From contig JAFGYB010000008.1 in the NCBI GenBank assembly GCA_016936355.1, positions 1-64,000 on the forward strand: a stretch of DNA of 64,000 bases, in the 5' to 3' direction. Under the pieces are notes generated by a model that had not been told where the DNA came from, made no database searches, and saw only the letters and a program-made list of their open reading frames with translations. The position numbers and the translations under genes are program-made. Positions within the stretch are counted from its first letter, which is position 1. Every line of letters begins with the position of its first letter. Source of the DNA: Bacteroidales bacterium. Its GTDB lineage: Bacteria > Bacteroidota > Bacteroidia > Bacteroidales > F082. Shown here one piece after another: positions 1 to 64,000 of this stretch.

Positions 1-224
1 AGTTTACTTTCTTATAGCATAAGAATGATGCGAATATAACAATTTGTTCAAAAACATTACACCTTCAGGCCTAAACAATGGCGCAAGCATTTGCGTATGA
101 TTGTTATATCCATGATGAAATTTGGTGCCGCGCCTACAGAGATTCAGCTGGATTTTATACAACCAGCTTCCTTTTGTCACTTTGTCACTTAATCACCTTG
201 TCACTTTTTATTACCTTTGGGCTT
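1..224. other. Intergenic region upstream of radC
   Basis: No gene is supported here. An ATG at 78 is in frame with radC, but the 49 residues it would add do not resemble RadC, and the stretch contains a tandem octamer array (173-204). I read it as non-coding leader sequence. Confidence 0.6.
173..204 (-). repeat. Octamer array, GTGAC+NNN x4
   Basis: Four head-to-tail 8-bp units. On the plus strand each reads NNN then GTCAC; the third unit has ATCAC. On the minus strand this is the core GTGAC plus three variable bases. The same core and period occur again at 32028-32059. Confidence 0.8.
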
Positions 225-929
225 ATGCCAACAACAAACCTCAACAACCCGATCCGTCAGTGGGCTGATGACGACAGGCCCCGCGAAAAAATGATGCTGA
301 AAGGAAAACATGCGTTGAGCAATGCCGAGCTTATCGCCATTCTCATCCGGTCGGGAAACACAGAAGAATCGGCAGTACAACTGGCCCAGCGCATACTGGA
401 TGCCGTGCAAAACAACCTCATCGAACTTTCCAAACTTTCCATTGAAGAGCTTTCCCGTTTCAAAGGCATGGGGCCTGCCAAAGCCATCAGCGTGGTGGCG
501 GCACTGGAGCTGGGCAAGCGAAGACTCTCTGAAAAAGTGCTGCAACAAAAAAAGATCACGTGCAGTCAGGATGTGTACGAACTGCTCCTGCCTGAATTAT
601 CCGACCAGTACTACGAACAATTTTTCGTCTTGCTTCTGGACCGGGCCCACAAAGTCATCCGCAAGATCAACATCAGTCAGGGCGGGGTGGCCGGTACGGT
701 AGCCGATCCGAAAAAGATCTTTCGCCTGGCTCTGGAGCACAACAGCTCTTCGATCATCCTGGCACACAATCATCCTTCCAATAATCTTAAGCCCAGCGAT
801 AACGACATCCGGCTGACACAAAAGATGGTGGAAGCAGGTAAGGTATTGGAGGTTCAGGTGCTGGACCACGTGATTGTGGGAAATGATAATTATTTTAGCT
901 TTGCAGACGAAGGAATAATGAACTCATGA
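225..929 (+). CDS. radC: RadC family JAB/MPN-domain protein
   Basis: A 234-residue RadC-type protein. The N-terminal part holds a helix-hairpin-helix-like region (FKGMGPAKA, about residues 84-92). The C-terminal JAMM/MPN metalloprotease-like fold has the metal motif AHNHPS followed by an Asp a few residues on (PSDND). The usual glycine after HNHPS is Asn here. The role of RadC is unsettled: it was named for DNA repair, but a biochemical function is not established. I start at ATG 225 because that matches the family's usual beginning (RQWADDDRPREK). Its TGA overlaps the ATG of wecB by 4 nt, suggesting translational coupling. Confidence 0.93.
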   Translation: MPTTNLNNPIRQWADDDRPREKMMLKGKHALSNAELIAILIRSGNTEESAVQLAQRILDAVQNNLIELSKLSIEELSRFKGMGPAKAISVVAALELGKRRLSEKVLQQKKITCSQDVYELLLPELSDQYYEQFFVLLLDRAHKVIRKINISQGGVAGTVADPKKIFRLALEHNSSSIILAHNHPSNNLKPSDNDIRLTQKMVEAGKVLEVQVLDHVIVGNDNYFSFADEGIMNS

Positions 930-2071
930 AGATTGTCACCATCATCGGGGCGCGGCCCCAGATAATCAAAGCAGCGGCACTCAGTCGTGCTATCCGCAAT
1001 CATTTTGCAGATCAGATTAAGGAAGTCATTGTCCACACCGGACAGCATTACGATGTGAACATGTCGCAGGTGTTTATTGATGAGCTGGGAGTCCCCGAAC
1101 CGGATTACAACCTGAACATCGGCAGTGCTGGTCACGGCGTTCAAACCGCCGGGATGATTACCGGCATTGAAGAAATTCTGCTGAAAGAGAAACCCGATTT
1201 CCTGGTGATCTACGGTGACACCAATTCCACTTTGGCAGGTGCTGTGGCAGCTTCAAAGATTCACATCCCCATCGCTCATGTGGAAGCCGGATTGCGTTCG
1301 TTCAACAAAAGCATGCCTGAGGAAATCAACCGCATCATGGCCGACCATGCCTCCACCCTGTTGTTTACGCCCACCCCAACCGGACTGGACAACCTGATCA
1401 ATGAAGGCTTTTCCAAAGAAAACAAAGCGCCTTTTACTCCGGATCATCCCGGAGTCTTTCACTGCGGTGACGTCATGTACGACAACAGCCTGTTTTTTGA
1501 AACCATCGCGCGGGAGAAAAGCAAGATCCTCAATGAGCTGAATCTAAAAGAAGGTGAGTTTTACCTGGCTACCGTCCACCGCGACAACAACACGGACCAG
1601 CCCACCAGACTGAACGCCTTGTTTGAGGCCTTTCAGGAAATCACCACTTCCACACAAAAGACGCTGGTCTTGCCTGTGCATCCCAGAACGAGAAAGATGC
1701 TGCCTCAAAACCTGAACGATGAGCTGTATGCAAAAGTGAATGAAAATCCTTTCATCAGAATGATTGATCCGATGTCGTTTCTGGACATGATCGTACTGGA
1801 AAAGCATTGCGACATGATTTTCACCGATTCGGGCGGCGTACAAAAAGAAGCCTACTTTTTCCAAAAACCGGCTCTGATTCTACGCAGTGAAACCGAATGG
1901 AAAGAAATTGTGACACAAGGCTGTGCCCGGGTGGTGAATGCGGATAAAATCAAGATTCTGGAAGCCTTTGATTATTTCAACACAAACAAAAACACATTGA
2001 AGTTTCCGACTATTTTCGGGGACGGAAAAGCAGCCGAATTTATTGTTGATATCCTGCTAAAAAATTCCTGA
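926..2071 (+). CDS. wecB: UDP-N-acetylglucosamine 2-epimerase (non-hydrolysing)
   Basis: This enzyme interconverts UDP-GlcNAc and UDP-ManNAc and supplies ManNAc-type sugars for surface polysaccharide or LPS. Its 381 residues match the family length. Visible motifs are the N-terminal nucleotide-binding IIGARPQ, GQHYD, YGDTNS, HVEAGLRS, PEEINR, TVHRDNN and the UDP-binding TDSGGVQKEA near residue 293. The acidic and His residues of the WecB active site (in YGDTNS, HVEAG, PEEINR and TVHRD) are present. The ATG overlaps the radC stop. The stop codon abuts the convergent outer-membrane protein gene with no spacer. Confidence 0.96.
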   Translation: MKIVTIIGARPQIIKAAALSRAIRNHFADQIKEVIVHTGQHYDVNMSQVFIDELGVPEPDYNLNIGSAGHGVQTAGMITGIEEILLKEKPDFLVIYGDTNSTLAGAVAASKIHIPIAHVEAGLRSFNKSMPEEINRIMADHASTLLFTPTPTGLDNLINEGFSKENKAPFTPDHPGVFHCGDVMYDNSLFFETIAREKSKILNELNLKEGEFYLATVHRDNNTDQPTRLNALFEAFQEITTSTQKTLVLPVHPRTRKMLPQNLNDELYAKVNENPFIRMIDPMSFLDMIVLEKHCDMIFTDSGGVQKEAYFFQKPALILRSETEWKEIVTQGCARVVNADKIKILEAFDYFNTNKNTLKFPTIFGDGKAAEFIVDILLKNS

Positions 2072-3310
2072 CTAATGCATCATTGAGCTGGTTAACGGGA
2101 TGCGAAGACCCTCGCGATAAGCTGTTACAAAAGCATCGGTAATGCCCTGGGCACGAATTTGGCGACTTTCAGCCAACGCTGCCTGGTAAGAACTGTAATG
2201 TCCCACCGTATAACGGTAATATCCGTTCTGATACACTTCTTCCACAGGAACAGAAAGATTGTATTTGGCCTGTACCGCTGCCACCCCCATTTTTTTGTCT
2301 GCCGCCATAATCTGCACCCGGAATTCAAGTCCCCTGTGCTGCTGTACTGCTGCCGTCTGCTGCTGGGTAGCTTTTTGTGTTGTTGTTTGAGTTGCAGTGG
2401 GGGGTGATACCGGTTGATCAATTTTCAGTACATCAGCCGGAGGAACTACAGGTTGACTGGCTTGTTGCAGACTTTTATCCGGTGAACTAAAGAAAGTATA
2501 ATCGAACAACGGTATGTTTTGCTTGGTTCGTGTATCCGCTTTGGGTTCTCTTTCTTTTTCCGGCTTCCTGCTCCGATGACTGGATCCAAAAGAATAAGTA
2601 ATCCCTGCATGGGTATAAAGAAATTTATCGTATTTATATCCTTCATTCCAAAGGTCCACATCGTCACTCAGAATCGTAGTATATTCAGCACCCAGATCCA
2701 GACTTAACCGGGCACTAAGCCGGAACCGCAATCCGGCAGTCAGGGGAACTTCCAACCCTTTTTTCGCATAGGTATGAGCGCCCACGGTTTCACCACTTTT
2801 CACCGAAGTACCTGTGATGTTGTTGGTCAGAGTGTTATTCCAAAAAGCATAACCCACACCAATTTTTCCGTAAAGAGCCCAACTCCTGTCGGCTTTATAT
2901 CCAAAAATCAGATCATTGAAATTCAAATAAAAATAGGGATTAACGCCGAAATATTTTCCTGTCAGGCTAAAATCAACCCGGGTACCATCGGGTAATTGGT
3001 CCTTGATGCTTTTGACCCCCGCGTAATTCAGGTTAATTCCCACACCCCAATAAGAATGGAGCATCTTGGTCAGGTTGAGCTGATACCCCAGTGGACTCTC
3101 CTGTGACCATTTCTGGAAAAAATTTCGGTTATTAACATCCCCGTAAAACTGATTGCCGCCCACATTCAGGGTCAGCTCCCAGTTACTGTTCCAAAAATTG
3201 GGTTTGGTTTGTTTCAGCGTTTGAGCAATAGCTGACGGTGGTTTGACCCAAACCAAGAAAAACAGCAGTACAGTCAGTAAAGAGGGATATTTGGGAAGTC
3301 CTTTGCGCAT
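2072..3310 (-). CDS. Outer-membrane beta-barrel protein with C-terminal SPOR-like domain
   Basis: A 412-residue secreted protein. It has a Sec signal peptide (residues 1-29, ending in AIAQ). Residues about 40-245 alternate in a beta-barrel manner with many aromatic and glycine residues, as in Bacteroidota porin-like or OmpA-like barrels. A linker rich in Pro, Gln and Thr follows (about 250-325). The final 80 residues resemble a SPOR peptidoglycan-binding domain (FRVQIMAA ... GYYRYTVGHYSSYQAAL). The layout suggests an outer-membrane protein that also contacts glycan, but the function is inferred. It lies 1 nt after the TPR gene upstream, so the two are cotranscribed. Confidence 0.75.
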   Translation of the reverse strand: MRKGLPKYPSLLTVLLFFLVWVKPPSAIAQTLKQTKPNFWNSNWELTLNVGGNQFYGDVNNRNFFQKWSQESPLGYQLNLTKMLHSYWGVGINLNYAGVKSIKDQLPDGTRVDFSLTGKYFGVNPYFYLNFNDLIFGYKADRSWALYGKIGVGYAFWNNTLTNNITGTSVKSGETVGAHTYAKKGLEVPLTAGLRFRLSARLSLDLGAEYTTILSDDVDLWNEGYKYDKFLYTHAGITYSFGSSHRSRKPEKEREPKADTRTKQNIPLFDYTFFSSPDKSLQQASQPVVPPADVLKIDQPVSPPTATQTTTQKATQQQTAAVQQHRGLEFRVQIMAADKKMGVAAVQAKYNLSVPVEEVYQNGYYRYTVGHYSSYQAALAESRQIRAQGITDAFVTAYREGLRIPLTSSMMH

Positions 3311-3311
3311 G

Positions 3312-4556
3312 TTAGTTATCGTCTTTCACTTTATCAACATCTTTACAATATTCCTGGATATAATCATGGGCGGTACCGAAGCCCATTTCCAGGGCTTTCC
3401 TCCAGTCATTGCAAGCTCCTTTCACATCATTCATATAATACTTGGTAACCCCGCGATTGAAATAATTGCGAACCCAGTTGGAATAATCCAGAACATCATC
3501 GGGTCTTAGTTGCAGGGCACGGTCGTAAGAGGCAATGGCATCGTTGTAACGGTGCAGTTTACTTTGTGCATTACCCAGATAAGAGAACAACATAAAGTCT
3601 TTGGTATCGGGCCTGATGTCCAGAGCCTTTTGGAAATAATTCACCGCTGAAATATAATCGCCAATCTGATATTTGAGAATCCCCCAGTTGAAGTTATTCT
3701 GATACGGATCCGAAACAGTTCCGGTACTGGCCTGAACCGGGATAAAGGCATTCTGTGCTGCATCAATAAAGTTTTTGAACGAATAGTACGCCACTTCATA
3801 GAATGAGCGGCTGAACAATTTGTCGGAATTATTCGAAGCTGTGTACATGGAGTTCAGATAGGCATTATCGAACGACTTGATCAGGCGGAAACGACATACT
3901 TCCTGATTGTTATTTTTTATGGGATAAACGGCAAAAATCAAGTCCCAGCCATTGACTTTTTCTCCCAAATGCACCTGTTGCACATTCCCCACAAGGATGC
4001 TCTTCCAGTTTTTATGTCTGTAATTTTTGATGGTTCCCCGGGCGAACACATTTAAATTGACCGCATAACTTTTGTTGAACTCGATGGTATTGGGTAAAAT
4101 TTCAAACAGTTTTCTGCTATCAAAAACATAGTAGTCCAGCGAATTATAGCTCTGCCACCCCTCTCTGAGAACCGGGAATTCATACTGTCCATCGCGGTAC
4201 ATCTTAATCAGAACGCTGTACTGCTTGTTTCCGATCATCAGTTTCCGTAATTCAATTTTGGTAAAATTATCCTGTCCTAAGGCACGGGCACCATAGTCGT
4301 CCAAATTGGATTTCTGATCGGGAAAAGGAATTTCATTGGACATGGAATACCAGGCACCATTGTTTTGAACAGCCCAACCCGTAGCTTTATCAATGCTCGA
4401 CTCCACTGCGCTCATGGATGAATAGCGGATCAACTCCTGTTCGTTGACTTTTTTGGATTTTCGCTTGGATTCTTTTTTGTCCTGGGCAAAAGAGACGCCG
4501 GAGACCAAAAAAAGGGCTGAGAGAAACAAATATTTAAAACTATCTTTTATTCGCAT
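3312..4556 (-). CDS. Secreted TPR-repeat protein, function unknown
   Basis: The protein is 414 residues from ATG 4556; a GTG at 4568 would add four residues. Residues 1-25 form a signal peptide ending in VSFAQ, followed by a Lys/Ser-rich stretch. The middle (about 40-270) is not recognised. Residues about 290-400 contain TPR-like repeats (DYISAVNYFQKALDIRPD, YNDAIASYDRALQLRPDD, then a third degenerate unit). Export plus a TPR end suggest a periplasmic scaffold for an envelope complex. It is the first gene of a two-gene operon with the SPOR-containing barrel protein. Confidence 0.72.
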   Translation of the reverse strand: MRIKDSFKYLFLSALFLVSGVSFAQDKKESKRKSKKVNEQELIRYSSMSAVESSIDKATGWAVQNNGAWYSMSNEIPFPDQKSNLDDYGARALGQDNFTKIELRKLMIGNKQYSVLIKMYRDGQYEFPVLREGWQSYNSLDYYVFDSRKLFEILPNTIEFNKSYAVNLNVFARGTIKNYRHKNWKSILVGNVQQVHLGEKVNGWDLIFAVYPIKNNNQEVCRFRLIKSFDNAYLNSMYTASNNSDKLFSRSFYEVAYYSFKNFIDAAQNAFIPVQASTGTVSDPYQNNFNWGILKYQIGDYISAVNYFQKALDIRPDTKDFMLFSYLGNAQSKLHRYNDAIASYDRALQLRPDDVLDYSNWVRNYFNRGVTKYYMNDVKGACNDWRKALEMGFGTAHDYIQEYCKDVDKVKDDN

Positions 4557-4742
4557 GGGCCTATACACTCTTTATTATCTGTGGTACGCGCAACTTGGTA
4601 AATATAGTCATATTTGTTTTGATATAAAACTCCGCATTTCAAATATATACAGATTTTATCAACATCAAAAATCAAACACATCAACCTGAAAAACAGCGGA
4701 TTAATTCGAAATTCGTTAAAAAGACCAGGGGCTGAGAAAATG

Positions 4743-7370
4743 CTAAATCCAGCTTTTTACCATGTTATGTGCGGCTTCCAGTGCTTGCGGAATGCCTGAG
4801 GCATCCTTACCGCCGGCCATTGCAAAATGGGGTTGACCGCCCCCGCCGCCTTTGATATACCGTGTAATTTCACGAATCATTTTCCCTGCATGGAATTTGT
4901 CGTCCTGTACCAGATCATCAGAAATTCCCACAGCCAGGTTCACTTTGCCGTTTTGTTCCATGGCCAAAACCACCACCCAGTTGTTTTCAATCGACCGCAA
5001 CTGATGCATCAGGTTTTTGGTTTGTCCCGGATCCATGGAAACCTTTTGGGCTACGAAGGAAACATCGCCCAGTTTAATTGAATTCTGCAACAGTTCACGG
5101 GCACTTTGGAGCGCTTTTTCCTTTTGCAACTGCTCCAGTTCCTTTTGAAAACCGGCATGTTCCTGAATCAAATTCGTCACGGACTGAACAGGCTGGGCAG
5201 CCCCTTTGAACAACTCTTTTATTTCCTGAATCTGCTCCAGTTGCTCATTCATAAATTCCTCAGCCTTGTCGGCAGTTACGGCTTCAATACGCCTGACCCC
5301 GGCTGCAATGGCTCCCTCTGACAAAATCTTGAAACAACCAATCTGCCCGGTAGCCAGCACATGTGTACCCCCACAAAGCTCCACCGAATATTCAGGATCA
5401 AAGGTCACCACCCGTACTTTATCGCCGTATTTTTCACCAAACAATGCCATGGCCCCCATTTCCCTGGCTTCGTCTATGGGCACATCAAACTGAATGGATC
5501 CTGAAATGTTTTCCCGGATTTTACGGTTCACGATTTTCTCGACCTCCTTGATTTCATCGGGACTCATTTTGGCAAAATGAGCAAAGTCGAAACGCAGACG
5601 ATCGGCATCTACCAGTGATCCTTTCTGTTCCACATGGGTTCCCAGCACCTGACGCAAAGCTGCATGCATCAAATGAGTAGCACTGTGATTGTTGGCTGTC
5701 AGCCTGCGTTTGTATTCATCCACCCGGGCCAGATAAACAGGTTCCACGTCCTTCGGTGCCTGATCCACCACATGAACCCACAAATTGTTTTCCTTTTTGG
5801 TGTTCAGCACCTGTAATTTCTGATCGCCGGCTATCAAAACCCCGGTATCTCCGACTTGTCCGCCCGATTCGGCATAGAACGGAGTCTGGTCCAAAACAAT
5901 TTCATAAAAAGTTTGTTTCTTCTGGACCACTTTGCGATATTTCACAATCCGGGCTTCACATTGCAAACGGTCATAACCGAGAAACAGGGTAGTCCCATCC
6001 TGAGGGTGCACTTCAATCCAGTCATCGGTTGTGAGTTCGGCAGCCTTTCGCGACCGTTCTTTCTGTGCTGACAATCCCTGTTGAAATCCTTTCATATCCA
6101 CATCCAGTCCTTTTTCACGAGCCATCAACTGGGTCAGATCAATGGGAAAACCAAAGGTATCGAAGAGTTCAAAGGCAAAAACACCTTCAATGGTTTGTGT
6201 ATCCGAATTGGATTCCAGGTATTGTTCAAACCGTTTCACCCCCTGTGAAAGTGTGCGTAAGAAAGCCTGCTCTTCCTCTCTGATGACCATTTCCACCAGT
6301 TGTTGCTGCTTTTCAATTTCCGGGAAAACCTCTTTCATCTGTTCCACCAGAACGGCGACCAGCTGATACATAAAGGCTTCTTCAAATCCCAGAAAAGTAA
6401 AACCGTAACGAACCGCTCTGCGTAAAATGCGGCGAATCACATAGCCGGCCCCGGTGTTGGAAGGCAGCTGACCGTCGGCAATGGTAAAGGCCACGGCCCG
6501 GATGTGATCGGAGATGACCCGCATGGCAATGTCTTTCTTTTCATCGGAACCGTACTGAACTCCTGCCATTTTCGCCAGCTGACCGATGAGCGGCGTAAAA
6601 ATATCGGTGTCATAATTGGACTGAACTCCTTGCAAAACCATGGTCAGGCGTTCAAATCCCATGCCTGTATCGATGTGTTTGTGCGGCAAAGGAACCAGGT
6701 TTTTGTTCGCCATTCTGTTGAACTGAATGAATACCAGATTCCATATTTCAATTACCAGCGGGTGGTCTTTATTGATCAGTTCGCGTCCGGAAAGCTTTTC
6801 TTTTTCTTCGGCCGAACGAATGTCCACATGAATTTCAGAACAGGGACCACAGGGACCGGTTTCTCCCATTTCCCAGAAATTATCTTTCTTGGAACCGTAC
6901 AGAATACGGTCTTCTGCTATATGTTGTTTCCAGAATTCGCGGGCCTCTTCATCCGGTTCTAAACCTTCGGATTCGTCACCACCAAAGACTGTAACATACA
7001 GATTATTCTTGTCAATCTTGTACACATCCGTCAACAACTCCCAGGCCCACGCAATGGCTTCCTTCTTAAAATAATCGCCAAACGACCAGTTTCCCAGCAT
7101 CTCAAAAAGAGTATGATGATAGGTGTCGTGGCCCACTTCTTCCAGGTCGTTGTGTTTGCCGGATACACGCAAACACTTCTGGGTATCAGCAATTCGGGAA
7201 TACTGTACCGGACTGTTTCCAAGGAACACATCCTTAAACTGGTTCATCCCGGCGTTGATAAACAAAAGGGTTGGGTCATCCTTTACCACAATAGGGGCCC
7301 CGGGTACAACCTGATGTCCTTTGGATTCAAAAAAGTCCAAAAAGTGTTTCCTGATATCTGATGATTTCAT
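4743..7370 (-). CDS. alaS: Alanyl-tRNA synthetase
   Basis: Class II alanyl-tRNA synthetase of 875 residues, full length. The N-terminal aminoacylation domain opens with the family sequence IRKHFLDFFESKGH and contains FINAGMNQFKDVFLG and the TYHHTLFEMLGNWSFGDYFKKEA block. The editing domain has the zinc-binding NNHSATHLMHAAL and CGGTHV motifs. The C-Ala end has the glycine-rich KGGGGGQPHFAMAGGKD motif. It is monocistronic and diverges from the M23 peptidase gene. On its own strand a -7-like box (TAAATTTG) lies at 7421-7428 with a possible -33 TTG about 24 nt further upstream. Confidence 0.98.
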   Translation of the reverse strand: MKSSDIRKHFLDFFESKGHQVVPGAPIVVKDDPTLLFINAGMNQFKDVFLGNSPVQYSRIADTQKCLRVSGKHNDLEEVGHDTYHHTLFEMLGNWSFGDYFKKEAIAWAWELLTDVYKIDKNNLYVTVFGGDESEGLEPDEEAREFWKQHIAEDRILYGSKKDNFWEMGETGPCGPCSEIHVDIRSAEEKEKLSGRELINKDHPLVIEIWNLVFIQFNRMANKNLVPLPHKHIDTGMGFERLTMVLQGVQSNYDTDIFTPLIGQLAKMAGVQYGSDEKKDIAMRVISDHIRAVAFTIADGQLPSNTGAGYVIRRILRRAVRYGFTFLGFEEAFMYQLVAVLVEQMKEVFPEIEKQQQLVEMVIREEEQAFLRTLSQGVKRFEQYLESNSDTQTIEGVFAFELFDTFGFPIDLTQLMAREKGLDVDMKGFQQGLSAQKERSRKAAELTTDDWIEVHPQDGTTLFLGYDRLQCEARIVKYRKVVQKKQTFYEIVLDQTPFYAESGGQVGDTGVLIAGDQKLQVLNTKKENNLWVHVVDQAPKDVEPVYLARVDEYKRRLTANNHSATHLMHAALRQVLGTHVEQKGSLVDADRLRFDFAHFAKMSPDEIKEVEKIVNRKIRENISGSIQFDVPIDEAREMGAMALFGEKYGDKVRVVTFDPEYSVELCGGTHVLATGQIGCFKILSEGAIAAGVRRIEAVTADKAEEFMNEQLEQIQEIKELFKGAAQPVQSVTNLIQEHAGFQKELEQLQKEKALQSARELLQNSIKLGDVSFVAQKVSMDPGQTKNLMHQLRSIENNWVVVLAMEQNGKVNLAVGISDDLVQDDKFHAGKMIREITRYIKGGGGGQPHFAMAGGKDASGIPQALEAAHNMVKSWI

Positions 7371-7417
7371 TGTCTGAATGTTAACAACTTAGTGTTGATT
7401 TAAAAATTTTATTAACG

Positions 7418-7447
7418 TTGCAAATTTACGCCAATTTATTAGTTTTG
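7418..7447 (+). promoter_or_regulatory. Bacteroidota-type promoter for the M23 peptidase gene
   Basis: TTG (7418-7420), a 19-nt spacer, then TAGTTTTG (7440-7447), an exact TAnnTTTG -7 box. It lies 21 nt before the chosen ATG at 7469 and supports that start over an earlier in-frame codon at 7418. Confidence 0.6.
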
Positions 7448-7468
7448 CCGAACAAAATTGTACTGAAA

Positions 7469-8440
7469 ATGGGTAAAACCAAATACTATTACAACGAAAA
7501 AACACTTTCCTACGAAGCGCTGAAAAGAACGCCTGCCCAGAAGTTTTTCAGAATTTTCCTTTTTTTGATCACCACACTGGCTTCAACGGTTGTGGTCTTA
7601 TTTCTCTTGTATCCTTTCTTTGACTCACCCAAAGAAATGATGCTGAAGAGGGAAATCACTGAATACCAGCTTCAATTCAAGATTATGAATGACCGGTTGG
7701 ATAAGATGCAACGCGTGATGAAAGAACTTGCCAACCGCGACGACAATATTTACCGGGTTATCTTCGAAGCCGATCCCATTCCCAAGTCAGTTCGTGAAGC
7801 CGGTATCGGAGGGGTTGACCGTTATGCCGATATGGAAGGATATGACGGCTCGCAGCTACTGATTGAAACCGCTAAAAAGCTGAACCGGCTTACCAGTGAA
7901 ATCTATGTTCAGTCCAAATCTTTTGACCAGGTTTTTGCCATGGCCAAGAACAAAGAAAAAATGCTGGCCAGCATTCCGGCCATTCAACCGGTCAGAAACA
8001 TACAGTTGAAGAGGATCTCATCTTATTTTGGCTATCGTATGGATCCGTTTTACAAAGTGAGAAAGCTCCATGAAGGCATCGATTTCTCAGCACCCAGGGG
8101 TACACCGGTACACGTAACAGGCGACGGCAGAGTAATCAAAGTACGTCGCTCCCGCAGAGGATACGGAAACGAAATTGAGGTGGATCACGGCTATGGATAC
8201 ATTACCCTGTATGCCCATTTAAGCGCTTTTAAAGTAAAAAAAGGACAGTGGGTGAAAAGAGGTCAGGTAATCGGGCTGGTGGGAAATACAGGAAAATCAA
8301 CGGCACCCCACCTGCATTATGAGGTGCGCAAAGGTAATGTGCCTGTGGATCCCATTTATTTTTTCTTTAGCGACCTGACTCCCGACGAATATTCCAAGAT
8401 GCTGGAGCTTTCCAAGATTCCGACCCAGTCGATGGACTAA
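7469..8440 (+). CDS. M23 family metallopeptidase, membrane-anchored
   Basis: A 323-residue cell-wall endopeptidase of the LytM/M23 type, likely acting on peptidoglycan cross-links or as an activator of amidases. One transmembrane helix lies at about residues 31-52, followed by a periplasmic stretch with coiled-coil character (about 65-105). The C-terminal M23 domain has the zinc motif HEGIDFSAPRGTPV and the catalytic HLHYEVR, with YAHL between them. All zinc and catalytic residues expected of an active enzyme appear present. It is followed after 11 nt by a MerR-type regulator, an arrangement common in this phylum. Confidence 0.92.
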   Translation: MGKTKYYYNEKTLSYEALKRTPAQKFFRIFLFLITTLASTVVVLFLLYPFFDSPKEMMLKREITEYQLQFKIMNDRLDKMQRVMKELANRDDNIYRVIFEADPIPKSVREAGIGGVDRYADMEGYDGSQLLIETAKKLNRLTSEIYVQSKSFDQVFAMAKNKEKMLASIPAIQPVRNIQLKRISSYFGYRMDPFYKVRKLHEGIDFSAPRGTPVHVTGDGRVIKVRRSRRGYGNEIEVDHGYGYITLYAHLSAFKVKKGQWVKRGQVIGLVGNTGKSTAPHLHYEVRKGNVPVDPIYFFFSDLTPDEYSKMLELSKIPTQSMD

Positions 8441-8451
8441 CATACCGAACC

Positions 8452-8784
8452 ATGGCAGAAAAAATATATTTCCGTATTGGTGAAGTAGCCCGAAAATTCA
8501 ATGTAAAACCCTCATTGATCCGTTACTGGGAAAGTGAATTCGACTTTATCAACCCTCATAAAACAGCCAAAGGAACACGAATGTTTACGCGTGAGGATGT
8601 AAAGCATTTTGAAATCGTCTATCATTTGGTGAAAGAAAAAAGACTAACCATACAGGGAACACAGGAATATTTCAAAAAACAGTACGACAATCAGTCACTG
8701 AAAAAGCTGGAAGCCATTAATACACTGAAACGAGTCAGAGAACTGCTGACCGACATCAAGGAAGAACTCAGCAACGAATCCTGA
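8452..8784 (+). CDS. MerR family transcriptional regulator
   Basis: A 110-residue protein that is almost only a MerR winged-helix DNA-binding domain: YFRIGEVARKFNVKPSLIRYWESEF, then the wing with GTRMFTREDVKHFEIVYHLVKEK. A short helical tail follows (about 75-110) and no effector-binding domain is visible. Such short MerR proteins in Bacteroidota have no known ligand. It is probably cotranscribed with the M23 peptidase. Its stop lies 4 nt from the end of the convergent LysE-type gene. Confidence 0.9.
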   Translation: MAEKIYFRIGEVARKFNVKPSLIRYWESEFDFINPHKTAKGTRMFTREDVKHFEIVYHLVKEKRLTIQGTQEYFKKQYDNQSLKKLEAINTLKRVRELLTDIKEELSNES

Positions 8785-8788
8785 TTTT

Positions 8789-9433
8789 TTACAGAAAATA
8801 AACCTGAACAAAACGAAACAGGAAGTAAAATCCCAGGATCAACAGAAGGATTCCCAGTCCCATGTTAATTTTTCGCTCAGTTTTTTCGGATAGGAACTTT
8901 TTGGCCCATTTAAGGATAAACGACAAGGTTACCAAATAGCTGGCAATGCCTAATCCACCAAACAACAAAAACAACAAATGGGTGTTGGTGGTAAAGTGTT
9001 TGATGAGTCCGATCCGTTCTTCAATATCAGCTACGGTCAGCCACCAGAAAATCATCATCGGATTGGTTACCGCCAGCGAAAAGCCCACTACCAATGAGAA
9101 TCCCCGGTGTTTCAGAACCCCATTCCGGGCATCTAATTGAATAGTTTTTCTGTAATTTTTCAAGGTATGCCATCCCAAAAGAAACAGAATAATACTACCG
9201 GCAGCCCAAAAGATTGCCATGACGATTTTCTCTTTCAGAAAAGGAGCAATCCCGAAAAAAGCAATAAAACCATACATCACATCTGAAATGGCCGACCCCA
9301 ATACGATCATCAGGGCAGCGCCCACATGACCGGCAAAAGACCGTTTGGCAATTTCAATCTGGGTAGCGCCCACGGGGATGGCCGTAAAAAACCCCATAAC
9401 ATAGATTGCAATCAGACCAAAAATCAGTTCCAT
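8789..9433 (-). CDS. LysE/RhtB-type transporter
   Basis: A 214-residue polytopic inner-membrane protein with about six hydrophobic helices. The N-terminal part (GFFTAIPVGATQIEIAKRSFAGHVGAALMIVLGSAISD) matches the LysE/RhtB amino-acid exporter family, with its small-residue motif PVG and the conserved Gly-Ser-Asp of helix 2-3. Substrate cannot be predicted. It starts 3 nt after the GT9 stop codon, so it is the last gene of the hldD-GT9-lysE-like transcription unit. Confidence 0.82.
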   Translation of the reverse strand: MELIFGLIAIYVMGFFTAIPVGATQIEIAKRSFAGHVGAALMIVLGSAISDVMYGFIAFFGIAPFLKEKIVMAIFWAAGSIILFLLGWHTLKNYRKTIQLDARNGVLKHRGFSLVVGFSLAVTNPMMIFWWLTVADIEERIGLIKHFTTNTHLLFLLFGGLGIASYLVTLSFILKWAKKFLSEKTERKINMGLGILLLILGFYFLFRFVQVYFL

Positions 9434-9436
9434 ACC

Positions 9437-10780
9437 TTAGTTTTTTAAATAGCGGATCATTTCATCGGCCATCAGCTCCGGATTCAGCCCGTCGAAACAA
9501 CGGACGGTTTTACATTTTTTGGACAGCTTGTTGACACAGGTTACGTTCCGGCACTTGCTCTCTGAAACAAACACTCTCGAAGGCGCATCCTGCGGAGCGG
9601 GAAAGTACAGTTCACCGGTCGAATCATACGCATAAATATGGGCCGGCGTGGCACCAAAAATAGCATAAACAGCTGTCCGGTTGCGTAAGGGATGTCGGTC
9701 GTGAGTATTCTTCCGGGTAGCTGCTATATGCAACGGTCCCGTATCATTTGTGACATACAAGTCACAAGCATCGATCAGAGCAGCATACGTTTCCAGCGAA
9801 AAAATTTTGGGGATGATGGTTACCTTTTGAGCCAGATCCGTTCCCAATTTCTGCAGCAATTCCTGTTCCACATGCTGAAACACAAAACCCGACCCAAGCA
9901 AAAGATGTACAACAGTCTCACTTTTCAGCAAATTTTCCAGCAGCCTGATCTGTTCGGTTTTAGGAAAGCGCGTATAGCGGGAGGTAGCATCCGGGTTAAA
10001 CAGCACAAGCTTTTCCTTTCCCAACAATCCGTGTTCTTTCAGAAATGCCCGGGCTATACCCATCGATTCCTCATCCAAATAAACGGCGGCATCTTTAAGC
10101 ACCGGATGGTATTTTTGAGTCGCTTCAGGAAACAACAACGTCAGGTAATGAAAAATTTTCGGTCGCAGATGATGCACCGGTTTCCCCCTCAACTCGTTAT
10201 TGGCAATTTCCATCGTCAGCGGGTAATGATTCAAAACACTGGCACCGGATTCAGAAAATGTTTCGCTGGTGAAAAACGGGCAAAAGTTAAATATGAGTGT
10301 ATAATCAGACTGACCCGATATTTCATTCAGTTTGACAATGTCTTCATCTGTTGGAATGGCTGCCCCCGAAAATATCGGTATTACCCGATCTATATCGGGA
10401 TGATGAGTCAGCATTCCAAAGGCTTTGTGGTTGATAGCATAATGTATTTTCCTGTCGGGAAACAGCTGCTTCAGGGTAGTACAGGCCACCTGCAGGTTGA
10501 TGGCATCACCAATGTTCAGATCCGCCACCACCAAAATCGGTCCCGGAATCTTTTCTCTGGCAGCCACCGATCTCTGTCGCCGATAAGCCCAGCGTAAAAA
10601 CAAGCGGTTTCCGTAAAAGATTCTGACCAATCCGTTGACAAACCATTTGCCCAATACAGGACAACAGTCGGTTAAATAAGAGGACCAGGCAGGGATCAGT
10701 TCGGCTGCATTTTGAGCCGGAAAGACAAATCTCTTTTCTTTCAAAAGGGCTTTAGAGCGGCTCAAAAAAAACTTAAACAT
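9437..10780 (-). CDS. Glycosyltransferase family 9 (heptosyltransferase-like)
   Basis: A 447-residue GT9-type protein. The N-terminal Rossmann half contains VVADLNIGDAINLQVA, resembling the heptosyltransferase start, and HPDIDRVIPIF. The C-terminal half has LVLFNPDATSRYTRFP (the family's N/P-rich donor-site strand), LLGSG, and CDLYVTNDTGPLHIAA, the GT9 signature. A cysteine-rich tail (CRNVTC ... CKTVRCFDGL) follows, seen in some LPS heptosyltransferases. It probably adds a heptose or another sugar to the LPS core. The neighbouring hldD makes the ADP-heptose donor, which supports this. Confidence 0.85.
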   Translation of the reverse strand: MFKFFLSRSKALLKEKRFVFPAQNAAELIPAWSSYLTDCCPVLGKWFVNGLVRIFYGNRLFLRWAYRRQRSVAAREKIPGPILVVADLNIGDAINLQVACTTLKQLFPDRKIHYAINHKAFGMLTHHPDIDRVIPIFSGAAIPTDEDIVKLNEISGQSDYTLIFNFCPFFTSETFSESGASVLNHYPLTMEIANNELRGKPVHHLRPKIFHYLTLLFPEATQKYHPVLKDAAVYLDEESMGIARAFLKEHGLLGKEKLVLFNPDATSRYTRFPKTEQIRLLENLLKSETVVHLLLGSGFVFQHVEQELLQKLGTDLAQKVTIIPKIFSLETYAALIDACDLYVTNDTGPLHIAATRKNTHDRHPLRNRTAVYAIFGATPAHIYAYDSTGELYFPAPQDAPSRVFVSESKCRNVTCVNKLSKKCKTVRCFDGLNPELMADEMIRYLKN

Positions 10781-10877
10781 CGAACAATAAATTGAAGCAC
10801 AGCACGCCCTGCTGTACTTAGTTTTATATCTTACGCCCCAGGCTTTGTGCAGCCGGGGTTATAATTGCTTTATAATT

Positions 10878-11843
10878 TCAATAATATTTCCCACCGACCA
10901 GGTAGTGCCGTACATAATCGGTTACTCCTTCTTCCAAACTGGTGAACGGAATTTCATAGCCGGCATTTTTGAGTTTTTTCATATTGGCTTCGGTAAAATA
11001 CTGGTATTTATCCCGAATGTCCTCCGGTGTATCCATAAATTCAATAACCGGTTCTTTGTTCAGCGCAGCAAAAGTTGCACGGGTCAGATCCAGAAATGTT
11101 CTGGCTTTTCCGGTTCCCAGGTTGTACAATCCTGCAGGAGCTGTTTTTTTCATCAAAAACAGGATTACTTCGGATATGTCTTTCACATATACAAAATCAC
11201 GCAATTGTTCCCCATCCTTGAAATCGGGGCGATGAGAACGGAACAATCGTACTTTCCCATTTTCCTGTATCTGCCTGAAAGCATGCAGAATAACAGAAGC
11301 CATCCTGCCCTTATGGTATTCATTAGGGCCGTAGACATTAAAAAATTTCAGTCCGGCCCAAAACGGAGGCTGTTCTTCCTGCTGCAAAGCCCAGATATCA
11401 AAATCGTTTTTGGAGCGACCGTAGGGATTCAGTGGCTGCAGTTTGGGAACAATCTCGTGATTGTCGTCGTAACCCAGTTCACCCGACCCATATGTAGCGG
11501 CCGAAGAAGCATAAATCAAAGGAATCCGGTGCAAACTGCAACGGTTCCATACTTCCTTACTGTAACCAAGGTTCAAGTCATCGAAGATGCGCACATCAAA
11601 CTCTGTTGTATCGGTTCGGGCTCCCAAGTGAACAACAAAAGTGATGTCTTCAGAATGTGTGTCAAACCATTGAAAGAAATCTTTTCTGGGAACCAGCTCA
11701 CGGTACTTAATCCCCTGATAATTTCCTTCTTTGGCAGGCCGGGAAAAATCATCCACCAGCACCAGATCATTCATTCCTGCTTCGTTGAGTCTTTTGGCCA
11801 CAACGCTGGCAATAAAACCTGCAGCACCCGTAACAACAATCAT
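10878..11843 (-). CDS. hldD: ADP-L-glycero-D-manno-heptose 6-epimerase
   Basis: Short-chain dehydrogenase/epimerase that converts ADP-D-glycero- to ADP-L-glycero-D-manno-heptose, the LPS inner-core donor. The protein is 321 residues from ATG 11843, with the NAD(P)-binding GAAGFIAS at the N terminus. Family-specific blocks are GARTDTTE, YASSAATYG, the catalytic YGRSK (Tyr-xxx-Lys), FFNVYGPNEYHKGRMAS and QLRDFVYVKD. A longer reading from 11861 is unlikely because MIVVTGAAGF is the normal beginning. A TACTTTTG -7-like box lies on the minus strand at 11859-11866, 16 nt upstream. Confidence 0.93.
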   Translation of the reverse strand: MIVVTGAAGFIASVVAKRLNEAGMNDLVLVDDFSRPAKEGNYQGIKYRELVPRKDFFQWFDTHSEDITFVVHLGARTDTTEFDVRIFDDLNLGYSKEVWNRCSLHRIPLIYASSAATYGSGELGYDDNHEIVPKLQPLNPYGRSKNDFDIWALQQEEQPPFWAGLKFFNVYGPNEYHKGRMASVILHAFRQIQENGKVRLFRSHRPDFKDGEQLRDFVYVKDISEVILFLMKKTAPAGLYNLGTGKARTFLDLTRATFAALNKEPVIEFMDTPEDIRDKYQYFTEANMKKLKNAGYEIPFTSLEEGVTDYVRHYLVGGKYY

Positions 11844-12068
11844 AACACTAATTTTAAGCAAAAGTACACATTTGAAACCAATGAAAAACTGCTTTGCGGG
11901 GCTATTTGTTAATCAAGTATTTAAACTTTCTTAAAAAATCTTCTCTTTACAACATATTCATTTTGCCTGCGTTTGCCAGTTGACGGAACTGTAAAAAAGA
12001 AGGATATTTCATTATTTTTGTGTTTTCCTATACGGAGCAGTCTGTTTGTCAATTTAATTCAGAATCAG

Positions 12069-13940
12069 GTGAAAAAAACCATACTCTCTTTTCTTTTCAT
12101 TTTTTGGACTCTTAGTTCTTTTGCCCAACTGAGTATGCCTGGATCGCCCGCCAGCAAATACATCAAACAGCTTCCGGCTGTTCAAGCCTTCCGGTTGACA
12201 CCACCAAAAGTATTGCCTGAACGACCCGTACAGAGAACAGACCAACCGGTTCCGCTCCAGGCGGGGTACACTTTGTCGGCACCCGATTCAATTCTCAATC
12301 AAGGGATTTGGTCGAAAACACCGAACGGCACTTATGTGTGGCGGATGGCTGTCCGGCTTTCCGGTGCCCGTGCACTCAACCTTTATTTTAAGGATTTTGA
12401 ACTTTCGCCCGGCGACAAATTATTTATTTACAGTCCGGATCAGAAACAGATGCTGGGGGCCTTCACCGATCAAAACAACGGAACGTTTTTTTCCACAGGG
12501 ATGATTCTGGGGTCCGAACTAATCATGGAATTAAACACACAAAATCATTACAAAATCCTTCCATTCAAACTAATCAATGTAGGAAACATCACAAATACCG
12601 GGTACAAATCAACCGCCGCATACGGGGATGCCGGAAGTTGTGAAGTTCCGGTAAACTGTCCTGAAGGGAACAATTATCAAAAGGAAAAAAGAGGCGTTGC
12701 CCGCATTCTGCTGAAGGACGGAATTTATTTATACTGGTGTACCGGATCACTGATCAACGACACAAAAAACGATCAGACACCCTACTTTCTAACGGCCAAC
12801 CACTGCGGTTCCACTTCCACAGGTTCCGACTATGCAAAATGGATTTTTTATTTCAATTTCGAGTCGCCCAACTGTACCCGACCCGCAACACAACCCTCCT
12901 TCCAAAGTCTTACCGGATCCAAACTGCTGGCTTCCGCAGTCGATAACACATCCCTGGGTTCCGACTTCAAACTACTTCTGCTCAGCAACAACGTCCCCTC
13001 CACTTATAACCCCTATTACAACGGCTGGAATGTCAGTGGAACCGGAAGCAGTCAGGGAGTTACCATTCATCATCCAGAAGGAGACATCAAAATGATCTCA
13101 ACTTATACAACCGCTTTAGTCCCGGTTAATTACAGTTCTTCGACACCAAACGCAGACGGACTCTTCTGGCAGGTTCACTGGACCCAAACCACTGATGGAC
13201 ATGGCGTTACCGAACCCGGATCTTCCGGTTCTCCATTATTTAACAGTCAGGGACTGATTATCGGAACACTGACCGGAGGAGGAGCAGCCTGTACTTCTCC
13301 GAATGAACCCGATTTTTACGGCCGATTCAGCAAATCCTGGGACCAAAACGGCACCGACTCCACCCGGCAGTTAAAATACTGGCTGGATCCATCGGGAACG
13401 AGCATCACTCAAATGCCCGGTTACGACCCCAATATTCAGGATGTGTTGGCGTATTTCAGCTCCAACATACAAACCGTTCCCATTGGAGGCAGTGTGCAAT
13501 TCGTAGATCTTTCCACGGGTCCGGTCGCTTCCTACCATTGGGTATTTGAAGGAGGAACTCCGTCCAGTTCCACTCAAAAAGACCCACCACCCGTTGAATA
13601 CAAGACCTCGGGGAACTATTCGGTGAGCCTTACGGTTACCGGTGGCATCAACGGCCAACAGACCACAACGCTGAACAATTATATTTCAGTGAAACCCGTG
13701 CTGTATCCCAATCCGGTTACTGACGGCAAAATTCATTTGCTCCTTGGAACCTACAATCAAAACGATATATCCATTCAGGTTTACAATATGCTGGGGCAAA
13801 AAGTAAATATCTTTTCACCCCAATTCACCAGCAATGGAGTTGATTTCGAAATTCCGAACGATCAAAACGGATTGTATGTAGTTAGGTTAACCGACAAAAA
13901 CACAACGCATTTGTACAAGGTTATGAATCTTCACAAATAA
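12069..13940 (+). CDS. Secreted trypsin-like serine endopeptidase with PKD and T9SS sorting domains
   Basis: The protein is 623 residues from GTG 12069, which places the signal peptide (VKKTILSFLFIFWTLSSFAQ) at the start; a TATTTTTG box at 12013-12020 lies downstream of the alternative ATG 11973 and argues against it. After a propeptide-like region comes an S1/lysyl-endopeptidase-type domain: CTGSLIN, catalytic His in LTANHCG, probable Asp in LGSDFKLLLLS, and Ser in GSSGSPLF. A PKD domain follows (about 500-570). The last 80 residues begin YPNPVTDGK and match the Por/T9SS type A sorting domain. This implies export to the cell surface or medium through a type IX system encoded elsewhere. Confidence 0.9.
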   Translation: MKKTILSFLFIFWTLSSFAQLSMPGSPASKYIKQLPAVQAFRLTPPKVLPERPVQRTDQPVPLQAGYTLSAPDSILNQGIWSKTPNGTYVWRMAVRLSGARALNLYFKDFELSPGDKLFIYSPDQKQMLGAFTDQNNGTFFSTGMILGSELIMELNTQNHYKILPFKLINVGNITNTGYKSTAAYGDAGSCEVPVNCPEGNNYQKEKRGVARILLKDGIYLYWCTGSLINDTKNDQTPYFLTANHCGSTSTGSDYAKWIFYFNFESPNCTRPATQPSFQSLTGSKLLASAVDNTSLGSDFKLLLLSNNVPSTYNPYYNGWNVSGTGSSQGVTIHHPEGDIKMISTYTTALVPVNYSSSTPNADGLFWQVHWTQTTDGHGVTEPGSSGSPLFNSQGLIIGTLTGGGAACTSPNEPDFYGRFSKSWDQNGTDSTRQLKYWLDPSGTSITQMPGYDPNIQDVLAYFSSNIQTVPIGGSVQFVDLSTGPVASYHWVFEGGTPSSSTQKDPPPVEYKTSGNYSVSLTVTGGINGQQTTTLNNYISVKPVLYPNPVTDGKIHLLLGTYNQNDISIQVYNMLGQKVNIFSPQFTSNGVDFEIPNDQNGLYVVRLTDKNTTHLYKVMNLHK

Positions 13941-13957
13941 GTAACCGGAAACCTGTT

Positions 13958-13986
13958 TTGTCTTCCGGGCACAAATTGTACTTTTG
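13958..13986 (+). promoter_or_regulatory. Bacteroidota-type promoter for the HAD phosphatase
   Basis: TTG (13958-13960, within TTTTG), an 18-nt spacer, then TACTTTTG (13979-13986), a full TAnnTTTG match. The ATG at 14006 follows 19 nt later. Confidence 0.6.
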
Positions 13987-14005
13987 CACCCATCAATATT
14001 TTGAC

Positions 14006-14704
14006 ATGACAAAAAAATACAAGCACCTGTTTTTCGATCTCGACCGCACCTTGTGGGATTTTGAAAAAAGTGCCGAAGAAGCATTCAAAGAACTCTACAT
14101 AAAATACAATCTGAACAAACTGGGGATTTCTTCTGCCGAAGAATTTCACATGAAGTTCACCAAACACAACAAACTCTTGTGGGATTTGTACCGGGAAGGA
14201 AAAATGGAAAAAGAGCAGCTGATGTGGAAGCGGTTTTTTGATACGTTCCGCGAATACGGCGTATACGATGAGGCGCTTTCAAGGAACCTCGGCAACGACT
14301 ATATTTACATCAGTCCCCGAAAGGTGAACCTGGTACCTTATACGCTGGAAATTCTGGAATACCTCCACCCCTCCTATGAGCTACACATCATCACCAACGG
14401 ATTTCAAGAAGTTCAGGAAATTAAGCTGAGCACATCGAACATGGATCGTTTTTTCAATGTTATGGTTACTTCAGAAAAAGCGGGAGTTAAAAAGCCTCAT
14501 GCTGCCATTTTTGAATACGCCCTCGAAAAAACCGGTGCCCGGGTTGAGGAAAGCCTGATGATCGGCGACGACTACGAAGTAGATATTCTGGGAGCCCGTG
14601 CCATTGGTATGGATCAGGTGTTGTTTGATCCGGAGGCAGAAAACCTGCTCAACGGATGCACGTACAAAATATCCGATTTAAAGGAGCTGAAAGAATTTTT
14701 GTAG
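14006..14704 (+). CDS. HAD hydrolase, YjjG-type noncanonical pyrimidine nucleotidase
   Basis: A 232-residue HAD-superfamily phosphatase. Motif I is FFDLDRTLWDF with the nucleophile Asp and the acid Asp; motif II is HIITNGF; motif III is the Lys in AGVKKPH; motif IV is MIGDDYEVDILGARAIGMD. The cap region and the DRTLWDFE sequence fit the YjjG/YfnB group, which removes phosphate from unusual pyrimidine nucleotides and so cleans the pool. The start at 14006 follows a good promoter. The stop codon abuts the psd stop from the opposite strand. Confidence 0.88.
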   Translation: MTKKYKHLFFDLDRTLWDFEKSAEEAFKELYIKYNLNKLGISSAEEFHMKFTKHNKLLWDLYREGKMEKEQLMWKRFFDTFREYGVYDEALSRNLGNDYIYISPRKVNLVPYTLEILEYLHPSYELHIITNGFQEVQEIKLSTSNMDRFFNVMVTSEKAGVKKPHAAIFEYALEKTGARVEESLMIGDDYEVDILGARAIGMDQVLFDPEAENLLNGCTYKISDLKELKEFL

Positions 14705-15358
14705 CTATTCAAACTGAGCCAGCACCGTTTGCTGTGCCTTGACTCTTTGACCAATGTGTACCTGGGGCACCACATTTACCGGCAGATAGAAATCCACCCG
14801 AGATCCAAAACGAATCATCCCCAATTCTTCGCCCTGCTTCACCTGAGCACCGGGTTGGGAATAATATACAATCCGGCGAGCCATAATCCCGGCTACCTGT
14901 CGAATCAGAACATTTTTGCCTTCTTCTTTTTCGAGTACGATCGAGCTGCGTTCATTTTTCTCGGACGATTTGGGATGACGAGCCAGCAGATATTGCCCGG
15001 CATGGTATTTTGTATACTTAACGGTTCCATCAAAGGGGTACCAGTTTACATGCACATCAAATCCCGACATAAAAACAGAAATCTGCAGCCGTTTATCCTT
15101 AAAATACTCCGGTTCGTATACCTCTTCAATGGCAACGATCACTCCATCAGCAGAGGAAAGCACATGATCTCCTTCGTTAACGATCCGTTGGGGATAACGA
15201 AAAAAATACACGGTCCACAAAAACACACCCAGAAAGAACAGATACCCCACATTCTTGATCTCATTTGGCATGGGCAGGAAATACACTCCCGTTACCAGAA
15301 CAAAATTGATAAGGAACGACTGAATAATGATCCTATAGCCTTCTTTATGTACTTTCAT
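14705..15358 (-). CDS. psd: Phosphatidylserine decarboxylase
   Basis: A 217-residue proenzyme that makes phosphatidylethanolamine. Two hydrophobic segments near the N terminus (about 10-45) anchor it in the inner membrane. SVFMSGFDVHVNWYP holds a conserved active-site His. GMIRFGSRVDFYLP contains the Gly-Ser at which the family self-cleaves to form the pyruvoyl group, giving a short alpha chain of about 35 residues. This is the short bacterial class. Its ATG directly follows the cdsA stop codon with no spacer, so the two phospholipid genes are coupled. Confidence 0.95.
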   Translation of the reverse strand: MKVHKEGYRIIIQSFLINFVLVTGVYFLPMPNEIKNVGYLFFLGVFLWTVYFFRYPQRIVNEGDHVLSSADGVIVAIEEVYEPEYFKDKRLQISVFMSGFDVHVNWYPFDGTVKYTKYHAGQYLLARHPKSSEKNERSSIVLEKEEGKNVLIRQVAGIMARRIVYYSQPGAQVKQGEELGMIRFGSRVDFYLPVNVVPQVHIGQRVKAQQTVLAQFE

Positions 15359-16165
15359 TTAAAGCAAAAATAGATAATAAAAAACAAAAGGGGTAGCAAA
15401 GAGAATGGCATCAAAACGATCCAGAACCCCGCCGTGACCGGGAAGCAAAGCTCCCGAGTCCTTGACCCCTGCATTTCTTTTGAGCATTGATTCCACCAAA
15501 TCCCCCAGAATGGAAGCAATCGAAATGATCAGGCCAAAAACCAACCACTCTTTGAGCGAAAGATTGTCTGAAACCAGGCTGAACAACCAGGAAAATACCA
15601 GTGTAAATATGATACCTGACAGTGTGCCTTCCCAGGTTTTCTTGGGAGAAATGCTTTCGAATAATTTGTGTCGTCCGATGGTTGTTCCTGCTAAATAGGC
15701 AAATACGTCATTAACCCATACCAGAACAAACAAAGCCAACAGAATCCAAGGGACGGCAATATCAGCACTTTTAAGATAAAAAAACGAATTCATCATCCCA
15801 AAGGGGACAGCCACGTATATGATGCCCATCACGGTGGCACCGATTCCCTGCCAGGAATGTTCACCCGATCGGAACAATTCCACAACCATCACCAGGAAAA
15901 AACCCAGAACGATCAACAGGATATTTGAAAAATCTATGTAAGAAATTAGCGACAGGGAAACCAAAACATAGGTAACCAGCCCCATGAAATAGTATATGAG
16001 TGTTCCTTTCTGTCCGTGAGTGAAAAGCGGGAAAAATTCATGCAGGCCAATCAGTGCAAAAATTCCCATCAATGCGAAGAAGGCCCAATGAGATAAGAAA
16101 ATGGACCCCAGTACAAGGACGGCAAATAATACACCTGTTAACGTTCTGACTAGAAAATTTTTCAA
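15359..16165 (-). CDS. cdsA: Phosphatidate cytidylyltransferase
   Basis: A 268-residue integral membrane enzyme that forms CDP-diacylglycerol from phosphatidic acid and CTP, the step before phosphatidylserine and Psd. It has about eight hydrophobic helices. The signature at the C-terminal end (SMLKRNAGVKDSGALLPGHGGVLDRFDA) includes the metal-binding K-D and the GHGG-LDR-D motif. A -7-like box TAAATTTG lies on the minus strand at 16192-16199 with TTTG 23 nt further upstream (16223-16226), so cdsA-psd may have its own promoter separate from ftsH-LUD. Confidence 0.96.
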   Translation of the reverse strand: MKNFLVRTLTGVLFAVLVLGSIFLSHWAFFALMGIFALIGLHEFFPLFTHGQKGTLIYYFMGLVTYVLVSLSLISYIDFSNILLIVLGFFLVMVVELFRSGEHSWQGIGATVMGIIYVAVPFGMMNSFFYLKSADIAVPWILLALFVLVWVNDVFAYLAGTTIGRHKLFESISPKKTWEGTLSGIIFTLVFSWLFSLVSDNLSLKEWLVFGLIISIASILGDLVESMLKRNAGVKDSGALLPGHGGVLDRFDAILFATPFVFYYLFLL

Positions 16166-16255
16166 GATATTTCTTCTGTTATAAGTGGCGGCAAATTTAA
16201 TGAATATTTAAAACAACCGTCACAAATGAAGCGATCGAACCACCGAAGGCCCCCA

Positions 16256-16900
16256 CTAATCCTGATCATCCACATAAAACACGTACAGTTCGCGCGGTCC
16301 GTGCGCACCCATAACCAGTGTTTTTTCAATATCAGCCGTCCGGCTGGGACCGGTAATAACCGTCATCTGAGAAGGAAGACCCTCCGAATATTTTTTCCGC
16401 ATCCCGTTCAGAGCCTCTTTGAGCTCTTTCACCACCTGCGAAGCATATGCCACCACCACATGTACTTCAGGGAAAACAAACATCCGCCTTCCGGAGCCCA
16501 GGCCGGAGGAAACCATCACGCTTCCAAAACGGGCAATCAGGAAGTCACAACGGGTGACTCCTACTTGCATTTCGCTGAAATGATCTTCCCGGTCGTCGTA
16601 TTCAATACCACCGGACTGAAGCAACGCTTTCAGGTGATCATCCACCACATAATAGGAAGGCCAGTTTTTTTCGTTGGTCAGTTTATTCAGATTCTCGATC
16701 AGTTCCTGTTCGTTCGCACAATAGACGAACGCTCCCCCCATTTCTATCAGCTTACGGGCAAACTCCACTTCTTTTTCATCTTTCAGACTCTGATATACCT
16801 GCTGACTGAAATTTACATCCTGAAAAGGATTTTCCGTTTTATTGAGCAGCGCATCTCTGACTCCTTTCAGGATCTTTTCTTTGGTGGTAGTTTCTTTCAT
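16256..16900 (-). CDS. LUD-domain protein (LutC/YkgG-like)
   Basis: A 214-residue protein of the LUD superfamily, which includes LutC, one of three proteins for L-lactate oxidation. Visible family features are ARFGSVMVSSG, VFPEVHVVVA and the ending TVITGPSRTADIEKTLVMGAHGPRELYVFYVDD. The latter is the conserved GPSRTADIE...GAHGP motif. No lutA or lutB partner is nearby; the gene sits 24 nt after ftsH, in the rsfS-ftsH-LUD-cdsA-psd order seen widely in Bacteroidota, so a lactate role is not supported by context. Its function here is open. Confidence 0.85.
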   Translation of the reverse strand: MKETTTKEKILKGVRDALLNKTENPFQDVNFSQQVYQSLKDEKEVEFARKLIEMGGAFVYCANEQELIENLNKLTNEKNWPSYYVVDDHLKALLQSGGIEYDDREDHFSEMQVGVTRCDFLIARFGSVMVSSGLGSGRRMFVFPEVHVVVAYASQVVKELKEALNGMRKKYSEGLPSQMTVITGPSRTADIEKTLVMGAHGPRELYVFYVDDQD

Positions 16901-16924
16901 AGCAACCGTTTGCTAATAAACACT

Positions 16925-19030
16925 TTATTCTTTGGTTATATCATCTGTATCTTCCACTTCCTGTGTCGTAGGCATATCCGACTGACCGGGACCACTGAGA
17001 TCAACATCGTCCTTTTCGATCACTTCGCTGGGATCATTCTGTTTCTTCTTCTTCTTTCCCTCGGCCAGATGCTTTTTTAAACTCAACGGATCACCCCAGG
17101 GACGGGCCCCGAAAATATCCACCAGGTCATCACTGAAAATCACTTCTTTTTCCAGTAGTTTCTTGGCCAGTGCCTCGAGTCCTTCACGGTTCTCACGTAA
17201 GATCTGCTTGGCCCTTTCGTAGGCTTTCTCTACAATGGTACTGATCTCCTGATCGATGACTTCGTTGGTCTTTTCACTAAATGGTTTCCCAAAACTATAC
17301 TCCTGTTGACCCGTAGAATCGTAATAACTCAAGTTTCCGATCTTATCGCTCAAACCATAGTAGGCCACCATAGCATAGGCTTGTTTGGTTACTTTTTCCA
17401 GATCGTTGAGCGCACCGGTGGAAATCTCTCCAAAAATTACTTCTTCGGCAGCACGACCACCCAGAGCAGCACACATTTCATCAAACATTTGATTGTATGT
17501 CGTGATCTGACGTTCTTCGGGTAAATACCAGGCTGCACCCAATGATTTTCCCCGGGGGACAATGGTTACCTTTACCAATGGATGGGCATACTGCAGCAAC
17601 CAGCTGACAGTGGCATGTCCTGCCTCATGGTGGGCCACCACCTCTTTTTCACGGGGTGAGATAATTTTATTTTTCTTTTCCAGACCGCCGATAATCCTGT
17701 CAATGGAATCCATAAAATCCTGCCTGTTAATGGCTTTGTGTGATTTTCGGGCAGCCACAAGAGCCGCTTCATTACACACATTGGCAATGTCGGCACCCGA
17801 GAATCCGGGAGTTTGTTTAGCCAGGAATTCCAGATCCACGCTTTTACTCAGTTTCAGTGGACGCATGTGCACTTTGAAAATTTCTTTCCGCTCTTCCAGA
17901 TCGGGCAGTTCCACAAAAATCTGCCGGTCAAATCGTCCGGCACGCAACAGGGCTTTGTCCAGAATATCGGCCCGGTTGGTAGCGGCAATCACAATCACTC
18001 CCGAATTAGGGACGAAACCATCCATTTCGGTCAGTAACTGGTTCAAGGTATTTTCCCGTTCATCGTTGGAACCGGTCATAGGGTTCTTACCCCGGGCACG
18101 ACCAATGGCATCAATTTCATCAATAAAAATGATGCTGGGCGCCTTTTCTTTGGCTTTCTTAAACAGGTCGCGGACACGGGAAGCACCAACCCCGACAAAC
18201 ATTTCAACGAAGTCGGATCCTGAAAGAGAAAAGAAGGGAACACTGGCTTCACCGGCCACCGATTTGGCCAGCAAAGTTTTACCGGTTCCGGGAGGGCCTA
18301 CCAGCAAAACCCCTTTGGGAATTTTACCCCCCAGACGGGTATATTTTTCAGGGGTCTTCAGGAAGTCAACGATCTCTATCACTTCGGTCTTGGCCTCTTC
18401 CAGTCCCGCTACATCTTTAAAAGTAATATGGATGCTGGTGTCTTTGTCATAAACCTGAGCCGTGGATTTCCCGATGTTGAAAATCTGACCGCCACCGCCA
18501 CCACTGCCCCGGCTCATCATCCGCATGAGGAAGTACCAAACACCGATCAGTAAGATCAGAGGGATAATCCACCCCAGCAGATCGGCACTCCAGTTATGCC
18601 GGGTTTCGCTTTGAACCGTTACAGGGCTTTCCTGCCCTTTCTGTGCCTGCTGCACCTGATTCATAAAATAATCGGGAGAAGCCACATTAAAAGTATACTG
18701 CGGTTTTTCCTGCCCTAAGGTTGTTTTGGCCTTGGGGAGATCTTTGAATTTATCTTCCTTTAGTTTATCGGGTTTGATGTAGATCTCTGCAATATCTTTG
18801 TTTACAAGGATAATTTTCTGAACATCCTGCTCTTTCAGCATTTTCTCCAGCTGATTCCATTGCACCTCTTTCGACTGGGGACCGAAGTCCATAAAATAGG
18901 TCGCAAACAAAACCACAGCCATTAAGCCGTAAATCCAATAAAAATTGAACCGCGGTTTTTTGCCTTTATTTCCCCCCATATTGCCCAAAGGGGACTTCCG
19001 GGGTGTATTTTTTTCGTTTTCTGAAGCCAT
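16925..19030 (-). CDS. ftsH: ATP-dependent zinc metalloprotease FtsH
   Basis: A 701-residue membrane-anchored AAA+ protease that degrades membrane and regulatory proteins. Transmembrane helices lie at about residues 30-47 and 150-170 around a periplasmic domain. The AAA module has Walker A GPPGTGKT (about 240), Walker [12 protein letters not shown] and the second region of homology ending RAGRFDRQI. The protease has HHEAGHA (zinc ligands and catalytic Glu) and a downstream Asp in ALNDLEKVT. The C-terminal tail is long, charged and probably disordered. It sits 21 nt after rsfS and is cotranscribed with it. Confidence 0.98.
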
Positions 19031-19051
19031 TCTCTATTAATTATTTAAAAC

Positions 19052-19435
19052 TCACGCTTCACTTTCGTAATCTTCTCTTTTGGCATCAGCCCACAATCCT
19101 TCCAGATTATAAAAACGGCGCGTTTCGTCAATGAACACGTGGGCAACCACGTCTACATAATCTATCAAAAGCCATTCCGAATTTTCATAGCCTTCCCTGT
19201 GATAGGGAGCAGTTTCGGCGCTAAGTTTAACTTTTTCAATTACATAATCAAAAATAGCCCTGGCTTGTGTTCTGGAGGAAACATGACAAATTACAAAATA
19301 TTTTGTCACGGCATCGGGAATCTTAGTGAAATTCAGACTGATAATTTCTTTCCCTTTTTTTTCCTGCATGGCAGCCACTACCTGGCTTTTGATGCGTTCC
19401 GTATCACTGATTGTCTTTTTTTTCGTCATAAGCAT
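19052..19435 (-). CDS. rsfS: Ribosomal silencing factor RsfS
   Basis: RsfS (DUF143/Iojap family) binds ribosomal protein uL14 and blocks subunit joining when nutrients are low. The 127 residues include the family core: KFFVICHVSSRTQARAIFDYV-type strand-helix (here YFVICHVSSRTQA), YHREGYENSEWLLIDYVDVVAHVF and a final FYNLEGLWADA. A second ATG at 19429 is equally plausible. A TAATTTTG -7-like box lies at 19447-19454 on the minus strand with TTG 16 nt upstream, so this is probably the promoter of the rsfS-ftsH-LUD unit. Confidence 0.95.
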   Translation of the reverse strand: MLMTKKKTISDTERIKSQVVAAMQEKKGKEIISLNFTKIPDAVTKYFVICHVSSRTQARAIFDYVIEKVKLSAETAPYHREGYENSEWLLIDYVDVVAHVFIDETRRFYNLEGLWADAKREDYESEA

Positions 19436-19665
19436 TTTAGAAAACGCAAAATTAGCGATTTTTCACATTGCAATTAATTATCAATCAATGAAAATTGCCG
19501 GAAAACACAAAGGCTTGACGGTAGAAATTTTAGTGAATAAATTGAATAATAATTACTCCTGTCATTTTGGCGTATCCCGAGTCAGCTTTCAAGCTCCTGG
19601 TTTTAAGAAATATTATGAAAATGATCGATCACTGGTTTTGACTAATTTTACCCAAAATAAAATTT

Positions 19666-20406
19666 GTGGAATTCAAGATTCAACATTTCGATTCACTGAG
19701 CTCAACCAACGATAGTGCCGTTGAGCTGGTCATGAAAGGACAGGCAAAGGAAGGCCTGGTGCTCGTTACCTCGGAACAAACCAAGGGGAAAGGGCACGGC
19801 AGCAACAGATGGGAAAGTGCCCGGGGAAAGAATCTCACACTGAGCGTGATCCTGGAACCCCGTTTCCTGGAAGCGTCCGACCAGTTTTTCCTCACCAAAA
19901 TTGTTTCCCTTGCTTTGCAGGAAACCCTACAAAAGTACCTGCCCGAACATACAATCCGGATCAAATGGCCCAACGATCTGTACTGCGGCGACAAAAAGAT
20001 GGCCGGAGTCCTCATTCAGAATTTCCTGAAAGGGGCTATGATCGAATACACGGTTATCGGCGTGGGATTGAATGTGAATCAGGAAGAGTTTGTTTCAGAT
20101 GCCCCCAACCCGGTTTCCATGAAGCAATGCACCCATCAGGATATTGACCTGACCGAACTGCGCGACGAATGGCTGCAAATTCTTGGTTTTTACTATCATG
20201 AACTCCAAACAGAAGAGGGAAGGAACGTAATTTCGAGTCAGTACATGAACCACTTGTACCGGTACAGGACCGTTACTAAATACCAGGACAGCAACGGTAT
20301 CTTTTGGGGGGAAATTGTTGACATCAACTCGTTTGGGCAACTGATTATACAAGATGAATCGGGAAACAGACGAACATATGACTTTAAAGAAGTTGCTTTT
20401 CGGTAA
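19666..20406 (+). CDS. birA: Biotin-[acetyl-CoA-carboxylase] ligase
   Basis: A 246-residue BirA without the N-terminal DNA-binding domain, so it is an enzyme only. It attaches biotin to carboxylase carrier domains. Motifs are SLSSTNDSAVEL at the start, KGKGHGSNRWESARGKNLTLSV (the biotinyl-AMP-binding GRGR-like loop, here KGKGHG), IKWPNDLYCGDKKMAGVL with the catalytic Lys, and GVGLNVNQ. The start is GTG 19666; no in-frame ATG precedes the conserved HFDSLSSTN. It converges on the TauE-type gene with a 3-nt gap. Confidence 0.93.
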   Translation: MEFKIQHFDSLSSTNDSAVELVMKGQAKEGLVLVTSEQTKGKGHGSNRWESARGKNLTLSVILEPRFLEASDQFFLTKIVSLALQETLQKYLPEHTIRIKWPNDLYCGDKKMAGVLIQNFLKGAMIEYTVIGVGLNVNQEEFVSDAPNPVSMKQCTHQDIDLTELRDEWLQILGFYYHELQTEEGRNVISSQYMNHLYRYRTVTKYQDSNGIFWGEIVDINSFGQLIIQDESGNRRTYDFKEVAFR

Positions 20407-20409
20407 GAT

Positions 20410-21210
20410 TTACCTTCCGGTGATCAGCGTTTGAGTGGTCATGAAGATGGCTACCAGAATAAACACATAACCGACCATTTTTTTTACTTTATCCTCCGGC
20501 AGTTTTAAGGAAAACCGGGAACCCACCTGCCCTCCGATGAAGGCTCCCACTGCCAGAATCAGGGCCATTTTCCAGTCCATGGTTTCATGAACCAGATGCC
20601 CGCCCAGTCCCGTAGCCGCCGTAATGCTTACCATCAAAGTGGATGTGGCGATGGCCACCTTGGCGGGAATATTAAACCACAGAATCATCATAGGGATCTT
20701 TACGGCACCCCCCCCGATTCCCAACAGTCCCGAAAGGTAACCGGCCACAAAAATCAACGGAATCATATACAGAACCGGAATACTGTAAGTGATTCCGTTA
20801 AAGTTTCTTTTCCAGTACCCAAAACCTTCTTTGAGGGGTTTGTTTCGTTTGTATTCCAGTTTCACCTTTATGGTGATCATTGCCACGGCGATCAGAATCA
20901 GTGAAAACAAAATTTTCAGAACAACCGGGTTAATATGAATGGAAGTAAACCCTCCGGTGAAGGACCCCATATCGGTAAACACTTCCATGACCAAAGCCAG
21001 TTTCCAGTCCACCAGCTTTTCTTTTCTGTAGCGCAGGAAAGCGGAAAAACCGGTCACGGTGATTAAGAACAAGCTGATGGAGGTCGCCTCATGAAACGAA
21101 TAGTTCAGCAACAGCAACAGGGGCACAAACATGGTACCTCCCCCAATCCCCGTCATCGCAGCAATGGCGGCGATCACAAAAAATATTATGATCCCCAGGG
21201 CATAAGACAT
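20410..21210 (-). CDS. TauE/SafE family sulfite/organosulfonate exporter-like protein
   Basis: A 266-residue inner-membrane protein with about eight hydrophobic helices. Two internally similar halves each carry the family glycine motif: GIGGGTMFVPLLLLL near residue 22, and GLLGIGGGAVKIPMMIL near 160. The family (formerly DUF81) moves small anions such as sulfite, sulfoacetate or taurine products; the substrate here is unknown and the neighbours give no hint. It is 27 nt upstream, in transcript order, of nothing else on its strand, so it may end the pyrE-SRPBCC unit or stand alone. Confidence 0.88.
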   Translation of the reverse strand: MSYALGIIIFFVIAAIAAMTGIGGGTMFVPLLLLLNYSFHEATSISLFLITVTGFSAFLRYRKEKLVDWKLALVMEVFTDMGSFTGGFTSIHINPVVLKILFSLILIAVAMITIKVKLEYKRNKPLKEGFGYWKRNFNGITYSIPVLYMIPLIFVAGYLSGLLGIGGGAVKIPMMILWFNIPAKVAIATSTLMVSITAATGLGGHLVHETMDWKMALILAVGAFIGGQVGSRFSLKLPEDKVKKMVGYVFILVAIFMTTQTLITGR

Positions 21211-21237
21211 TCAACAGGTATTTTCCGTTTTCCCAGA

Positions 21238-21642
21238 CTACGGAAAAACTTTCTTTAATTCTTCGGTAATGGTGTTGGCCAGATTTTCGAGGGGTTTCCT
21301 GGCAAACATGGCCAGCATGGGATTCAGATCAGCATCCACATTAGCCTGAACCACTGCGTTTTGTTCGTTAAGTGTATCGGGTTCCAGTTTCACGGTCAGG
21401 GTAAACTGTACCGGAGATTTTCCATCCGGGACCAACTCCAGCAGTTCAGGAGCCTGCTTTTTTCCGAATTTCAAACTTAAGTCTGCCATTCCTTTCACCG
21501 TGAACGAACAGGTGTCCTTTTCCGATTTCCAGTTAACAATTTGTTCGGGCATCAGTTGTTCGTAATGATTAAAATCACTCAAAAAATCAAACAGTTTTTG
21601 TGGTGATGCCTGGATGGTGGTTCTTTTCCCTTCGATGTTCAT
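21238..21642 (-). CDS. SRPBCC-fold protein
   Basis: A 134-residue START-like protein from ATG 21642. The earlier ATG at 21714 would overlap pyrE heavily and adds no family sequence. The opening RTTIQASPQKLFDFLSDFNHYEQLMP is typical of SRPBCC/polyketide-cyclase-like proteins whose cavity binds a hydrophobic ligand, and the final helix reads LENLANTITEELKKVF. Orthologues are regularly found beside pyrE in Bacteroidota, but no ligand or role is known. The gene lies 23 nt after pyrE and is probably cotranscribed. Confidence 0.8.
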   Translation of the reverse strand: MNIEGKRTTIQASPQKLFDFLSDFNHYEQLMPEQIVNWKSEKDTCSFTVKGMADLSLKFGKKQAPELLELVPDGKSPVQFTLTVKLEPDTLNEQNAVVQANVDADLNPMLAMFARKPLENLANTITEELKKVFP

Positions 21643-21665
21643 GGGGTTATATTTTAATTGTATTT

Positions 21666-22322
21666 CTATTGGTCTGAATTCTGTTCGCTCCACAATTGAG
21701 GATCCTTCCGCCACTGCTTTAAAGATGCCAGTGCGTCTTTGGACACATATTCCTGTTTAACGGCCGCTTCGATCAGGTGATCATAGTCAGACAGAGAAAC
21801 CAACCGGCAACGAGCTTCTTCGAAGTTCGTCTGGGCAATTTCCAGTCCGTACGTAAAAACCGAAACCATTCCCAGCACTTCCACTCCGGCTTCTCTGAGT
21901 GCCTCCACGGCCAGCAGACTGCTTTTCCCGGTGGAAACCAAATCTTCCACTACCAGCGCCTTTTGTCCGGACTTTACGTGTCCTTCAATTTGATTCGTCA
22001 TTCCGTGGTCCTTTTTCCCGGCACGGACATAAGCAAAGGGCAAATCCAGTTCTTCCGCCACCAGGGCTCCCTGGGGGATACCGGCGGTTGCTACACCTAC
22101 GACTATGTCTGTCTCCTGAAAGAAGGTTGTAGCCGCCCGGTACAGTTGCTGGCGGATGTAGTTGCGCACCTTCGGATAAGAAAGCGATACCCGGTTGTCA
22201 CAATAAATAGGTGAACGCAAACCCGAAGCCCAGGTAAAGGGTTTTTCGGGACTCAGTTGAATGGCTTTTACCTCCAATAAATGAAGGGCTACCTGTCGTG
22301 CTGTTTCTTGTGAAAAAATCAT
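21666..22322 (-). CDS. pyrE: Orotate phosphoribosyltransferase
   Basis: PyrE makes orotidine 5'-phosphate from orotate and PRPP in pyrimidine synthesis. The protein is 218 residues from ATG 22322. It has WASGLRSPIYCDNR near the N terminus, the flexible catalytic loop VRAGKKDHGMTNQIEG with several basic residues, and the PRPP-binding VLVVEDLVSTGKSSLLAVEALREAG-type segment (here ALVVEDLVSTGKSS). A longer reading from 22364 adds 14 residues that are not family-like. It diverges from moxR. Confidence 0.96.
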   Translation of the reverse strand: MIFSQETARQVALHLLEVKAIQLSPEKPFTWASGLRSPIYCDNRVSLSYPKVRNYIRQQLYRAATTFFQETDIVVGVATAGIPQGALVAEELDLPFAYVRAGKKDHGMTNQIEGHVKSGQKALVVEDLVSTGKSSLLAVEALREAGVEVLGMVSVFTYGLEIAQTNFEEARCRLVSLSDYDHLIEAAVKQEYVSKDALASLKQWRKDPQLWSEQNSDQ

Positions 22323-22540
22323 GTCCAAAGATAGCAAGTTTTCATGTTTTACTGAAAACTTCAACTTTTTTTAAGATTGTACTTTTTCTCTGAATTTTGT
22401 CCCGTCAAAAATCATTATCTTGGCCTTTTTTTCGAGATATTTTTCTCTTTAATAATTTCTAAATGTCTTTAACATACATTAACAAGATGTATAATAACCA
22501 AGACATTATATTTGCTACTCAATTAAAAATTCAATAAAAA

Positions 22541-23533
22541 ATGGTAGAAACCGATATTCGCGAACTCAACGAAAAAATTAAGAATGAGCGACAATTCATC
22601 GACCTGATTAAAATGGAGATGAATAAGGTAATTGTAGGTCAGCAACACATGACCGAACGGCTCCTCATCGGCTTGCTGGCCAACGGGCATATTTTGCTGG
22701 AAGGGGTTCCCGGGCTGGCCAAAACACTGGCCATTAACACACTGGCCAAAATCATCGACGCCAAGTTCAGCCGCATACAGTTTACTCCCGACCTGTTGCC
22801 TGCCGACTTGTTGGGAACTATGATTTACAGTATTAAAAAGGAGGAATTTCAAATCAGAAAAGGGCCCATTTTTGCCAACTTCATTCTGGCCGACGAAATC
22901 AACCGTTCTCCTGCCAAAGTGCAGAGTGCCTTGCTGGAAGCCATGCAGGAACGCCAGGTGACCATTGGTGAAGAAACCTTCAAGCTGGAAGAACCGTTCC
23001 TGGTGATGGCCACACAGAACCCCATCGAACAGGAAGGAACCTATCCGTTGCCCGAGGCACAGGTGGACCGGTTTATGCTGAAGGTGGTGATCAACTATCC
23101 CAAAAAGGAAGAAGAAAAACAAATTCTCCGCCAGAACATCACTTCGCAACAAGCCAAGGTTCAAACGGTGTTGAAACCCGAAGACGTGATCAAAGCCAGG
23201 GATCTGGTGCGTCAGATTTATCTGGATGAAAAAATTGAGAACTACATTACCGATATTGTCTTTGCTTCAAGGTATCCTGAAAACTTCGATATGAAAAAAT
23301 ATTCCGGTCTGATTTCCTACGGTGCCTCTCCCCGTGCCAGTATCAACCTGGCTCTGGCTTCCAAAGCACTGGCCTTTATCAAAGGGCGTGGGTATGTGAT
23401 TCCGGAAGATGTACGTGCTGTGGCCCATGATGTAATGCGTCACCGCATTGGTCTGACCTACGAAGCCGAAGCCGAAAACATCACCAGCGAAGACATTATT
23501 AATGAAATTCTGAACTCTGTGGAGGTACCGTAA
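22541..23533 (+). CDS. moxR: MoxR family AAA+ ATPase
   Basis: A 330-residue MoxR-type AAA+ chaperone that heads the aerotolerance (Bat) operon and is thought to mature or remodel the von Willebrand factor A-domain proteins encoded after it. It has Walker A GVPGLAKT (about 58-65), Walker B LADEINRSPAKVQSALLEAM, and the sensor region ATQNPIEQEGTYPLPEAQ with an arginine finger in VDRF. A -7-like TATATTTG lies at 22507-22514, 26 nt before the ATG, with no clear -33 box. In related genomes the DUF58 gene usually follows directly; here a foreign-looking unit intervenes. Confidence 0.96.
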   Translation: MVETDIRELNEKIKNERQFIDLIKMEMNKVIVGQQHMTERLLIGLLANGHILLEGVPGLAKTLAINTLAKIIDAKFSRIQFTPDLLPADLLGTMIYSIKKEEFQIRKGPIFANFILADEINRSPAKVQSALLEAMQERQVTIGEETFKLEEPFLVMATQNPIEQEGTYPLPEAQVDRFMLKVVINYPKKEEEKQILRQNITSQQAKVQTVLKPEDVIKARDLVRQIYLDEKIENYITDIVFASRYPENFDMKKYSGLISYGASPRASINLALASKALAFIKGRGYVIPEDVRAVAHDVMRHRIGLTYEAEAENITSEDIINEILNSVEVP

Positions 23534-23574
23534 CAAGTTCAGAGATTAGAGTTCAGAGATTAGAGTTCAGAGTT
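23534..23574 (-). repeat. Left heptad array, AACT+NNN in minus orientation
   Basis: It begins on the base after the moxR stop codon. On the minus strand it reads as five in-phase 7-bp units plus a partial one, core AACT (two units have ATCT) followed by three variable bases. It is the inverted counterpart of the array at 24021-24139. Confidence 0.85.
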
Positions 23575-23602
23575 TGAAGCAATAAAAGTTAATAATAATA
23601 TA

Positions 23603-23995
23603 ATGACATCATTTAATCGCTTTGAAGAAATCGAAGTCTGGCAAAAAGCCAGAGCACTTGCGAAAGTGATTTATGATGTTGTTTCAACCCCACCTTTTAA
23701 CAATGACAATAAATTGCGTTTACAAATGTTGGGGTCATCAGGATCAATTATGGACAATATTGCTGAAGGACAAGGGAGAGGCGGTAACAAAGAATTCAAA
23801 CAGTTTTTATGGATCGCGAAAGGCTCATCTACGGAATTAAGGTCCCAACTCTACAGATCGCTTGACAGAAATTTTATTGAGGAACAAACCTTTAATGATC
23901 TGTCTGAAAAAGCTAATGAAATTGAAAAAATGATCATGGGAATGATTCGTTATTTAGATACTACCGAAAAAAAGGGTATTAAATATAAAAGCTAA
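23603..23995 (+). CDS. Four-helix-bundle protein (23S rRNA IVP / Avd-like family)
   Basis: A 130-residue all-helical protein. The start RFEEIEVWQKARALAKVIYDVV and the middle SGSIMDNIAEGQGRGGNKEFKQFLWIAKGSSTELRSQL are the hallmarks of the S23/intervening-sequence protein family. Members are found in insertions within 23S rRNA genes and, as Avd, beside reverse transcriptases in diversity-generating retroelements. No rRNA or reverse transcriptase is present here. The gene is visibly richer in A+T than moxR and bat genes, and it separates two genes that are normally adjacent. Its molecular role in this setting is unknown. Confidence 0.88.
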   Translation: MTSFNRFEEIEVWQKARALAKVIYDVVSTPPFNNDNKLRLQMLGSSGSIMDNIAEGQGRGGNKEFKQFLWIAKGSSTELRSQLYRSLDRNFIEEQTFNDLSEKANEIEKMIMGMIRYLDTTEKKGIKYKS

Positions 23996-24020
23996 AATCT
24001 GGACTCAAGACTTATATAGA

Positions 24021-24139
24021 AACTTAAAACTCTAAACTCAGAACTAAAAACTCAAAACTATAAACTCAGAACTATAAACTCAGAACTAGATACTCAAAAC
24101 TATAAACCCGGAACAATAAACTCTAAACTTAAGACTCAG
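24021..24139 (+). repeat. Right heptad array, AACT+NNN x17
   Basis: Seventeen head-to-tail 7-bp units with no phase slip. The core is AACT; four units show one changed core base (TACT, AACC, AACA, GACT). The variable triplet is most often CAG, ATA, CTA, CAA or TAA. The array stops one base before the ATG of the DUF58 gene. Looser units precede it at 24001-24014. Confidence 0.92.
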
Positions 24140-24140
24140 A

Positions 24141-25016
24141 ATGGAAGCACAGGAATTATTTAAAAAGGTAAGAAAGATAGAGATCAAAACACGGGGGTTG
24201 TCGCAGCAGATTTTCTCGGGCGAATACCACAGTGTTTTCAAGGGCCGGGGGATGGCCTTCAGCGAAGTACGCGAATATCAGTTCGGTGACGACGTGCGCA
24301 GCATTGACTGGAACGTGACCGCACGGTTTAACCATCCCTTTGTAAAGGTCTTTGAAGAAGAGCGCGAACTGACGGTCATGTTGCTGATCGACGTATCGGG
24401 TTCCAACAATTTTGGAACGCACAAACAGCTGAAGCAGGAACTCATTACCGAAATCGCAGCCGTCCTCTCCTTTTCTGCCATTCAGAATAACGACAAGGTG
24501 GGGGTCATTTTCTTTTCGGATCAAATTGAAAAATTTATTCCTCCCAAGAAAGGAACCAGCCACATCCTGCGCATCATCAGAGAACTGGTGGACTTCCGTT
24601 CCGAAAATACCGGAACCAATGTTTCGGAAGCGCTGCGTTACTTGACCAATGTCATTAAAAAACGGGCCACCGCCTTCTTGATTTCCGACTTCATGGACGA
24701 CAACATGGAAAAATCCGTGCAGATTGCCCGCCACAAACACGACCTTATTGCCATCCGTATTACCGACCAGAGGGAAATGGAAATGCCCGATGTGGGCCTC
24801 GTGTACATGACGGATGCCGAAACCGGAGAACAGACCTGGGTCAATACCGGAAGCAGCAGGGTTAGGATGCGGTACAACGAATGGGCTACCAACAAAAGCC
24901 GGGAGCTGGACACCCTTTTCAAACGACTGGGGGTAGACATGGCCAAAATAAATACCGGTGAAGATTATGTAAAACCGCTCATCAATCTGTTTAAAAAGAG
25001 AGAAGCACGGAGTTAA
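24141..25016 (+). CDS. DUF58 domain protein of the Bat operon
   Basis: A 291-residue soluble protein with the DUF58 block GRGMAFSEVREYQFGDDVRSIDWNVTAR (about residues 37-63) followed by a von Willebrand factor A-like fold whose metal-site strand reads MLLIDVSGSNNFG. DUF58 proteins typically sit directly after moxR and are thought to be part of the MoxR-assisted complex. The ATG lies one base after a 17-unit heptad array, so any untranslated leader made from an upstream transcript would carry the array. It is followed after 12 nt by the next operon gene. Confidence 0.93.
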   Translation: MEAQELFKKVRKIEIKTRGLSQQIFSGEYHSVFKGRGMAFSEVREYQFGDDVRSIDWNVTARFNHPFVKVFEEERELTVMLLIDVSGSNNFGTHKQLKQELITEIAAVLSFSAIQNNDKVGVIFFSDQIEKFIPPKKGTSHILRIIRELVDFRSENTGTNVSEALRYLTNVIKKRATAFLISDFMDDNMEKSVQIARHKHDLIAIRITDQREMEMPDVGLVYMTDAETGEQTWVNTGSSRVRMRYNEWATNKSRELDTLFKRLGVDMAKINTGEDYVKPLINLFKKREARS

Positions 25017-25028
25017 TACGATACAAAA

Positions 25029-26042
25029 ATGATGAATAAGAACTATTTTCCGGCTCTGCTGAGTATCCTGTTTTTGTTATTGGGAACCGGTCTGCGGGCA
25101 CAACAGCTTCCTGCTGTTCAGGCCACGCTGGATACCAATGCCATCATGATCGGTGATCAGATCGGCCTGAACCTGAAAGTGGATGTACCCAAAGGATATC
25201 AGGTATACTGGCCGTTCCTGCAGGATACACTGGCTCCGCATATTGAAATGATCCGGGCCGAAAAAACGGATTCCGTTTTGAAAAACGATGAAATCCAATA
25301 CCACAGGAAAATCATCATCACTTCCTTCGACTCAGGAGCCTTCACAGTCCCTTCTTTTGTTTTCCACATCCGAAACACCAGTACCGGACAAGTGGATTCG
25401 CTCACAACCGATGAGATGCCCCTCCGGGTTTTCACCCCGATGGTGGACACAGCGAAGGCTTTTAAGGTCATCAAAGGACCCGAATCCGTGCCCTATACTT
25501 TTGCTGAATTGCTGCCCTGGATTTTCCTGGTGCTGGCCGTGATCATCGCCATCATCCTCGTCGTTTGGTATGTCCGAAACGGCAAAAAAGGGAAACCGTT
25601 GTTTGCCCGAAAGCCCAAACCCAAGTTACCTCCGTACGAACAGGCCATCAAACAACTGGAAGAATTGCGCCTGAGTAAGATTTGGCAGTCCGGAAAACTG
25701 AAAGAATACTACACGGGCATTACCGACATCATGCGCGAATACTTCACCGATCGCTATCATTTTGAAGCCTGGGAAATGACCTCGGACGAGATGATCCACG
25801 AACTCAAGGACAAGAAGATCAACGATCAGGCTATGTCGAAAGTAAAGTCCACGCTGGAACTGGCCGACCTGGTGAAATTTGCCAAGGCTCAGCCTACGGC
25901 CCTGGAAAACGATACCGCCCTCAACTACTGTATAGATTTCGTCAACGAAACCCGACCGGTCGTTGAGACACCCGAACAAAATATCAACCTGGATGAAGGG
26001 GATAAAACAAAGGTAGAACCCGAAAAAAAGAAGGAGGACTAA
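25029..26042 (+). CDS. Bat-operon membrane protein, BatD-like periplasmic region
   Basis: A 337-residue protein: a signal peptide (about 1-24, ending LRAQQ), a periplasmic beta-rich domain (about 25-160), one transmembrane helix (about 165-188) and a cytoplasmic helical part (about 200-320) with a charged tail. This protein regularly lies between the DUF58 gene and batA in Bacteroidota. A second Met immediately follows the first, so the exact start is uncertain by one codon. The end of the gene carries GGAGG 8 nt ahead of the batA ATG. Function is unknown beyond the operon context. Confidence 0.8.
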   Translation: MMNKNYFPALLSILFLLLGTGLRAQQLPAVQATLDTNAIMIGDQIGLNLKVDVPKGYQVYWPFLQDTLAPHIEMIRAEKTDSVLKNDEIQYHRKIIITSFDSGAFTVPSFVFHIRNTSTGQVDSLTTDEMPLRVFTPMVDTAKAFKVIKGPESVPYTFAELLPWIFLVLAVIIAIILVVWYVRNGKKGKPLFARKPKPKLPPYEQAIKQLEELRLSKIWQSGKLKEYYTGITDIMREYFTDRYHFEAWEMTSDEMIHELKDKKINDQAMSKVKSTLELADLVKFAKAQPTALENDTALNYCIDFVNETRPVVETPEQNINLDEGDKTKVEPEKKKED

Positions 26043-26045
26043 AGC

Positions 26046-27041
26046 ATGTTTGGAATTGACACCTGGAGGAGTCCCGAGTTTTTGTATCTGCTCTTGCTGA
26101 TACCCCTGTTGATTGTGTGGTATATTTTCAGGGAGCGCAAAAGCCACCCGGAGCTGCGTTTTTCAGGCATAACCGCATTCAAAAACCTGGGAAAAAGCAC
26201 CAAAGCCGGACTCAGACACAGTATGTTTGTGTTGCGTATGCTGGCGCTGGCGCTGCTGATCATTGCGCTGGCCCGTCCGCAAGCCGTTTCCTCCAAAAAG
26301 AATGTAAACATCCAGGGAATAGACATCGTACTGGCGCTGGACGTTTCGGGGAGTATGAGAGCCCGCGACTTTACCCCGGACCGCATCGGTGCCGCCAAGA
26401 AAATTGCAGGCCAGTTTATCCGCGAGCATCCCAACGACCGGATCGGATTGGTTATTTTCAGCGGTGTGGCCTTTACACAGGCCCCCCTAACCACCGATCA
26501 TTCCATGGTCATCAAACTGCTGGACGAAGTGAAAAGCGGCATGATTGAAGACGGAACCGCTATTGGCGACGGGCTGGCAACAGCTGTCAGCCGGTTGCAG
26601 GATTCCAAAGCCAAATCGAAGGTTATTATTTTGCTTACCGACGGAGTCAACAACATGGGTTCCATCGATCCGCAGTCGGCGGCTGAAATGGCTAAATTAT
26701 ACGGCATCAGGGTGTACACCATTGGTATTGGCACCGAAGGCTATGCTCCCTATCCGGTGCAAACCCCTTACGGGATCCAAATGCAGCAAATGAAAGTACA
26801 GATCGATCAGGATCTGTTGAAGAAAATTGCGGCAGAAACCGGTGGAAAATATTACAGAGCCGAAAACAACGACAAACTGAAATCTGTTTTCGGTGACATC
26901 AGTAAATTGGAAAAATCAAAAATCACCGTGCATCAGTTCGAGAAAAAGACCGAGCTCTTTTTCCCCTTTGCACTGCTGGCGTTGATATTGTTTGTTTTGG
27001 AAGTGAGTTTGCGGTATCTCGTATTCAGAAAACTTCCATAA
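26046..27041 (+). CDS. batA: BatA, von Willebrand factor A-domain membrane protein
   Basis: A 331-residue protein with N-terminal membrane helices (about 11-25 and 58-76), a vWA domain and a C-terminal helix (about 305-325). The metal-ion-dependent adhesion site is complete: VLALDVSGSMRARDF (DxSxS), the Thr in TQAPLTTDHS, and the Asp in LLTDGVNNMG. BatA and BatB were described in aerotolerance operons of Bacteroides and related bacteria; their ligand is unknown. An AAGGAGG motif lies 8 nt before the ATG, unusual in this phylum. Confidence 0.94.
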   Translation: MFGIDTWRSPEFLYLLLLIPLLIVWYIFRERKSHPELRFSGITAFKNLGKSTKAGLRHSMFVLRMLALALLIIALARPQAVSSKKNVNIQGIDIVLALDVSGSMRARDFTPDRIGAAKKIAGQFIREHPNDRIGLVIFSGVAFTQAPLTTDHSMVIKLLDEVKSGMIEDGTAIGDGLATAVSRLQDSKAKSKVIILLTDGVNNMGSIDPQSAAEMAKLYGIRVYTIGIGTEGYAPYPVQTPYGIQMQQMKVQIDQDLLKKIAAETGGKYYRAENNDKLKSVFGDISKLEKSKITVHQFEKKTELFFPFALLALILFVLEVSLRYLVFRKLP

Positions 27042-27054
27042 ATACAGAAAAGAC

Positions 27055-28083
27055 ATGATTCAGTTTGAACATAAAGAATTTTTTTGGGCCTATTTGCTGC
27101 TGCTCTTTTTCCTGGTGATTTACGGGGGATACCGTGCCTGGAGGAGAAAAGCATGGAAACGATTCGGTGACGGAACGCTGACCAGCCGGCTGGTGATGCA
27201 GCGGTCGGGTCTGCGCAATGCCCTTCGGTTTTTGTTTTTGATGATGGCTCTGTTTTTCCTCGTTGGCGGACTGATTGATCCCAAGATCGGATCGAGGCTG
27301 GAGAAGGTAAAACGTAAAGGGATTGACCTGTACATCGCCATTGACGTTTCCAATTCCATGCTGGCTCAGGACATCAAACCCGACCGGCTGGACCGCGCTA
27401 AAATGGCCGTCTCCAACCTCATCGACAAACTCAACGGCGACCGCATCGGTTTGATCGTCTTTGCCGGTCAGGCTTTTAAACTGCTGCCCCTGACCACCGA
27501 TTATTCGGCAGCCAAGTTGTTTTTATCGTCTGTCGACACCAAGATTGTCCCGACCCAGGGTACGGCCATCGGTTCGGCCATCAACCTGGCCACCCAGTCG
27601 TTCGACAACGACAAACACAACAAAGCCATTATTGTCATCACCGACGGCGAAAACCACATGGGCGATGCCGTGGGAGCGGCCAAAGCTGCAGCCGAAAATC
27701 ACATCCGTGTGTTTACCATCGGTATGGGATTGCCCGAAGGAGCCCCCATTCCCATGAACAACGACAGCCAGAATCCCGATTTCCTCAGAGATCAGAACGG
27801 AAAAATCGTCATCACCAAACTGAACGAAACCATGCTGCAGCAGATTGCCGCTGCCGGAAACGGGGCGTATGCCCGCGCCAACAATGCCAGCGTGGGGCTG
27901 GATCAAATCCTCGACAACCTGAACAAAATCCAGAAACAGGAAATCGAAGAAAAACAATTTACCGATTATGTGCACCGCTTCCAGTATTTCCTGGCAGCCG
28001 CCATTTTCTTCCTGATTCTGGAATTGCTTACGGTGGAACGCAAACCCAACTGGACCGACAAATTTGATTTTTTTGGAAAATGA
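27055..28083 (+). CDS. batB: BatB, von Willebrand factor A-domain membrane protein
   Basis: A 342-residue paralogue of BatA with the same plan: N-terminal helices (about 8-25 and 55-75), a vWA domain and a C-terminal helix (about 307-327). The metal site reads YIAIDVSNSMLAQDI, with LLPLTTDYSAAK and VITDGENHMGDA. Two adjacent vWA membrane proteins are the mark of Bat operons. The last codon and TGA overlap the batC ATG by 4 nt (28080-28083), indicating coupled translation. Confidence 0.94.
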   Translation: MIQFEHKEFFWAYLLLLFFLVIYGGYRAWRRKAWKRFGDGTLTSRLVMQRSGLRNALRFLFLMMALFFLVGGLIDPKIGSRLEKVKRKGIDLYIAIDVSNSMLAQDIKPDRLDRAKMAVSNLIDKLNGDRIGLIVFAGQAFKLLPLTTDYSAAKLFLSSVDTKIVPTQGTAIGSAINLATQSFDNDKHNKAIIVITDGENHMGDAVGAAKAAAENHIRVFTIGMGLPEGAPIPMNNDSQNPDFLRDQNGKIVITKLNETMLQQIAAAGNGAYARANNASVGLDQILDNLNKIQKQEIEEKQFTDYVHRFQYFLAAAIFFLILELLTVERKPNWTDKFDFFGK

Positions 28084-28892
28084 ACATGAACCACAGAAAT
28101 AAAATAGTATTTGGAGCCGTTACCCTGCTCGTTTCACTGATGACACTGCCTGTCTTCGGACAGAATGTCAACAAAATGGTGCGGAAAGGGAACAAGGAAT
28201 TCGATAAGGGGAAATTTTCCGATGCGGAAGTGCTGTACCGAAAAGCACTGGTAAAAAATCCCAAGTTTGAAAAAGCCAATTTCAATCTGGGCGATGCCTT
28301 GTACAAGGAAAAAAACTACGAAAGCGCCGGAAAACAGTTTATGAACCTTTCCAAGAAGGGCACTTCTGACCAGCTGAAAGCCAAATCGTGGTACAACCTG
28401 GGAAATACCCTGATGCAAAAGAAACAGTACGAACAAAGTATTGGCGCTTACATCAACTCCTTACGGCTGAATCCCAAGGACTACAACGCCAAATACAACC
28501 TGGAATATGCCCGCAAGATGTTGAAAAAACAAAACCAGAACAAGAAGAACAACCAAAACAAAAAGAATCAGAACAAGAAAAATCAAAACAAAAAAAACCA
28601 GAATAAAAAGAACGACAAGAACAAGCAAAACAAGAAGGATCAGAACAAGAATAAAAACGATCAAAACAAACAACAGAACAAAAACAACCAGAATAAACAG
28701 AATAACCAGAATAAGAACGATCAGAACAAGCAACAAAACAAACAGCAGGGAGGTCAGCGTCCTCAGATGACCAAGGCTGAAGCACAGCGCATGCTGGATG
28801 CGTTGCGTAACAGCGAAAAAGGAACGTTGAAAAAACTGGAAAAGAAAAAAGCCAAAAAGGTAAAAGGCAAACCCGATGTCATCAACTGGTAG
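28080..28892 (+). CDS. batC: BatC, TPR protein with Asn/Lys/Gln-rich linker
   Basis: A 270-residue protein: signal peptide (about 1-28), TPR units (about 30-145: GNKEFDKGKFSDAEVLYRKAL, NLGDALYKEKNYESAGKQF, YNLGNTLMQKKQYEQSIGAY), then a linker of about 76 residues made almost only of Asn, Lys and Gln with a few Asp (149-224). It ends in a short conserved segment (KAEAQRMLDALRNSEKGTLKKL). It is predicted to be periplasmic, where the TPRs could contact BatA, BatB or BatD. The linker's codons give a strongly A-rich repeat that may vary in length between strains. Confidence 0.9.
   Translation: MNMNHRNKIVFGAVTLLVSLMTLPVFGQNVNKMVRKGNKEFDKGKFSDAEVLYRKALVKNPKFEKANFNLGDALYKEKNYESAGKQFMNLSKKGTSDQLKAKSWYNLGNTLMQKKQYEQSIGAYINSLRLNPKDYNAKYNLEYARKMLKKQNQNKKNNQNKKNQNKKNQNKKNQNKKNDKNKQNKKDQNKNKNDQNKQQNKNNQNKQNNQNKNDQNKQQNKQQGGQRPQMTKAEAQRMLDALRNSEKGTLKKLEKKKAKKVKGKPDVINW
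28524..28751 (+). repeat. A-rich imperfect coding repeat in batC
   Basis: In-frame low-complexity tract encoding repeated NQNKKNQNKK-type units, with mixed AAC/AAT, AAA/AAG and CAA/CAG codons. The period is irregular (12-18 nt). Codon mixing means it is not a pure slippage tract. Confidence 0.85.
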
Positions 28893-28913
28893 GATGACCG
28901 ACCGAAACGTTGC

Positions 28914-28943
28914 TTTGGCAATGAAAAATAAATTCTATTTTTG
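28914..28943 (+). promoter_or_regulatory. Internal promoter upstream of batD
   Basis: TTTG (28914-28917), an 18-nt spacer, then TATTTTTG (28936-28943), a full match to the phylum's -33/-7 pattern. It lies in the only sizeable gap (74 nt) between bat genes, 23 nt before the batD ATG, and would allow batD-batE to be expressed separately. Confidence 0.55.
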
Positions 28944-28966
28944 AACAAAAATATTAAAGCCCAACT

Positions 28967-30829
28967 ATGAAAAAGAGCGGAATATATATCTTATTTCTCC
29001 TGTTGTTTGGCTGGCAATGGGCTCAGGCCGCCGACAACGTCAGATTTACTGCTTCGGCACCGGAAGAAGTGGCAGTGGGACAGCAGTTTCAGATCGTATT
29101 TCAGGTCAATGGTAACGGAAAGGGCTTTACGGCTCCCGACTTCAAGGGGCTGACCGTTTTGTCGGGACCCAATACCTCTACCAGTTCCAGTCTCCAGTTC
29201 ATCAATGGGAAAATGAGCCAGTCCTACACCATCACTTTTTCCTACATCGTGATGGCGGAAAAAACCGGCACTTTTTATGTACAGCCGGCCATCATTACCG
29301 TCGACGGCAAACAATACCGGTCCGATAAACTGCAGATTGATGTGGTGAAGGGATCGCCCCGAAACAATCCCGCCGGAAACCCCGGCCAAAGAACCGGTAC
29401 GAGCGGCACTGTTCAGGGCAATAACGGACAAATCACCGCCAAAGATGTGTTTGTGAAAGCCACCGTCAACAACGCGCATCCGTATATGGGGCAGCAGGTG
29501 GTGGTAACCTATAAGATTTATACCCGGGTTCCCGTTTCCAACCTGGCCATCAACAAGGTTTCCTCTTTCAAGGGATTCTGGTCGCAGGACCTGTTGAGCG
29601 ACAACGCCCGCATTCAGCAGAGCAACGAAACCATCGACGGACAACAATATGTGGTGGCTGTGATCCGGAAACTGGCCCTCATCCCGCAACAAGTCGGAAA
29701 ACTGACCATCGACCCCATGCAACTCAACTGTGTGGTGCAGCTGCGCGTGCAGCGGCAACGCAGCGGCGATCCGTTTGACGACTTCTTCAACGATCCGTTC
29801 TTCAATCAAAACGTGAAGAACATCAACAAAACACTGGTAGCTAATGCCGTGCACATCGATGTGAAACCGCTTCCCGAAGCAGGCAAACCGGCTTGTTTCT
29901 CAGGGGCTGTGGGTGATTTCAAATTCGAAACCAGTGTGGACAAAACCAGTCTGAGTACCAACGATGCGCTGACCTATACCATCAACCTTACCGGCAGAGG
30001 CAACATCGAGCTGATCGATGCCCCCAAAGTAGGCTTCCCCAGCGACTTTGAAACGTACGATCCGAAGATCGTGGACAACACCATCAAAACCGACATCGGA
30101 ATCTCAGGCAGCAAGAAATTTGAATACCTTGCCATCCCCCGGAATCCGGGTGACTTTACCATCGATCCGGTGAAATTCTGTTACTTCAATCCGGCCGATA
30201 AAAAATACCACACCCTCACTTCCCCTTCCTACAAAATCCATGTGGTGAAAGGAAAAGGCGGGGGCAACAACATGGTGTACACGGGCAACGCCCAGGAAGA
30301 CATCCAGTTCCTCGGCAAAGACATCCGGCACATCGAAAGCGGTCCGTATAATTTTGTCAAAGTCAATACCTATCTGTTTGGCTCGGTGCTTTTCTACATT
30401 CTGATGCTCATCCCTGTGGTGCTGCTGATCGTTGCTCTTATTCTGCGTAAGGTCATCGAAAACCGCAAGGCCAATGTATCGCTGTTGAAAAACAGGAAAG
30501 CCAATAAGGTGGCCCGTACCAAACTGATGAAAGCACAGAAGATCAAGAAAACCGGAAACGACAAAGCCTTTTACGACGAAATCGCCCTGGCTTTGTGGGG
30601 ATACATTGCCGATAAGTTCGACTTAAAACAAAGTGATCTTTCCATGGATTCCGTCAGGGAAAAACTGGAACAGCGACAGGTGGCTGAAGAAACCATTACC
30701 GGGTTCATCAGTACGCTGAACAATATTGAATATGCCCGTTTTGCTCCCGGCAATACCCGCGATAAAATGGAAAACATTTATGCGGAAGCCCTGAGCGCCA
30801 TCATGCAGGCAGAGAAATCACTGAAATAA
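28967..30829 (+). CDS. batD: BatD, large periplasmic oxygen-tolerance protein
   Basis: A 620-residue protein with a signal peptide (about 1-22) and repeated beta-sandwich domains (about 25-430). The start VRFTASAPEEVAVGQQFQIVFQVNGNGKGFTAPDF is characteristic of BatD. One transmembrane helix follows (about 470-492), then a basic cytoplasmic region (about 500-615) with an alpha-helical end. It would connect the periplasm with the cytosolic MoxR/DUF58 side of the complex. Two paired-sounding segments (KASVNAHPYMGQQV-like and ETSVDKTSLSTNDALTYTINLTGRG) suggest repeated Ig-like folds. An internal promoter precedes it. Confidence 0.93.
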   Translation: MKKSGIYILFLLLFGWQWAQAADNVRFTASAPEEVAVGQQFQIVFQVNGNGKGFTAPDFKGLTVLSGPNTSTSSSLQFINGKMSQSYTITFSYIVMAEKTGTFYVQPAIITVDGKQYRSDKLQIDVVKGSPRNNPAGNPGQRTGTSGTVQGNNGQITAKDVFVKATVNNAHPYMGQQVVVTYKIYTRVPVSNLAINKVSSFKGFWSQDLLSDNARIQQSNETIDGQQYVVAVIRKLALIPQQVGKLTIDPMQLNCVVQLRVQRQRSGDPFDDFFNDPFFNQNVKNINKTLVANAVHIDVKPLPEAGKPACFSGAVGDFKFETSVDKTSLSTNDALTYTINLTGRGNIELIDAPKVGFPSDFETYDPKIVDNTIKTDIGISGSKKFEYLAIPRNPGDFTIDPVKFCYFNPADKKYHTLTSPSYKIHVVKGKGGGNNMVYTGNAQEDIQFLGKDIRHIESGPYNFVKVNTYLFGSVLFYILMLIPVVLLIVALILRKVIENRKANVSLLKNRKANKVARTKLMKAQKIKKTGNDKAFYDEIALALWGYIADKFDLKQSDLSMDSVREKLEQRQVAEETITGFISTLNNIEYARFAPGNTRDKMENIYAEALSAIMQAEKSLK

Positions 30830-30843
30830 AGAACAAGGAAGAA

Positions 30844-31608
30844 ATGAAACGACAACTGAAATACTTCTTTTTGTTACTCGTGCTGGCAGCAGGCCCGACG
30901 CTTCGGGCTGCCAACCCCGATTCGCTGATGACCCAGGCCAACCGGGCCTACGACGCCCAAAAATACGATACGGCCATCGACCTGTACAACCGGGTTCTGA
31001 ACGAAGGCTGGGTGTCGCCCAAGCTGTACTACAACCTGGGCGATTCCTATTTCCGTAAGAAGAACCTTCCCGAGGCAATTCTGTACTACGAAAAAGCCAA
31101 AAAACTGGACCCCAACAACGAAAACATCCAGTACAACCTGGGCATTGCCAACTCCATGATCGTGGACAAGATCGATCAGGTGCCCCAGTTCTTTCTGAAA
31201 CGCTGGTGGAATTATTTCTACAACTTATTCGATGCGGATACCTGGACGGTCTTTTTCCTGATCTCCTTTGCCCTGCTGGTGCTGTTTGTAGGGATATTCT
31301 TCTTTTCGCATACCCGCCGAAACCGCCAGTGGTCGTTTTTTGTGGCGCTGCTGTTTCTGATTATCACCGCGGGCAGCCTGGGGCTGGCCTCCCAGCGGAC
31401 CTATTACAACAAAAACCAGAAAGAAGCCATTGTCTTTACCCCTTCCGTGACGGTGAAAAGTTCTCCGTCGCCCAATTCGGTGGACCTGTTTGTGATCCAC
31501 GACGGCACCAAGGTTAGAATCCTCGATCATGTGGACGGCTGGATCAAGATCAAAATCTCCAACGGAAGCATCGGCTGGCTGCCTGAAGTTTCGGTGAAGA
31601 CGATTTAG
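30844..31608 (+). CDS. batE: BatE, TPR and SH3-like membrane protein
   Basis: A 254-residue protein with a signal peptide or N-terminal helix (about 1-21), TPR repeats (about 25-100: ANRAYDAQKYDTAIDLYNRVL and YYNLGDSYFRKKNLPEAILYYEKAKKLDPNN), two transmembrane helices (about 135-155 and 165-185) and a C-terminal SH3-like domain (about 195-254: VKSSPSPNSVDLFVIHDGTKVRILD ... GWIKIKISNGSIGWLP). It ends the Bat operon, 14 nt after batD. No terminator hairpin follows immediately; the next 566 nt are repeat-rich and gene-free. Confidence 0.92.
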   Translation: MKRQLKYFFLLLVLAAGPTLRAANPDSLMTQANRAYDAQKYDTAIDLYNRVLNEGWVSPKLYYNLGDSYFRKKNLPEAILYYEKAKKLDPNNENIQYNLGIANSMIVDKIDQVPQFFLKRWWNYFYNLFDADTWTVFFLISFALLVLFVGIFFFSHTRRNRQWSFFVALLFLIITAGSLGLASQRTYYNKNQKEAIVFTPSVTVKSSPSPNSVDLFVIHDGTKVRILDHVDGWIKIKISNGSIGWLPEVSVKTI

Positions 31609-31623
31609 TTTTCCTTCTTCCAT

Positions 31624-31686
31624 AGTTCAATTCTGAGGATCCCGATTTATCGGGAGGCCGCGAGAATCTTATCTTCATTACGGGAC
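31624..31686 (+). repeat. Direct repeat, copy 1
   Basis: Begins AGTTCAATTCTGAGGATCCC and contains the palindrome CCCGATTTATCGGG, ending ACGGGAC. It is about 80% identical over 63 nt to 31951-32013, with the first 22 bases unchanged. Confidence 0.85.
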
Positions 31687-31765
31687 AGAAAAAATCTTTT
31701 TTTTCATTTTCATTGTTGCACTTTAGCGGTGTTCAAGCTGTGCTTCCCTAATAGCCCGTTAAAGG

Positions 31766-31820
31766 ACGTTTCTATATCTTAGCTATAAGCTAGCTATAGG
31801 ATAGCTATATGCTTCCTATA
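31766..31820 (+). repeat. 11-bp array, NNN+TAGCTATA x5
   Basis: Five contiguous 11-bp units. The three middle units have a perfect TAGCTATA core; the outer two read TTTCTATA and TTCCTATA. Each core is preceded by three variable bases (ACG, TCT, AGC, GGA, TGC). Confidence 0.82.
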
Positions 31821-31950
31821 AGCCCGACCGGCCCATATCGTTTTTGGATTGGGAACTTCCTGAATTGCACAGGACCCGGGTCCTGATACCGGTCAGACGC
31901 ATGAATCCATCCACGATCCACCTCCTCAGAGTTAAACTAATATAATTAGT

Positions 31951-32013
31951 AGTTCAATTCTGAGGATCCCGACTTGTCGGGCGACGTGAGCATCTTAAGG
32001 TATTCTACGGGAA
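31951..32013 (+). repeat. Direct repeat, copy 2
   Basis: Second copy of the 31624-31686 element, same orientation, with the palindrome as CCCGACTTGTCGGG: two stem-loop bases changed but the symmetry kept. About 264 nt separate the copies. Confidence 0.85.
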
Positions 32014-32027
32014 CAAACCGATGACAG

Positions 32028-32059
32028 GTGACGGGGTGACTGAGTGACACGGTGACAAG
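32028..32059 (+). repeat. Octamer array, GTGAC+NNN x4
   Basis: Four perfect GTGAC cores at 8-bp spacing, with variable triplets GGG, TGA, ACG and AAG. It has the same core, period and copy number as the array upstream of radC (173-204), in the opposite orientation. Confidence 0.9.
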
Positions 32060-32085
32060 AAACAAAGTTTAATTCGCACACACCG

Positions 32086-32138
32086 GCGCGCGCATGCTGC
32101 GCGTGCTTTCTATCTGGCGCGCGTTTTCAACGCGTGCC
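32086..32138. repeat. Pair of G+C-rich hairpins
   Basis: Hairpin 1 (32086-32106) has 9-bp arms and the loop TGC; hairpin 2 (32116-32138) has 10-bp arms and the loop TTC. Each has a single G-T wobble and shares the sequence CGCGTGC in the right arm. They are 9 nt apart. No U-run follows on the plus strand, so they do not look like terminators. The layout resembles REP/BIME-type elements. Confidence 0.65.
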
Positions 32139-32174
32139 CATTTGATTCCAGCATTTGCCATACAGGTTTGAAGA

Positions 32175-32441
32175 TTACAACGTTTTTTTTCTAACCAGCC
32201 AGAGTTTAATGGTGTAGTAAACGGTTGAAACGGCACCGGCAATCGCGGTCAGGGCAGTCAAAAAGATCAGCCAGGCATCAGCCCGGGTTACGGGTCTCAT
32301 GGTGCTCACAGTTATCCCGTTGTCGTAGGTATGGTCAGTGTGCACCATATATTGATACAGGTAGAAGTAGAGAAACAATCCCGCGAAAACCAGGAGGGTC
32401 AGCGAAACGACCGCTTTTCTTTTGAGTTTTTGTGATTTCAT
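32175..32441 (-). CDS. Small two-helix membrane protein, unknown
   Basis: An 88-residue protein I do not recognise. It has two hydrophobic helices (about 10-29 and 56-78) with a basic N terminus and C terminus, so both ends are predicted to face the cytosol with a ~25-residue periplasmic loop. It starts 13 nt after another small membrane protein on the same strand, and the two may form a pair. It could be a real gene or a poorly constrained frame; the paired layout favours the former. Confidence 0.5.
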   Translation of the reverse strand: MKSQKLKRKAVVSLTLLVFAGLFLYFYLYQYMVHTDHTYDNGITVSTMRPVTRADAWLIFLTALTAIAGAVSTVYYTIKLWLVRKKTL

Positions 32442-32454
32442 CCTGTGGGTTGGT

Positions 32455-32724
32455 TCAATTGTTAATAGGTGATGTGCCTGTCTTTTTTCTCAGGATTCTT
32501 TTCCCGAAGATCAGCAGAAACACGAAGACCAGGAACGATACAATGGTTAAAGCAAAGAAAATATCAAATTGCAGGAACAAATCCCTTCCGCTGGTTCCCG
32601 AAATACGGCCGGCGCCATCGGTTTCATACTTTAAACTGACCATGGTATCCAGTATCCGGTAAAAGAAATAAGGGATCCCTGAAAAGGAGAGCAACAAAAG
32701 AAGATAGTAGACCTTTTTGTTCAT
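32455..32724 (-). CDS. Small two-helix membrane protein, unknown
   Basis: An 89-residue protein of unknown family with two hydrophobic helices (about 4-24 and 52-75) and basic ends (KKVYY at the start, GKRILRKKTG near the end). Its size and topology mirror the gene that follows it at 32175-32441, though sequence similarity between the two is not evident by eye. No neighbour suggests a function. Confidence 0.5.
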   Translation of the reverse strand: MNKKVYYLLLLLSFSGIPYFFYRILDTMVSLKYETDGAGRISGTSGRDLFLQFDIFFALTIVSFLVFVFLLIFGKRILRKKTGTSPINN

Positions 32725-32810
32725 GAAGCAAATTGTAAACGCGAATATACGTTTTTATTGACCTTTCACCGGGAACTGAAACGCGGACGAGGGAGGATAA
32801 ATAGCCTGAC

Positions 32811-32893
32811 CGCATCCAATAAACGACTGACCGGACCCAACAAAGTGCCGACTGCGCCTCATCAAGTTCAGACTGTATCGCATAAAGGTCAGG
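32811..32893. repeat. Degenerate ~21-23-nt tandem repeat
   Basis: Three to four diverged units resembling CG-(C/G)A-CCAA-AAA-GACTG, roughly 21, 23, 21 and 18 nt long. The match is loose. Confidence 0.35.
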
Positions 32894-32950
32894 CAGGCTG
32901 GAATCTCTCAACCGGAGCATGTGCTTTATAAATTCGGCCTTTGATACGAT

Positions 32951-32980
32951 GAGATCCTTCACTCCGTTCAGGATGACAGG
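32951..32980. repeat. Dispersed-type palindromic repeat fragment
   Basis: GAGATCCTTCACTCCGTTCA followed by GGATGACAGG, containing ATCCT...AGGAT arms. Similar 'ATCCTTC-CTCCG-TCAGGATGACA' elements recur in intergenic DNA of many unrelated bacteria. It lies in the 343-nt gene-free stretch 32725-33067. Confidence 0.6.
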
Positions 32981-33011
32981 AAAAGGATGCTGTGGAGGGG
33001 AATTATGGGGC

Positions 33012-33045
33012 AAAAAAATAACTGCCCTGAAACAGAGCAGTTATT
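33012..33045 (-). terminator. Rho-independent terminator of the V-type ATPase operon
   Basis: On the minus strand, a 9-bp stem (AATAACTGC/GCAGTTATT; 33017-33045) with an 11-nt loop is followed by a run of T (33018-33012). It lies 22 nt after the subunit K stop codon. Confidence 0.85.
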
Positions 33046-33067
33046 GTAACGTTTTTGCAGTGGGTGA

Positions 33068-33526
<459 letters not shown>

Positions 33527-33549
33527 TTATTAATAAGTGATTTTTAAAA

Positions 33550-35364
33550 TTATTTCTTAAACGGTTTATATGCAACGCCGCCTCCTTCGAAACCGGCATT
33601 TTTGTAAAATTCAACAAAAGTCAAACGCAACGGGTGTACCATGGAGCCCAGTCCCGACATGAAGATGTTGATCGAATGACCGATCAAAAGTACAAACAAC
33701 ATGAGCACAATGCCCACAATCTGCATTCCGATGGACGCAGAGGGATCAAATAATTTGGTCCCCAGCTCGTTGAACACCAGTCCGAGAATAGCCGTGGCCA
33801 GCCCCAAAGCGAACAAACGCACGTAGGAAAGCAAGTCGCCTACGCCGCCGACCACCGTATTGTATGCATCCCAGAGCCCAACCCCGAAGTTGTAGAACGG
33901 ATTCTTTCCGGGTGAGTTCAGGAAGAAGATGGCAAACAGGGAACTACCGGCCAGGATGTAATAATAAATATTACCGAAGCTGATGATGCCTTCCTTAGAC
34001 AACAAGTAGTTGACGCCCGAGAAAATGATCAAAAAGGCCCAGCCCAACACGGACAGTGCATGACGGATCCCTTTCTGACGGGTGATCTTGGTAGCATTGA
34101 TAAACATCCCCAGCAGGATCTGAATCAATCCCAGTCCCAGCGAAGAAACAAACATCAGGTTCTGAATAGTCAGTCCCGATGCCTTCAGTTTAGCCGCTAC
34201 CTGGGCAAAGCCCGGCAGGTTGGTTCCGTACAGGTTGATACCAAAGGCCGTTCCGGTGAGCAGTCCGAAAATAATGGTGGACAGCCCCAGCAACTGAACC
34301 ATGGTCAGAATCTTGGCATTTTCCTTTTGTTTCTTTTTCATGAAGGTGGCAGCGCCCACAAAGAGCAAACCGTACCCGGCATCGCCGAGGCAGAAGCCGA
34401 AGAACATCCAGTAGAAAAAGGCCACAAAAGGTGTTAAGTCGATTTCGTTGTAATTGGGCAGACTGTACAGTTCGCCGATCATTTCAAACAACTGGTTGAT
34501 TTTGTTGTTTTTCAGTTTGATGGGAACCTTGTCTTCTTCTTCTGGGGCGCGCTTTTCGAAGAAAACCCCTTCGTGGCTCAGCGCAGCCTCCAATTGTTCC
34601 GACTGTTGCACAGGCACCCAGCCTTCCAGCACGGCTACCGTAGCATCGGCAACCCGTTCGCTGCCCTTTACGATTTTTGAAAAATCCAGCTGATTTCTGA
34701 TTTCCAGTTCGTATTGCTGCAGTGTGTCGGCTTGGGCGGCCAGTTTGGAAAATTCCTCCTGAATGGTATGCAGCTGTGCTTCCACCTGTTCTTTCCTTTC
34801 GATGGTTTCCAGCAAACTGGTATCAGGAAGTTTCAGCGGATCAATTTCAAAATCGGGCGCTTTCGGTGAATCCGAAACCACCACGAAAAAGATCTGCGAT
34901 CCAATCTGTTTTAATCGGAATACATCGTGCAGTTCTTCCCATTCCTCGGAATAATCCTTGATGCTGGTATGGAAAATGTGCAGATAGTATCCGTTGTCGT
35001 TTAATCTGGAAACCAGGGCCGGGTCGAACTGTCCCAACGGTTCCAGTTGCGAGATTTGTTTCTTCAAATGGTCTTTCTGCTGGAGCAGCTGCTCGCGCCG
35101 GTCGATGAGTTCATCGTATTTTTGAATGATCTGATCGCCGGTGAGCTGTTCGGTAGCCTCAACAGGTTCCAGTTTATTCAGTTGCTTCAGCACCTGGGTG
35201 GTCTTCCGGTTGTGTTCCATGAGGGCGGCAATTTCGCTGTGCTCCGACAGGTTTTCACCGGTCAGTTCCACATGCACCACGCCTTTTTCCCTCAGGTTTT
35301 CCAGGAAGGCTTCGTATTCCTTATGATACACCAGGAAGGCATATTTTTGCATTTTTTCGATCAT
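33550..35364 (-). CDS. ntpI: V-type ATP synthase subunit I (stator a subunit)
   Basis: A 604-residue subunit that forms the ion half-channels and the stator link. The N-terminal ~320 residues are soluble and largely coiled coil (repeated Glu/Gln/Leu-rich segments about 50-110 and 185-235). The C-terminal half has about seven or eight transmembrane helices, with DAGYGLLFVG and VGDLLSYVRLFALGLATAILG; the latter holds the conserved Arg facing the rotor. The ATG overlaps the subunit D stop by 4 nt. A full AAAGGAGG lies 7 nt before it, at 35372-35379, inside subunit D. Confidence 0.96.
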   Translation of the reverse strand: MIEKMQKYAFLVYHKEYEAFLENLREKGVVHVELTGENLSEHSEIAALMEHNRKTTQVLKQLNKLEPVEATEQLTGDQIIQKYDELIDRREQLLQQKDHLKKQISQLEPLGQFDPALVSRLNDNGYYLHIFHTSIKDYSEEWEELHDVFRLKQIGSQIFFVVVSDSPKAPDFEIDPLKLPDTSLLETIERKEQVEAQLHTIQEEFSKLAAQADTLQQYELEIRNQLDFSKIVKGSERVADATVAVLEGWVPVQQSEQLEAALSHEGVFFEKRAPEEEDKVPIKLKNNKINQLFEMIGELYSLPNYNEIDLTPFVAFFYWMFFGFCLGDAGYGLLFVGAATFMKKKQKENAKILTMVQLLGLSTIIFGLLTGTAFGINLYGTNLPGFAQVAAKLKASGLTIQNLMFVSSLGLGLIQILLGMFINATKITRQKGIRHALSVLGWAFLIIFSGVNYLLSKEGIISFGNIYYYILAGSSLFAIFFLNSPGKNPFYNFGVGLWDAYNTVVGGVGDLLSYVRLFALGLATAILGLVFNELGTKLFDPSASIGMQIVGIVLMLFVLLIGHSINIFMSGLGSMVHPLRLTFVEFYKNAGFEGGGVAYKPFKK

Positions 35365-35963
35365 GCGGCGTCCTCCTTTGTTTCCTGTCGTGCTTTTACA
35401 ATCTTTTGTGCGGCTTTACTCAGGTTTTCCTCATCCTCCATAAAGCGTTTGATCTTTCGGATGGCATCCTGATAGCCCGGAATGTGCACCTTTTCAAACA
35501 AGTTCACTTTCTGTGTCGTTTTCTTACGGGCATATTCCAGTAGTTCGGTCTTGCGGACGAAAATTTCTCTTTCCAGGCCAATGGAAGCAATCTGTCGTAC
35601 CATCTCGATGCCTTCGGGTAACCAGGCGGGATTGTTGAACAGACTGTAGGGTTTGATGTTGAATTCAACCCCTTCAAACACCGGAGTGGGCACCCCGGCG
35701 ATCTTCTTGGCGGAGACTTTTACGTCCACCACTTCCAGCAGGTCGGCATTGTATTCGCCATAGAGGACCATGATCTCTTCGTTCTCGCGGATCATCCGTT
35801 CGAACTCCTGATCGAGTCTTTTGGCTTCATTCTTTGCCTTCTTCACCTCCAGTCGCAAAGCCGATTCCTTGTTTTTAATGGTAGGAAGCGCCTTTACCCG
35901 AACCTTGAGGCTTTTCTCCAGCTGCTGAAGCGATGTTTTATTGTATTGAAATTTGATGGCCAT
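35361..35963 (-). CDS. ntpD: V-type ATP synthase subunit D (central stalk)
   Basis: A 200-residue helical subunit that forms the rotating shaft between the A3B3 head and the rotor ring. Long heptad-rich helices occupy both ends (about 10-60 and 140-195), as the family requires. FQYNKTSLQQLEKSLKVR at the N terminus and LFEKVHIPGYQDAIRKIKRFMEDEE near the C terminus are typical. It lies 18 nt after subunit B and overlaps subunit I by 4 nt. No subunit F gene, its usual stalk partner, is found in the operon. Confidence 0.93.
   Translation of the reverse strand: MAIKFQYNKTSLQQLEKSLKVRVKALPTIKNKESALRLEVKKAKNEAKRLDQEFERMIRENEEIMVLYGEYNADLLEVVDVKVSAKKIAGVPTPVFEGVEFNIKPYSLFNNPAWLPEGIEMVRQIASIGLEREIFVRKTELLEYARKKTTQKVNLFEKVHIPGYQDAIRKIKRFMEDEENLSKAAQKIVKARQETKEDAA
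35372..35379 (-). promoter_or_regulatory. Strong Shine-Dalgarno for ntpI
   Basis: AAAGGAGG on the minus strand, 7 nt before the subunit I ATG, in the 3' coding end of subunit D. Sequence and spacing are identical to the ntpB site. Confidence 0.75.
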
Positions 35964-35981
35964 AACGTATTCCCCTTGCGG

Positions 35982-37307
35982 TTATTCCTGTTCTGTCCAG
36001 TATTCTTTAACAAATTCTTCCCGAATCCCCACTTCTTCTTTCTTGAAGTGTTTTCCCAGCAGTTTCCAGGTCTGATCCAGCATTTCTTCGGTACCGATGT
36101 TCACATCGATGGCCAGAATATCGCTGGAATAATCCTTGGCAAAAGCCAGGCTTCGTTCGTCGTAGTCGGAAAGGTCAAATCCGTTTTCCATCTTGGTACG
36201 GGCATTGGCTGCATCGGCATACAAACGAACGGCTGCGTTCATTACCTGCGGATGGTCTTTCCTTGTTTTCTTACCAATCACCAGCTGTTTCAGTCGCGAC
36301 AAGCTGCGGAACGGGTCCACAATAACCTTTCCCACATCGCTGTCGCTGCGCAGGAAGAGCTGTCCTTCTGTGATGTACCCGGTGTTGTCGGGAATGGCGT
36401 GGGTAATGTCGCCGCCCGACAAGGTGGTTACCGCAATAATGGTGATGGAACCGCCATCGGGAAGCTGCACGGCTTTTTCGTAGATCTTGGCCAGATCCGA
36501 ATAAAGCGAACCGGGCATACTGTCCTTGGAAGGAATCTGGTCCATACGGTTCGACACGATGGACAAGGCATCAGCATACAGGGTCATATCGGTCAACAGC
36601 ACCAGTACACTTTCGTTCTTTTCCACGGCGAAGTATTCGGCAGCGGTCAGTGCCATATCGGGCACCAGCAACCGTTCTACCGGGGGATTCTCGGTGGTGT
36701 TCACAAAGCTGATGATGCGGTCGAGGGCACCGGCGTTGTCGAAAACCTGTTTAAAATAAAGGTAGTCGTCGTTGGTGAGTCCCATTCCGCCCAGGATGAT
36801 TTTGTCGGCCTTGGCCCGCAGAGCCACGTTAGCCATCACCTGGTTAAAAGGCTGATCGGGATCGGCAAAAAACGGAATTTTCTGTCCCGACACCAAGGTG
36901 TTGTTCAGATCGATACCGGCAATACCGGTGGCGATGAGTTCGCTGGGTTGTTTACGACGCACCGGGTTCACCGACGGGCCTCCGATTTCCACTACCGTGC
37001 CGTCAATTTCCGGACCTCCGTCGATGGGTTTCCCGAAAGCATTGAAGAAACGGCCGGCCAGCTGGTCGCTGACTTTCAGTGTGGGGGCTCCGCCCAGGAA
37101 AATAACTTCCGCATTGGTGGGAATCCCTTCGGTTCCGCCAAACACCTGCAGGGTTACCTCGTCGCCGATGATCTTTACCACCTGGGCCAGCTGCCCCTGG
37201 ATGGTGGCCAGTTCACCGTAGCCTACACCGTCGGCCTGAAGACTCACCGTTGCCTTGGTGATCTGTGTGATTTTTGTAAATATTTTCTGAAAGGCTTTTG
37301 TTGCCAT
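35982..37307 (-). CDS. ntpB: V-type ATP synthase subunit B
   Basis: The 441-residue regulatory, non-catalytic nucleotide-binding subunit of the A3B3 head. It lacks a true P-loop, as expected for B. Visible family blocks are GRFFNAFGKPIDGGPEI, NPVRRKQPSELIATGIAGIDLNNTLVSGQKIPFFA, LLTDMTLYADALSIVSNRMDQIPSKDSMPGSLYSDLAKIYEKA and DNTGYITEGQLFL. It is 18 nt after subunit A. A strong Shine-Dalgarno AAAGGAGG (37315-37322) lies 7 nt before the ATG. Confidence 0.97.
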   Translation of the reverse strand: MATKAFQKIFTKITQITKATVSLQADGVGYGELATIQGQLAQVVKIIGDEVTLQVFGGTEGIPTNAEVIFLGGAPTLKVSDQLAGRFFNAFGKPIDGGPEIDGTVVEIGGPSVNPVRRKQPSELIATGIAGIDLNNTLVSGQKIPFFADPDQPFNQVMANVALRAKADKIILGGMGLTNDDYLYFKQVFDNAGALDRIISFVNTTENPPVERLLVPDMALTAAEYFAVEKNESVLVLLTDMTLYADALSIVSNRMDQIPSKDSMPGSLYSDLAKIYEKAVQLPDGGSITIIAVTTLSGGDITHAIPDNTGYITEGQLFLRSDSDVGKVIVDPFRSLSRLKQLVIGKKTRKDHPQVMNAAVRLYADAANARTKMENGFDLSDYDERSLAFAKDYSSDILAIDVNIGTEEMLDQTWKLLGKHFKKEEVGIREEFVKEYWTEQE

Positions 37308-37314
37308 GATGTGT

Positions 37315-37322
37315 CCTCCTTT
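37315..37322 (-). promoter_or_regulatory. Strong Shine-Dalgarno for ntpB
   Basis: AAAGGAGG on the minus strand, 7 nt before the subunit B ATG, complementary to the full CCTCCTTT tail of 16S rRNA. Such sites are rare in this phylum. Confidence 0.75.
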
Positions 37323-37325
37323 ATT

Positions 37326-39080
37326 TTATACCGTAACCTCCGTAAGGGTTTCTTTCAATTCTTTTTCGTAATTATAGAATTTCTCTGATTTGAATTCAGA
37401 ATAGTTCATCTGACGTAACAGGTTGATGACCCTTTTGAAATAAGGCCCCACTTCTGCAAACGAATCAAAAGTGTACTCCATATGACAAAGATCCATCACC
37501 TTATTTACCATGTATTCCTGACGTTCCAGTGAGGTAACGGCGTCGATGCTGTCGAAGGCATCCTGCTGCAGGATCACAAAGTCGATGACTTCCGATTTCC
37601 AGAAGCGCACGTGGTAATCCACCGAAACACCGTCATCACCCAGAATGTTGATCTGTTCACTGACTTCCAGACCGCGCTGCAGCAAGGTCTTCATTTCATT
37701 GATCTTGCCCAGCCACTGATCGTTGATGCGTTCGGCGATGTATTCTTCAAATTCGGGATATTCGAGGTATTTGGAATAACTTTCGATGGGGTTAATAGCG
37801 GGATACCGTTTCCCGTCGGCCCGTGACTGCTGTAGGGCATAGAAACAACGGGCTGCCTTTTTGGTGGACTCGGTCACCGGTTCTTTCAGGTTACCCCCGG
37901 CAGGAGAAACGGTTCCGATAAAGGTAATGGAACCCGGTTTGCCGTTGTTCAGGTACACATAGCCTGCCCGGGCATAGAAGTTGGAGATAATGGCGGGAAG
38001 GTCCATGGGGAACGCATCAGGTCCGGGAAGTTCTTCCAGACGGTTCGACATCTCACGCAAGGCCTGAGCCCAGCGTGAAGTTGAGTCGGCCATCATCAGC
38101 ACCCTCAGTCCCATACTTCGGTAATATTCGGAAATGGTCATGGCCGTGTACACCGAAGCTTCACGGGCGGCCACCGGCATATTCGAAGTGTTGGCAATAA
38201 TGGTGGTTCGTTCGGTCAGCTTACGGCCGGTATGCGGGTCCACCAGTTCAGGGAACTCGGTAAAGATTTCCACTACCTCGTTGGCGCGTTCGCCGCAGGC
38301 GGCAATCACCACGATGTCGGCTTCGGCCTGTTTGGAAATGGCGTGCTGCAACACGGTTTTTCCGGTTCCGAAAGGACCGGGAATAAATCCGGTTCCGCCT
38401 TCCACGATGGGGTTAATAGTATCGATAGTCCGAACACCGGTTTCCAGTAATTTAAACGGACGCGGCTTTTCCTTGTAAGCGGTAATGGCTTTTTTCACCG
38501 GCCATTTCTGCATCATGGTTACGGGAATTTCTTCGCCCTTGCTGTTGACCAGGATGGCCATCGTATCGGCAATTTTGTACTTACCTGCTTCGGTAACACT
38601 TTTTACGGTGTAGGTACCTTCGAACACAAAGGGAACCATGATTTTGTGGGGCTGGAAGTTTTCATCCACTTCACCAAGCCAGCTACCGGCCTGAACCGTA
38701 TCGCCGGGTTTGGCCAGGGGTTTGAAGTCCCATTCTTTATCGTGATCAAGCGGGAATGTATAATCTCCTCTTTTGAGGAAGACCCCTTCCATTTTATCGA
38801 GGTCGTTTTGCAGACCGTCGTAATTTTTGGAGAGAATACCGGGACCCAACGTTACTTCGAGCATGTGTCCTGCAAACTCCACGTCGTTTCCGATTTTCAT
38901 TCCCCGGGTGCTTTCAAACACCTGAACGTATACACTTTTTCCGATGACCTTGATCACCTCAGCCATCAGCTGTTCGTCGTCGACCTTGATGAAGCAGATC
39001 TCATTTTGAGCAACCGCATCCGTGGCTTCGACAACCACCAGGTTCGAAATAATTCCTACAACCTTTCCTTTCGCTGCCAT
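37326..39080 (-). CDS. ntpA: V-type ATP synthase catalytic subunit A
   Basis: The 584-residue catalytic subunit, started at ATG 39080 (a TTG at 39086 is less likely). Walker A is GPFGTGKT (about 235-242), the A-subunit form with Phe. The A-specific insertion precedes it (about 110-190), ending with the signature MMQKWPVKKA. Further blocks are CGERANEVVE, the catalytic Glu region, MADSTSRWAQALREMSNRLEE and NGKPGSITFIGTVSPAGGN. It sits 26 nt after the DUF2764 gene. Confidence 0.98.
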   Translation of the reverse strand: MAAKGKVVGIISNLVVVEATDAVAQNEICFIKVDDEQLMAEVIKVIGKSVYVQVFESTRGMKIGNDVEFAGHMLEVTLGPGILSKNYDGLQNDLDKMEGVFLKRGDYTFPLDHDKEWDFKPLAKPGDTVQAGSWLGEVDENFQPHKIMVPFVFEGTYTVKSVTEAGKYKIADTMAILVNSKGEEIPVTMMQKWPVKKAITAYKEKPRPFKLLETGVRTIDTINPIVEGGTGFIPGPFGTGKTVLQHAISKQAEADIVVIAACGERANEVVEIFTEFPELVDPHTGRKLTERTTIIANTSNMPVAAREASVYTAMTISEYYRSMGLRVLMMADSTSRWAQALREMSNRLEELPGPDAFPMDLPAIISNFYARAGYVYLNNGKPGSITFIGTVSPAGGNLKEPVTESTKKAARCFYALQQSRADGKRYPAINPIESYSKYLEYPEFEEYIAERINDQWLGKINEMKTLLQRGLEVSEQINILGDDGVSVDYHVRFWKSEVIDFVILQQDAFDSIDAVTSLERQEYMVNKVMDLCHMEYTFDSFAEVGPYFKRVINLLRQMNYSEFKSEKFYNYEKELKETLTEVTV

Positions 39081-39106
39081 ATGCAAACTATTGTATGGTT
39101 ATTGAT

Positions 39107-39940
39107 TTAATTAAAATTCTCGTTAAACTCGTAGTTATTTTTTAGCTGGTTCACCGTTTGGAGGAAAATTTCATTTCCGTTCTGTTTGCGCATGCTTTCC
39201 CAGCGTTCCAGAATATCCACGCGGATCAGATAAGCAAAAACCTTTTCCAGTGAGAAATACTCGAACACGGTATGTTCGTCGAGGTAATTCCACAAAAGGG
39301 CGTCCAGTTTTTGTTCTCTGACCAGTATATTTTGTTCTTCCGCAATGAGCAGAATCGTTTCCAGGTTATCCACATCACCCGTGAGTCCGAAATCTTTGGC
39401 CTTGCTGCTTTTCACAGCTTCAGCCACGAAGTTATTCCCAACAATGGCCTTTTCGGCATCGAAATTGAATTTCCGGCACTGATAGCCAATCAGGATGTTT
39501 TTCACATTCAGTGTAAACTCAAAGAAATCGCGGACAAAAGAATTGGTATTTTGGATGGCATAATCGTAATACAGAGACGTGAGCAGATCTTCAGCCGTCA
39601 CCCCGTCCATTTCGCTGTTGCCCTGATAGGCTTCCACAAACGCATCGAAATAAGGAGGCACATCCAAGCCGGTCAGATAGGCTTTATCCTGATGAATTAT
39701 GTTGCCCAGGTCATCGGCTGTAAAAGTGCCCAGGGGATGCAAGCTGGCTTCCGGATCCTTCAGATACGCCAGTAAATTCTGGTTGTCGTACTTCAGGAAG
39801 AAAAGCCTGATTAATTTCATGTCGTTGCGGGTCACCGTTTCCTGCAGCTTCTCCTTCAATGCTTCCATCGAAAGCGGAACCTTGGCAATATCCAGCGAAA
39901 GATCAGGCAACCCGGCAACTAATGCATAGTAATTACTCAT
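39107..39940 (-). CDS. DUF2764 family V-ATPase-associated protein (possible subunit C stand-in)
   Basis: A 277-residue, mostly helical soluble protein opening with YYALVAGLPDLSLDI, the start typical of DUF2764. This family occurs only within bacterial V-type ATPase operons of Bacteroidota, Chlamydiae and spirochaetes, in the place where others encode subunit C. The helical content, the size and the position between subunits E and A suggest it fills the role of the C subunit, linking rotor and stalk, but this is inference. It begins 6 nt after the subunit E stop codon. Confidence 0.85.
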   Translation of the reverse strand: MSNYYALVAGLPDLSLDIAKVPLSMEALKEKLQETVTRNDMKLIRLFFLKYDNQNLLAYLKDPEASLHPLGTFTADDLGNIIHQDKAYLTGLDVPPYFDAFVEAYQGNSEMDGVTAEDLLTSLYYDYAIQNTNSFVRDFFEFTLNVKNILIGYQCRKFNFDAEKAIVGNNFVAEAVKSSKAKDFGLTGDVDNLETILLIAEEQNILVREQKLDALLWNYLDEHTVFEYFSLEKVFAYLIRVDILERWESMRKQNGNEIFLQTVNQLKNNYEFNENFN

Positions 39941-39946
39941 GCCGAC

Positions 39947-40549
39947 TTACTTGTTGAAAAGGATTTTAGCCACTCGGGGGCGTAACATTTCCTGAATAAA
40001 ATTTTCGAAATCGGTATTGGTAAAGCTCACTTTGTAGCTTCCGTCGGCAGGGCCGATCTGAAAACCGGATTCGATACCCGCGACTTTGTTTAATTTAATG
40101 CCTTTTTGCAAAAGGGCTGAAATATTTTTTTGGAGATAATTTTCAATACCCTGGGCATCTTTTTCCGGTATTTCCAGCAGCAATTCCTGTTTTTCTCCCC
40201 AGTTTTTAGCTAATGACAGCAGAAATTGATTAAAAAATTCCGAATCCTTAAATGACTTGTCAGCGGCTTTTTCCACCAATTCGTCAGTAATTAGCGAAGA
40301 AATTTCCTGTTTCAGCACACTTACTGCCTGATCGTAAGTAAGTTTTAATTCTGCTTCCACACTTTTTTTGAGATTTTCGCTCTCTTTGTTGGCTTTGGAA
40401 CGTATTGCCTGAGCATCTGTTTCTGCTTTTTTTACGATCTGATCGGCCTGCATTTTTGCTTCCGAAACGATACGATCGGCTTCAACGCTCCCTTTTTCAA
40501 CACCTTCCTTGTAGATTTTTTCGGTCAGTTCCTGAAGTTTATTCTCCAT
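39947..40549 (-). CDS. ntpE: V-type ATP synthase subunit E (peripheral stalk)
   Basis: A 200-residue stator subunit. The N-terminal half is a long charged helix (about 1-95, with AEADRIVSEAKMQADQIVKKAETDAQAIRSKA-type heptads), and the C-terminal half forms the alpha/beta domain that caps the A3B3 head. It is the first gene of the seven-gene operon E-DUF2764-A-B-D-I-K. Its usual partner, subunit G/H, is not encoded here. The upstream 349 nt presumably hold the operon promoter, but I find no full -33/-7 pair. Confidence 0.9.
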   Translation of the reverse strand: MENKLQELTEKIYKEGVEKGSVEADRIVSEAKMQADQIVKKAETDAQAIRSKANKESENLKKSVEAELKLTYDQAVSVLKQEISSLITDELVEKAADKSFKDSEFFNQFLLSLAKNWGEKQELLLEIPEKDAQGIENYLQKNISALLQKGIKLNKVAGIESGFQIGPADGSYKVSFTNTDFENFIQEMLRPRVAKILFNK

Positions 40550-40898
40550 GATATGTATTTAATAATGAATTTGTTACAATCAAACAAAATAGATGCTTCG
40601 AAACCTCTTTGCCTGATTGGGATACCCTTATTTTTTAAGCGGCTAAAAGTAGCCAAATTAATTTGAATAATTAAGCTTATTTCCCAAAAAAATTAAAATT
40701 TCACAAAACTTTAAATTGGGAGATTCTGCGAAGCCCCGTCAGCGGAAGTGTAGATGATTGTGAATTTTAAGCAATCGTTTGTTATCTGACTTTTTTTTAC
40801 AGTGGAGGGCACAAATGTGGTATTTTCCTTTTTAATTGGTTAATTTTACTCCCTGATTTTTGTGAATCTTTACTGTTTAAAAAGGAAAACGGGGATTT
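40550..40898. other. A+T-rich divergent intergenic region
   Basis: 349 nt between the divergent V-ATPase operon and the transglutaminase-like lipoprotein gene. It contains a small hairpin (GGCTA-AAAG-TAGCC, 40641-40654). I see no complete promoter match, array or gene. Confidence 0.7.
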
Positions 40899-42425
40899 AT
40901 GATCAAATTTACCAGGTTACTTTTTGTCTTTACTACCGTCGTTATTTTACTTCTGACTTCCTGTCTTAAGTCTACAAAACCGGGCATTCCCGAATCCGTC
41001 AGAAGAACGATGGAGGCTTCAGGGATTAATCAGCCCGAACTCATGCGGGCCATGGTTCGTTACAGCAAGCCCGCCGACTCACTCAAACAAAAAGCTTTAT
41101 ACTGGCTTCTGGCCAACATGCATGGAAACTATTCGGTCAGCTACAGGGTGGAAGACACTACCGGTCACAAATACATTTTCTCCCCTCAGCGTTACAGCGA
41201 TTACGCCCGCCTGAAAATAAGCTGGGATTCGGTTGAGCGCCTTGTCGGCCCTCTCTCCTATCATGCCGATAGTTTTCTGCTGGATCAACAGCACATCACT
41301 GCCGCTTTTCTCACCGGCACAATTGATACCGCCTTTCTGGCTTATCGTACGTTTTCCTGGTCGAGGAACTACAGTTTCGATCTTTTCTGCAGGTGGATCC
41401 TACCGTACCGTTGCGCCAACGAGAAAATGGAACCTTTCAGAAGTCATTTCCTGAAAAAATATCAACCCTTTTTGGTAAAAAGCGACAGCCTCTCCGTACT
41501 GGAGGCCGCCCTGATTTTGAATGAACTGGTAAACACGGAACTGGGATACAAAGACAGTTACAACAAGGAAGCCAATGTGCAGTCCATTCAGGAGCTTGAA
41601 AAAAACGGATACGGGAATTTTTACGACCTCAACATATACAAAGTCAAGGTGCTGCGTAGTTTCGGCATAGCAGCGACGATGGACTACACGCCCTATCTGG
41701 CCGATACAAGTTATGGATATGCCTGGACCACGGTCATTCTGCCCGACCGATCCGAATTCATGCTGGAATTTCCGCAAAAGGTGTACAACCTGCAAAAACC
41801 AGGAAGGATTGCCAAAGTATTCCGGCGCACATACGAAAAAGACACGACCAGTTTGTTTGCCGTAAAACAAACGGATCAGACCACCCCCCCCTATCTTGGT
41901 CATTTTTACAACAGCGATATAACCAACCCCCTGAACAGCAAAACCGTCTGGATGCCTTATTTCAGGAAAACGCCCTATGCTTACCTGGCCGTTTTCAACG
42001 ATGGAAACTGGCATCCGGTGGGATGGAGCGCTCCCAAAGAAGCCCTGGGAACCGTTTTCCATCAAATGGGAACCGATGTGGTTTACCTTCCCGTTAAGCA
42101 GGAAAAGAAAAAACTTTATTGGTTGGGACCTCCTTTCCTGCTGGCCAACGATGGATCCATCCGGAAGTTTAGTCCAGATTTTTCAAGAGAACAAAAAACG
42201 ATGCTGACCAAAACAGGGCCATACCAAAACCTTATCCCCGGAGTGAGTTATACCCTGTACTTGTGGAACGGCAACTGGTCTTCCCTGTTTTCCTTTACGG
42301 CAAAGAAAAGCGGAGTTACCGTTCCCCTGCCCACCGGAGGACTTTACTTGCTGACCAATGACGATCCGCTGATGAGAGAACGGATTTTCAGCCTCTCGCC
42401 CCAGGGACATCAGATTTTTCATTGA
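40899..42425 (+). CDS. Transglutaminase-like lipoprotein, catalytic residues apparently lost
   Basis: A 508-residue lipoprotein with the lipobox LLLTSC (Cys at residue 22). Residues about 210-290 align by eye with the transglutaminase core of related Bacteroidota lipoproteins: the family's helix reads VKVLRSFGIAATMDYTPYLADTSYGYAW. Active members have Cys before this helix and His in the GH-W position; here these are Phe/Asn (YGNFYDL) and Tyr (YGYAW). A C-terminal region (about 340-505) seems to be beta-rich. It is probably a binding or structural protein at the membrane. Strand and spacing suggest its own transcript. Confidence 0.7.
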   Translation: MIKFTRLLFVFTTVVILLLTSCLKSTKPGIPESVRRTMEASGINQPELMRAMVRYSKPADSLKQKALYWLLANMHGNYSVSYRVEDTTGHKYIFSPQRYSDYARLKISWDSVERLVGPLSYHADSFLLDQQHITAAFLTGTIDTAFLAYRTFSWSRNYSFDLFCRWILPYRCANEKMEPFRSHFLKKYQPFLVKSDSLSVLEAALILNELVNTELGYKDSYNKEANVQSIQELEKNGYGNFYDLNIYKVKVLRSFGIAATMDYTPYLADTSYGYAWTTVILPDRSEFMLEFPQKVYNLQKPGRIAKVFRRTYEKDTTSLFAVKQTDQTTPPYLGHFYNSDITNPLNSKTVWMPYFRKTPYAYLAVFNDGNWHPVGWSAPKEALGTVFHQMGTDVVYLPVKQEKKKLYWLGPPFLLANDGSIRKFSPDFSREQKTMLTKTGPYQNLIPGVSYTLYLWNGNWSSLFSFTAKKSGVTVPLPTGGLYLLTNDDPLMRERIFSLSPQGHQIFH

Positions 42426-42506
42426 AAAACCGGTTCAAAATCTATTTCGTGAAATTATTTGCAGGATTGGGCTGAGTCGCTTAAATTTGTCATTCAATGC
42501 AATGAG

Positions 42507-45491
42507 ATGATTCCCCAAAAAAAAGACATCAAGGCGGCTGACTACTTTTTCAATGAAACTTCGTTCAGCACACTGATCAAAAAACGTATTTACCACGTAC
42601 TGCTGGTAACCAGTGTTTACGACGCATTCATTCTGGAAGAAGACGGAAGGATTGAAGAGCAGATCTTCAACGAATATGTTTCACTGAACCTGCGGTATCC
42701 TCCCCGCATTATTAAAGCCACTTCCCAAAGTGAGGCTTTAAAAATCCTGAAGGAAGAAACCATCGACCTGGTTATTTCCATGCTCAGCTTTGATGACAAG
42801 GGAACGTTCCGGCTGGCCCGGATGGTGAAGGAAGATCATCCCAAGGTACCGTTTGTAGCGCTTTCGCCCTTTTCAAGAGAAGTGCGCCTGAAGATGGAAC
42901 GGATCAAACTCGACCACATCGATTATGTGTTCAGCTGGCTGGGAAACAACGACCTGCTGATGGCCATCATCAAACTAATTGAAGACAAGATGAACGTGGA
43001 GCACGATGTGAAAGAAGTCGGCGTTCAATCTATCATTCTGGTAGAAGACAACATTCGGTTTTATTCCAGTTATCTGCCCATTATTTACAAGATTCTTTTC
43101 AAACAGTCGCGGGCTTTTGTAACTGAAGGACTCAATGAGCACCAGAAAATGCTTCGTGCCCGGGGTCGACCGAAAATCCTGCTGGCCACCAACTTCGAAG
43201 ACGGATTGCATCTGTACAATCAATACAAAAACAACCTGCTGGGTATCATTTCCGACATCAGTTACCCCCGCAACGGGGTGAAGGATCCTGAAGCCGGAAT
43301 CAAACTGTTCAGTCTCATCAAGAATGAGAATCCTTTTCTTCCCATGTTGCTGCAATCGTCGGATTTGGAAAACAGCGAAAAAGCCAAGGCTCTGAACATC
43401 GGTTTTATCGATAAAAACTCCACCAGCCTGACCTATGAACTCCGGGATTTTATCAAAACCTATTTTGCCTTTGGTGATTTTGTGTTCAAAGATCCCGATA
43501 CCGGTGAAGAAGTGGGGCGCGCCCACAATTTGAAAGATCTTCAGGAAAAAATTTTTCAGATCCCGCATAATTCTCTGCAATACCACATCGAGAAAGAACA
43601 CTTCTCTAAATGGTTGCGGGCCAGAGCCCTTTTCTCGCTGGCTCAGTTGTTCGGTAGTTTCACCGCCGACGACTTTAACAACATCCGGGAAGTGCGGTAC
43701 TTTATCTTCAATGCCATCAGTAATTTCCGGATTACCAAATCCAGAGGGGTTATTTCACAGTTCGACCGAAACCAGTTCGATGAATATTTTACCATTTCCC
43801 GTATCGGCGAAGGTTCCATCGGGGGAAAGGCACGCGGTCTGGCGTTCCTCGATTCACTGATCAACCGCAATGAGTTGCACCTGATGTATCCGAATATTGA
43901 TATATCGATCCCGAAAACCGTGGTACTGGGAACCGATATTTTCGATGAGTTCATGGAAATGAATGACCTGTATCATACGGCACTCTCCGCAAAACACTCG
44001 GACGATGAAATTCTGCAGACGTTTCTGAAAGCGGAATTACCCGAAGATGTACAGGAAGACCTGAACATGGTGGCATCCCGAATCAACAGCCCCCTGGCGG
44101 TAAGATCTTCCAGTCAGCTTGAAGATTCCCATTACCAGCCGTTTGCTGGAATTTATAATACATATATGATCCCTACTGTCGGACAGGATGTGGACAAAAA
44201 AGTGACCATGATCACCAACGCCATCAAAAGCGTTTATGCTTCTGCTTTCTTTGCGGACAGCAAAGCGTATATGAAGGCAACATCCAATATGATCGATGAA
44301 GAAAAGATGGCTGTCGTTCTTCAGGAAGTTTGCGGTACGCGCTACGGAGATATTTTTTATCCCACCCTCTCAGGAGTTGCCCGCTCCATCGATTATTATC
44401 CCATTCCTCCTGAAAGACCGCAGGACGGAACCGCCAGCATTGCCCTGGGACTCGGCAAATACATCGTAGACGGAGGCGGGTATTCGCTTCGGTTTTCCCC
44501 AAAATATCCGTCCAAATCACTCCAGACTTCTACCATGGCTGCTGCCCTGAATGAAACCCAGAAATATTTCTATGCCCTGAACCTTCAGGGAGAAAGTTTT
44601 GAACCGAGTACCAACGACAGCAACACACTGACCCGGCTGAGCATCAGGCAGGCCGAAAAAGACAATTCCATCAAAAAAATTGCCAGCACGTTTGACTTGC
44701 AAAACAACATGGTCCGCGATGGGTACAACTACAAAGGGAAAAAACTGATCACTTTCGCCCCCATCCTAAAACACAATACTTTTCCACTGGCTGAAATTTT
44801 ACAGAAGACACTGTATCTGGGTGCCAAGGAAATGGGAAAACCGGTGGAGATCGAATTTGTTGCCGACCTGCAACCCAAAAAGAATCAAAACATTACATTT
44901 TACCTGCTCCAGATCAGGCCCATTGCAACCAAAGAACAAAGTATTCACCTCAGCATCAGGAATATCAAAAAGGAAGACTCTTTGATCCTTTCCAACTCCG
45001 CTTTGGGTAACGGGCTGATTGAGGATGTACATGATGTGGTTTACGTCAGGCCCCAGAATTTCAATGCTGCCAAAAATGTGGAAACAGCCCAGATGATCGG
45101 GGATCTGAACAAAAAGTTCCTGGAGGAAAACAAAAACTACATTCTGATTGGTCCCGGACGCTGGGGTTCTACCGACCCGTGGCTGGGCATACCCGTGAAG
45201 TGGTCGCAGATTTCCGCTGCCCGGGTAATGATTGAATCAGGACTGAAAGACTACCGCATCGACCCGAGTCAGGGCACCCACTTCTTTCAGAACCTGACTT
45301 CGTTCCGGGTTGGATATTTCACTCTGAATCCCTATCTGAAAGACGGGTATTACGATCTTGATTTTCTGGATGCCCAGCCGGCAACTGTTGAAAATGACAT
45401 CATTCGTCACGTACATTTTGACCAACCACTGGTGATTAAAATTGACGGAAAGAAAAATCTGGGGGTAATTGAAAAACCAAAAAAGGAATAG
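42507..45491 (+). CDS. Receiver-domain / PEP-pyruvate-binding domain fusion protein
   Basis: A 994-residue cytosolic protein from ATG 42507; a TTG at 42459 would add 16 residues. Residues about 25-135 resemble a receiver domain in which the phospho-Asp is replaced (DLVISMLS). Residues about 175-330 form a second receiver domain with Asp (GIISDISYP), Ser (LLQSSD) and Lys (FIDKN) in place. Residues about 430-800 match the PPDK/PEP-synthase ATP-grasp domain: GGKARGLAFL, RSSSQLEDSHYQPFAGIYNTY, ending LLQIRPI. The phosphohistidine and PEP-binding barrel domains are absent. A conserved-looking C-terminal part (IGPGRWGSTDPWLG) is unassigned. Function unknown. Confidence 0.82.
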   Translation: MIPQKKDIKAADYFFNETSFSTLIKKRIYHVLLVTSVYDAFILEEDGRIEEQIFNEYVSLNLRYPPRIIKATSQSEALKILKEETIDLVISMLSFDDKGTFRLARMVKEDHPKVPFVALSPFSREVRLKMERIKLDHIDYVFSWLGNNDLLMAIIKLIEDKMNVEHDVKEVGVQSIILVEDNIRFYSSYLPIIYKILFKQSRAFVTEGLNEHQKMLRARGRPKILLATNFEDGLHLYNQYKNNLLGIISDISYPRNGVKDPEAGIKLFSLIKNENPFLPMLLQSSDLENSEKAKALNIGFIDKNSTSLTYELRDFIKTYFAFGDFVFKDPDTGEEVGRAHNLKDLQEKIFQIPHNSLQYHIEKEHFSKWLRARALFSLAQLFGSFTADDFNNIREVRYFIFNAISNFRITKSRGVISQFDRNQFDEYFTISRIGEGSIGGKARGLAFLDSLINRNELHLMYPNIDISIPKTVVLGTDIFDEFMEMNDLYHTALSAKHSDDEILQTFLKAELPEDVQEDLNMVASRINSPLAVRSSSQLEDSHYQPFAGIYNTYMIPTVGQDVDKKVTMITNAIKSVYASAFFADSKAYMKATSNMIDEEKMAVVLQEVCGTRYGDIFYPTLSGVARSIDYYPIPPERPQDGTASIALGLGKYIVDGGGYSLRFSPKYPSKSLQTSTMAAALNETQKYFYALNLQGESFEPSTNDSNTLTRLSIRQAEKDNSIKKIASTFDLQNNMVRDGYNYKGKKLITFAPILKHNTFPLAEILQKTLYLGAKEMGKPVEIEFVADLQPKKNQNITFYLLQIRPIATKEQSIHLSIRNIKKEDSLILSNSALGNGLIEDVHDVVYVRPQNFNAAKNVETAQMIGDLNKKFLEENKNYILIGPGRWGSTDPWLGIPVKWSQISAARVMIESGLKDYRIDPSQGTHFFQNLTSFRVGYFTLNPYLKDGYYDLDFLDAQPATVENDIIRHVHFDQPLVIKIDGKKNLGVIEKPKKE

Positions 45492-45493
45492 CC

Positions 45494-46570
45494 TTACTCC
45501 AGCAATATAGTATCCCCTTTCATCAGATCAGCTGTCATGCAGGAATGAACGGGCAAAATTCCCAGCACGTCACCCGGTTCCCATTTCTTCAATTCTTCGG
45601 AAGGCATTCTGACGATACCGTGTTCCTGCGAAAGTGAGGACACATAGGCTCCGGCTATAGGATCAGTCCATCGTCCGTCATCGTTCAGACGAACCACATA
45701 ACCGAACAACTGAAAACCTCTATCGGCAGCAATAAATTCTTTAGACAAATGCACACCGCCTCCATATACAACCAGTTCATTCCTGTCGGGATGAACAGCC
45801 ACCACCGGGCAGGCCAGGGCCACCGCTATATCGCTCAGAGAACAGGAACCCAAATGATACTGCATCACATCATAATACACAAAATTGCCCGGCCGGATCT
45901 CATCCAGTTCCGGGAAATCATCGGCTAAACTACACGACGGGGTATCGCCATACGACAGCATCAAATCGGGAAATTCATGAATGTATTTCTTTTTTAATGA
46001 GTTCAATTGTGCTTCAGCAGAGGCCTTAATCTCCAAAATTTCCTCCTTGCCTTTGGCATGATAGGTGTTCCCGGCATGGGTTAGAAATCCTTTGAAAGAT
46101 AAATCACCGGAAGTCCTCAGAATCTTCAGAATGGCATCAATTTCGTCGGTTTGCTTCGGCAGCAGTCCCGTACGGTGGTATCCTGTATCTATTTTGATAA
46201 AAACCCCCATGGGTGCCTGAGCCTGTACGTTGAGCCGGTGCGCCACCCCAGTGCTTTCTACCAGCACATTCAAATGCACCTGCTTTGCCAGTTGATTCAA
46301 TTCATCCATTTCCAGAATATTCAAAGGAAAGGCAATGGTAATATCCTGCCAGCCATCCGCAGCAAAAAAACGAGCCATGGATACCGACGAAACTGTAATT
46401 TGAGTGATTCCTTTTTGGCTAAACAGTTGTCCTACTTCCAGCGACTGGTGCGTTTTGAAATGTGGACGAAACACAACCGACGACCGTTTTGCTTTGGCCA
46501 GCATTCGGTCTATATTGGATTCTGCTCTGAATTTATCGACGAGAAAAACCGGTTTCGTAAAGTGCATCAT
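45494..46570 (-). CDS. D-threonine aldolase / D-serine dehydratase-like PLP enzyme
   Basis: A 358-residue fold-type III PLP enzyme with an alanine-racemase-like barrel. The PLP Lys lies in RPHFKTHQ (about residue 39), followed by KIDTGYHRTGL. The C-terminal beta domain ends with LPVHSCMTADL, where His and Cys match the metal ligands of the DSD1/D-threonine aldolase family. It probably cleaves or dehydrates a D-hydroxy amino acid. ATG 46570 and a second ATG right after it are both possible. It converges on the receiver/PEP-binding gene with a 2-nt gap. Confidence 0.88.
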   Translation of the reverse strand: MMHFTKPVFLVDKFRAESNIDRMLAKAKRSSVVFRPHFKTHQSLEVGQLFSQKGITQITVSSVSMARFFAADGWQDITIAFPLNILEMDELNQLAKQVHLNVLVESTGVAHRLNVQAQAPMGVFIKIDTGYHRTGLLPKQTDEIDAILKILRTSGDLSFKGFLTHAGNTYHAKGKEEILEIKASAEAQLNSLKKKYIHEFPDLMLSYGDTPSCSLADDFPELDEIRPGNFVYYDVMQYHLGSCSLSDIAVALACPVVAVHPDRNELVVYGGGVHLSKEFIAADRGFQLFGYVVRLNDDGRWTDPIAGAYVSSLSQEHGIVRMPSEELKKWEPGDVLGILPVHSCMTADLMKGDTILLE

Positions 46571-46710
46571 TTCCCAAACTATTAAATAACAAAAGTAGTA
46601 AACAAAAGCATAAGCAATGGTTCAAATCATTTTGCAGCACAATAAAACCCAATCGATTTCGTAAAATAGAAAAGTGTATTTTTAATTCAACAATTCTTGA
46701 CACACTTCAA

Positions 46711-47289
46711 ATGAAAAATGTACGAAAAATATTTCTGACCGCTTTCCCGGCTCTTGCTCTTGTGATGTTTTCTTCCTGCCATCAAAAAAAAGAGAATACT
46801 GTTGTTACTCCAAAAATCCAATACGATGTATCCATTAAAAGTCCGGATGCTTCCTTTGACTGGTGGATCCAAAATATTGCCGGTCCTCAGCGGGAACAAC
46901 TGGTATCAACCATTCTCAACGGCGCTTTAAGCGGAAAGTACCAGGCCTATGATTATTTCTACAAACCCATCAGCCGCGAAAAAGTAGCCCAAATTTTGAA
47001 CGATACTCTTAGGAAAACCGTACAAGACAAAAATCCTCCCTACGAACTAAAAGACACTCTGATCATTAAAAAAATAACAATTAAAAATATTGTCAAACTC
47101 AGGTTCCTGGAAAAGTGGGAAGTGAATGAAAACACGCTCTCATTTGAGAAGAAGGTTCTGGGGATCGCTCCCATTGCACGGATCACCGACCCTTCAGGGA
47201 ATACCCGTTGGCAACCTCTGTTCTGGCTCTTTCCTGACAAATCTTTTTTGAAAGAACTGAAGAAAAATCAACTAGAATCGGGACAGTAA
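46711..47289 (+). CDS. Lipoprotein resembling GldN/PorN
   Basis: A 192-residue lipoprotein (lipobox VMFSSC, Cys at 23). The remainder resembles the core of GldN/PorN, a type IX secretion component: LNGALSGKYQAYDYFYKPISREKVAQIL, then VKLRFLEKWEVNENTLSFEKKVLGIAPIA and WQPLFWLFP. GldN has the corresponding EDW-DKQRS-IGIAP and LFW motifs. GldN itself is longer and sits with gldKLM, which are absent here; a lipid anchor is also unusual. It may be a divergent stand-alone paralogue. The assignment rests on motif recognition only. Confidence 0.6.
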   Translation: MKNVRKIFLTAFPALALVMFSSCHQKKENTVVTPKIQYDVSIKSPDASFDWWIQNIAGPQREQLVSTILNGALSGKYQAYDYFYKPISREKVAQILNDTLRKTVQDKNPPYELKDTLIIKKITIKNIVKLRFLEKWEVNENTLSFEKKVLGIAPIARITDPSGNTRWQPLFWLFPDKSFLKELKKNQLESGQ

Positions 47290-47365
47290 ATCAACATTAT
47301 TTTGTGAACAAAAAGAACAGCCCAAAATTATTCGACCCGTCCTGATGTTTTAAATTTGTGCTACC

Positions 47366-48325
47366 ATGCATACAACTACAAAGTTTTCCATCCCAATTTT
47401 TCTGATCTTACTGTTTGTCGCCGTAAGTGATTCAGTGTGGGCACAAACCAACAGGAGAACTGTAGAATACATCAAAAAATACAAGGACATTGCCATCCGG
47501 AGCATGAAAAAATACAAAATTCCGGCGTCCATCACCCTGGCTCAGGCCATTCTGGAATCGGGAAGCGGTGACGGACGTTTGGCTCGAAAAGCGAACAATC
47601 ATTTCGGAATTAAATGCCACAGCGACTGGCGTGGAAAAACCTTCCACATGAATGACGATGCCCGGCATGAATGTTTCAGAAAATACAGCAACCCGGAAGC
47701 CTCCTTTGCCGATCATTCCAAATTTCTGACTACCAAAGGACGTTACTCCTTCCTGTTTAAGTACCCCATCACCGATTACAAAAAATGGGCGTACGGCTTA
47801 AAAAGAGCCGGCTATGCAACCAACCCGAGGTACCCCCAGCTGCTCATCAGTTTAATTGAGCGCTACCAACTGTACCGATACGACAAAGCAATACCCAAAA
47901 GATGGTGGCAGAAGGAAAAAACAACTGATATCCAGTATTCCGAGCCTGATACAGATCAGTTCGTTACTGCCGGAACCAATCCCAACGGACGACCGTATTA
48001 TTTGAACAACGGGAAAAAACTGGTCATCATCAAGAGCGGGGACACATTTAAAAAACTGGCATTCGATTTCGAAATACCGGTACATAAACTGGTTCATTTC
48101 AACGATGTTAAGCGGTCTTTTGTGTTGCACCCGGGAGACCTGATCTATTTGCAAAAGAAAGCCCGAAAAGCGGAACGTCCTTATTTCTATCATGTTGTAA
48201 AAGAAGGAGAAACATTGTGGCAGATTGCACAGCTTTACGGAATTAGGCTAAAAGTGCTGAGGAACAAAAACAATCTGCCGAGAGTGTATCAACCGGTCAC
48301 CGGAACCCGTCTTAAATTACGTTAA
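47366..48325 (+). CDS. Secreted glucosaminidase with two LysM domains
   Basis: A 319-residue peptidoglycan hydrolase. Signal peptide about 1-26 (ending VWAQ); GH73-type glucosaminidase domain about 32-175 with the catalytic Glu in TLAQAILESGSGDGRLA and NNHFGIKCHSDW; two LysM domains at about 222-268 (IIKSGDTFKKLAFDFEIPV) and 272-319 (HVVKEGETLWQIAQLYGI). It should cut glycan strands during growth or separation. A TAAATTTG box at 47351-47358 lies only 7 nt before the ATG, so the mRNA may be nearly leaderless. Confidence 0.93.
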   Translation: MHTTTKFSIPIFLILLFVAVSDSVWAQTNRRTVEYIKKYKDIAIRSMKKYKIPASITLAQAILESGSGDGRLARKANNHFGIKCHSDWRGKTFHMNDDARHECFRKYSNPEASFADHSKFLTTKGRYSFLFKYPITDYKKWAYGLKRAGYATNPRYPQLLISLIERYQLYRYDKAIPKRWWQKEKTTDIQYSEPDTDQFVTAGTNPNGRPYYLNNGKKLVIIKSGDTFKKLAFDFEIPVHKLVHFNDVKRSFVLHPGDLIYLQKKARKAERPYFYHVVKEGETLWQIAQLYGIRLKVLRNKNNLPRVYQPVTGTRLKLR

Positions 48326-48404
48326 GAGTCCATTATCGAGCCTGAGCAACCCTGCTAAGAAACATATTTTCCTTAAATTTACACCCTACTTAAAAAAGAT
48401 TATC

Positions 48405-49826
48405 ATGTTTCATAAATCAGTTTACACAAGCAGGCGTGCACAGTTGAAGAAAGAACTTGGTTCAGGCATCGCCTTGTTTTTAGGCAATGTGGATGCCGCT
48501 TTTAACTATGGTGCCAATACTTATTCTTTCCGGCAAGACAGTAATTTCCTCTATTATTTTGGTCTGGATCATGCCGGATTTTCCGGTGTTGTGGATGTGG
48601 ATAACGACACCGATTACCTCTTTGGAAACGATGTGGATATGGACGACATCATCTGGATGGGACCCCAACCGCTGGTATCGGAACTGGCAGCCGAAGTGGG
48701 AATCAGCAAAACAGCACCTTATGGTGATTTAACTTCCTTTGTCAGCAAAGCAGTTAAATCAGGTCAAAAAGTTCACTTTTTACCCCCTTACCGCGGGGAA
48801 ACCATTATTGAACTGGCTGCCTTGCTCAATCTTCCTGTTCAGGAAGTCAAAGCCCATGCTTCGACAGATCTTATCAAGGCTGTTGTGAAACAACGCGAGA
48901 TCAAAGACGAACATGAAATTGCTGAAATTGAGAAAGCCATGTTTACGGCCTATATGATGCATACCACATCCATGAAAATGGCACAGCCCGGTATGGTGGA
49001 ACAGGATATTGCCGGAACCATTGAAGGAATCGCCATCGCTTTGGGCGGCCCGGTTTCATTCCCGGTAATTCTCAGTGTGGACGGTCAGACTCTGCACAAC
49101 CACAACCATCACAATATTTTAAAAGAAGGCAGGATGATGGTTACCGATGCCGGTGCTGAAACCGCCATGCATTATGCCAGCGACATCACCCGTACCGTAC
49201 CGGTCGGTGGTAAATTCAACACCCGTCAGGCTGAAATCTATCAAATCGTTCTGGATGCCAATATGGAAGTCATCAAAGCTTCCAAACCGGGGGTCCTTTA
49301 CAGAGACATGCATTTTCTTGCTTCCCGGGTGATTATCGATGGATTAAAACAAGTCGGACTGATGAAGGGAGACACCGATGCCGCTCTGGAAGCCGGTGCC
49401 CATACTCTGTTTCTGCCCCACGGCCTGGGACACATGATGGGACTGGACGTGCACGACATGGAAGGCCTCGGTGAAGACTTTGTGGGTTATAATGAAAGCA
49501 TCAAACGATCCGATCAGTTTGGAACCGCTTACCTGAGAATGGCAAAAGCTTTGAAAACAGGCCATGTGGTTACCGATGAACCCGGAATTTACTTCATCCC
49601 TGCTCTGATCGATCAGTTTAAAGCGGAAGGCAAATTCAAAGACTTTGTTAACTACGAAAAACTGGAAACATACAAAGATTTTGGAGGGATCCGTATTGAA
49701 GATGATATCCTCATCACTGATCATGGTTGTACGGTTCTGGGCAAACCCATTCCCAAGACCATCAGCGAAGTGGAAAAAACCATGGCTGAACCCAGGGAGT
49801 GGATCAAACGCGAAGGATTTATTTAA
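48405..49826 (+). CDS. pepP: Xaa-Pro aminopeptidase (M24B)
   Basis: A 473-residue aminopeptidase P that removes N-terminal residues preceding proline. An N-terminal domain (about 1-165) precedes the pita-bread catalytic domain. The five metal ligands of the M24 family are visible: Asp in VTDAGAE, Asp in ASDITRT, His in LPHGLGHMMGLDVHD, Glu in VTDEPGIYF and Glu in GGIRIEDD. A perfect hairpin terminator follows the stop codon. Confidence 0.95.
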   Translation: MFHKSVYTSRRAQLKKELGSGIALFLGNVDAAFNYGANTYSFRQDSNFLYYFGLDHAGFSGVVDVDNDTDYLFGNDVDMDDIIWMGPQPLVSELAAEVGISKTAPYGDLTSFVSKAVKSGQKVHFLPPYRGETIIELAALLNLPVQEVKAHASTDLIKAVVKQREIKDEHEIAEIEKAMFTAYMMHTTSMKMAQPGMVEQDIAGTIEGIAIALGGPVSFPVILSVDGQTLHNHNHHNILKEGRMMVTDAGAETAMHYASDITRTVPVGGKFNTRQAEIYQIVLDANMEVIKASKPGVLYRDMHFLASRVIIDGLKQVGLMKGDTDAALEAGAHTLFLPHGLGHMMGLDVHDMEGLGEDFVGYNESIKRSDQFGTAYLRMAKALKTGHVVTDEPGIYFIPALIDQFKAEGKFKDFVNYEKLETYKDFGGIRIEDDILITDHGCTVLGKPIPKTISEVEKTMAEPREWIKREGFI

Positions 49827-49827
49827 T

Positions 49828-49855
49828 AAAAAAAGCGGCAAAGGCCGCTTTTTTT
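49828..49855 (+). terminator. Rho-independent terminator after pepP
   Basis: AGCGGC stem extended by an A-run paired to a T-run (49828-49839 with 49844-49855), loop AAAG, followed by T residues, two bases after the stop codon. Confidence 0.92.
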
Positions 49856-49945
49856 ATCCTACATCTACTTCAAAAACATTTATCTTTAGCTGCTTTTTCA
49901 ACCTTACATCAGTCCTGAGATAAAGGACGCTGTTGAGAAACCTTC

Positions 49946-50461
49946 ATGAAGAAATTATTTGCGCTCATATTATTTTCAGTTTTTCTGATCAATCTGGCTG
50001 CGATTCCGGTGGTATTTCACATTACACGGTTTATGATTCGCGAAGACATGGAGCAGAAGATCAGGGAAAACCCGGAGGAATCAGAACTGACGATGTTGAC
50101 TCTATCAGCGCAGGAATTCAGCTGCCTGCACTGGACCCGTGTGCTGAAAGAATTTGAATACAAAGGGAACATGTACGATGTAGTCAGAATCAAATCAGTG
50201 CAGCACAAAAAACTAATCTACTGCCTGAGCGACAACAGGGAAAAGCACTTACTGGCCCAGTACAGAACCCACCAGAAAACCAGAAAAAACAACCATCAAC
50301 GGACCAGTAAAACAGAACTCAGCAAATATTTTCCTGCAGAACAACATTACAGTTTCCCGTCCGGAGGAACTGATCTTATTTATTTTCATGCCCGTTCCCG
50401 AATTGTTTTGAACCGGCTCTCTCCTCCCTCACCGCCTCCCAAACCGATCATTTCTTGTTAA
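49946..50461 (+). CDS. Hypothetical exported or membrane-anchored protein upstream of the TonB receptor
   Basis: A 171-residue protein I cannot assign. One hydrophobic segment at about 5-27 is a signal anchor or signal peptide. The middle contains FEYKGNMYDVVRIKSVQHKKLIYCLSDNREKHLL, then a basic stretch, and the C terminus is proline-rich with a terminal Cys (LSPPSPPPKPIISC). Similar small exported proteins often precede TonB-dependent receptor genes in Bacteroidota. The spacing to the receptor (131 nt) and shared strand suggest a link, though a hairpin lies between them. Confidence 0.65.
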   Translation: MKKLFALILFSVFLINLAAIPVVFHITRFMIREDMEQKIRENPEESELTMLTLSAQEFSCLHWTRVLKEFEYKGNMYDVVRIKSVQHKKLIYCLSDNREKHLLAQYRTHQKTRKNNHQRTSKTELSKYFPAEQHYSFPSGGTDLIYFHARSRIVLNRLSPPSPPPKPIISC

Positions 50462-50466
50462 TTTAA

Positions 50467-50488
50467 GGTAGTTCCTGAAGGAGCTACC
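50467..50488 (+). other. Stable hairpin between the hypothetical gene and the TonB receptor gene
   Basis: GGTAGTTCC-TGAA-GGAGCTACC: a 9-bp stem with one G-T pair, five bases after the stop codon. There is no U-run, so it may be a processing or stabilising element, or a weak terminator. Confidence 0.5.
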
Positions 50489-50592
50489 CTAGTAGTTGAA
50501 TGTGAATTCCTGAGCCATTGGCTTTTGAATAGCATTTCCATATACCGGCCTCTTGATGCAAGAGATTCATTACAAATTATAATTGACAAAAA

Positions 50593-52737
50593 ATGAGAAA
50601 ATCGATACTATTCCTTATACTGCTTTTTGGCAGCAGCAGTTTTTTGTCGGCACAAAATCAAGCCGATACAACCCAAACACTCCAACTGAAGGAAGTGGTA
50701 ATATCCGCCAACCGACAACCTGTAAAACTAAAAAATAATCCGGGGGCACTTTCTTTAGTCACCCCGAAAACACTTTCCTTAATGCCCAAATCCATCGGTG
50801 CAGACGAAGCCCTGCGCCTGGTGCCCGGCGTGCGTATTGATAACCAGCACGACGGAGAACGGGTTCATATTTCCATCCGCGGTCAGGGTATTCTTACGGA
50901 AAACGGATTACGCGGGATCGGAGTCATCCTCGATGGTATTCCCGTCAACGATCCCTCCGGTTTTGCACCTGATCTGTATGATGTGGACTGGGCTACCGTG
51001 AAAAAAATTGAGGTAGTCAGGGGACCGGCTGCCGGATTGTATGGCGGCGCCAGCGCCGCCGGCATCCTGAACATTACCACCGAAAACGGAGGTCCCAAAC
51101 CTGTGGGAGGAGAAATTAGTCAAAGTCTGGGAAGTAATGGCTTTCTGAAGTCGCTGCTCCAGGTAGGAGGCACCAAAAACAATATAAATTACCGGGTAAG
51201 CTTTTCCCATACCAAAGGCAACGGATACAGGGAGCATCAGGCGTTCTGGGGAAACAATCTGTACGAAAAGGTTCATTTTACTCCTTCCGGGAAACTAACG
51301 ATCACTCAAATTGTAGCGCATACGGATTATTTTCAACAAAATCCCGAAGGACTGACACGGGATCAGCTGAACAATCCCCGCCAGGCCAATCCCGACGCCA
51401 ATCCTTTCAATGAATACCAAAAGACCCGGAGAAATACCATCGGTTTACACGGGAAATACCGGTTTAACCGGTACCAGGATCTCCAGGTCACTACTTATTT
51501 GCATGCATGGAATTATAAGGAAACCAGTAACAGGGCTGCCGAATATGATGACATCACCAATCCGGGTGCCAGTATTCAGTATAACCTGCATCTGACCACC
51601 GGAACAATGAAGCATGAACTGAGTCTGGGCAGCGACTGGCAGAATCAGCAAATCAGAACCTTTAAATTTGAAAGCAAGGCCAATCCGAACCGGGTGGAAA
51701 GCATTGATGAAACCAACCTGGAAACGGCTAATGTACTGGCTAATGAACGAGTTTATCAAAGGAGTCTGGGATTGTTTGCTTTCTATAAAATGACCGCCGG
51801 AAAGTTTACCTTAATTGCCAATCTGCGGCACGACGCCATCACCAACCAACTCACCGATAAACTGGCAGCCCCGGATACCGCTACCACATCCAAAAACTTT
51901 TCGCAGGTTTCCCTTCGGACAGGAATCAGTTATAGCTTTTCGGATGCGTTTACACTGTATGCTAACTGGAGTCAGGGGTTTATGCCGCCATCCACTGAAG
52001 AACTCGCCAGCAATCCCACCGGATATTCAGGCTTTAATACCCACCTGATTCCGGCTACTTCCAACAGTTATGAACTTGGGGCCAGAGGTTTTATTGGCAA
52101 AAAAGTGGATTATGAAATCACCGGATTTATTATGTACACAAAAAACGATTTCTTCCGTTTTAAACAGTCGGGTCGGGGGAATCAGGAAGTTTTTTACGGA
52201 AATGCCGGCAACAGCAAACGATTCGGCATCGAAGCCTTCCTGGCCTGGAATATTGTAAAAAACCTGACCTGGCAAACTGCTTATACTTTTGCTGATTATA
52301 AGTATACTTCAGCCACCATCGATCCGGTATATACCGATACATCCTATGTGCTGACAACACCTCCTGCACCGGGACAGTATTTGCCCAATTCCCCCAAACA
52401 TCAGCTCTATTCCGAATTGGTCTATAACTACAATAGATTTGTGTTCAGCTTCGCTACCAACTTCCAGTCGGAATGGGCCATCTACACTGATGCCAAAGCC
52501 TACAACAACGAACTGGATCCGGCCCTTTATCAAAACTGGCAAAAAGGATTTACGTTGTTCAATATCAGGGCAGCCTATCATTTCCATTTGTGCAAAGCCC
52601 GGGGCGAATTCAGCTTTTTCGTGCGCAACCTGACCAACCGAACCTATATGGCCTTCACCGAACCCGACCCGGACGGAAATGCCTATCAGCCGGGCCCGGG
52701 ACGTGAATTCTTCTGGAATGTTTCATTCAAATTTTAA
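50593..52737 (+). CDS. TonB-dependent outer-membrane receptor
   Basis: A 714-residue receptor with a signal peptide (about 1-21), a TonB-box-like segment (LKEVVISANRQ), a plug domain (about 45-160: LRLVPGVRIDNQHDGERVHISIRGQG, ILDGIPVNDPSG, VVRGPAAGLYGGASAAGILNI) and a 22-strand-type barrel ending in Phe (NVSFKF). The plug resembles iron/siderophore receptors such as FecA. No Fur box or cobalamin riboswitch is evident in the short upstream region, so the substrate is undetermined; an iron complex is a guess. A terminator follows. Confidence 0.93.
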   Translation: MRKSILFLILLFGSSSFLSAQNQADTTQTLQLKEVVISANRQPVKLKNNPGALSLVTPKTLSLMPKSIGADEALRLVPGVRIDNQHDGERVHISIRGQGILTENGLRGIGVILDGIPVNDPSGFAPDLYDVDWATVKKIEVVRGPAAGLYGGASAAGILNITTENGGPKPVGGEISQSLGSNGFLKSLLQVGGTKNNINYRVSFSHTKGNGYREHQAFWGNNLYEKVHFTPSGKLTITQIVAHTDYFQQNPEGLTRDQLNNPRQANPDANPFNEYQKTRRNTIGLHGKYRFNRYQDLQVTTYLHAWNYKETSNRAAEYDDITNPGASIQYNLHLTTGTMKHELSLGSDWQNQQIRTFKFESKANPNRVESIDETNLETANVLANERVYQRSLGLFAFYKMTAGKFTLIANLRHDAITNQLTDKLAAPDTATTSKNFSQVSLRTGISYSFSDAFTLYANWSQGFMPPSTEELASNPTGYSGFNTHLIPATSNSYELGARGFIGKKVDYEITGFIMYTKNDFFRFKQSGRGNQEVFYGNAGNSKRFGIEAFLAWNIVKNLTWQTAYTFADYKYTSATIDPVYTDTSYVLTTPPAPGQYLPNSPKHQLYSELVYNYNRFVFSFATNFQSEWAIYTDAKAYNNELDPALYQNWQKGFTLFNIRAAYHFHLCKARGEFSFFVRNLTNRTYMAFTEPDPDGNAYQPGPGREFFWNVSFKF

Positions 52738-52757
52738 ATCGACTTAATGGTTTCTCC

Positions 52758-52784
52758 ATGCGGGCCCGGGGGTCCGCATTTTTT
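52758..52784 (+). terminator. Rho-independent terminator after the TonB receptor gene
   Basis: Eight-base stem ATGCGGGC/GTCCGCAT with one G-T pair, loop CCGGGG, then six T (52779-52784). It starts 20 nt after the stop codon. Confidence 0.85.
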
Positions 52785-52980
52785 GGGCTGTACTCAAACA
52801 GGCTATTTTAAAAGAATTCCAAATTACAGGTATGAATCTTACAAAACAGGCTCCAAGCAAGGGGTTCAGGAACACACATTTTCCAGATTTACAGACAAAT
52901 GTTATTCCGAATAGCAATTAAGTTATAAATTTCACAAACCAAATTTTATATTTGCTCATCAAAAAATTAACCACTGAAAA

Positions 52981-54762
52981 ATGATTACAACTGATTTGAT
53001 GAACGGGGGCGAATTTCTGGTGAAGGATGTTCGGCCAGAAGATATTTTCATTCCTGAAGAATTTAATGAAGAGCAACTGATGATTGCCCAAACCTGCAAC
53101 GACTTTGTGGAAACCGAAGTGGCTCCCCATTTCGAAGCATTGGACAAACACGAAGAAGGGCTGATGCCCACTTTGCTGAAAAAAGCAGGTGAAATGGGAC
53201 TCCTGGGCATTGCCGTGCCGGAAGAACTGGAAGGGTTCGGACAGTCGTTTCTCACCAATATGAAAGCCAATGAGGCCATTGGTTCGGCGTATTCGTTTTC
53301 AGTGGCTTTCATGGCGCACACGGGAATCGGAACCCTGCCTCTTTTGTATTATGGAAACCAAGAGCAGAAACAAAAATATATTCCCCGGCTGGCGACCGGA
53401 GAATGGCTGGCAGCTTACTGCCTCACCGAACCCGGTGCAGGATCGGATGCCAATGCCGGTAAAACCAAAGCCGTATTGTCGGAAGACGGGAAACATTACG
53501 TTTTGAACGGTCAGAAAATGTGGATCACTAATGGAGGATTTGCCGATTTGCTTACCGTTTTTGCTAAAATCGATAACGACCGGGTGTTGAGTGCCTTTCT
53601 GGTGGAAAGTTCCTGGGAAGGAATCAGCATGAATCCGGAAGAAGAAAAAATGGGAATCAAGGGCTCTTCCACGCGACAGATTTTCTTCAACGACGTGAAA
53701 GTTCCGGTAGAAAATCTACTGGGCAACCGGGGACAGGGATTCCGCATTGCGCTAAACATTTTGCACGTAGGGCGCATTAAGTTGGGAGCAACCGTTATTG
53801 GTGCCATGCATCGCGCCGTCAACAACGCGGTGGGCTACTCTATGGAGCGCAAACAATTCGGATCCCCCCTTTCTGATTTTGGAGCCATTCAGCACAAACT
53901 GGCCGAACAGGTTGTAAAACTGTTTTCCACCGAATCGTCAGTGTACAGAGCCAGCAAGGACATTGAAAATGTAATTGATGCCAAAACTGAAGCCGGTTCA
54001 CCGCATGGTGAAGCCCACATCGAGGGAATTGCCGAATTCGAACCGGAATGTGCCCTGTTGAAAGTGTACGGATCCGAGTCGCTGGATTACATTGTTGACG
54101 AGATGGTCCAGATTTACGGAGGAATGGGATTTTCTTCCGAAGCTCCCGCAGACCGCTCGTATCGCGATTCGCGCATCAACCGCATCTTTGAAGGAACCAA
54201 CGAAATCAACCGGCTCATTGTAGCTGATTCGGAATTAAAAAGAGGGTTGAAACACAAAATAAACCTCTTTGAGAAAGCGGAAGAAGTCAAACAAATGCTG
54301 AACGGAAATCCTTCCGATCTAAATCATTTGGGATATTATGAGCTGAAACACGCCTATGTCAGTAACATCAAAAAAACCCTTCTGTTGCTCATGACCAGTG
54401 CCCACGAACATTTTGGTAAAAAACTAACATGGGAAGAAGAAATTCAGATGAATTTTGCCAACATGCTGATGTCAGTTTATGTGCTTGAATCTACCCTGTT
54501 ACGGATTGAGAAACTGGAACAAAAAGGGTTAAGATCTGACATTTCTGTTTATCGAGACATTCTGGATGTATTGACACAGAATGTGATGAATGAAGTACAG
54601 AAAGAAAGCAAAGAGGCTCTGAGTGCATTTTTAGAAGGAGAAGAAAAGAAAGAGATGCTCAGAAAACTGGAACTTTTCACAACCTACGAACCGGTCAACG
54701 CTAAAGAGAGCCGGCGGAGAATTGCCGGAAAATTGATCGACGATCAGGCATATAAATTCTAA
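52981..54762 (+). CDS. Acyl-CoA dehydrogenase
   Basis: A 593-residue flavoprotein of the acyl-CoA dehydrogenase family, longer than the ~380-residue type and built like VLCAD/ACAD9, with a C-terminal helical extension (about 440-590). FAD/substrate motifs are YCLTEPGAGSDA, MWITNGGFADL, and QIYGGMGFSSEAPADRSYRDSRINRIFEGTNEINRLI; the Glu in FEGTNEI is the expected catalytic base. It would oxidise long or branched acyl-CoAs; electron-transfer flavoprotein genes are not in the window. A TATATTTG -7-like box is at 52947-52954, 26 nt before the ATG. Confidence 0.94.
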   Translation: MITTDLMNGGEFLVKDVRPEDIFIPEEFNEEQLMIAQTCNDFVETEVAPHFEALDKHEEGLMPTLLKKAGEMGLLGIAVPEELEGFGQSFLTNMKANEAIGSAYSFSVAFMAHTGIGTLPLLYYGNQEQKQKYIPRLATGEWLAAYCLTEPGAGSDANAGKTKAVLSEDGKHYVLNGQKMWITNGGFADLLTVFAKIDNDRVLSAFLVESSWEGISMNPEEEKMGIKGSSTRQIFFNDVKVPVENLLGNRGQGFRIALNILHVGRIKLGATVIGAMHRAVNNAVGYSMERKQFGSPLSDFGAIQHKLAEQVVKLFSTESSVYRASKDIENVIDAKTEAGSPHGEAHIEGIAEFEPECALLKVYGSESLDYIVDEMVQIYGGMGFSSEAPADRSYRDSRINRIFEGTNEINRLIVADSELKRGLKHKINLFEKAEEVKQMLNGNPSDLNHLGYYELKHAYVSNIKKTLLLLMTSAHEHFGKKLTWEEEIQMNFANMLMSVYVLESTLLRIEKLEQKGLRSDISVYRDILDVLTQNVMNEVQKESKEALSAFLEGEEKKEMLRKLELFTTYEPVNAKESRRRIAGKLIDDQAYKF

Positions 54763-54775
54763 ATTCAGGGAGACA

Positions 54776-55072
54776 TCAGGCGCCTGCCGAGCGCAGGTGC
54801 TCCTTCATTCTGTTTTTTTGTTCATCGCTCAGGTGCAAATCAAGATGCTCAGGATCGATGGTTGCCCATTGTTTTATCTGCTGACTGATGAATCCGGATT
54901 GTTCATTAAATGATCGGCACAAGGAGCAAACAGCCAGGTGCAGGCGCAACTGAACACGTTTCGTACAGGGAATGGCTTCCACCGATTGACGGGTAATCAG
55001 CATTGTGGCCGTGTCGCAATCAAGCAACAGTGTGGTCATGCCTTGTTCCAATCTTTTCTTAATATTACTCAT
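54776..55072 (-). CDS. Putative zinc-finger anti-sigma factor
   Basis: A 98-residue soluble protein from ATG 55072, overlapping the sigma gene's end by 8 nt. It carries a zf-HC2/ZAS-like motif: CDTATMLITRQ, then a basic stretch, then HLAVCSLCRSF, i.e. C...H-x3-C-x2-C, as in anti-sigma factors. There is no transmembrane helix, so any signal would be cytosolic. An alternative start at 55039 is possible. The overlap with the ECF sigma gene and shared strand make the regulatory pairing likely. Confidence 0.8.
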   Translation of the reverse strand: MSNIKKRLEQGMTTLLLDCDTATMLITRQSVEAIPCTKRVQLRLHLAVCSLCRSFNEQSGFISQQIKQWATIDPEHLDLHLSDEQKNRMKEHLRSAGA

Positions 55073-55646
55073 TGATCCATTTTTTTTCAATACACTCTCT
55101 CAGTTGCAACCTTGCCCGGTGTAAAATCACCCAAAAGTTAGACGATGTACATCCAACTTCCTTACAAATTTCTGACGATTCAATTTCCTCCATGACCTTC
55201 AGAACAAACACTGATTTCCATTTTTCAGGCAGTTGGGAAAGGCAACTTTCCATAATTGACTGAAACTCTTTGGATCGCATCGGGTAGCCTGATTGCCACT
55301 GCCAGTCTTTCGGAGCCCGTTCCATGATCCAGTGGCCCTTTGTTCCCGACTCATCTTCAAACGGACTCTCAAAGCTGAGGGTAGTTTTTTCGTTTTGAGT
55401 ACTTTTTTTCCGGTAATGATCCACTACTTTCCGTCTCAGGATGGAAAGCATCCAAGTACGAACCGTGCTTTCGCCACGGAAGGAATCCATGGCGTTCAAT
55501 GCCGAGACAAATGTATCCTGAACCAGGTCTTCCGCCAACTGTTTCGAATGAACTCGCGACCATGCATAATTGTATAGGTAATCGCCGTATTCATCAACCC
55601 AGATGGCCGGGTCAAGCTTTGTACCTGTTTTCCTTTGCTCCGACAT
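55065..55646 (-). CDS. ECF-type RNA polymerase sigma factor
   Basis: A 193-residue group IV sigma factor. Region 2 is at about 20-90 (YLYNYAWSRVHSKQLAEDLVQDTFVSAL, then FRGESTVRTWMLSILRRKVVDHYRK). Region 4 is at about 135-190 (LPEKWKSVFVLKVMEEIESSEICKEVGCTSSNFWVILHRARLQLRECIE) with its helix-turn-helix. The overlapping downstream gene encodes a likely anti-sigma factor. The regulon cannot be read from the window, since no obvious target promoter is shared. Confidence 0.95.
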   Translation of the reverse strand: MSEQRKTGTKLDPAIWVDEYGDYLYNYAWSRVHSKQLAEDLVQDTFVSALNAMDSFRGESTVRTWMLSILRRKVVDHYRKKSTQNEKTTLSFESPFEDESGTKGHWIMERAPKDWQWQSGYPMRSKEFQSIMESCLSQLPEKWKSVFVLKVMEEIESSEICKEVGCTSSNFWVILHRARLQLRECIEKKWINE

Positions 55647-55686
55647 GCGATAAAAGTAAAAATATTTTGAAAGAATAGGCCATTCT

Positions 55687-56124
55687 TTACATCTTTAGCC
55701 AGCCATTATCGGCATCAGGATAGCAATCAATCTCTGTGGTATAAGGTTTGATATCCAGCAACGGGGTTCCGTCGATCATATCAGGACCTGAGAAATAGAT
55801 TCGGTTATTCTCAATTTTTTCCAGTTTTACAATCGTCAACCCAATGGGATTCGGCCTTCGGGGGCTTCGAATGGCAAACACTCCTTTTTCCACATGATGG
55901 CGTGGGGTAACTTGAATTAATTCATAATCCTTTGAACGATGAAAGTGAAAAATCAGGTACGCATGACTAAAGCCTTCCAACCCTGACAACCCCTTTTCAA
56001 ATTCAGGAAATACTTCCACCCAACCTTTCTTTTCCGGTTCAAATCGTCCCTGTCGGGGCAGTTTTTTCTCACCGGTAAACGGAGTATGGATCAATCCAAT
56101 GGGCTCAAAACTTACTTTTTCCAT
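55687..56124 (-). CDS. trmO: tRNA N6-threonylcarbamoyladenosine methyltransferase (TrmO family)
   Basis: A 145-residue protein of the TsaA/TrmO (UPF0066) family, which methylates t6A37 in some tRNAs using S-adenosylmethionine. Motifs are PIGLIHTPF, LEGFSHAYLIFHFHRS and the conserved GVFAIRSPRRPNPIGLTIVKL. It is the short form with only the catalytic domain. It starts 4 nt after a thioredoxin gene's stop codon, so the two are cotranscribed. Confidence 0.92.
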   Translation of the reverse strand: MEKVSFEPIGLIHTPFTGEKKLPRQGRFEPEKKGWVEVFPEFEKGLSGLEGFSHAYLIFHFHRSKDYELIQVTPRHHVEKGVFAIRSPRRPNPIGLTIVKLEKIENNRIYFSGPDMIDGTPLLDIKPYTTEIDCYPDADNGWLKM

Positions 56125-56128
56125 TGGA

Positions 56129-56425
56129 TTACAAAAATTGACGAACCTGTTCGATCAGCTGTGGTGCAGGGATTACTCCTGCCTGACGAAACTTCATCTC
56201 ACCCTTTTTAAAAATCATCAGTGTAGGCACATTCTGTATCTTCCATTTATGGGCGATGGCCGGATTCTTATCCACATCCACTTTCAAAATCCGCACATGA
56301 TCACCCACTTGTTGTTTGACCTGTTTCAGAATCGGCGGCATCATTTTACAAGGCTGACACCATTCGGCGGAAAAATCAATTAATACCACCTGTTCTGAAT
56401 TGATAATATCCTGAAATTGACTCAT
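56129..56425 (-). CDS. Thioredoxin
   Basis: A 98-residue thioredoxin from ATG 56425; a longer frame to 56521 has no family sequence. The active site is WCQPCK (about residues 24-29), with the cis-Pro in NVPTLMIF. It should reduce cytosolic disulfides. The active-site dipeptide Gln-Pro differs from the usual Gly-Pro. It precedes trmO by 4 nt. Confidence 0.93.
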   Translation of the reverse strand: MSQFQDIINSEQVVLIDFSAEWCQPCKMMPPILKQVKQQVGDHVRILKVDVDKNPAIAHKWKIQNVPTLMIFKKGEMKFRQAGVIPAPQLIEQVRQFL

Positions 56426-56529
56426 AATTATTACCTTTTCAAGCATCGCTTTCAAAAACCATACCCTTGAAAAAGAACTGCCAAAATTGCATAAAATATT
56501 GTCAATCAGTGAAAAATTCACAAATACTG

Positions 56530-56559
56530 TTGTTTATTTGTTAACTTTTATTACATTTG
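56530..56559 (+). promoter_or_regulatory. Bacteroidota-type promoter for the DUF4382 lipoprotein gene
   Basis: TTG (56530-56532), 19-nt spacer, TACATTTG (56552-56559), then the ATG at 56587. Confidence 0.6.
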
Positions 56560-56586
56560 ATCCATAAATCATAAAAATCTACTACC

Positions 56587-57540
56587 ATGAAAATGAAACC
56601 TACCCTTATTGTAATGGGCCTCATTTTGACTCTGTTTGCATGCTCCAGGAATTCAGGAGTACTAAATACAGATCAGCCTACGCCCAGCAATTCGAGTCTA
56701 AAATCTTCCATTGCTTCCTCCAATTCTGGTCACATGACCCTGCATTTCAGAGCGGTGAACAATCATAAATTCGAACGTAGTGAAATAGAAAATAATAGAT
56801 TCGAACACCACAGAGGTGCTTTTGTTGAAAATTTTGATTCTGCCGGAGGAAGGCTTACCACCATCACCTTAGTAAGAGACGGAAATCCCAGATTAGGAAT
56901 TGGTGGTAAATCGGTTGTTGTCTGGAATCAGGTTGAATATTTCAACGATCTGTTGTATATGGGAACAGGGATGATGGGAGACCTTGCCATTATTGATATT
57001 CCATCGGGAATCTACAACAAAGCAATTGTAGCGGTTACTGACGGATGGGTTGCTAAAGACGGAAAAGTTTATCCGCTCAAATTCCCCTCCAACAGAATGG
57101 TGTTGGATTTTGATCCCGCGGTTATCGTAGGGATGCATGTTTCACCGGATATTATTTTTAATATCGATGTTAGCCGGTCCTTTATCCCGATCAAAGGAGG
57201 AACTTCTTACGTTTTCAAACCCATTGTTAAGGTTGTCAATGCAACTACTGCCGGCAGCCTGATTGGATTTGTTGCCGACCCGACTACAGGACAGCCTGTG
57301 GGTGGGGCCTACGTTTCCGTAAATGCGAACGGTCAAACCTATGATACATACAGTGCAAATCAGATTATTATTAACGGTACTGACACACTCTACCCAGGAC
57401 AATATTACATCCCGGGTATTCCGGCTGGCGGACCGTATACAGCTACTGCAGCAGCATCCGGCTATAGCACTGCATCGGCCCAGGTTTCCATTTTAAAAGG
57501 TAATTTTAACTGGCAGGAATTCTATTTAATGCCTCAATAA
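56587..57540 (+). CDS. DUF4382-type lipoprotein with carboxypeptidase-regulatory-like domain
   Basis: A 317-residue lipoprotein (lipobox LTLFAC, Cys at 19). After a Ser/Asn-rich linker, residues about 50-215 resemble the DUF4382 domain (LAIIDIPSGIYNKAIVAVTDGWV). Residues about 218-317 resemble a carboxypeptidase-regulatory-like Ig domain (GSLIGFVADPTTGQPVGGAYVSVNANGQTYDT, PGQYYIPGIPAGGPYTATAAASGY). This is typical of surface lipoproteins involved in sensing or adhesion, but no direct role is known. It has its own promoter and terminator, so it is monocistronic. Confidence 0.78.
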   Translation: MKMKPTLIVMGLILTLFACSRNSGVLNTDQPTPSNSSLKSSIASSNSGHMTLHFRAVNNHKFERSEIENNRFEHHRGAFVENFDSAGGRLTTITLVRDGNPRLGIGGKSVVVWNQVEYFNDLLYMGTGMMGDLAIIDIPSGIYNKAIVAVTDGWVAKDGKVYPLKFPSNRMVLDFDPAVIVGMHVSPDIIFNIDVSRSFIPIKGGTSYVFKPIVKVVNATTAGSLIGFVADPTTGQPVGGAYVSVNANGQTYDTYSANQIIINGTDTLYPGQYYIPGIPAGGPYTATAAASGYSTASAQVSILKGNFNWQEFYLMPQ

Positions 57541-57557
57541 TACTGAAGATTAAAACG

Positions 57558-57594
57558 AAAAAAGAGGGAATCCGTTGGATTCCCTCTTTTTTTT
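57558..57594. terminator. Bidirectional terminator between lipoprotein gene and pdxJ
   Basis: A 16-bp stem with A-run and T-run ends (57558-57573 paired with 57577-57592), loop GTT. The A/T symmetry lets it serve both converging transcripts. Confidence 0.93.
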
Positions 57595-57612
57595 GTCCGC
57601 ATCAATTCTTCC

Positions 57613-58332
57613 TTAATCGAGTCGTAAAGCACGAAGATAAAGCTGGATGGTATTCTGCAGCCCCAGATACAAAGCATCCACAATCAAAGCATGGCCTATG
57701 CTAACTTCCGCCAGCCACGGTATATTTTTAGCAAAATAATGCAGGTTGTCCAGGTTCAGATCATGACCTGCATTGACTTCCAGTCCTGTTTCCCTGGCCA
57801 CGACTGCTGCATCCACAAAAGGCTGAATGGCTGTTCTGGGATTGTTTTGATACCCCGCTGCAAAAGATTCGGTATACAACTCAATACGATCCGTTCCCGT
57901 TTCTTTGGCTTTTTCCACCATCTTCGGGTCCGGATCCACAAAGATAGAAGTCCGGATACCGGCCTCTTTAAATTGCCCGATCACATCAATCAGAAACGAT
58001 TTATGCTTGACTGTATCCCAGCCATGATCCGAAGTTAACTGACCCGGATCGTCCGGTACCAATGTCACCTGATCGGGTTTATGTTTCAGAACCAGATCGA
58101 CAAACTGTGGAACTGGATTCCCTTCAATGTTGAATTCGGTGGTGACCAGCGGTCGCAGCAATTCCACATCTTTATAACGAATGTGCCGCTCATCGGGTCG
58201 GGGGTGCACCGTAATTCCCTGCGCTCCAAATCGTTCACAATCAACTGCAGCCTGCTGCACATCAGGAAAATTTCCTCCGCGCGCATTCCGCAGAGTAGCA
58301 ATTTTATTGATATTAACACTTAATCGGATCAT
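57613..58332 (-). CDS. pdxJ: Pyridoxine 5'-phosphate synthase
   Basis: A 239-residue TIM-barrel enzyme that condenses 1-deoxyxylulose 5-phosphate and 3-amino-2-oxopropyl phosphate into pyridoxine 5'-phosphate, the last ring-forming step of DXP-dependent vitamin B6 synthesis. Motifs are [69 protein letters not shown] and EVSIGHALI. The PLP made is needed by the D-threonine-aldolase-like enzyme elsewhere in the window. It diverges from dtd across 62 nt. Confidence 0.97.
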
Positions 58333-58394
58333 TGTTATATTTTTGTCAAAATTACTAATTTAGATGCTTATCGCTTCGTTAAATTATTAAATCC

Positions 58395-58847
58395 ATGAGA
58401 GCAGTAATACAGCGGGTTACCCGTGCATCCGTGACTATTCAGGGCGCATCAACATCGAAAATCGAAGCCGGATTGGTTGTTTTGCTGGGTATCGAATCAA
58501 ACGACACTCCTGAAGACATTGAATGGCTAACAGGAAAAATTGCCCGCCTGCGTATTTTCGACGACGAACAGGGAGTAATGAACCTTCCCATAATTGAAAC
58601 CGGAGGAGATGCTTTGGTGGTCAGTCAGTTTACGTTACATGCTTCCACAAAAAAAGGAAATCGTCCATCCTACATCAAAGCCGCCCGTCCGGAAGTAGCC
58701 GAACCGCTGTACGAAACTTTTGTTAAAGAGCTTTCCGGGTTACTCGGCAAACCGGTTCAGACCGGTGAATTTGGTGCAGAAATGCACATCAGCCTGGTTA
58801 ACGACGGGCCTGTTACCATCCTGATAGACACCAAAAACAAAGAGTAG
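58395..58847 (+). CDS. dtd: D-aminoacyl-tRNA deacylase
   Basis: A 150-residue editing enzyme that hydrolyses D-aminoacyl-tRNAs. It opens MRAVIQRVTRASVTI and holds the key SQFTLHA and the cross-subunit Gly-cisPro motif NDGPVT. A TATTTTTG -7-like box is at 58338-58345. The stop codon lies 5 nt from the end of the convergent thioredoxin gene. Confidence 0.96.
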   Translation: MRAVIQRVTRASVTIQGASTSKIEAGLVVLLGIESNDTPEDIEWLTGKIARLRIFDDEQGVMNLPIIETGGDALVVSQFTLHASTKKGNRPSYIKAARPEVAEPLYETFVKELSGLLGKPVQTGEFGAEMHISLVNDGPVTILIDTKNKE

Positions 58848-58852
58848 ACTTT

Positions 58853-59278
58853 TTATTTCAGTGCTGCATTTATTCCCTTGAGCAAAATAGATTTTGTTTT
58901 TACTCCAACGAATTTCTGCGCAATTTTTCCGTCTTTGAAAATGATAATGGTGGGAATATTCCGGATACCCAACTCAGCAGACATCTTCTGGTTATTCTGG
59001 ACATCCAGCTTACAGATTTTAGCCTTATCACTCACCTCCTCTGCCAGTTCACTGACAATGGGTCCCTGAATCTTACATGGGGTACACCAATCGGCCCAGA
59101 AATCAACCAGACTCACTCCTTTACTGATTTGCTTCTTAAAGGTTGCATCGGTTAAAATCACCAGTTTATCACTGTCGGGTTTACCGGAGGATTTGGTTAA
59201 CATTCGATACCTGCGAACGGCTGAAAACACCATCCATGCGATCAGCACGAGTATGGCGATCCAAAAATAATTATTCAT
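58853..59278 (-). CDS. Membrane-anchored thioredoxin
   Basis: A 141-residue protein with one N-terminal transmembrane helix (about 4-22) followed by a thioredoxin domain with active site WCTPCK (about residues 64-69) and cis-Pro in NIPTIIIF. The charge distribution around the helix (RRYR after it) suggests a cytosol-facing domain, though the opposite cannot be ruled out. It overlaps the preceding thioredoxin gene by 8 nt. Confidence 0.88.
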   Translation of the reverse strand: MNNYFWIAILVLIAWMVFSAVRRYRMLTKSSGKPDSDKLVILTDATFKKQISKGVSLVDFWADWCTPCKIQGPIVSELAEEVSDKAKICKLDVQNNQKMSAELGIRNIPTIIIFKDGKIAQKFVGVKTKSILLKGINAALK

Positions 59279-59597
59279 CTATTTGATTTTTTATTTGACT
59301 CATTAAATAGGTTTTGCTCTGAATACCGGGCATCTGAGTGATTACCTTTCCATCTTTCATCAAGAGGAGAAAAGGAATGTTGCGCACACCAAAACGATCA
59401 GCCAGTAGCCGGTTGTCGCTCACATTGATTTTGGCTACCTGAATTTTCCCTTCAAACAAACGGGCAATTTCTTCATAGATCTTGTCATGGGCAATACACG
59501 CTGTGCACCATTCGGCCCAAAAATCGACAAGCCACAGACCCGAGTTCAGGTGCTGCTCCCAATTCATATAGTGGATCGTTACGAAGCCGTTATTCAT
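59271..59597 (-). CDS. Thioredoxin-like protein with WCTAC site
   Basis: A 108-residue single-domain thioredoxin fold from ATG 59597 (a TTG at 59606 is less likely). The active-site motif is WCTACI: proline before the second Cys is replaced by Ala and the usual Lys by Ile. The cis-Pro in NIPFLLLM is retained. This suggests an altered redox potential or partner. It overlaps the membrane-anchored thioredoxin by 8 nt, so the two are translated together and may form a relay. Confidence 0.88.
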   Translation of the reverse strand: MNNGFVTIHYMNWEQHLNSGLWLVDFWAEWCTACIAHDKIYEEIARLFEGKIQVAKINVSDNRLLADRFGVRNIPFLLLMKDGKVITQMPGIQSKTYLMSQIKNQIDE

Positions 59598-59657
59598 GGA
59601 GGGCAAAGATACTGCTTTTGTACATTTAACTGATATAAAATAACAGTAAGATTCCGG

Positions 59658-60461
59658 TTAAACACCCCGATACCAGGAAGGATTTCCCGTCATAAAACCA
59701 AAAGTAATCTGGTAGAATCGTTCCCAGGCTTCCACATGAACCCAGTGCGATGCTCCTTCGATGGTAATAATTTCGGCATGGGGAAAATTCATTCTGAGTG
59801 AGCCGTAATCAGAAGGCAGAATATAATCAGATGCGCCGCCCCGAATAAAAATTGTGGGCCGGTCGTATTGCTGATCAAAATCAATGGAGTCCATCATGTC
59901 GTTCAGATTAGGCTCAATTCCATCCACGTTCAGCCGCCATTTCAGTTGTTGCTGATCATCGCGATAAATATTTTTCAGCACAAACTGACGGATACGCACT
60001 TGCGGGATCAGGGGCTTCAACTGACGTTCCACATCATGTCTTGATTTGGCTTTCTCCAGGTGAATCTGCCGCATGGCCTTGATGATCTCAATATGCTGCG
60101 TCCTGGGAGGATACGCTTTGACGCCGATGTCAACAATAACCAGTCGTTTCACCAATTCGGGATTTTCCAGTGCATAGCGCATGGCTACTTTTCCTCCCAT
60201 GGAATGTCCCAGAATAATCGGGTCCTTAATTTCATGATCTTCTATAAAATCGGCCAGGTCGCTGGTCAGAGCCAGGTAATTAAAAACCGGACTGTGCGGC
60301 GATTGTCCGTGATTGCGCTGATCCAGAACATATACTTCAAAACCTTCCATGGCGATTCTGCGTGCGTACGTCACCCAATTGTCGGAAAGTCCAAACAATC
60401 CATGCAAAATAATCAGAGGCTGTGCGCCTGTTTCTCCGTATTTCCTGAAAAACAACTCCAT
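59658..60461 (-). CDS. Alpha/beta hydrolase, YbfF-like esterase
   Basis: A 267-residue alpha/beta-hydrolase. The oxyanion-hole HGLFGLSDNW precedes the nucleophile elbow GHSMGGKVA (Ser about 98). Asp probably lies in the RGGASDYI turn and His in GASHWVH. The sequence resembles the YbfF family, with YVLDQRNHGQSPHS, and is an esterase of small acyl esters. Substrate unknown. It starts opposite the LolC/E-type gene with 296 nt between them, which hold nothing clear. Confidence 0.88.
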   Translation of the reverse strand: MELFFRKYGETGAQPLIILHGLFGLSDNWVTYARRIAMEGFEVYVLDQRNHGQSPHSPVFNYLALTSDLADFIEDHEIKDPIILGHSMGGKVAMRYALENPELVKRLVIVDIGVKAYPPRTQHIEIIKAMRQIHLEKAKSRHDVERQLKPLIPQVRIRQFVLKNIYRDDQQQLKWRLNVDGIEPNLNDMMDSIDFDQQYDRPTIFIRGGASDYILPSDYGSLRMNFPHAEIITIEGASHWVHVEAWERFYQITFGFMTGNPSWYRGV

Positions 60462-60757
60462 TTATTTTTTTTTTGCGGCAAAGGTAACAAAGACTTTTGA
60501 GTTGGAAGATCAGGGTTATGTGTCTTAAACTATTTTTAGAAAACTAGCCTCTTTAAAAAGGAAAATATTCGTGCTCATGATATAGAAAAACATGCGAAAG
60601 TTTGATTGAAAACATCCGTACCTTTTTAGTGAATCATGCCGATGTTCTTGGGGGAACGGACAAAAGTCCCAGGTTTTCCGGTTCCGGTCCGTTCAAAACT
60701 CTGATCCCGGCCTCATTCTTCAAAGAAATATCAGATATTTGTACCAAACAATCCGAT

Positions 60758-61987
60758 ATGAATTTTTCGCTGTTCATGGCCCGTCGCTATCTTTTCTCCA
60801 GGAAATCGCACAACCTCATCAATGTGATATCCGGCATTTCCATGGCAGGACTGGCTATTGGCACAGCAGCCCTTATCATTGTTTTGTCCGTTTTCAACGG
60901 GTTTGAGCATGTGGTCAAGTCGCTGTATCAAACCTTTAATCCCGACTTACTCGTCACCGTAAAACAAGGAAAAACGTTTCATTATTCGGATTTTCCTTCC
61001 GGAAAAATAAAAAAACTCCATGGAGTGGCGCAAATGGGCCCGGTGGTGGAGGAAGATGCCTTATTCCGGTTCGGACAAAAACAGGCTATCGGGAAATTGA
61101 AAGGGTATCCCGAAAACCTGGCATCGTTCATTCGACTGGACACGCTCATGCAACAGGGTAATTTCATCCTGCGATCCGGAACAAATGACTATGCCGCAGT
61201 CGGTGCCGGTGTGGCATGGACACTCGGTATTCAGGCTGCTGACGGCACTTCCATGCTGGGTATTTTCGTTCCCCGCAGAGGCACATCTTTTGTCAACAGT
61301 TTCGAAAACGCATTCAATACCGAACAGCTCCCCGTAACCGGAATCTTTTCGGTTCAGCCGGATTATGACCAGAAATACGTTTTGTCTTCACTGGCTGTAG
61401 CCCGAAAGCTCATGAATTATACAGATGAAGCTACCTCTGTGGAAATTTATTTGAAACCGACCTCGAATGTGGATCAGATTCAGGAAGAAGTACAACAAAT
61501 TACAGGAAATAAATTTTCAGTAAAAAACCGGTTTCAGCAAAATGAATCGCTGTTCAAGATTATGAAATCGGAAAAGACTGCCATTTTCCTGATTTTGGTC
61601 TTTATCCTCATACTGGCTTCTTTCAACATGATTGGATCCCTGTCGCTGTTGATTGTGGAAAAAATCAAAGACATGGCCATCCTGAAAAGCATGGGTGCCG
61701 AGAAAAAAACCGTCAAAAGAATCTTTTTGCAACAGGGAATGCTCATCAGCCTGATCAGTGCGGGGGCGGGACTCATCATCGGATTTGTAATCCTTTGGCT
61801 GCAACAAACCTACGGCCTGATTCGTCTGGGTCCGGAGGGAAGTTATGTGATCAATGTGTATCCTGTAAAGATGCAGATTACTGACTTTGTGGTTGTATTC
61901 ATCACGGTACAGGCCATCGGGTTCCTGGCCTCCTGGTATCCAGTACACTTTTTACTCAGAAACTTTCACAAAATAAAACTCCAATAG
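60758..61987 (+). CDS. FtsX-like ABC permease (LolC/LolE family)
   Basis: A 409-residue inner-membrane protein from ATG 60758; an upstream TTG frame adds 52 non-family residues. One helix at about 22-45 (VISGISMAGLAIGTAALIIVLSVFNGFE), a large periplasmic domain (about 48-270) and three C-terminal helices (about 272-400) form the LolC/E layout for lipoprotein release. The ATPase partner LolD is not encoded next to it. The stop is 6 nt from that of lepB on the other strand. Confidence 0.9.
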   Translation: MNFSLFMARRYLFSRKSHNLINVISGISMAGLAIGTAALIIVLSVFNGFEHVVKSLYQTFNPDLLVTVKQGKTFHYSDFPSGKIKKLHGVAQMGPVVEEDALFRFGQKQAIGKLKGYPENLASFIRLDTLMQQGNFILRSGTNDYAAVGAGVAWTLGIQAADGTSMLGIFVPRRGTSFVNSFENAFNTEQLPVTGIFSVQPDYDQKYVLSSLAVARKLMNYTDEATSVEIYLKPTSNVDQIQEEVQQITGNKFSVKNRFQQNESLFKIMKSEKTAIFLILVFILILASFNMIGSLSLLIVEKIKDMAILKSMGAEKKTVKRIFLQQGMLISLISAGAGLIIGFVILWLQQTYGLIRLGPEGSYVINVYPVKMQITDFVVVFITVQAIGFLASWYPVHFLLRNFHKIKLQ

Positions 61988-61993
61988 TCTGGA

Positions 61994-63508
61994 TTACTTC
62001 ACCAGTGTAAAGAGTCGGTTCCACCGAATTTTACCGCTTAGTAATGATTTATTGGGATCCAGCGACATCCAGATGAATACGGCTTTGCCTTCCACATGGT
62101 TTTCGGGAACAAAACCCCAGTACCTTGAATCCGCTGAGTTATCACGATTGTCACCCATCATCCAGTAATAATTCATTTTAAACGTATAATGATCGGCCAC
62201 TTTGCCGTTGATGTAAATCTTACCGTCTTTCACTTTCAGATCATTACCTTCATATACACCGATGATTCTTTTGTACAGAGGCAAAACTTTCATATTCAGG
62301 GCCACGGTGGCTCCCTTTTTGGGAATATAGATGGGGCCGTAATTATCGCGGTTCCATTTAAAATCAGTCGTATCGTGCGGGAAAATTTCCGGATCGGTTA
62401 TCCCGGCAGGAATATCAGACACCTGCACACTTTTTACGATTGGCAGACTGGCGATGGCATTGCGGGCCTTTTCGGAAAGCATGAACACATACTGTCCGGG
62501 AACCATGGTTCTGCCTCCTTCGGTAACATTCAACCGGCTCAGGATAATAGGGTTAATGGATTCTCCATTGGTGTTTACATAATACTCGTATTCTTTGATT
62601 CCCGGATCGTGGTTTTTCTTTCCATTGATGTAAACAATTTTATTGATGAGTTGCAAGGAATCACCCGGCATTCCGATACAGCGTTTGACAAAGTTTTCCT
62701 GTTTATCTACCGGCCGGTAAATGATCTTGCCGAATTTGGCATGATCGGTCCAAACCCTGTTTCGTCCATACTGACGTACCAGAGAATAATAACTTCTGTT
62801 GCTCTGATAGGCGGTGGAAACGGTATCTCCCACCGGATAGTTGAAGACAACCACGTCGTTCCGTTGCACATGACCCAGTCCGGGCAACCGCAAATACGGC
62901 AATTCTATCCAGTCGAGATAGGAACTAACATCTTTGGTCAGCGGCATGGTATTGTGCACAAAGGGAAATGATAAAGGAGTGTTCGGAATCTTTGGCCCGT
63001 AGGCTACCTTACTGACAAACAGATAATCGCCCACCAGCAATGACTTTTCCATGGATGAAGTAGGAATGGTATACGCTTCGATCAGAAACGTACGAATTAT
63101 AGTTGCTGCCACTACAGCAAAAACGATGGCATCTACCCATTCACGGGTGGCTGATTTCGGTGGTTCTTCCCTGGTTTCAGGATCCAGATAAACATCTTTC
63201 TTGGTTGCGATATAGGGAAAATAGATAAAAGGGAAAACCACTGCCAGAAATTGTTCACCCAACCCGTATTTACCGTAACATTTGGCCATTTCCACCAACA
63301 TCAGCATGTACACAAATACATTGATAAAGGGGAAGAGCAACAACAAATACCACCACCAGGGTTTCTTTACAATCAGCAGAAATACATACAGGTTATAGAA
63401 CGGAATAAGTGTTTCCCAGGATTTGCGTCCGGCGCGGGCAAACTGTATCCAGAGAAAAATGGTAGGAACGGTAAAGGATAAGGGTAAAAAGATTAATAAT
63501 TCCAACAT
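61994..63508 (-). CDS. lepB: Signal peptidase I
   Basis: A 504-residue type I signal peptidase, longer than the E. coli enzyme as usual in Bacteroidota. N-terminal hydrophobic segments (about 5-22, 35-75) precede the catalytic transmembrane start (about 125-145). The catalytic Ser lies in TIPTSSMEKSLLVGDYLFV and the Lys in VKRCIGMPGDSLQL. The conserved GDNRDNSADSRYWGFVPENHVEGKA block closes the domain. It cleaves Sec signal peptides in the periplasm. It lies downstream of dapB on the same strand. Confidence 0.95.
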   Translation of the reverse strand: MLELLIFLPLSFTVPTIFLWIQFARAGRKSWETLIPFYNLYVFLLIVKKPWWWYLLLLFPFINVFVYMLMLVEMAKCYGKYGLGEQFLAVVFPFIYFPYIATKKDVYLDPETREEPPKSATREWVDAIVFAVVAATIIRTFLIEAYTIPTSSMEKSLLVGDYLFVSKVAYGPKIPNTPLSFPFVHNTMPLTKDVSSYLDWIELPYLRLPGLGHVQRNDVVVFNYPVGDTVSTAYQSNRSYYSLVRQYGRNRVWTDHAKFGKIIYRPVDKQENFVKRCIGMPGDSLQLINKIVYINGKKNHDPGIKEYEYYVNTNGESINPIILSRLNVTEGGRTMVPGQYVFMLSEKARNAIASLPIVKSVQVSDIPAGITDPEIFPHDTTDFKWNRDNYGPIYIPKKGATVALNMKVLPLYKRIIGVYEGNDLKVKDGKIYINGKVADHYTFKMNYYWMMGDNRDNSADSRYWGFVPENHVEGKAVFIWMSLDPNKSLLSGKIRWNRLFTLVK

Positions 63509-63599
63509 GTGTTTTAAATTTATTTCAATGCAAAATACCGAAAAATAAAAAGATCTGGTTTTTAAAAAACTTTAAAAAATCAACCGATTATAATGAGCC

Positions 63600-64000
63600 T
63601 TAATTGATGCCCAGGGTTTTCAAATAATCCTCCATAGTGAAAATACCTTTTTTCCCCAACAGAAACTCCGCTGCCAACACAGCCCCCAGAGCAAACCCTT
63701 TTCTGCTTCTCGCTTCGTGTTTCAATGTTAGTATGTCTACTTCCGAATCATAGAACACCTCATGGGTTCCGGGAACCTCGTCTTCACGAACCGACTCAAT
63801 GGGCAATTCACCTTCTGTGGAAGATTCCTGATTGACCCATCGGGTCAGATTCGGGTTCATGGCAAGAATATCTTCTGCTGTTTTGATAGCTGTTCCGCTG
63901 GGAGCATCCAGCTTATGGATGTGGTGGATTTCTTTCATCGAACACCGGTACCCTTCCACCTGGGCCATCGCTTTGGCCATGATTTTGTTTACGTAAAAAA
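63600..64000 (-). CDS. dapB: 4-hydroxy-tetrahydrodipicolinate reductase, 5' part outside window
   Basis: The C-terminal ~133 residues of DapB, which makes tetrahydrodipicolinate for lysine and diaminopimelate. The frame continues beyond 64000 (…FYVNKI before the first Met at 63980). The catalytic and substrate block EIHHIHKLDAPSGTA is intact, as is the C-terminal KHEARSRKGFALGAVLAAEFL. The N-terminal NAD(P)-binding domain lies outside. It is followed by a 91-nt gap and lepB, the common order in this phylum. Confidence 0.95.
   Translation of the reverse strand, partial: FYVNKIMAKAMAQVEGYRCSMKEIHHIHKLDAPSGTAIKTAEDILAMNPNLTRWVNQESSTEGELPIESVREDEVPGTHEVFYDSEVDILTLKHEARSRKGFALGAVLAAEFLLGKKGIFTMEDYLKTLGIN

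Follow-up and report, generated by a model that had tools for sequence, protein, structure and literature searches.

A PF05635 gene between inverted heptad arrays in the moxR–DUF58 gap of a Bacteroidales genome: a probable member of a class of hairpin-bounded insertion units

The stretch of Bacteroidales DNA analysed here (64 kb in full, hereafter the window) contains a compact unit that fills the gap between a moxR gene and a DUF58/VWA gene (Table 1). It probably belongs to a widespread class of hairpin-bounded insertion units, in which a PF05635 gene is looped between inverted tandem heptad arrays and, as a rule, lies in sense orientation in an operon gap. Our best reading is that it is an intergenic counterpart of the intervening-sequence elements of rRNA and that the arms are its own ends. 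Across the family, arms match within a copy, their motif differs between sites and their polarity is tied to the gene; a single site may be occupied in one genome and unoccupied in another, and gene-less hairpin forms occur at one site.

Anatomy of the unit and the family around it

Table 1. Features of the unit and its two host genes (window coordinates)
Feature	Position	Strand	Evidence
moxR (AAA_3 + AAA_lid_2), upstream host gene; stop TAA at 23531-23533	22541..23533	+	Pfam
Whole putative insertion unit, 607 bp, filling the moxR-DUF58 gap	23534..24140	+	Gene-less gaps in 11 same-genus relatives searched
Left array, six heptads, G-rich arm; heptads 1-5 of NNNNNAG type (AGTTCAG/AGATTAG), sixth AGTTTGA	23536..23577	+	TRF
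130-aa four-helix-bundle gene, PF05635 23S_rRNA_IVP / TIGR02436	23603..23995	+	Profile matches; PDB 2gsc
Right array, inverted heptads (AACTNNN), C-rich arm, from about 24020, flush with the DUF58 start codon	24020..24140	+	TRF
DUF58/VWA gene, downstream host gene; ATG at 24141	24141..25016	+	Pfam

The initial annotation, made from the window's sequence, had described inverted heptad arrays around one gene as filling this gap, and the layout holds from stop codon to start codon. The right array abuts the DUF58 ATG as described, whereas the left array begins two bases later than proposed; it had been placed on the base directly after the moxR stop, and the bases CA intervene. From there AGTTCAG (first, third and fifth heptads) alternates with AGATTAG (second and fourth) before the closing AGTTTGA. 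The enclosed gene is, as had been noted, richer in A+T than its neighbours, with a GC content of 0.354 against 0.474 for moxR and 0.483 for DUF58; the left and right gaps stand at 0.275 and 0.297. Its product belongs to PF05635 (E 9.3e-33; 113.1 bits against a curated cut-off of 33.8) and to TIGR02436 (E 3e-31; 107.8 bits against a cut-off of 24), and it matches PDB 2gsc with an E value of 3.7e-07.

Both arrays stand out from shuffled sequence. On the right side, ACT recurs in one 7-nt register in 15 of the 20 heptads cut from 23996-24140, the maximum over 20,000 dinucleotide-block shuffles being 7, while the AGT register count of 4 in the left array was equalled in 15 of 20,000 shuffles. Only four segments of the window exceed a lag-7 score of 0.50, namely the two arrays and two segments within the coding frame 28523-28876. 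Aligned over 46 columns, the left arm and the reverse complement of the right arm score 42, which places the unit's own right arm first among 98 possible right flanks. The unit thus shares with rRNA intervening sequences a family ORF inside terminal inverted-repeat arms, which are paired with each other in the predicted fold. No Rfam match exceeded its gathering score in window 22000-34000, and the unit lies between two protein-coding genes rather than inside a 23S rRNA helix.

Several further repeats were observed elsewhere in the window. An octad array at 168-207, TTTGTCAC, lies just upstream of a likely start codon at about 226, with no inverted partner noticed. An apparently intergenic stretch holds an 11-mer array at 31780-31823, TAGCTATAAGC, an octad array of GTGAC type at 32022-32057, and a 32-nt direct repeat (31623-31654 and 31950-31981; 94% identical) with a small palindrome at its end.

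The source genome (G000) encodes six family members (L001-L006), the window unit being L002. Inverted-arm scores are 42 for L002, 33 for L006 and 30 for L005, followed by 20 for L001 and 16 each for L003 and L004; three of the six therefore exceed the 95th-percentile value of 23, a proportion that we count against the insertion-unit reading. An in-frame stop shortens the called frame of L003, so that its right flank was taken from a wrong starting point. On visual inspection, four of the five other members carry array-like flanking repeats that differ in motif and are inverted between the two sides. The fifth, L004 (G000:C50), is a longer member (166 aa as called) devoid of arrays, and it may be an ordinary resident gene, since similarly scoring open frames of 183-227 aa are found repeatedly in genomes of the same genus.

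The family itself is common. PF05635 is present in 34 of the 40 genomes of the relatives set and in 116 of 148 sampled genomes of the phylum (both counts including the source genome), as well as in 74 of 146 genomes of a sample drawn around the Candidatus Gastranaerophilales genome G187, which carries L215 and which we take to belong to Cyanobacteriota. Of 107 protein pairs from the same genome (29 genomes), 4 reach 60% identity. A tblastn search of a phage collection returned no match. Outside rRNA inserts and Avd, we know of no established role for these proteins.

Inverted arms and their polarity

For each member, we compared the left flank with the reverse complement of its own right flank, taking percentiles of swapped partners as thresholds. 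The relatives set comprised 103 unique members, drawn from the initial loci and from 60 further stretches taken from among the matches listed; 100 were left after a filter on protein and flank length and 98 after N removal. An inverted match above the 95th percentile was found in 58 of the 98 (39 above the 99th), and a direct match in 29 (22 above the 99th); a rerun within the control script gave 58 and 34 for inverted matches. Among ordinary ORFs of a single control genome (G005), the corresponding inverted counts were 29 and 9 of 313 (direct, 32 and 23), and among those with ample intergenic space 15 and 6 of 89 (direct, 16 and 7).

The search of the genome and its relatives that the initial annotation had called for thus recovers the same layout around many family genes, in two bacterial phyla. 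The annotation had also named array-less members elsewhere as evidence against itself, and here the outcome is divided: inverted arms are common, yet in about 40% of the relatives set no inverted match is significant, which, like the direct matches in 29 of the 98, we count against the insertion-unit reading, and two of seven members of at least 145 aa have one.

Further collections gave comparable proportions. In a named-genome set, mostly of Bacteroidota (the best 80 of 583 loci, giving 86 elements), 62 of the 86 elements exceeded the 95th percentile in inverted and 19 in direct orientation, and lag 7 stood out in 109 of 172 flanks. Inverted matches were likewise recovered in 19 of 30 elements of the phylum sample and in 26 of 38 of the cyanobacterial set, six of which come from named cyanobacterial plasmids. 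Some loci of these collections stem from metagenome-assembled genomes, whose taxonomy may be wrong. A further set of 40 elements, which played no part in forming hypotheses yet comes mostly from genomes already sampled, yielded 20 above the 95th and 15 above the 99th percentile. A pool of 214 elements represented 212 distinct proteins, or 249 with the cyanobacterial set, 19 of these 249 having no scored neighbour. The L152 protein equals that of L075, and the L257 protein that of L215, each being counted in two sets. As the elements are related to one another, these counts are not independent.

The period of the arrays is chiefly seven. Among 200 flanks of 100 elements, the shuffled 99th percentile was exceeded by 82 at lag 7, 53 at lag 14 and 41 at lag 8, with 22 at lag 4, 16 at lag 9, 4 at lag 5 and between 4 and 10 at every other lag. 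Some elements are spanned by long direct repeats, which were set aside as being mostly the arrays themselves, and an 85-bp coding repeat in L007 was discarded on account of an adjoining run of N.

It is very unlikely, in our estimate, that the heptamer arrays are a general product of polymerase slippage in intergenic DNA, with the gene merely lying among them. Heptamer excess has been reported in many bacteria, with slippage proposed as its source (PMC4692102), and the 15 of 89 roomy control ORFs above the inverted threshold would agree with such a background. Solo arrays also exist; the G005 sample holds 28 lag-7 intergenic arrays away from the gene, which again counts against the insertion-unit reading. 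However, when inverted matches within 400 bp of the 43 arrays in that sample (coding ones included) were ranked against the neighbourhoods of other arrays, none passed the 95th percentile; this null differs from the swapped-flank one, and two L143 pairs look inverted by eye. At more than 400 bp from family genes, lag-7 arrays number 0 in 41.2 kb of intergenic DNA from four family-less genomes, 4 in 46.3 kb from five gene-rich genomes and 14 in 65.8 kb from G005, the contrast of 0 with 4 being too small to decide alone. Across the sampled stretches and the window, strict criteria for gene-less AG/CT hairpins, which recover only 6 of the 30 fadB-fadA loci described below, identified a single locus, listed once per strand. 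Separately, about 1.5 kb of G005 (L131, 11857-13315) carries many repeats of CTATTCACCATTCATC-type heptad arrays.

Polarity sets the family further apart from ordinary ORFs. Left arms are mostly G-rich and right arms C-rich, the aligned left arms containing 1248 G and 478 C. In the relatives set, G exceeds C on the left in 78 of 98 and C exceeds G on the right in 72, as against 160 and 152 of the 313 control ORFs, which show no polarity and so speak against slippage as the whole account. The same bias is seen in the cyanobacterial set (36 and 28 of 38) and in the further set (34 and 29 of 40). Elements are co-directional with both neighbours in 202 of 230 cases, compared with 125 of 292 ordinary genes. 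Seven elements are antisense to both neighbours, and here G exceeds C on the left in six and C exceeds G on the right in all seven; similarly, on plasmid pNe_5 of Nostoc edaphicum, two ribonucleotide reductase genes adjoin the family gene in opposite orientation, and the G-rich arm lies on the family gene's own left. Arm polarity follows the enclosed gene and not the host genes.

These observations bear on whether the arrays are ends or targets, both of which the initial annotation had entertained. Had the gene inserted into a pre-existing array, a direct array would remain on each side. Direct matches do surpass the 95th percentile in the 29 elements of the relatives set given above, and 5 of 27 gene-less moxR-DUF58 gaps contain lag-7 arrays scoring above 0.571 (L041, L050, L052, L054 and the A+T-rich L056). 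Nevertheless, inverted arms are twice as common and would not arise by insertion into an array, and polarity follows the gene, making arrays as targets the less likely option and this origin most improbable. Conversely, the proposal that the arrays are the ends of an insertion unit, and that both host genes are left intact by it, gains support, because inverted pairing is common around the family and much rarer around ordinary genes, and because polarity follows the gene even in the seven antisense elements.

Arm motifs differ between sites. For members at different sites, protein identity hardly predicts arm similarity (rho 0.087; 7,929 pairs), and members within the source genome differ in array motif from site to site. 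Where members share a site, their arms become less alike as protein identity drops, with similarity values of 27.2 at 60% or more (40 pairs), 14.7 at 45-60% (49 pairs) and 10.0 at 20-45% (27 pairs). In a loose 20-member cluster near fatty-acid oxidation genes, arms match better within an element (30.2) than across elements (17.0), while two other clusters among those listed keep one motif, with same- and cross-element values of 39.5 and 38.1, and 27.7 and 28.4. Arms within an element still match while the arms of a site diverge, which suggests to us that the motif is inherited and that its two arms drift together.

AG is the commonest in-register dinucleotide of left arms, and runs of at least four occur in 26% of 249 elements, compared with 0.8% after shuffling, and in the left arms of 18 of the 40 further elements. 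Repeats wrapped by a toroidal protein have a model in TRAP. By analogy, a toroidal pentamer of the gene's product might wrap AG heptads in RNA or single-stranded DNA and thereby regulate or protect its own transcript or DNA, an idea that we hold to be quite unlikely. The prevalence of AG and the homopentameric ring reported for a family structure (PMC4990558) agree with it, as does a modest surplus of five-unit runs in right arms read as reverse complement (10, 23 and 9 runs of 4, 5 and 6). Left arms lack a clear mode at five (21, 22 and 11), the further set has none on either side (left 7, 6 and 4; right 5, 6 and 1), and the wide variation of motifs, hardly predicted by protein identity, also argues against it. 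An array sized to the pentamer was thus suggested by the right arms and left unconfirmed by the left arms and the further set.

The sense orientation of most elements could instead reflect events in RNA. By analogy with rRNA, transcribed arms might form a stem from which RNase III would cut out the loop with the gene, selection on RNA pairing keeping the arms matched; we consider this unlikely. The anatomy is that of rRNA intervening sequences, described with a 28-bp terminal stem, an S23 ORF in the loop and excision by RNase III (PMC4990558). The predicted fold of the window unit pairs both arms (z -1.78; 1 of 20 shuffles as strong), and in 90 of 249 elements the arm duplex is stronger than the swapped 5% level. 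Against such selection, G.U and A.C mismatches in sense RNA stand at 131 to 188, a ratio like that of swapped pairs (39 to 59) and hence no excess, and of the two duplexes the antisense one tends slightly to be the stronger (136 to 113, p 0.026). The window unit's duplex is unremarkable, 11% of swapped pairs being equally strong, and five of the seven antisense elements retain an inverted score of at least 23. Selection for pairing in sense RNA is accordingly unsupported by both the G.U test and the comparison of sense and antisense duplexes.

Occupancy of gaps and host stop codons

We fetched 30 DUF58 loci, one of which (L064) lacks moxR, leaving 29 moxR-DUF58 gaps. Two contain the gene, that of the source genome and that of G012, which belongs to another genus and whose protein is 25% identical and flanked by a different motif. 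The initial annotation had held that carriage of the same gene and arrays here by all close relatives would speak against an insertion; instead, the gene is absent from the gap in all 11 same-genus relatives searched, in which the gap measures 44-178 bp (45 bp in the nearest relative, G007).

A richer picture emerged from the fadB-fadA gap in the genus of Flavobacterium fluvii, for which 121 genomes were searched and the 30 gaps with the best fadA matches were read. Five are empty (3-5 bp), six hold a hairpin with the gene (441-533 bp) and 19 are occupied without it. These 19 comprise 15 that are heptad-hairpin-like, one double hairpin, two of another kind and one with an IS200-like transposase gene. 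The double hairpin (L387) consists of two different tandem hairpins with a copy of the fadA start and the fadB end in between. The transposase gene (L400, 804-1265; Y1_Tnp, E 5.3e-25) indicates that such gaps take up ordinary mobile genes too, a point against the insertion-unit reading. Against the empty gaps of 3-5 bp, no clear target duplication was visible by eye.

Host stop codons are related to the left arrays. An AG array is in register with the host stop in 19 of 29 TAG hosts, as opposed to 0 of 26 TAA and 1 of 11 TGA hosts. In TAG hosts, the last 7 nt of the gene agree with the spacer at 3.27, 3.09, 3.02 and 2.70 of 7 positions at offsets 0, 7, 14 and 21, compared with 1.5-2.35 at other offsets up to 28. 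When hosts were swapped among those sharing a stop codon, the true hosts had the higher in-register identity for TAG (p 0.005) and TGA (p 0.003), and not for TAA (p 0.36). Moreover, the host stop is TAG in 66 of 180 cases compared with 189 of 978 baseline ORFs (p 1.2e-6), and at fadB-fadA TAG occurs in 18 of 25 occupied and 0 of 5 empty gaps (p 0.0056); in the window, the moxR stop is TAA. We read the TAG register as arrays spreading outward until they meet coding constraint, the alternative being insertion at TAG. No such register links right arrays to the downstream ATG, which counts against the insertion-unit reading.

The same is true of movement, as no excision, transposition or other relocation was seen among the elements compared. 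The earlier description as a transposase-less insertion unit therefore stands in that the unit itself has no transposase, while movement of it was never seen. In G309, of the sample around G187, L353, L356-L364, L366 and L367 are near-identical dispersed family genes, many of them truncated. Transposition driven by the arms was rejected for these copies, as the shared sequence extends beyond the arrays to apparent terminal inverted repeats; since these lie outside the arrays, the arms are not the ends used there. In G244, a 2.7-kb segment is present in two copies.

We also considered helpers supplied in trans. Dependence on a reverse transcriptase was rejected, none being found in G000, G008, G015, G021 and G022, which hold 6, 6, 11, 10 and 9 family members; altogether 25 of the 40 genomes searched, the source included, have none. 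An IS200-like (Y1) transposase is encoded in 34 of the 40, again including the source, and is absent from G021 and G022. Because many-copy genomes exist without each, neither is needed to hold many copies.

Known systems, mechanism and significance

The nearest known counterparts are the intervening sequences of 23S rRNA in Coxiella, Leptospira and others, whose S23/IVP ORF occurs patchily and for which horizontal spread has been proposed (PMC4990558). Both have a protein of the same family and an ORF in the loop of a terminal inverted-repeat stem. Unlike them, the present units sit in gaps of protein operons, have tandem-heptad arms with site-specific motifs and reach several copies per genome.

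MITEs and mobile insertion cassettes have inverted ends, lack a transposase and come in gene-bearing and gene-less forms. The units share all three properties, but differ from IS elements and MITEs in having no end sequence common to copies at different sites, as the differing motifs of the source genome and the low rho indicate. A link to diversity-generating retroelements, which the initial annotation had raised, finds no support. Although 2GSC and the Avd structure 4DWL have been compared as homologues (PMC10053308), a search for RVT_1 in the source genome (assembly 94% complete) gave 0 matches.

Heptamer repeats have been described before. TAACTGA direct repeats occur in intergenic regions near start and stop codons in Beggiatoaceae, Cyanobacteria and some Bacteroidetes, with a suggested role in gene rearrangement (MacGregor 2015, PMC4679880). 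The arrays here likewise adjoin start or stop codons in intergenic DNA; in contrast to the one motif, direct arrays and single indirect repeat mentioned in that paper, their motifs differ between members and most arms are inverted. The available text of PMC4679880 contains no link to the PF05635 family, with no mention of 'four helix', 'S23' or 'intervening'. The GGGAATC and GGGGA(T/C)T heptamers of Xanthomonas and Nostoc, studied as G-quadruplex repeats, also form intergenic arrays, one of them in the pec operon (PMC4692102), but the accessible description gives them neither an enclosed gene nor an inverted partner.

Finally, 23S_rRNA_IVP genes have been noted as often lying beside cas4 and cas6 and are listed among CRISPR-Cas-associated functions (PMC3936711). 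We observed the same placement on plasmids of Pseudanabaena galeata and Anabaena sp. 90 (L308 and L310), where the family gene lies between cas6 and cas4, and we read these as operon-gap insertions rather than as a CRISPR-Cas function. Among the matches listed in a full-text search that largely excludes subscription papers, none linked the family to heptad arrays or intergenic hairpins; in the same literature TIGR02436 is not mentioned and PF05635 appears in one paper, on diversity-generating retroelements.

Under our preferred reading of an intergenic insertion unit, the arms would be the unit's own ends; slippage, together with template switching from one arm to the other, would renew them and keep them alike, and they would spread until stopped by host coding sequence. 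Such spread would explain both the fit from stop to start codon and the TAG stop that often forms the first heptad. The gene would be expressed from the host operon, and the unit may move rarely, through DNA-level machinery possibly involving the pentameric four-helix protein itself.

A bolder proposal, which we regard as possible but doubtful, is an unrecognised class of mobile hairpins whose only protein is the PF05635 product. This protein would recognise the structure and spacing of inverted AG/CT heptad arrays, and not their sequence, in acting on them; it would insert at operon stop codons without breaking either gene and mobilise gene-less hairpins in trans. If so, many of the heptamer repeats that lack an explanation in Bacteroidota and Cyanobacteriota would be a footprint of PF05635 hairpins, and the intervening sequences of rRNA would be a special case in which the hairpin landed there. 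Mobility and binding are directly testable in cultivable Flavobacterium. More broadly, polarised heptad hairpins in operon gaps give the PF05635 family a physical context and may show where heptamer repeats, for which earlier papers had no explanation, come from.
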